Positions 1-22,282 of a stretch of DNA of 22,282 nt are shown piece by piece. Below the pieces are notes generated by a model. The model saw only the letters and a list, made by a program, of their open reading frames with translations. It made no database searches and was not told the origin of the DNA. Every line of letters begins with the position of its first letter. The first letter of the stretch is position 1. This DNA comes from a virus. A program made the translations under genes and the position numbers. The DNA is taken from IMG/VR virus record IMGVR_UViG_3300034954_001035, positions 1-22,282 of that record; one strand, given 5' to 3'.

Positions 1-1
1 A

Positions 2-37
2 CTAGAATTAGTTAACCCAGAACTTATACCAGAATGA
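2..37 (+). CDS. C-terminal end of an upstream gene (partial, unidentified)
   Basis: One frame is open from the window edge and reads LELVNPELIPE, then TGA at 35-37. Its stop overlaps the ATG of the next gene as ATGA, a common arrangement of translationally coupled phage genes. The next gene has no good Shine-Dalgarno sequence of its own, which fits coupling. Only eleven residues are visible, so no function can be given, and the frame could be open by chance. Confidence 0.4.
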   Translation, partial: LELVNPELIPE

Positions 38-552
38 GTCGTTTTATTGAATTATTGGAAGGAACCTTTGCTAATAAAATCCAAGCACAGTCCTATCCTA
101 CTCGTTATGCACACATTCGTGTTTCTCACCGCTTGATTGGTGAGAATCGTATTTACGGGGAACAAGCATACAACTATCTTCTAGAAAGACCATATCGACA
201 GTTTGTAATTGATGTGGTTCAAGAGGGTGAAGAGTATCGTCTTAAGAACTACGAACTTGCAAATGCTCTCCATTTTGCACAGTGTAGACGACTTGACGAA
301 ATCACAGACGATATGTTGACTTATCGCGAAGGTTGTGATATTATTATGAGAGAGACAGGACCTGATTCATACTTTGGTGGAACATCAACCTGTAACTGCA
401 CAGTCAACTGGAATGGAACTGAGACATATGTCCAGAATGAGGTAACACTCACTAAGGACGAGTATCATGTAGTTGACAAAGGATTACACATAGAGACACA
501 TCAGAAGATCTGGGGATCTGATTGGGGTGCTTTTAAATTCGTAAGGCAGTAA
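34..552 (+). CDS. cpeT: CpcT/CpeT-family phycobiliprotein chromophore lyase (phage type)
   Basis: The 172-residue product resembles the CpcT/CpeT family, whose cyanobacterial members attach bilins to cysteines of phycobiliprotein beta subunits. Family hallmarks are visible in order: PYRQFVIDV and a YRLKNYEL segment near residues 53-75, a FGGT turn with two nearby cysteines (CNC) near residues 114-122, WNGTETYV, and a C-terminal DKGLHIET followed by WGSDWGAFKF. Length and C-terminal pattern fit the family. The gene is a well-known auxiliary metabolic gene of T4-like cyanophages, presumed to act on the antenna of the infected cell. Whether the phage protein is a lyase or only a bilin carrier cannot be read from sequence. 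The start is set by the ATGA overlap with the upstream frame. It is followed 10 bases later by a tRNA. Confidence 0.88.
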   Translation: MSRFIELLEGTFANKIQAQSYPTRYAHIRVSHRLIGENRIYGEQAYNYLLERPYRQFVIDVVQEGEEYRLKNYELANALHFAQCRRLDEITDDMLTYREGCDIIMRETGPDSYFGGTSTCNCTVNWNGTETYVQNEVTLTKDEYHVVDKGLHIETHQKIWGSDWGAFKFVRQ

Positions 553-562
553 TGCCTTTATT

Positions 563-636
563 GCCACTTTAGCTCAGTTGGATAGAGCAACGGTTTTGTA
601 AACCGTAGGTCGTCGGTTCAAGTCCGACATGTGGCT
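563..636 (+). tRNA. tRNA-Thr (anticodon TGT)
   Basis: A complete 74-base cloverleaf can be folded by eye. The acceptor stem is GCCACTT with ATGTGGC (one T.T mismatch at pair 6). The D-stem is GCTC/GAGC. The anticodon stem is a perfect ACGGT/ACCGT around TTTGTAA, which reads ACA codons. The T-arm is GTCGG-TTCAAGT-CCGAC. The discriminator is T, as I recall for cyanobacterial tRNA-Thr. CCA is not encoded, so the host must add it. Confidence 0.95.
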
Positions 637-835
637 TTGGTGACTGATCATCACCATCGGGAGTGACTGAATAACCCTGTTGGAATTAGGCGGGGTAATG
701 TAAATGGTTAGAGGTGGTACTCGCCTTCCCTAAAGGAAGTGAACCCGCACCAAGGGAACCATTGTTGTTATGTACTAATTTTCGCTTTAGCGATTCCCAT
801 AACATGAGGGTATGAAGTATTCCCTCCTCCCACAC
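637..835 (+). other. Structured non-coding stretch between tRNA genes; possible RNA
   Basis: No plausible ORF lies in these 199 bases. Potential stems follow each other closely. TGGTGA 638-643 pairs with TCACCA 651-656. ATGGTT 704-709 pairs with AACCAT 757-762, enclosing GGTG 713-716/CACC 748-751 and CTTCC 725-729/GGAAG 735-739. TGTTATG 766-772 pairs with CATAACA 798-804, enclosing TCGC 782-785/GCGA 790-793. GAGGG 806-810 pairs with CCCTC 822-826. An alternative pairing is GCGGG 690-694 with CCCGC 744-748. It may be a processed spacer of the tRNA transcript, a small RNA, or remains of damaged tRNAs. I do not recognise it as tmRNA, RNase P RNA or a known riboswitch. Confidence 0.35.
690..752 (+). 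pseudogene. Possible degenerate tRNA-Gly-like sequence
   Basis: The stretch opens with GCGGGGT and ends with CCCGC followed by ACCA, so a five-pair acceptor-like stem is closed and followed by an apparent discriminator plus CCA. Inside are an ATGGTTAGAG segment like a D-arm and a GCCTTCC segment like the 5' anticodon arm of tRNA-Gly(TCC). There is no T-arm, the total is only 63 bases, and the hairpin CTTCC-CTAAA-GGAAG has a 5-base loop rather than 7. It is therefore not a functional canonical tRNA. It may be a deleted or rearranged tRNA-Gly, or a chance resemblance inside the structured spacer. Confidence 0.22.
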
Positions 836-908
836 GGGGAATTAGCTCAGTTGGTAGAGCGCCTGCTTTGCAAGCAGGATGTCATCGGTTCGAGTCCGTT
901 ATTCTCCA
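836..908 (+). tRNA. tRNA-Ala (anticodon TGC)
   Basis: A 73-base cloverleaf: acceptor GGGGAAT with ATTCTCC, D-stem GCTC/GAGC, anticodon stem CCTGC/GCAGG around TTTGCAA, T-arm ATCGG-TTCGAGT-CCGTT (one T.T mismatch), discriminator A. The third acceptor pair is G.T, the G3:U70 wobble that alanyl-tRNA synthetase recognises, which supports the assignment independently of the anticodon. CCA is not encoded. Confidence 0.95.
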
Positions 909-913
909 CTCAA

Positions 914-985
914 TCCTCTTTAGCTCAGCGGTAGAGCGGTTGACTGTTAATCAATTGGTCCCTGGTTCGATCCCAGGAAGGGGAG
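914..985 (+). tRNA. tRNA-Asn (anticodon GTT)
   Basis: A 72-base cloverleaf starting five bases after tRNA-Ala: acceptor TCCTCTT with AAGGGGA, D-stem GCTC/GAGC, anticodon stem GTTGA/TCAAT around CTGTTAA, perfect T-stem CCTGG/CCAGG with loop TTCGATC, discriminator G. CCA is not encoded. The tight spacing suggests co-transcription with tRNA-Ala. Confidence 0.95.
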
Positions 986-1049
986 TTATGGTAACGTGGA
1001 AAGAACAATTCTACTACATCTACATATGTTTTAAAGAAGTATTTCTGAT

Positions 1050-1400
1050 ATGCCTTACAAAGATAAAGAGAAAAATCGTGAGTATCAGCGCGAGTGGGCG
1101 AGAAAGAATTCTAAGACTCATAAAGCAAATCAAATTAGTCATCAGAGGAGAAAGCAGATAGTAGAGGATGCGAAGAAGCATCCATGTATCATCTGTAATA
1201 AAGAGTTTCATCCTGTTCAAATGGATCTTATTCATGTAGATCCATCACCTAAAAAACACAGTGTATCAAAGTTATTGCAGTATGCTAGTTACAAGACTTT
1301 GAAAGAAGAGATTGATAAGTGTGCTCCTATATGTGCAAATTGTAATAGACTACTGCAGCATGGCATGGTAGAACTACCTGAACTCATTGTCATGCCTTAA
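1050..1400 (+). CDS. Small HNH endonuclease, probably a free-standing homing-type gene
   Basis: The 116-residue product has a basic N-terminal helix (YKDKEKNREYQREWARKN, residues 3-20), typical of small cyanobacterial and phage HNH proteins. A zinc-ribbon HNH core follows: C46-x2-C49, His62 in an HVD motif, and C95-x2-C98. The residue directly after the second CxxC is Asn99 (CANCNR), where many relatives have His, so this may be an HNN-type variant; His104 lies five residues further on. Such enzymes cut or nick DNA and are often mobile in T4-like phages, where they sit next to tRNA genes. It lies 64 bases after tRNA-Asn. Its last ten codons run up to a tRNA T-arm-like sequence, which suggests insertion next to or into a former tRNA. 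Its target is unknown. Confidence 0.82.
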   Translation: MPYKDKEKNREYQREWARKNSKTHKANQISHQRRKQIVEDAKKHPCIICNKEFHPVQMDLIHVDPSPKKHSVSKLLQYASYKTLKEEIDKCAPICANCNRLLQHGMVELPELIVMP

Positions 1401-1411
1401 GGTTCAAATCC
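1401..1411 (+). other. tRNA T-arm-like 11-mer after the HNH stop codon
   Basis: GGTTCAAATCC, directly after the HNH stop, matches the T-arm consensus of tRNAs exactly. Upstream, at about 1381-1388, an ACTCATTG segment is loosely like a CAT anticodon loop. No acceptor or D-arm pairing can be closed and the anticodon stem does not form. It may be the 3' remnant of a tRNA interrupted by the endonuclease gene, or chance. Confidence 0.25.
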
Positions 1412-1460
1412 TCACATGATGAAATCTTAGAACCCTACAGTGTTTTCCAAGGTTTTCTGG

Positions 1461-1468
1461 TATAAATA
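1461..1468 (+). promoter_or_regulatory. T4-type late promoter (TATAAATA)
   Basis: TATAAATA is the exact T4 late-promoter element recognised by the gp55 sigma factor with gp33 and the gp45 clamp. It lies 37 bases before the ATG of the giant fibre gene, so transcription would start near 1474 and leave a leader of about 30 bases. The position, just ahead of a long run of structural genes with no other gap until 20938, is what a late operon promoter would need. Confidence 0.75.
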
Positions 1469-1504
1469 AACCCGAGGACAAAGTATCGCAGGGTCAGAGT
1501 AATC

Positions 1505-4500
1505 ATGCCATTAACACGTTTAGATAACCTTATTAGTTCAAAGACTGGTAAGTATCTTTATGTTTCGCCAGACGATTTTAACGCAACCGATGCGTTATCG
1601 AACCGAGGCAATTCACCAGTCACGCCGTTTAAGAGTATTCAGCGTGCATTTTTAGAAATCGCAAGGTATTCGTACCTTCCTGGATTTGGTAATGATAGAT
1701 TTGACCAGTTCAGCATCATGCTGATGCCAGGTATTCACTATATTGATAACCGCCCTGGTCTTGGTGATACTGCCAACATTGCTGAATTTGGTTTTGATCC
1801 AGCAAATAATGCTTGGACTGATAACAGCATTCTCGATATCTCTAACCCAGATAACGTTCTCTACAAATTTAACAACACTGAGGGTGGTGCAATCATCCCT
1901 AGAGGTTCTTCTCTTGTAGGTTATGACCTAAGAAGAACTGTTGTTCGTCCTCTATATGTTCCTGATCCTGCTGTAACTGAGCGTGAGATTCCTCGCTCCG
2001 CTATCTTTAATGTAACTGGTGGTTGTTACTTCTGGCAGTTCACCATCAAAGATGGTCAGACTACTTCTGAATCTCCTCTCTACAATTCCTCTGAAGGAAC
2101 TGGTAAAGTTTACTACGACCCAACTGACTTTACTAAACTAGCAGCACCTAACTATTCTCACCATAAACTAACTGTATTTGAATACGCAGACACAGAAGAG
2201 TTGTCTCTATTCTACAGAAAGATTTCTAAAGCATTCAAGCAGTATCAACCATCAATCGATCTGCCTGGAGAATTTGATTTTAGAGTTCAAGAGAACAGAA
2301 TTGTTGGACCTCTATCTGACTCTAGAGTTATTGAGAGTCTAAAGGTTACTGATAACTCTGCTGGTAATAATCCACAGATTCCTGCATCTACATCTGAAAT
2401 TGAAGTAACAACCAAGGTAGACCATGGTTATTTCCAAGGTCAATTTGTTGCTATTGCAAACACAGAGATCGATGATGTTCTTGAGGGTATCTTCCCAATT
2501 AAAGCAATCGATCAAAACGATGCTCGTAAGTTTACTTACGAAGTTCCGTTTGTTGCAACAGCAATTGGAACTAATATTCAGTCTGGAAAGATCCTAAATG
2601 CTGGATCCAGTCCTGCTTTGGGTCAGAATGCACAGACACTAGCAGAAGTTGACTCTGTTGAGTCTGCATCTCCATATGTCTTCAACGTGTCGATCAGATC
2701 CACTTGGGGTATTTGTGGTATCTGGGCAAATGGTCTGAAAGCCACTGGATTTAAATCCATGGTTATCGCTCAGTACACTGGTGTATCTCTACAGAAAGAT
2801 GATAGAGCATTCATCCGTTACGACGAGTATTCTAACACCTGGAACCAAGCGTCTCTAACTGACGCATTTGCTACGGTTCCTTATCACACCAAGGGTGATA
2901 GTTATTGGAAGGATGAGTGGAGAAACTTCCACGTTCGTGCATCTGAAGACGCATTCATCCAGAACGTTTCGATCTTCGCTGTTGGTTTCGCTGATCACTT
3001 CCTGATGGAAAGTGGTGGTGACATGTCGATCACCAACTCTAACTCCAACTTTGGTAACACATCTCTACACGCTATTGGTTTCAAAGGTTTCGCCTTTAAC
3101 CAAGATAAGGGTGGATACATTGATGCGATCATCCCACCAAAACAAGTTGTTGATACTGTAGCAAATACAGAAAGAATCAACTACTATACAATTGATGTTC
3201 AAGGAACTAGAGCAGGAAACAATACAACTAAATTGTTCCTCGGTTCTGATGAACTTAAGAATCCACTAGAGCGTCCTGCTGCAACAATCACTGGATTTAG
3301 AATTGGTGCTAAATCTAATGAAAAACTATATTTCAAAGGAGCAGCATCTTCTGTTGGTGACACTTACAACGTAGAACTAGAACCAACTGGATTTGTTAAG
3401 TATGTCGCTAAAGGCAGTCTTTTAACTCCAACAGGATTTGCTGCAAATAATAACTATGCTGACGCTGCTAATCTAATTGAAAGCAACCGTCGCATGATCC
3501 AAGAGGAAGTCTTCGGTTATATTCTAGAGAAGTATCCTAGACTCCAGAGCATTCCTTATGTCAACCCTGGTCTAAATCCTGCAGGTAACAGATACTTTGA
3601 TGGTCGTAATCTAATCCTTGCTAATAGACAGTGGATTATTGATGAATCATTTGCTGATACTACTAGAACATTTGGAACTACATTTATCAATGCCATCACC
3701 AATGGCGAAGAGAAGTGTAAGCGTGACATCGGACTTATTGTTGATGCTATTGCAGAAGACCTTAGAGATGGTGGTAACTCTAACATCATCGCTGCAACCA
3801 GAACATACTTTGACGGTGCTGGAAGTCCTCTAACTAATGGACTAGCAGGAGAAGAGCAGTATTCTGTATATGCATTCAACAGAGCTCGTGACTATTGTAA
3901 GAAAGCAATTGCAAACTTACTACCAATCAAAGCAGATCTATATGATCCAGATTCTAATAGCATCTACTTTAATGGTAATACACCTAAGTATCCTGATTTT
4001 GTACAAGGAAAAGGTAAGACAGGTTCTCAAGCAGAACTAGATGGTGACACAACTAATGGTGTAACCATTGACCTTGCAATCAAGCAAGATCCTGCTGGTA
4101 GAAATAAGGATGCACGTAATAGAATTGAGGCAAACAAAGAGTTTATCCTAGACGCAGCACTTGCTGAAGTAAGTGTATATCATCCTGACTTCTATATTCC
4201 TGGTGATACACAAACCAATGCACAGTCTAGACTTGCTGACGCATTCAGAATGATCCGTCGCAACTCTTCTGAGATTAGAGATAAGGCACTTGCATCTATT
4301 GCACTTAATCATCCTAACTTCTATATTGATGGGGATCAGCAGACTGATGAGGGATCAAGATACGCATCTGCATATCGTTTGATTTTAAATAACAGAGCTC
4401 AAATTGTTGATACTGCACTAGCAGAAATTACAGTTGGTCATCCTGATTTCTATATTCCTGGAGATCAGCAAACTGACGAGCGTTCTAGATATGCTGATGG

Positions 4501-7500
4501 TTATCGTTTGATCCAACAAAACAAATCTGACATCGTTGATGTCGCTTGGACAAACATGATTGCAACCTATCCTGCTGTTGCATCTACAGAACTCAAGTGT
4601 AAGCGTGATATCGGTATCTTTGTTGATGCTGTATCTCTTGACCTATTTGTTGGTGGTAATAAGTACGCTCGTAAGTTTGCACAAGAATACTTTGATGTAA
4701 ATGGAAATCCACTAGTCAATGGTTTAGTTGGAGAAGAAGCAGAAAGTATCTTGGCATTTAATAATGCTAAGGATCAAATGAAACTTGCTGTTGCAAACCA
4801 ACTTGCAATCACTGATCTAACAGTAACTGAGGGTCCTGCAACTTATGGTGGATCTGGTGGTAATGTTTCTAGAACTAACTCTGGTGCTTGTGCTGATGTT
4901 CAATCTGCTATTGAGACACTAACAAACATTATTACTACTCCAATTAATGATGGTAACCTCAATTCTCTACCTGCTGAAACACCTTACATTGCTGGTCCTG
5001 GTGAGGACAAGTGCCGTAGAGACATCGGTATCTTTGTTGACTCCCTAGCACTTGACCTATTCTGTAAGGGTAATGTCTACACATACAGATTTGCTGCTGA
5101 ATACTTCGAGAATGCAACTACACCTATTACTAATGGTGTTGTAGGTGAAGAAGCTCCAACAGTAACTGCTCTAAACAAAGCAGTTGAAATGATCAAGAAG
5201 GCGCTTACTAACCAACTCTACGAGAAGGATCTATTCAGAACTGCTGATAATGCACCTGGATCTGTATATGGTCAGGTATCTAAGGACTTTACACCACATG
5301 GTGCTATCTATGATCCTGCTACTGGATCCTTGCTACTTGACATTGCCAATCATGGTTTGAGTATTGGTGATCGTGTTAAGATTGCAGATAATGGACTAAC
5401 ATTTACCTGCACTCAGGATAATAATCAAACTAACCACACATATCCAAGAACAACTGACCCTGCATCTGGTCAATATCTAGAAATTACCGCTGCTGCAACT
5501 GACACGATTACTGTCAATGTTGGTGCATCTCCTGCAGGTCAACAGTATCCACATACATTTGTAAGTGCTCTTGCTGGTTGTGTAAACTTTGCTGGTAATA
5601 CTGCAAATCAAAATAATGCACAGAATGCTCTATGTTCTGATGTTCAGGCAGCTGCTGATACGCTAGGTGGTATTGCTACTACAATTATCACAGCAGGTAA
5701 CCTCAACTCTATGCCTATTGAGGTCAATTATGGAACTGGTAGAGGTCCTGGTGAGATCAAGTGTGCTCGTGACCTTGGTTACTTTATTGATGCTGTTTCT
5801 GTTGACATGTTCATTGCAGGTAACAGACACATCAGATCGTTTACCGAGCAATACTTTACCAACGCTACTACACCTCTAAGCAATGGTCTTGTAGGTGAAG
5901 AGGCAGAAAGTGTTACTGCTTTCAACACTGCTATTGCAGAAATGAAGAAAGCAATCACCAACCAGTTGTACTATAAGGATTTAACTGTTACTGCTGGTGA
6001 AGCAACTTATGGTGGTGGCGGCGGAACTATCGCTAACACCAATACTGGTGCTTGTGCTGATGTTCAGGCAACATTGCAAACTCTAGGTGAAATTGCTACT
6101 GATGCAATCACCAATGGTAACATTCAAGGTGGTATTTGGAGCACTCCTGTTAACGAGGGAGCATTCTTAGCAGGAGAAGCTAAGTGTCGCAGAGACCTTA
6201 AGATTGTTATTGAAGCAATCGCACAGGATCTTTGGTTCGGTGGTAATGAATACACAGTATCTGTAACTAAGGAATACTTCTATCAAAATCAACTAATCAG
6301 TAATGGTGTTGATAATGAGGTAGATCCTTCTATTACTGCATTCAAGCGTGCAGAAGAATTGATGCAGCGTGCTGCAAACAATGTATACTATGATCGCGAT
6401 CTTGACATCACATTAGATCAGACTGGTGATCCTCCAATTGTTGGTAACATTGAGTGTGATGCACATGATATGGTCATTGAGAACATTGACTTTATCGCTG
6501 CAGAAGCATATGAGCGTATGCTTGCTGCTTATCCTTCTTATACTCCATCCACAGGAAATACTGCACAAGACTGTAGAGATGACGTTGTTAGCGTCCTCAA
6601 AGAAGTCATGTGGGATGTTAAGTTTGGTGGTAACTATAAGACTTATGATGCTGCTAAGATCTATGTTGACAACTATGATTATAGAACTGGAACTGCAGTA
6701 TCTACATTCCTTGATCCTGAGCGTGACGAGGCAAGAAAAGTCTTCCTCGAAGCAAAGAACATTGCAATGCAAGTTATCAAGAACGAGACTGTAAGTGTCT
6801 CTGCTGGTAACTCTCTAACACAAGTCATTGATACTACAATCGTAGAAGATTGGGATGCAACTGAACTACTACCTAAGTGTGGTTCTGCTGTTGCTGCTGT
6901 TGATACTCTCATGGGTATTATCATCCAAGCAATTGGAACTGATGCTGGTGTTGGTAACTTGAATGGTATTACACGTACTGTTCCTGGAACTACATCTGAT
7001 CCTGCATGGAACACCTCTCTTAATATTACTGCTACCACTGCAACATCTATCACACTCGACGTTGGTGCATCTCCTGCAGGTCAGCAATATGCTCACCAGT
7101 TTGTAAGTGCAGCGACTGGAGCTGTTGTATCTGGTGGTAACTATCTCCATAGATTTGTTAGTGCTGCTGGTAACGCAGTAAGTATTCTAAATGGATCCCC
7201 ATTAACACCAATCAACGCAACTTATAATGCTGTATCTGGTGATATGGTATTGTATTTCGCAACTGCTCATGGTGTAACTACTTCTGATCAACTATCCATC
7301 GCAGCAAATTCTCTCACATTCAAGTGTGAGATGGATAACTTCACTGCTGATAAGACATATCCTCGTGCTACTGATCCAATCATTGGACAGAACATTGCTA
7401 TTACTGCCGTTACATCTACATCTATTACTGTTAATGTTGGCACATCTCCTCTAGTTGAGCATAATGTAACCAATGCAATTTACGATCCTGCATCTGGATC

Positions 7501-10500
7501 TCTTGCTCTAACTATTGGAGCACATACTCTAACCACTGGAACTGGAGTAAAACTCAAGAATGAGTCGCTATTGTTCAAGTGTGCTATGGATGATTACACG
7601 AGTGTTCGTGCGTATCCAAGAGCTGCAACAACATATCAACCTACAGCATATGATGGTGGTAATTGTTCTGATGTTCTTGCAACTATCAACTCTCTAACAG
7701 ACATCCTATGTGATTCACTGAAGGCAGGTAATCTTGATAATCTACCTGCAATCAGTAATGGTCTGTGGGATTGTGCAAACGTTAGATCTTCTATTGAAAA
7801 CCTATTCGACATTCTTACTGATGCAATTACTGATGGCACACTAGCAGGTCTACCAAACCTCAACAAAGGTGACTTCACTGTTAACAATGAGGCATCTAAG
7901 TGCTTCCGTGATGTTTCCTACATTGTTGATGCTTTGGTCAATGACCTTAGACTTGGTGGAAATATTAACAGTATCCAAGCAGGTGAAGCATACTATGTTG
8001 GTAACAGTCTTGAGTACATTGATGGAGAGAAGACTGAGACTCTAGATGCATGGAACTACGTCGGTCAGATGGCAATTGCTGCCATGAGAAACTGGGATGT
8101 TCTAGTTCAAAATTGCACCACAACATCTGGTTCTGCTATCGTTGATGTTAATGATACCAATGGAATTATCATTGGTATGTCTGTCAAAGAATATGGTTCT
8201 GGTGATTATACAAATGGTGTTCTTAACTCTAACGCAACACCTAACTACAGCACTATTCCTGACGGAGCATATGTCAAGCGTATTGTAAGTAACACTCAAA
8301 TCGAACTTGGTGCTAAGAGTTCTAGATTTGGTGAAGGTGTTCTAGTAAATGCTCTAGCAAATAGTTCTACTATTGATCTCTACTTTGAACTAGAGAATGG
8401 CGTATGGGCAGATACTCTACCACAGAAAGATCTAACTGTATCTCCTGACACCACAGTCTCTCCAACTAACAGAGAGTGTTCTGGAACTGCTAATGCCATC
8501 ATCAACTTGACTGGTGTAATTACTACCATCATCAACACTGGTGTTGGAACTGTTACTAGACAAGAGCAGACACTTAATACTGCACTCCTAGCAAACAGAG
8601 CAACCATCTTCACTATTGATACTGGTGGTGCTGCTTCTAACCCACACAACTTTGAGACTGGAACACCAGTCAGACTGGTTCCACGTCCACGTTGGGATAC
8701 AATCACTCAGACATATGTTGATGTTGATAAGCGTCTTGTCAGACTACCTAATGGATTTGAAACTAATAAAACTTACTATGTAATTGCTCCTGGAAGAACA
8801 ACACGACCAGAAAATTACGCTAACTCTAGTGTCTTTGACCAGACAGCTACGACAAAACTGATGCTTGCAACCTCTAAAGAGAATGCAGCAGCAGGTATTT
8901 ACATCTATGCTTCTGAAACTGAATCTGTAGATCCTGATGTTGAAATCGATCTATATCAGTTTGTCCTCGATGAGAAATATGATCTACACAACTATAAGTG
9001 TAGTGTTTCTGCAAATGTTAGTGGTGGTATTCAAACTGATACAGCACACATCTTTGATATTCCAGTTCAGAACCAAAAAGATCCTCAGATCGTATTCTTC
9101 CGTACAATTCCTGGATCTTCTGATAGATTGCCATTAGTATCTACTATTGATCAACAGACAACACCTTACATCTCTATCCAAAGTGGAGCAGATGCTGGTA
9201 GAATTGATCCTAACATTGAATTCTATGTAAGATATATTTCTCCAAAGGTATTCAGGATTTATAGAACTCCTAGTGATGCAGAGAATAATACTAACCCAAT
9301 TACATTTGCTGGTGGTCAGTCTGATCAGTTTAACGTATTCTGTAACAAGCGCACATCACCAATCCGCTTCGACCCAACATTTACCAATACTTCTACTTCT
9401 GATGGTAAGTGGTATATCAACTGTGTTGATGAGTCATCTCTCCAAACTAATATCTTTAACAGAATTGGTCTTGCTGATTATGCTGGTAAGACGAAGACCA
9501 CTGACATGTGGTATACTCGTCTGACAGATGATAGAGATAAGGAAGATAGAACATATAAACTACGTTATGTCATTCCTTCTTACTTAACTAACGTTAGAGA
9601 TCCTATCAATGGATTTGTTGTTAAGACAAGAACTGATGATACTCGTAGATTAGTTCCACAGAAGATCTTGCTAAAACCAGTAGCAGGAAATGTATATGGT
9701 GCTAGATTCACCAACCCTGCTAGAACTAATGAATTTATTGGATGGCAGACATCTGATTTCCCTGCAGGTCTTGATCCTGCTGTAGAAGAATCATATGATC
9801 CATACAAGAAACCAGGAATTACAGATCCTGCATTTGAATATAGAGCATTTGCTAAGTTTGCTTCTGGTGTTCAGGCAACAATTCAATCTGGTCGTTATAT
9901 TGAAGATACTCTAGATCCTAGCATCAAGTATCTAGAACTTACTGTATTTGACCATGCAATTGATGTTGTCAACTTTGCTGGTCTTAAGAATGAGATTCTA
10001 ACAACAGTTAAGATTACTGCACCACAAGGTGGAGACTTCGTTGTTGATAAAACAGCAATCACTAGCAATAATGAAGTTCAGTTCACTGGAAATTCTTCTG
10101 GTAATGCTAACATTCATGCTTATTATACTGTAAATGGTGATCACTACTTGATCATTAAGAATATCAATAGTGGTATCCTTGAGTATAGTCAGTACACTAA
10201 CACAAGATTTACTCAGGGTAATGTCTTTGCTGACATGCTAGAGGATCAGGACAGTGGCAAATCACTACCTCTGAAAACTCATATCAAGAAAAATTTCCCA
10301 GAGTATTATTACAAGCAAAACGGCGCTAACGTTTATACCATCACTCCTGGTGATAGAATTACTGATAGTGCTGGTATTGAATACTATGTTGATTCTGTTG
10401 AGGATACTGGAGTTATTGAGGATACATTCTATGTCTTTGCAACAGAGACTATCCAGAAACGTATTCCTGGTCAGCAAGATGGTGTATACTATCTAACATG

Positions 10501-13500
10501 CTTACGTGGTAATATTTCTCCATTCCCAACTGGTGCTGGTGTAATCAATAACTTTAAGAAGTTTAAGTTCTCTCAACCAGTTTCTAGACTATATCCTCTA
10601 AACTATAGAAATGATCCTCTCTGGTTTAAGAAGTCTGGAACCACGACATCTGAGAAAGCATATTATGGAACTCTGATCGATCCACCAGCAACATTCTCTG
10701 CTGCTGACAACTATATCCATGGTCTTGTAACAACTAACGATTACAAGAATTCTGTAACCAAGGAATTGGCAGAGGATCTAACCAAGCAACCTGCATTTAC
10801 CGTCAACAACTATACTCTTGTAGCACAAGAGGGTAATGCAACTTCTGGTTCTGAAGATCGTCGTATTCCAATCGCTGGTGATAGCACAGTTGTTACGGAT
10901 CAGCGTTACTACGTTGAACTTCGCAGACCATCTATTGCTCGTGCTGGTAACCACACGTTTGAATACCTTGGTTTCGGTCCTGGTAACTACTCTACTGGTC
11001 TCCCAGCGCGTCAGGAAGTCGTCCTAACACCTGAAGAGGACTTCTACGCACAAAGTAAGAAACAAGACGGTGGTATCGTCTTCTACACAGGTATTAACTC
11101 ACAAGGTGACCTGTATATCGGTAACAGAAGAATCAATGCTATCACTGGTGAAGAAACGTTTATCGATTCTGCCACATTGGATGATGATGGAGAAGAGGAT
11201 GATACCGTAGGAGGTCTCGTTACTACCTTCGATACACCTGTAACGTTCAATAAGAACATTACGGTTATCGGTGGTGACGGACAACTAACAAACACATTCG
11301 AGTCTCCAATTCTCCTCAACGTTGCTGACAATGATCTAACAGAGAATCGTTCTCCTCTAATCATTAGTTCCATTGTTTCTCCTGTTGATCCTGTAACTCA
11401 AACAGAGCAGGATGAAGGTCTTGATAGATCTGCATTCCTACCATTTGATGCAGGTGACATTACAATCGGTAAGAACAGAGTTAATGCTGCTGTATTTGGA
11501 TTCAACCCACGCGGTAGAGGTCAGAAATATCAGATTCAGACACATACAGTTGCTGGAGCTGCATCTAACCTAACTCCTAATCAGGATACGTTAATCTCTG
11601 CTGGTGGAACTAGAATTCAGTCTGGTCAGTTTGTAAACTACGGTGGAGTACTTTCAAAACCTGGAGATATTCTACTCAAGGGTCTTGAGGTTGGTAAGAC
11701 TGGTGGACTTGGTTGGATTTACACCAACTACTATATTCAGATTATTGCTGGTAGTAACCAAGCAATTTCTACAATTCAGTTTATCCCTGGAACTGGAATC
11801 ACATATGTTAAGTTGACATTTGTTGATGCTGGAACTGGATTAGATATTACTAATGCAAACCTTGGTATCACTAGTGGTGCTCAAATTAGACTTAATAACT
11901 ACTATCCAGATACCAGATTGAATGCTGTCTGGGATATCGTTGATTATCCTGGTGATGCATTCCAGACTACTGATAACTATCTCTACTTCCAAATCAATTT
12001 TGTTGTAGGCGCTGCAACTGAGTCTTGGCCAACTATTGTTTCCAACACTCCAACTGGCAATGATGATCCTACCATTGAATTCTCTGGTTCTGGTTCACAG
12101 TGGAAAGAGTTTGGTATCATTGGTGGTGAGGCACTTAGAACTGACACTGAATCAATTGGTGATTATAAGTTAGGTATTAACACTATTGCAAGAGCTGCAC
12201 ATGATGCATGTGAAACTGCATTTGTTTCTAATGAAACAGATCCTCGTGCTAACCTTGACGTTGTTGGCACAGCATTTATCAGTGGTAGATCAGTTCTTAA
12301 CTGGCTCAATGAAACTGGCACAACTAAGTCAGTTGTCCCAAGTGATAATGCATTCCTAGTTGGTGGTAACAGTGCGCTTCCAAATGAAAAAGCAGTATTC
12401 CGTGTTTCTACTTCTGCTGTAGATGGAACAGGTAAGATTGGTATTAATACCACTGTTGCTCAGATGAGCAGTCTTGCTACTGACATCGTAATGGTTGGTA
12501 CTACCACATTTGTTGGTAATTCTACAATCAATGGAAGTCTACAAATTCTAGTTGGACAGTTAGATACGACTAGCACAACTGTTGACCTGATGAATACACC
12601 TACTACGGTGAGATTCGCAATGGCAGCACAAACGCTAGAAGTTGCAAATGCTACCACAAATACTGGTAATAACGTTATCAATATTGCTAACTATAGCAAC
12701 AATTCAAGTTTCAGTCTTGGTAATGTTGCAGCAATTACTGAGTTCAATGTTCATAGAGGTTCTCAAACTGCAGATGTTAACATTGCAACAGTTGGTAATG
12801 CGGATGCATCTTACAATGCAACATTAAATCTTGGTGGTGCATTTGCTAACTCTGCTTCTATCACTAATATCAAGACTAGAAACATCTTCTTAGATGGTGA
12901 TGTCAACGTTGGTTCTGGACTAACTGCTGGTTCTGGTGTTGGTAAACTATATTCTCTCAACACTCAGTTTGACCTACTATCTGCTAGTGGTGGTCCATCT
13001 GTTGTTAAGTTCGCTGCTACTGCTGCAGACCTTACAATGGGTGCTCAAGGTGGAACAACTACCATCAATAACGCACTAACAGTTAAAGCAAGATCCGACT
13101 TCTTCGGTGACATGTTGCTAACTGGTGGTCTTAACGCTGGTGGTGTTGAGGTTGACAGAGGAGTCTTTGGAACAACTCCTGCCGCTCAGGCAGCAGGTGG
13201 TCTACCTTCTAACTTTAACATTGACCTTTACAGAAAGGTTGATATCAGTAAGACTCTTGATACTGGTGGTTTCGCAACTCTATCTGCAACAGAAGAGTTT
13301 ATTAGACTAAATGCACCAGTATTAGCAGGTCAGATTGCAATTGGTGATTATCTACTTCTTGACGAATCTGCAGCATTCACTGGATCTCCTGGTGGATATA
13401 CTCCAGATGAAGATAGATCTGAGATTGTAAGAGTTATTGAACTAACAAACCTTACTAACAGTGGTGATGCACAAGGTATTCGTGTTAAGGTAACTCGTGG

Positions 13501-14668
13501 TGTTGACGGTACAACTGCTCAAACACACCCTGACAATCTACCAATCTTCAAACTTAATAAGAGTGCTGACGTAAGTTATCTTCTTACGAGCATTACTAAT
13601 GTCGATACTCAGTTATCAACTGCTGAATTTGGTGGATCTCTATTGGTAGGTGATTTCCTCAGACTGAATGATGGAGAATATACAAAGGTCACTTCGATTA
13701 TTGCCTCTCAGACATCTATCAAGTCCCTGAAGGTTAATGATGGTGGTAACCCTGCTGTCCTAGCATTTAGTGTTGAATCTACTACTGGTAACACTTATAT
13801 CAGAGGTAATACTGAAGTTCATGCAGACTTGACACTAGTTGGTTCTGCAACAACTGGAGATCAGATGTTCACCATTAACAATGGTGAGTCTTCTCCAACA
13901 ACTGTATTTGATGTTGATAGTTCTGATGGTGACACTAGAATCCTTGGTGATTTGAGTGTTGGTGCTGGATTCAATAAACTAACAGTTGATGCATCTAATG
14001 GCAACACAGTATTGAATGGTGGTGACTTTACCATCTTTGATAGTGCAGGAACTGGACAGAAACTGAAACTCACCAATAATACTGGTGATCTAACAATCTC
14101 TGGTCTATACACAAGCACTGCTACAACTGGTGTTAACACATTTGCTAGTGATCTTCGCCTGAATGGTGGTGATCTACAAGTCTACTCTGGTAGTGATAAG
14201 AGATTCCAAGTTAATAACTCTGGAACGATCGATCTTGGTGGTGTTGACTACATGTTCGGTCCAACTGGTGCGAGACGCTGGGATTACTTCAATATCACAT
14301 CTGGTGATGGTGGAATCTTACAAGCTAACATTAACCTATTCGTCAATCCAAATGGTGATCTATATGTTAAACTGCCAACTAACCCAAGATCGGGTGATAT
14401 GGTAAGATTCATTGATCTTGGTGGTAACTTGAAGTACGACTTGAAACTTGTAATTCGTGCAGCAACTGGTGTTGCTATTCAAGGTGACTCTACTAACATC
14501 GCTGCTTCTGTAACTGGTGTTGACCTTACTAACCACAACGGTGGTGAATTGATTGTAACTACACCAAATGCCGCACTTGGACTAGTATATGCAGGTGCTC
14601 TAAATAATAATGGACAGTCTTCGGGAGTCCCAAGTTCTGCCCAAGGTTGGTGGTTGATGGAAATCTAA
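1505..14668 (+). CDS. Giant modular tail-fibre-like virion protein (4387 residues)
   Basis: This is probably a tail-fibre or fibre-like structural protein acting at adsorption. The N-terminus (residues 12-85) has the pattern YVSPDDFNATD, then SPVTPFKSIQRAF and IMLMPGIHYID, like the start of right-handed beta-helix (pectate-lyase-like) domains. Residues about 660-2350 hold repeated units: seven Cys-Arg-Asp modules, three to four tandem 43-residue units, and several YDP-type beta modules. Residues 2350-3200 form a long mixed section I cannot assign. From about 3200 the protein is beta-rich with short fibre-like repeats (GDLxV, LNGGDL). It ends GWWLMEI. I see no enzyme active site, signal peptide or membrane segment. 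It follows the late promoter with a weak Shine-Dalgarno (AGAGTAA). Its stop lies three bases before the next gene. Comparable very large fibre-like genes occur in cyanomyoviruses. The fibre role is inferred from neighbours and composition. Confidence 0.8.
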   Translation: MPLTRLDNLISSKTGKYLYVSPDDFNATDALSNRGNSPVTPFKSIQRAFLEIARYSYLPGFGNDRFDQFSIMLMPGIHYIDNRPGLGDTANIAEFGFDPANNAWTDNSILDISNPDNVLYKFNNTEGGAIIPRGSSLVGYDLRRTVVRPLYVPDPAVTEREIPRSAIFNVTGGCYFWQFTIKDGQTTSESPLYNSSEGTGKVYYDPTDFTKLAAPNYSHHKLTVFEYADTEELSLFYRKISKAFKQYQPSIDLPGEFDFRVQENRIVGPLSDSRVIESLKVTDNSAGNNPQIPASTSEIEVTTKVDHGYFQGQFVAIANTEIDDVLEGIFPIKAIDQNDARKFTYEVPFVATAIGTNIQSGKILNAGSSPALGQNAQTLAEVDSVESASPYVFNVSIRSTWGICGIWANGLKATGFKSMVIAQYTGVSLQKDDRAFIRYDEYSNTWNQASLTDAFATVPYHTKGDSYWKDEWRNFHVRASEDAFIQNVSIFAVGFADHFLMESGGDMSITNSNSNFGNTSLHAIGFKGFAFNQDKGGYIDAIIPPKQVVDTVANTERINYYTIDVQGTRAGNNTTKLFLGSDELKNPLERPAATITGFRIGAKSNEKLYFKGAASSVGDTYNVELEPTGFVKYVAKGSLLTPTGFAANNNYADAANLIESNRRMIQEEVFGYILEKYPRLQSIPYVNPGLNPAGNRYFDGRNLILANRQWIIDESFADTTRTFGTTFINAITNGEEKCKRDIGLIVDAIAEDLRDGGNSNIIAATRTYFDGAGSPLTNGLAGEEQYSVYAFNRARDYCKKAIANLLPIKADLYDPDSNSIYFNGNTPKYPDFVQGKGKTGSQAELDGDTTNGVTIDLAIKQDPAGRNKDARNRIEANKEFILDAALAEVSVYHPDFYIPGDTQTNAQSRLADAFRMIRRNSSEIRDKALASIALNHPNFYIDGDQQTDEGSRYASAYRLILNNRAQIVDTALAEITVGHPDFYIPGDQQTDERSRYADGYRLIQQNKSDIVDVAWTNMIATYPAVASTELKCKRDIGIFVDAVSLDLFVGGNKYARKFAQEYFDVNGNPLVNGLVGEEAESILAFNNAKDQMKLAVANQLAITDLTVTEGPATYGGSGGNVSRTNSGACADVQSAIETLTNIITTPINDGNLNSLPAETPYIAGPGEDKCRRDIGIFVDSLALDLFCKGNVYTYRFAAEYFENATTPITNGVVGEEAPTVTALNKAVEMIKKALTNQLYEKDLFRTADNAPGSVYGQVSKDFTPHGAIYDPATGSLLLDIANHGLSIGDRVKIADNGLTFTCTQDNNQTNHTYPRTTDPASGQYLEITAAATDTITVNVGASPAGQQYPHTFVSALAGCVNFAGNTANQNNAQNALCSDVQAAADTLGGIATTIITAGNLNSMPIEVNYGTGRGPGEIKCARDLGYFIDAVSVDMFIAGNRHIRSFTEQYFTNATTPLSNGLVGEEAESVTAFNTAIAEMKKAITNQLYYKDLTVTAGEATYGGGGGTIANTNTGACADVQATLQTLGEIATDAITNGNIQGGIWSTPVNEGAFLAGEAKCRRDLKIVIEAIAQDLWFGGNEYTVSVTKEYFYQNQLISNGVDNEVDPSITAFKRAEELMQRAANNVYYDRDLDITLDQTGDPPIVGNIECDAHDMVIENIDFIAAEAYERMLAAYPSYTPSTGNTAQDCRDDVVSVLKEVMWDVKFGGNYKTYDAAKIYVDNYDYRTGTAVSTFLDPERDEARKVFLEAKNIAMQVIKNETVSVSAGNSLTQVIDTTIVEDWDATELLPKCGSAVAAVDTLMGIIIQAIGTDAGVGNLNGITRTVPGTTSDPAWNTSLNITATTATSITLDVGASPAGQQYAHQFVSAATGAVVSGGNYLHRFVSAAGNAVSILNGSPLTPINATYNAVSGDMVLYFATAHGVTTSDQLSIAANSLTFKCEMDNFTADKTYPRATDPIIGQNIAITAVTSTSITVNVGTSPLVEHNVTNAIYDPASGSLALTIGAHTLTTGTGVKLKNESLLFKCAMDDYTSVRAYPRAATTYQPTAYDGGNCSDVLATINSLTDILCDSLKAGNLDNLPAISNGLWDCANVRSSIENLFDILTDAITDGTLAGLPNLNKGDFTVNNEASKCFRDVSYIVDALVNDLRLGGNINSIQAGEAYYVGNSLEYIDGEKTETLDAWNYVGQMAIAAMRNWDVLVQNCTTTSGSAIVDVNDTNGIIIGMSVKEYGSGDYTNGVLNSNATPNYSTIPDGAYVKRIVSNTQIELGAKSSRFGEGVLVNALANSSTIDLYFELENGVWADTLPQKDLTVSPDTTVSPTNRECSGTANAIINLTGVITTIINTGVGTVTRQEQTLNTALLANRATIFTIDTGGAASNPHNFETGTPVRLVPRPRWDTITQTYVDVDKRLVRLPNGFETNKTYYVIAPGRTTRPENYANSSVFDQTATTKLMLATSKENAAAGIYIYASETESVDPDVEIDLYQFVLDEKYDLHNYKCSVSANVSGGIQTDTAHIFDIPVQNQKDPQIVFFRTIPGSSDRLPLVSTIDQQTTPYISIQSGADAGRIDPNIEFYVRYISPKVFRIYRTPSDAENNTNPITFAGGQSDQFNVFCNKRTSPIRFDPTFTNTSTSDGKWYINCVDESSLQTNIFNRIGLADYAGKTKTTDMWYTRLTDDRDKEDRTYKLRYVIPSYLTNVRDPINGFVVKTRTDDTRRLVPQKILLKPVAGNVYGARFTNPARTNEFIGWQTSDFPAGLDPAVEESYDPYKKPGITDPAFEYRAFAKFASGVQATIQSGRYIEDTLDPSIKYLELTVFDHAIDVVNFAGLKNEILTTVKITAPQGGDFVVDKTAITSNNEVQFTGNSSGNANIHAYYTVNGDHYLIIKNINSGILEYSQYTNTRFTQGNVFADMLEDQDSGKSLPLKTHIKKNFPEYYYKQNGANVYTITPGDRITDSAGIEYYVDSVEDTGVIEDTFYVFATETIQKRIPGQQDGVYYLTCLRGNISPFPTGAGVINNFKKFKFSQPVSRLYPLNYRNDPLWFKKSGTTTSEKAYYGTLIDPPATFSAADNYIHGLVTTNDYKNSVTKELAEDLTKQPAFTVNNYTLVAQEGNATSGSEDRRIPIAGDSTVVTDQRYYVELRRPSIARAGNHTFEYLGFGPGNYSTGLPARQEVVLTPEEDFYAQSKKQDGGIVFYTGINSQGDLYIGNRRINAITGEETFIDSATLDDDGEEDDTVGGLVTTFDTPVTFNKNITVIGGDGQLTNTFESPILLNVADNDLTENRSPLIISSIVSPVDPVTQTEQDEGLDRSAFLPFDAGDITIGKNRVNAAVFGFNPRGRGQKYQIQTHTVAGAASNLTPNQDTLISAGGTRIQSGQFVNYGGVLSKPGDILLKGLEVGKTGGLGWIYTNYYIQIIAGSNQAISTIQFIPGTGITYVKLTFVDAGTGLDITNANLGITSGAQIRLNNYYPDTRLNAVWDIVDYPGDAFQTTDNYLYFQINFVVGAATESWPTIVSNTPTGNDDPTIEFSGSGSQWKEFGIIGGEALRTDTESIGDYKLGINTIARAAHDACETAFVSNETDPRANLDVVGTAFISGRSVLNWLNETGTTKSVVPSDNAFLVGGNSALPNEKAVFRVSTSAVDGTGKIGINTTVAQMSSLATDIVMVGTTTFVGNSTINGSLQILVGQLDTTSTTVDLMNTPTTVRFAMAAQTLEVANATTNTGNNVINIANYSNNSSFSLGNVAAITEFNVHRGSQTADVNIATVGNADASYNATLNLGGAFANSASITNIKTRNIFLDGDVNVGSGLTAGSGVGKLYSLNTQFDLLSASGGPSVVKFAATAADLTMGAQGGTTTINNALTVKARSDFFGDMLLTGGLNAGGVEVDRGVFGTTPAAQAAGGLPSNFNIDLYRKVDISKTLDTGGFATLSATEEFIRLNAPVLAGQIAIGDYLLLDESAAFTGSPGGYTPDEDRSEIVRVIELTNLTNSGDAQGIRVKVTRGVDGTTAQTHPDNLPIFKLNKSADVSYLLTSITNVDTQLSTAEFGGSLLVGDFLRLNDGEYTKVTSIIASQTSIKSLKVNDGGNPAVLAFSVESTTGNTYIRGNTEVHADLTLVGSATTGDQMFTINNGESSPTTVFDVDSSDGDTRILGDLSVGAGFNKLTVDASNGNTVLNGGDFTIFDSAGTGQKLKLTNNTGDLTISGLYTSTATTGVNTFASDLRLNGGDLQVYSGSDKRFQVNNSGTIDLGGVDYMFGPTGARRWDYFNITSGDGGILQANINLFVNPNGDLYVKLPTNPRSGDMVRFIDLGGNLKYDLKLVIRAATGVAIQGDSTNIAASVTGVDLTNHNGGELIVTTPNAALGLVYAGALNNNGQSSGVPSSAQGWWLMEI
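4112..4570 (+). repeat. Tandem 43-residue repeats within the giant fibre
   Basis: Three full units and a partial fourth with a 129-base period. The core HPDFYIPGD (HPNFYIDGD in the second unit) begins at 4181, 4310 and 4439. Each unit continues QTxxxSRxADAYRLI, then a helix with N and I before ALAEI. A looser, older relative of the helix (NLIESNRRMIQEEVF and NLILANRQWIIDESF) lies upstream near 3470-3650. Confidence 0.85.
5300..7630 (+). repeat. YDP-type beta modules within the giant fibre
   Basis: A module with the order IYDPxTGSLxL, LTFKC or LTFTC, YPRxTDP, ITVNVGxSP begins at 5300, 7214 and 7472 (the last lacks its second half). A copy of only the second half begins at 7019. The first copy sits inside one Cys-Arg-Asp unit, between its helical part and its CSDVQ segment. 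The pattern suggests shuffling of whole domains. Confidence 0.75.
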
Positions 14669-14671
14669 CAC

Positions 14672-15937
14672 ATGGCAAATTACGGCGCTTTAAAAACTAT
14701 GAAAGCGGCAGCCATTGGCACTATCATGCCGTGGACTGGCGCTTTAACTAAAATCCCTGCAGGATGGTTGATTTGTAATGGAAATGAAGTTGAAGCAGGA
14801 TCGTATCCCCTTTTAGCACAAGCAATTGGGGATACGTACGGTGGTGTTGGATTTACACCAGATGATTTCCCAGTATATCAAAACCAAACAATTTTTTTAC
14901 CAGATATTAGTCAGAGAGCACTAGCAGATTACGACACTTCATATTTCGGATCTGGTGCTATCGATGCAAACATTGATACTTCTGAGGCATCAGCATCTGT
15001 TGCTGGATTTATTGGAGCAAATACAGACAATGGTGTAAGGACTAATATCCCTGATGCATACACAGACATTGTTTTTAACTATACTCCAGAAAATGACTTC
15101 TCTGGAACTATTGAGGAGATGACATATAATCCTGGTTTTGGATCTAGGACAGTTTATACTGCACCTAGAAAACTAGGTAGAAGACATGTTCCTATTCATG
15201 GTCACCCAACAGAATTTGCTTCAATTATTGGTAATGACTCATCCAGACCTGGAGCAGGTGTCTCTTGTTCTAGGGAAGTTAATTACAATATTTTTAAGGC
15301 AGGAAGTGATGACTTCTTAGACGGAGCACAGGTTGATATTTCTATTGAAATGCCTTCTGGAACTGGATTAGGTAATGGGTCAGCTGGTGTTATTCTTGCA
15401 AACATCGATGCAGAAGCACCAGGACCAAACTTAAAACCAAGAAATGCTACATCACATGGTATTTCTAACTGGATTGGATCTGCAGATGCTCCTGATCCAC
15501 CAGACCCATATGGATCACCAAATAATAGTCCAGCACATAATAGAAGATTCAATCAGTCAGATACTGCGCCATATGCTCTAGGTGGTGGAAACATATCTAC
15601 AGAGCATATTAACTATGATGATGGTGATGCAAATACTGGTGATGGATCAAGTTCGGATCAACATAGACCATTTGAGGTATTTTTTAATCACTCTGGAGTT
15701 AGTTTCAATAAAACTACCCCAGGTGTAGGAGTTTTTGATACGATTGATGCACATGATCATGGAAGTTTCCAAGTTGATTTGGATAGAGAGAACTCAAGTT
15801 TGAGAATGCCAGGATTGATCTCTTTGAACAATATTACTGCAAATATTACTCCAAATAACCTTGATAGAGCACTAAATATCAATGTTAACCTAGCAACCCC
15901 CAAACTCATCGTTCTATACATCATCAGGGCATACTAA
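14672..15937 (+). CDS. Tail-collar-domain fibre protein, first of three
   Basis: The 421-residue protein starts with a phage tail-collar domain like that of T4 gp12 and the microcystin-dependent-protein family: GTIMPWTG at residues 17-24, PAGWLICNG, then YPLLAQAIGDTYGG and FLPDISQRALADYD. The remainder is Gly/Asn/Asp-rich and probably forms a trimeric beta tip. Two His-x-His motifs are present, H176-G-H178 and H361-D-H363. In T4 fibre tips such motifs bind metal ions along the trimer axis. It ends IVLYIIRAY, like its two downstream relatives. The gene starts three bases after the giant fibre stop and its own stop overlaps the next start (TAATG), so translation is probably coupled. It is likely a fibre-tip or receptor-binding component. 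Which fibre it belongs to is unknown. Confidence 0.85.
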   Translation: MANYGALKTMKAAAIGTIMPWTGALTKIPAGWLICNGNEVEAGSYPLLAQAIGDTYGGVGFTPDDFPVYQNQTIFLPDISQRALADYDTSYFGSGAIDANIDTSEASASVAGFIGANTDNGVRTNIPDAYTDIVFNYTPENDFSGTIEEMTYNPGFGSRTVYTAPRKLGRRHVPIHGHPTEFASIIGNDSSRPGAGVSCSREVNYNIFKAGSDDFLDGAQVDISIEMPSGTGLGNGSAGVILANIDAEAPGPNLKPRNATSHGISNWIGSADAPDPPDPYGSPNNSPAHNRRFNQSDTAPYALGGGNISTEHINYDDGDANTGDGSSSDQHRPFEVFFNHSGVSFNKTTPGVGVFDTIDAHDHGSFQVDLDRENSSLRMPGLISLNNITANITPNNLDRALNINVNLATPKLIVLYIIRAY

Positions 15938-16815
15938 TGGCAAATTACGCTGTTCAAAAAGCAAAATATGGCGGTGTTACTGGAACAATTCAGGTGTTTG
16001 TCAGTCAACTACCAGACGGAAATGATCCAAACGCAGGAGATTTTAGAGAAAAATTGCCTGCAGGATTTTTAAGGTGTGATGGTAGTATATTCAAGGCAGA
16101 TTTATTTCCTGAACTTGCTAAAATTGTTGGAATCGGAGAAGATTGTAAGTTTGCAAAAGATCCTGAGAGTATTGGTGCTGATGAATTTCAACTACCAGAC
16201 TTAGGATCAAAATATCTGGTTCCTGGAAATGCAACAGGAACTTATCTGTCAGAAAAACTTAGTGATGGTACTACTGCAAGAATTGGTGCCGAGTTTGATG
16301 TAAGATCAAACGTAGGTAGTTCTGAGACTATCACATATAGTGGTAATTTCACAATTGATGGTGACACTGGAGATATTGAAGGTGATCCTTTATACACAGC
16401 AGATGAATCAACATTCAGAGGAATTTTAACAGATAGAAATTTCCAAGGTCATGGACACTTGGCAAATCAGACAGTCATTAACTGCACTGGTAACTTTGAA
16501 GTTAGTACTGCTGTAGGACCAGAAAGAGCAGGAAATAGTCATAGTGGCAATAACTGCAGAGCATTTGGAGGCAATCAACTGTATTTTGTTGCTAGACCAG
16601 AGGGTTCTAGTGCTACATCAGCATCACATGAACACACCATCCAACTTCCTAATGCTGGTGCTGATTACACACACAACTTACAGTATACATATCCAACAAC
16701 AAATATTGGAGCACAGAACATTAGGACGACTGTAAACATCATCACTGAAGATGTTAAAACGTTCGATACAGCATTAGCTCCATACATTATGGTCGAATAC
16801 ATCATTAAATTCTAA
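15937..16815 (+). CDS. Tail-collar-domain fibre protein, second of three
   Basis: A 292-residue relative of the preceding protein. Both begin MANY, and the first 13 bases of the two genes are identical, which points to tandem duplication. The collar domain is more divergent: GTIQVFVSQ, PAGFLRCDGS, FPELAKIVG, FQLPDLGSKYLVPG. It has two His-x-His motifs, H172-G-H174 and H231-E-H233, closer together than in its relatives, and it ends YIMVEYIIKF. The start overlaps the previous stop by one base (TAATG), with a weak AGGG ten bases upstream. One base separates its stop from the next ATG. It is probably an alternative or companion fibre-tip protein. The middle (residues 100-170) has no features I recognise. 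Confidence 0.82.
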   Translation: MANYAVQKAKYGGVTGTIQVFVSQLPDGNDPNAGDFREKLPAGFLRCDGSIFKADLFPELAKIVGIGEDCKFAKDPESIGADEFQLPDLGSKYLVPGNATGTYLSEKLSDGTTARIGAEFDVRSNVGSSETITYSGNFTIDGDTGDIEGDPLYTADESTFRGILTDRNFQGHGHLANQTVINCTGNFEVSTAVGPERAGNSHSGNNCRAFGGNQLYFVARPEGSSATSASHEHTIQLPNAGADYTHNLQYTYPTTNIGAQNIRTTVNIITEDVKTFDTALAPYIMVEYIIKF

Positions 16816-16816
16816 A

Positions 16817-19800
16817 ATGCCTACTCAGACTTATAATTCCCCAGGACAATATCTTCTGACTCTCCCAGGTACAGTAGGAGAGTTTGATTTTGATGTCAGA
16901 GGAGCAGGTGGAGGTGGTAGTGGTTCTGACGCTGGATCTCCTGGTGCTAGTGGTGGTGCTGGAGCGAGATTTACTGGTAGCGGTCAGGTAACTCCTGGAA
17001 CTACACTCGTCATCAACGTTGGTGGCGGCGGAGGAGGCGGTGCTAGTTCTCAAGGTGGTGCCCCTGGTGGTCCTGGTGGAAGTGTATCTTCTACTGGTGG
17101 TAATGGTGGTAATGGTGGGCGAGCAGGAAATTCTGGATCCTCTGGTGGAGGTGGCGGCGGTGGTGCATGTTCATTCATCGCTTTAGAATCTGGTGCTCCT
17201 CCAGGTGGTGCAATTAATTTTAATCAGACTTTCACATCTGGTACAACTATTGTTATTCCTTCTAGTGTTACTACAGTAAACTATACTGTAAAAGGAGCAC
17301 AAGGTGGTAAAGGCGGCAATTCCACTGATGTAAGTCCTGGTGGAACTGCTGGCGGTGATATTGCTCCAAAAGGACAAGGTGGTCAAATCATTAGTGGATC
17401 ACTATTCAATATTGCAGGTAAAACAGTTAGTCTTATTGTTGGAACTAGGGGACAGAATGGTGTAGGAAACCAAGTTGGTTCTGCTGCTGGTGGACTTGGT
17501 GGCGGCGGAGTTGTTCTTGGTGGAGTGGGAGCAGCATCTGCAACACAGATAGAAACTTGGAGAACGAGTTCAGGTGGTGGCGGTGGTGGCGGAGATAGTG
17601 CCATCCGTATTGACACTGATGGAAATACCATTGCTGTTATGGCAGGTGGTGGAGGAGGATCAGGTGGAGCAGGTTACAGTGCTGGTGATCCATCATCCAC
17701 AATCTATCCAGCACAAGCAAATTTGGTAACTAATTACAATCCTACCAACGGTGGAAATGCAGCTGTACACTTAAATAGTGCTTCCAATTCTGGTGGTGGT
17801 GGCGGTGGTGCAGGATCCCCTGGTGGTCCTGGTGGATTATCTTATTTTTCAGGCAATCACCTTGCAGGTGGAGTCGGCACTGGTGGCACTGGATATTACA
17901 ATACTTCTTATACTACAGATGCTGCAACTGGTGACACGAATGGTAATAGAAATGAGACAAACACTGCTCAAAACGGTGAGATCAATATCAACTACACCAA
18001 TGTAGGATCAGGAGAACTTTTAGTCTGTGCTGGTGGCGGCGGTGGTGCTGGTGGTGCAGGAAATGATGGCAGTGGTCCATCTGGTTTCCAATTTGGTGGT
18101 GATGGTTCATCTTCATTCTCAGGATCGGACAATATCACTTCAGGTGGCAATGCTTCCAACAACGGAGGAGACGGTGGCGCAGGCGGTGGTGGCGGTGGAG
18201 GCACCCAAGGTGGTTCCGCTGGTTTTACTCCTGGTAGTGATAGTGATGCAGGTGGTGGAACTGGTGGTGGATCTTACAATAATAGTACTTACATTACTAG
18301 CATCAATTATCAGTCTGGTGGTAGATCTGCAGGTGGCGGACAATCTACTGCAGGAACCAATGGATATATTTCGATCACTTACACTGACAATGATGGAAAT
18401 CCAAACCCAGTATCTAATTTCCCAACAGTAACTAACGCTGAGGTAAACACATCATATACAACTGCTAATACTGTAGCGGTTGCAGGAATTAATATCACTG
18501 TTCCTGCTACTTCTGTAAACGCTGCAATTATTAAAAACGGAACTAATGTAGGAAATTCTACGACAGTAGTTAATGGTGATAATTTAGGTCTTACAATGAC
18601 CTCAGCACCTAATTTCTCTACGACTAGAACGGGAACTCTATCTTTCGGACTAGCAGGACAAACTGTTACTTCAACGTGGAATGTTATTACAAAAGATCCA
18701 CCAAATAATATCCCTAATCCATTTGATTTTACTGATGTAACAGAACAACCACTCAACGCTTCAATTATCAGCAATAGTGTTACTATTAGTGGTCTTACTG
18801 AGCAGGCAGATGTTAGTTGTTCTGCTCTAACTGGAGGACTGGCAAGTACTGTTACTCTAGTAATTAATGGAACCGACAGTGGATCCTCAACTGGAACTAT
18901 TAATAATGGCGATACTCTTCAATTAAATGTTACATCAGCAGCTACTGTAAACACAGTGACCACTGCATCAGTCACAGTGGGTGGTGGTGCAGCAGTTGAT
19001 TGGTCTGTAACAACAATCCTTCAAGAAGATACTGCTCCAAATACTTTTAATTTCATCGATGTTGTTGATGCTCCTGGTGGCACAATGGTTGATAGTAATG
19101 TGCAGACATTAACAGGATTTAATACTGCAGCATTGATTGCCATGTCTCCAGATACAAATGGTATTCAAGTCAGTGTTAATGGTGGTGCTTGGGTAACTCC
19201 AGGTCCATCTACAACTATTCTTCCTAATCAGACATTACAGTTACGTGGTCCAGCACCATCTGCTGCAAATGGCACTATCAATACTACTGTATTGATTGGC
19301 ACGGTTTCTACTGGACAAGTAACTGATACATGGAGAATTACTACTGGAGCTGCTAATGATACAACTCCAGACCAATTTACATTTAATGATAGAACTAATC
19401 AAGATGCAACTACTATTGTCTATAGTAACCAAGTATTCTTGAGTGGTATAACTGCATCAGCATCAATCAGTGTTACTTCCTCTGGAACAGGAACATCAAA
19501 ATCAATTAGTCTTGATGGTGGAACCAACTGGCAAGCAATTCCATATACAGGAACATTTGATCCATCAACTCAGAGTATGAGATTACGTTTGACCACTGGT
19601 GGTTATGGATCTAATGCAGCAAATATTGGAGTAACAGTTGGTGGTGTCTCTGACACATGGAGTGTAGGAACTCTTTCTTCACAACCAGTTGGACAAAATA
19701 AGTCTACATGGTATAATTCTACTCCAGGTACTAAACAGGACGGACTTGCTATTGGCACAATTATTCCTATCTTCAGAGATTCTCAGGGTAACTGGGGACA

Positions 19801-20938
19801 ATTGGATGGAGAACTAGATTCTAGATACCCAGGATTTAGAGAGTGTGATGGAACATCTTTGAATGCAGAAGATTATCCAGATTTATTTGAAGTTATTGGC
19901 AACAGATATGGTGGATCTGCTTCTAAGAGTGTTAATGGACCAACCACAACATATACTGGTTCTTTCCAACTTCCTAATATTAGAAACAGAAGATTGTTTG
20001 GAACAGGAAATGTTGATGGTAACCAAGGTGGATCTCCATTAGCACCAACCAGAGTAGGACCAGGAGGAACTGGAACTGGATCTGCTAATACTGTTGGATC
20101 TGTTGGTGGTGACTGGTTTATCGATACAGTCGATGCTGGTGGTAACCTACCATTAGAACAGGTTGAAGGAACTGGTAACACTGGAACTTCAGGACAATTC
20201 TATGCACTAGGAAATATTGAGACAACAGGATATGAGGGAGTTAAATCCAATGTAATTACCTTCAACGTTGCTGGTAACATCAATGCTACATGTGGTCCTC
20301 TCATTGAGACCATTGTAGAAACACCAGGACATATTCACCAAGCATTGAGTGGAACGGTTCTTAACACAACCACAGGTTTGATGGCATGGGGATCTAGAGG
20401 TACATTAACAAATGGAACTAGATTAAACACCAATGATACATCTAATCTACTGCCAGGAGGTCCTACTGCTCCTAACTCAGGACTAGGTGGACCAGGATTT
20501 ACTGCTACTGTAAGTTATACTAACTATTGGGCGTCTCCTAAAGATGGTAGTCTACAATTAAACAATAACAGTGGTAACCAATTGGGTGCTATTGACGTTC
20601 TTGCAACCACAGCAAGCACCAGAATTTATTCTCCAGAGGGTGGTTTAAAGACTCATAACCATTATCTGTCAACTACAGAATATGGAGATGCTGCTAATGC
20701 TTATGGTTGGGGTAATATCAATGGACCAGGAACAAAAACTTCAGGATTAGGTGGAGCTAATGATGGCACAGTTGAGGTGGCATTTACACACACTGAACTA
20801 GGTGCTCGTGTCAATAGAGGTAAATTTGAATTGTCAACTGCTAAGGCATTGATTCCTGATGTTGTTTTAAGACCTAATGTAACCATCCCTCTCGTGCAAC
20901 CATTCTTCAGAGTAAAGTATCTAATTAAGGCATACTAA
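16817..20938 (+). CDS. Glycine-rich adhesin with Ig-like repeats and C-terminal tail-collar domain
   Basis: A 1373-residue protein in three parts. Residues 1-523 are glycine-rich, in two modules, each opening with a short beta segment (YNSPGQYLLTLPG at 6-18; a TIVIPSSVTTVNYTV segment after 140), followed by long GGGG and PGGPGG runs. Residues 529-952 hold four Ig-like repeats of 108-110 residues, each ending in W-x-[IV]-T or similar. Residues about 970-1373 are a collar domain (GTIIPIFRD, C1010-DG, YPDLFEVIGNRYGG, FQLPNIRNR) with His-x-His at H1172-H1174 and H1280-H1282, ending FRVKYLIKAY. Polyglycine segments in T4-like gp38 adhesins form PGII sandwiches that carry receptor-binding loops, so this is a candidate host-recognition protein. 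It starts one base after the previous stop with no clear Shine-Dalgarno. Receptor and position on the virion are unknown. Confidence 0.82.
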   Translation: MPTQTYNSPGQYLLTLPGTVGEFDFDVRGAGGGGSGSDAGSPGASGGAGARFTGSGQVTPGTTLVINVGGGGGGGASSQGGAPGGPGGSVSSTGGNGGNGGRAGNSGSSGGGGGGGACSFIALESGAPPGGAINFNQTFTSGTTIVIPSSVTTVNYTVKGAQGGKGGNSTDVSPGGTAGGDIAPKGQGGQIISGSLFNIAGKTVSLIVGTRGQNGVGNQVGSAAGGLGGGGVVLGGVGAASATQIETWRTSSGGGGGGGDSAIRIDTDGNTIAVMAGGGGGSGGAGYSAGDPSSTIYPAQANLVTNYNPTNGGNAAVHLNSASNSGGGGGGAGSPGGPGGLSYFSGNHLAGGVGTGGTGYYNTSYTTDAATGDTNGNRNETNTAQNGEININYTNVGSGELLVCAGGGGGAGGAGNDGSGPSGFQFGGDGSSSFSGSDNITSGGNASNNGGDGGAGGGGGGGTQGGSAGFTPGSDSDAGGGTGGGSYNNSTYITSINYQSGGRSAGGGQSTAGTNGYISITYTDNDGNPNPVSNFPTVTNAEVNTSYTTANTVAVAGINITVPATSVNAAIIKNGTNVGNSTTVVNGDNLGLTMTSAPNFSTTRTGTLSFGLAGQTVTSTWNVITKDPPNNIPNPFDFTDVTEQPLNASIISNSVTISGLTEQADVSCSALTGGLASTVTLVINGTDSGSSTGTINNGDTLQLNVTSAATVNTVTTASVTVGGGAAVDWSVTTILQEDTAPNTFNFIDVVDAPGGTMVDSNVQTLTGFNTAALIAMSPDTNGIQVSVNGGAWVTPGPSTTILPNQTLQLRGPAPSAANGTINTTVLIGTVSTGQVTDTWRITTGAANDTTPDQFTFNDRTNQDATTIVYSNQVFLSGITASASISVTSSGTGTSKSISLDGGTNWQAIPYTGTFDPSTQSMRLRLTTGGYGSNAANIGVTVGGVSDTWSVGTLSSQPVGQNKSTWYNSTPGTKQDGLAIGTIIPIFRDSQGNWGQLDGELDSRYPGFRECDGTSLNAEDYPDLFEVIGNRYGGSASKSVNGPTTTYTGSFQLPNIRNRRLFGTGNVDGNQGGSPLAPTRVGPGGTGTGSANTVGSVGGDWFIDTVDAGGNLPLEQVEGTGNTGTSGQFYALGNIETTGYEGVKSNVITFNVAGNINATCGPLIETIVETPGHIHQALSGTVLNTTTGLMAWGSRGTLTNGTRLNTNDTSNLLPGGPTAPNSGLGGPGFTATVSYTNYWASPKDGSLQLNNNSGNQLGAIDVLATTASTRIYSPEGGLKTHNHYLSTTEYGDAANAYGWGNINGPGTKTSGLGGANDGTVEVAFTHTELGARVNRGKFELSTAKALIPDVVLRPNVTIPLVQPFFRVKYLIKAY
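16901..18385 (+). repeat. Glycine-rich low-complexity coding region, two modules
   Basis: Runs of GGT, GGC and GGA codons encode poly-Gly blocks separated by Ser, Asn, Ala and Pro. The first module covers residues 1 to about 134 and the second residues 135-523. The second is longer and holds five or more poly-Gly runs. Such GC-richer, repetitive DNA stands out from the AT-rich surroundings and is prone to slippage and recombination. Confidence 0.85.
18401..19672 (+). repeat. Four Ig-like repeats of 108-110 residues
   Basis: The conserved tryptophan codon of each repeat lies at 18677, 19001, 19331 and 19658, spacings of 324, 330 and 327 bases. Units 2-4 open PNPFDFTD, PNTFNFID and PDQFTFND, continue with an N or Q before a hydrophobic strand and a GLT/GFN/GIT turn, and close DWSVTT, DTWRITT and DTWSVGT. 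Unit 1 is more divergent. They probably act as stalk or spacer domains, or as surface-carbohydrate binding domains as suggested for other phage Ig-like modules. Confidence 0.78.
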
Positions 20939-20941
20939 ATA
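20935..20941 (+). promoter_or_regulatory. Possible late promoter variant (CTAAATA)
   Basis: CTAAATA, one mismatch from the last seven bases of TATAAATA, overlaps the stop codon of the collar/adhesin gene and lies 22 bases before the next ATG. That is the right distance for a late transcript with a leader of about 15 bases. This is the only gap of note in the structural block after 1505. A single short AT-rich match is weak evidence. Confidence 0.4.
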
Positions 20942-20962
20942 TTATTATCGGATTTATAGATT

Positions 20963-21598
20963 ATGCAACCAATTAAACCTCTTGAGTTGATGAAAGATCC
21001 AAATCTCACCAAGAGTGAGTTTAAGGATTTTGTTGGTGTGTGGGAAAACTTTATGCCTGCATATCTCTGTGAGAAGATCATCAATCATTTTGAGCATGAA
21101 CTAGGAAACTCATCCATCGTTGACGGTAAGATGATGGATGGAGAACAGCAATTTGGATCACAAGGAAAGTTAGGTCGTGATGACTTATCTCTTCTACTCA
21201 ATATCACTAGTACAGAACTAGCAGGAGCTGTAAATCAGTATTTACAAGCAACTGTAATGCATTACATTGACAAATACTCTCAGTTGCAATCTTGTAGGTT
21301 ATTTTCTACAGACTTAAAACTACAGAAAACAGAACCAGAGGGTGGATATCATGTATGGCACTATGAATCTAGTGACTACTCTCACTGTAACAGAGAGTTA
21401 GTATGGATTCTCTATCTTAATGATATGCCAGAAAATGAGGGAGAGACAGAGTTTTTACATCAACGTCGTCGTATTAGACCAACACAAGGAACTATTACTA
21501 TCTGGCCAGCAGGTTTGACACACGTTCATCGTGGACTAACAGTTTATTCTCAGGATAAATATATACTGACAGGATGGTATCTGCAATCTCCAAGGTAA
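20963..21598 (+). CDS. 2-oxoglutarate/Fe(II)-dependent oxygenase (prolyl-4-hydroxylase-like)
   Basis: The 211-residue protein has the signature of the 2OG-Fe(II) oxygenase superfamily in its C-terminal half. The proximal metal pair is H133-Y-E135 (HxE, where HxD is usual). Then come a strand-rich stretch (VWILYLND, EGETEFLHQ, TQGTITIWPAG), the distal His189 in HVHRG, and Lys199 in KYILTGW. Lys199 lies ten residues after His189, where the residue binding the 2OG carboxylate is expected. Members hydroxylate proline, lysine or small molecules using O2. Such genes are frequent near fibre genes in T4-like cyanophages, but their substrates are mostly unknown. The neighbour is a Gly/Pro-containing adhesin, so a virion-protein substrate is possible but unproven. 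The N-terminal half (VWENFMPAYLCEKIINHFE) is typical of these enzymes. Confidence 0.85.
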   Translation: MQPIKPLELMKDPNLTKSEFKDFVGVWENFMPAYLCEKIINHFEHELGNSSIVDGKMMDGEQQFGSQGKLGRDDLSLLLNITSTELAGAVNQYLQATVMHYIDKYSQLQSCRLFSTDLKLQKTEPEGGYHVWHYESSDYSHCNRELVWILYLNDMPENEGETEFLHQRRRIRPTQGTITIWPAGLTHVHRGLTVYSQDKYILTGWYLQSPR

Positions 21599-21599
21599 A

Positions 21600-22282
21600 A
21601 TGACACAAGAGTACATCAACAGGAAAGACGCCACCTTTAAGAATACTATCTTAGAGGTAAACATGGCGGAGCAACTAGCAGTTTTGCATAACTACACTGC
21701 TGCTAAAATTGATGATGCCGTTTGGACGGAGAAAGTCCTTCCAAAGTTAAACCCTCAATGGCATATTGCTGGTAAAGATGAAATCGAGTATTTCATTTAT
21801 TATACTGATGGCAGTTATATCTGTCAAAAGAGAAGATTGAGAACAGATAGTGAAACTAATTCACAATATTGGAAGACATATTGGTATGAGGAAGCTACTC
21901 CTGCACAGTCAAAGGAAGTTTACGAATTATTCTCTGCTCTGTTCACGTTAACAAAAGAAGAGAGAAGAACTAATTGGGTCAAAGAATCTAAGAAACTCTT
22001 TGATTATCAGTTTTACTATGAAGCAAAATGGAGAAAGATGAGAATGCAGATTGATGAAATGCTTCTGTATTCTGATTGGAGAATGCTTGCTGATTATGAA
22101 GAAGAGTTTGAGGGAGAACTAGAACTTTGGAAGACTTGGAGAAAGAGATTAAGAGCATTGCTACCAGACCTTGATACTTTCGAGAGCAACTACAAAGCAT
22201 TTGAGCATGTATCAAAGACAAAGTATCCTATTGATCCTAACATGTATGTTAAAAAGTATCCTAATAAAGATGTAGAATACTT
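21600..22282 (+). CDS. Protein with a tail-assembly-chaperone-like segment (partial, runs off the window)
   Basis: Starting one base after the oxygenase stop, with an AAGG Shine-Dalgarno four bases before the ATG, a frame is open for 227 codons to the window edge. Residues about 140-190 match the layout of the phage tail (fibre) assembly chaperone domain: a basic helix (EAKWRKMRMQ), then DEMLLYSDW at 152-160 (compare the RDxLLxxTDW of the family), an acidic linker, and WKTWRKRLRALLPD from 177. Family members help fold or trimerise fibres encoded next to them, which fits the position after four fibre genes. The N-terminal 138 residues, rich in aromatic and charged residues, are not recognised, and the C-terminus is not in view. 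An internal ATG at 21663 is an alternative start but has no better Shine-Dalgarno. Confidence 0.72.
   Translation, partial: MTQEYINRKDATFKNTILEVNMAEQLAVLHNYTAAKIDDAVWTEKVLPKLNPQWHIAGKDEIEYFIYYTDGSYICQKRRLRTDSETNSQYWKTYWYEEATPAQSKEVYELFSALFTLTKEERRTNWVKESKKLFDYQFYYEAKWRKMRMQIDEMLLYSDWRMLADYEEEFEGELELWKTWRKRLRALLPDLDTFESNYKAFEHVSKTKYPIDPNMYVKKYPNKDVEY

Follow-up and report, generated by a model that had tools for sequence, protein, structure and literature searches.

The question raised by this locus is what a long helical repeat block, of a kind unusual in a fibre, is related to and what it may do in a giant tail-fibre protein. The window (the whole stretch of 22,282 nucleotides analysed) comes from a marine T4-like cyanophage and contains an uninterrupted frame of 4,387 aa at 1505..14668 on the + strand. 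Its product matched PHROG 4527 'short tail fiber protein' (4,723 bits), 529, and 5342, and it belongs to the short tail fibre family of T4-like cyanophages. A short tail fibre gene with a collar domain and then collar genes lie at its 3′ side, in the same order as in S-RSM4, S-PM2, and Syn1. The orthologues in S-WAM2, S-RSM4, S-PM2, and Syn1 are labelled as short tail fibre or tail protein. A check of the tRNA annotations that fall within this ORF in S-PM2 suggests that their coordinates are wrong. Upstream of the fibre gene, on the same strand, cpeT (34..552) encodes a member of the T-type bilin-lyase family (PF06206, E 9.4e-40).

The repeat block at 3470-8110, first described by a sequence-only reading, is real and corresponds to aa 656-2202 of the single fibre frame. 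The Cys-[KR]-RD and CADVQ modules reported there were both confirmed: CxRD occurs six times (shuffled mean 0.075, maximum 2 in 2,000 shuffles) and C[AS]D four times (0.35 in shuffles). Cys is enriched in the block (13.6 per 1000 residues; 2.6 in the remainder of the fibre). The helical modules stood, but their extent was put too high at about 1500 residues. The helical part comprises only about 1,070 residues, made up of seven units of about 135 aa and three 43-aa repeats, and two non-helical-looking inserts interrupt it.

All features of the block lie on the + strand, and each of the seven units matched the phage profile. Unit 1 (3560..3967, aa 686-821) carries CKRD at Cys738. Unit 2 (4457..4849, aa 985-1115), which was modelled alone, carries CKRD at Cys1032, and unit 3 (4859..5263, aa 1119-1253), which is also covered by a model, carries CADVQ at Cys1129 and CRRD at Cys1170. 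An insert (5264..5599, aa 1254-1365) follows, non-helical by sequence and partly matching PHROG 1276; its TVNVG/HTFVSA/YPR motifs are common with aa 1788-2083. Unit 4 (5600..6013, aa 1366-1503) carries CSDVQ at Cys1377 and CARD at Cys1420, and unit 5 (6023..6433, aa 1507-1643) carries CADVQ at Cys1517 and CRRD at Cys1561. Unit 6 (6428..6865, aa 1642-1787) has the motif Arg replaced by Asp (CRDD, Cys1690). The second insert (6866..7753, aa 1788-2083), also non-helical in its sequence, repeats TVNVG/HxFVSA/YPR and ends in a CSDV-type segment (Cys2054). Judged by eye, both inserts look beta-rich. Unit 7 (7754..8146, aa 2084-2214) carries CFRD at Cys2133.

The 43-residue tandem repeats are located at 4106..4492 (aa 868-996). 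They share 20-26 of 43 residues, and the autocorrelation at offset 43 was 59/157, compared with 4-15 at other offsets. TRF detected no tandem repeats at the DNA level, and they are visible in the protein only. The model shows two helices per repeat, and we read the repeats as duplicated helix A-B hairpins, i.e., the first hairpin of the phycobiliprotein-like domain described below.

The seven units are almost certainly globin-like domains homologous to phycobiliproteins (Pfam PF00502, bilin-binding globin superfamily). With secondary structure left out, hhalign of 108 phage units and 173 cyanobacterial phycobiliproteins gave P 1.7e-10 and a probability of 96.9% over 105 columns (helices A-G), covering only positions 32-141 of the 159 in the phycobiliprotein profile; reversed phage frames gave no match. 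When a profile of 104 phage copies was searched against all 177,635 PDB sequences, 60/60 among the matches listed were phycobiliproteins (best E 6.5e-5), and the alignment put the phage Cys on C84. The same profile retrieved phycobiliproteins from six cyanobacterial genomes, where they were the best matches among those read. The whole fibre matched PF00502 with 24.2 bits (cut-off 22.2), and the top-scoring stretch was aa 1651-1699 within unit 6. PF00502 was matched by 34/104 single copies (best 1.3e-6) and the next family by 3; most single copies score under the PF00502 cut-off. The PF00502 profile search of the genomes did not retrieve the window itself, because single units fall below the detection limit of the family; the units share about 25% identity on average per column. 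As a single-sequence query against the PDB, the whole fibre returned nothing. One unit alone returned only the designed helical repeat 8ugc (E 0.0011), a match judged to be compositional since it lies in alanine-rich repeats.

Structure prediction in pieces, followed by Foldseek, led to the same family. AlphaFold without templates gave helical models of high confidence for aa 925-1250 (pLDDT 88) and aa 985-1116 (pLDDT 91.5), and the predicted fold of the latter is the all-helical, globin-like fold of PF00502. Among the top PDB matches of the two models, 49/50 and 50/50 were phycobiliproteins at a probability of 0.99-1.00, although the Foldseek E-values by themselves are weak (0.015-0.3). Phycobiliproteins are the best match of the units in the whole PDB by both sequence and fold. 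The model of aa 985-1116 has five helices: A, B, E, F, and G are kept, whereas the N-terminal X and Y, which form the alpha/beta interface, and apparently the C-terminal H are absent. Relative to phycobiliproteins, the B-E loop, which lies close to the chromophore, has lost about 10 residues.

The noticed Cys occupies the chromophore-attachment position of phycobiliproteins. The first impression of a helical, modular block that might be a binding array was correct. The Cys1032 codon (4598..4600) aligns with phycocyanin alpha Cys84, and alignments and conservation give the equivalent codons (starts 3716, 5012, 5762, 6185, 6572, and 7901). The bilin-attachment motif C84-x-R86-D87 is present as CxRD in six of the seven window units and as CxDD in the other; some copies elsewhere have C-x-D-D or C-x-T-D. 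CXRD is the chromophore motif of phycobiliproteins, in which Cys binds covalently and R/D form hydrogen bonds (PMC10151467). The spacing CxRD-x14-GG was found in 82/82 phycobiliproteins and 256/263 phage units. Among 104 non-redundant units, C was conserved in 96%, D in 98%, and R in 79% (D in 15%). Conservation of C and D alone is no proof of a pigment role, since the GGN, EYF, and N residues are equally invariant.

The domains were present in 25/28 complete cyanophage genomes examined, located in fibre and gp7 baseplate genes. Sequence matches in 50,697 phage records were confined to cyanophages, except for one unclassified marine virus record. In the window, S-WAM2, S-PM2, Syn1, and S-RSM4, cpeT precedes the fibre gene, as it does 15/20 distinct module genes from IMG/VR for which the upstream sequence was long enough. 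CpeT was found in 23/25 module phages and 0/3 module-less phages (about 0.003 by Fisher, calculated by hand); B23 and DSL-LC03 have the domains and lack CpeT, and P-SSM2, S-SM2, and S-SSM7 have no modules. A gp23 tree places the co-occurrence mainly in a single clade and all five deviating phages in one clade, so it is phylogenetically confounded and does not count as independent evidence.

Several other explanations were considered. The helical solenoid of new fold, or enzyme-like array, first suggested for the block is very improbable. The 43-aa tandem repeats speak for it, but these hairpins are confined to aa 868-996, and elsewhere the block consists of complete, compact globin-type domains rather than a continuous superhelix. 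The high-confidence models and the exclusive phycobiliprotein matches refute it for the units modelled, and the view that no described domain fits was likewise overturned by the profile, hhalign, and Foldseek results. The recurring pairs of conserved Cys were pointed out as well; the CxRD Cys is conserved, but the second Cys is missing in 33/104 non-redundant units. With a single Cys in about a third of the non-redundant units, pairing of Cys in disulphides or with metal does not account for the block in general. It is therefore unlikely that the Cys serve mainly as disulphides, with the C[AS]D Cys bonded to the CxRD Cys, to make the fibre stable in the extracellular medium. Such a pairing would agree with the finding that an upstream Cys is always accompanied by the CxRD Cys (217/217) and that both Cys are missing in 8/8 units that have lost the CxRD Cys; the single-Cys units rule out disulphides alone as the general explanation, and the position is exactly that of the chromophore Cys of the homologues. 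In units of the C[AS]D type, a disulphide and a bilin can both be possible; phycoerythrin is known to carry bilins linked at two points.

A stronger competitor, which we consider a tentative but substantial possibility, is that the domains have a structural role only. An ancient domain of the host would have been reused in fibre and baseplate proteins as a chromophore-free, rigid helical spacer, and CxRD would persist because its Cys, Arg, and Asp cap helix E or stabilise it. The absence of helices X, Y, and H, the R to D change, the large copy number and variable length, and the structural look of the further invariant residues (N, Y, GG) are consistent with a spacer. So is P-SSM4, in which CpeT and a bilin reductase are present, yet the Cys is lost in all three units. 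The near-invariance of Cys and Asp despite the low average identity, single-Cys units included, argues against it, as does the bilin-lyase relative encoded by the adjoining gene. For that gene, evidence is evenly balanced on whether it serves host phycoerythrin only, as a classical auxiliary metabolic gene whose position beside the fibre is incidental. In P-HM1 and Syn33, cpeT lies in the hub/tail-fibre region though these genomes carry the modules at another place, and in Syn33 another metabolic gene, CP12, adjoins it. The known site of T-type lyases is Cys153 of beta subunits rather than Cys84 (PMC10452541). On the other side, the role of phage cpeT was called unresolved because cpeESR is missing (PMC3037559), and cpeT, ho, and a bilin reductase gene are all present in P-HM1 and P-HM2, phages of Prochlorococcus, even though standard phycobilisomes are absent from these hosts (PMC2984593).

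The observation was thus confirmed in part, and its first interpretation was supported in part. The explanation that we favour, and hold to be modestly probable as a whole, is an array homologous to phycobiliproteins with plausible bilin binding and a speculative light response. A host-type phycobiliprotein or related bilin-binding globin may have been acquired and multiplied, and the domains would have been retained as rigid helical modules of the fibre and of the gp7 baseplate protein. In most units the CxRD Cys would carry a linear tetrapyrrole such as PEB or a similar bilin, made by the host or by phage enzymes and attached with the help of phage CpeT, whose gene adjoins the fibre in this lineage. 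Such covalent attachment is predicted, and we judge it plausible, if slightly less than probable. Because most units keep the pigment-holding residues, it is suggested that the virus fibre could be pigmented or light-sensitive. The bilin might make the fibre or baseplate light-responsive, or quench damage from light or ROS, and light would then promote adsorption; this step is doubtful. We speculate further, again as an improbable reading, that cyanophage fibres and baseplates are pigmented photoreceptors loaded with bilins by phage CpeT, in some phages with heme oxygenase and PebS/PcyA, and that light absorbed by them gates adsorption. Two data points fit: P-HM2, with five units that all have the Cys, is unable to adsorb in the dark, whereas P-SSP7, which has none, infects in the dark (PMC7112961).

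The units resemble phycocyanin, phycoerythrin, and allophycocyanin in helices A-B-E-F-G, the C-x-R-D site, and x14 to GG. Unlike these light-harvesting alpha/beta ring proteins, they occur as many tandem copies within one 4,387-aa virion fibre chain, with no alpha/beta partner. BBAGs (bilin biosynthesis-associated globins) and photoglobins also belong to the bilin-binding globin superfamily outside light harvesting, some with CXRD, and in E. coli no lyase is needed for BBAGs to bind bilins (PMC10151467). Compared by description, they differ as free-standing cellular proteins near bilin reductases. The fibre gene itself is a member of the giant short-tail-fibre/T4-GC 734 and gp7 baseplate wedge proteins of cyanomyoviruses, in which the helical modules are annotated only as structural or tail protein. 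No earlier description or name for the fibre domain was found in the papers, libraries, and records searched.

The analysis identifies a previously nameless building block that, in most of the cyanomyoviruses examined, recurs in proteins of the fibre and the baseplate. The phage bilin genes ho1, pebS, pcyA, and cpeT have no settled purpose, above all in Prochlorococcus phages (PMC3037559, PMC2984593), and a phycobiliprotein-like domain in the virion is a possible target for them that has apparently not been considered before. The domain is also a candidate molecule for light-dependent cyanophage adsorption. If the photoreceptor reading is true, it would explain both the light-dependent adsorption of some cyanophages and the bilin genes in Prochlorococcus phages.

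The helical units of the cyanophage tail fibre are homologous to phycobiliproteins, share their fold, conserve their bilin-attachment motif and lie in virion-type genes. The fibre (4,387 aa, window 1505–14668, + strand) is a single frame with matches to PHROG 4527, 529 and 5342. A cysteine-rich repeat block of helical appearance had been noted in it by the sequence-only reading, and its CxRD and C[AS]D motifs, cysteine enrichment and 43-aa repeats all proved to lie far above shuffled expectation. The helical part consists of seven units, each roughly 135 aa long (aa 686–821, 985–1115, 1119–1253, 1366–1503, 1507–1643, 1642–1787 and 2084–2214) and three 43-aa repeats (aa 868–996). Two inserts, at aa 1254–1365 (window 5264–5599) and aa 1788–2083 (window 6866–7753), look non-helical from their sequence. 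They share the motifs TVNVG...HTFVSA and YPRxTDP, partly match PHROG 1276 (unknown function) and have no Pfam match. They are probably a second, unnamed and beta-rich repeat domain of cyanophage fibres.

The starting clue was marginal: PF00502 (Phycobilisome) scored 24.2 bits on the whole fibre against a cut-off of 22.2. A phage set of 557 core copies from 102 reading frames (window and IMG/VR loci) was compared with 173 phycobiliproteins from cyanobacterial genomes using hhalign without secondary-structure scoring. The units with an A–B hairpin matched over 105 columns (P = 1.7e-10), the mixed units matched at P = 1e-9, and the C[AS]D-type units matched in helix E only (P = 5e-6). Reversed phage frames gave no match. 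When a 104-copy phage profile was searched against 177,635 distinct PDB sequences, all 60 matches listed were phycobiliproteins (best E = 6.5e-5), and phycocyanin Cys84 fell at the position of the phage Cys. In six whole cyanobacterial genomes, the profile recovered their own phycobiliproteins, with a phycoerythrin-alpha-like protein on top. Among the single copies, 34/104 matched PF00502 at E < 0.1 (best 1.3e-6), against 3 for the second-ranked family.

AlphaFold models of two stretches, built without templates from phage-only alignments, were confidently helical (pLDDT 88.0 and 91.5). Phycobiliproteins made up 49/50 and 50/50 of their best Foldseek matches in the PDB, with probabilities of 0.99–1.00 and TM-scores on the query of at most 0.73. 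The E-values were modest (0.015–0.3), so the case depends on sequence, motif and fold all pointing the same way. Compared with phycobiliproteins, the phage units lack helices X and Y, part of the B–E loop and apparently helix H. The BFVD viral matches were tail or structural proteins of Synechococcus phages and uncultured Caudovirales, none of them named phycobiliprotein. The literature searched, outside most subscription journals, contained no account of phage virions with phycobiliprotein-like domains; their novelty is therefore likely, short of proof.

CXRD is a frequent chromophore-binding motif of phycobiliproteins, in which Cys is covalently bound to ring A and Arg and Asp hydrogen-bond the bilin (PMC10151467). 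Across 104 non-redundant phage units, Cys was conserved in 96%, Asp in 98% and Arg in 79% (replaced by Asp in 15%), and some lineages carried C-x-D-D or C-x-T-D. The CxRD-x14-GG spacing was identical in 256/263 phage units and 82/82 phycobiliproteins. Because 33/104 non-redundant units have no second Cys, disulphide bonding does not explain the CxRD Cys in general. The upstream C[AS]D-type Cys always occurred with the CxRD Cys (217/217 units), and in those units the two may thus form a disulphide or carry a doubly linked chromophore. In P-SSM4 (NC_006884, 70000–76500), all three units have lost the Cys.

The tblastn matches among 50,697 phage records were cyanophages and one unclassified marine virus record. 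Among 28 complete cyanophage genomes, picked partly for having matches, the profile search found units in 25 (3–13 copies each; 9 in S-PM2) and none in P-SSM2, S-SM2 and S-SSM7. The podovirus P-SSP7 also has no units. In P-HM2, a gp7 baseplate protein of 4,454 aa carries some of the units and a tail fibre of 3,677 aa the others. Two P-HM2 genes are annotated as gp7 baseplate wedge (4,454 and 2,423 aa; 2319–15683 and 26551–33822 of the P-HM2 stretch L216), several times the size of T4 gp7. Cyanophage gp7 is enlarged through inserted domains.

The window, a virus record 22,282 bases long, is a T4-like marine cyanophage fragment. Upstream of the fibre are cpeT (34–552; PF06206, E = 9.4e-40), tRNA-Thr, tRNA-Ala and tRNA-Asn genes and, a short way 5′, an HNH endonuclease (1050–1400). 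Two collar-domain proteins, a glycine-rich collar-domain protein, a 2OG-Fe(II) oxygenase (20963–21598) and a tail assembly chaperone lie 3′. The gene order around the fibre is much like that of S-RSM4, S-WAM2, S-PM2 and Syn1. In the window the oxygenase lies 3′ of the collar genes; S-PM2 and Syn1 instead have a 2OG-Fe(II) oxygenase immediately 5′ of the fibre. The S-PM2 RefSeq record (NC_006820) annotates 16 tRNA genes within the giant fibre ORF (168556–173383; 8557–13384 of stretch L188). ARAGORN found none there but did find tRNAs in the interval from the hub genes to the fibre; the coordinates are probably shifted in the record.

Of the 20 distinct genes that carry such units (modules) and have 3 kb or more of sequence 5′, 15 had cpeT within 2 kb 5′. 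CpeT was present in 23/25 module-bearing and 0/3 module-less phages. In the gp23 tree every phage that deviates from this pattern falls in a single clade, so this co-occurrence is suggestive only. B23 and DSL-LC03 have modules and no CpeT. In P-HM1 and Syn33, cpeT lies apart from the module genes. P-HM1 CpeT reportedly binds PEB tightly with no transfer to host phycobiliprotein (Gasper et al. 2017). The role of phage cpeT has been called unresolved (PMC3037559), and the benefit of bilin genes to Prochlorococcus phages unclear (PMC2984593). P-SSM4, with its naturally Cys-less units, carries CpeT and a bilin reductase. The 156-kb IMG/VR viral contig behind stretch L011 has two separate cpeT-like genes (2240–2668 and 108907–109329).

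We tentatively propose, with slightly more doubt than confidence, that most units attach a bilin at CxRD. T-type lyases are known for Cys153 (PMC10452541), which weighs against CpeT as a Cys84-type lyase; bilin biosynthesis-associated globins bind bilins without any lyase (PMC10151467). We speculate that the bound pigment would contribute to light-dependent adsorption. Adsorption of S-PM2 is reportedly light-dependent (Jia et al. 2010), and the unit-less P-SSM2 reportedly needs no light to adsorb (Liu et al. 2019). In the dark, P-HM2 is unable to adsorb and P-SSP7 infects (PMC7112961); they have five and no Cys-bearing units, respectively. Host photosynthetic energy explains this light dependence equally well. 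The Cys-less units of P-SSM4 offer a useful contrast on the purpose of the Cys.
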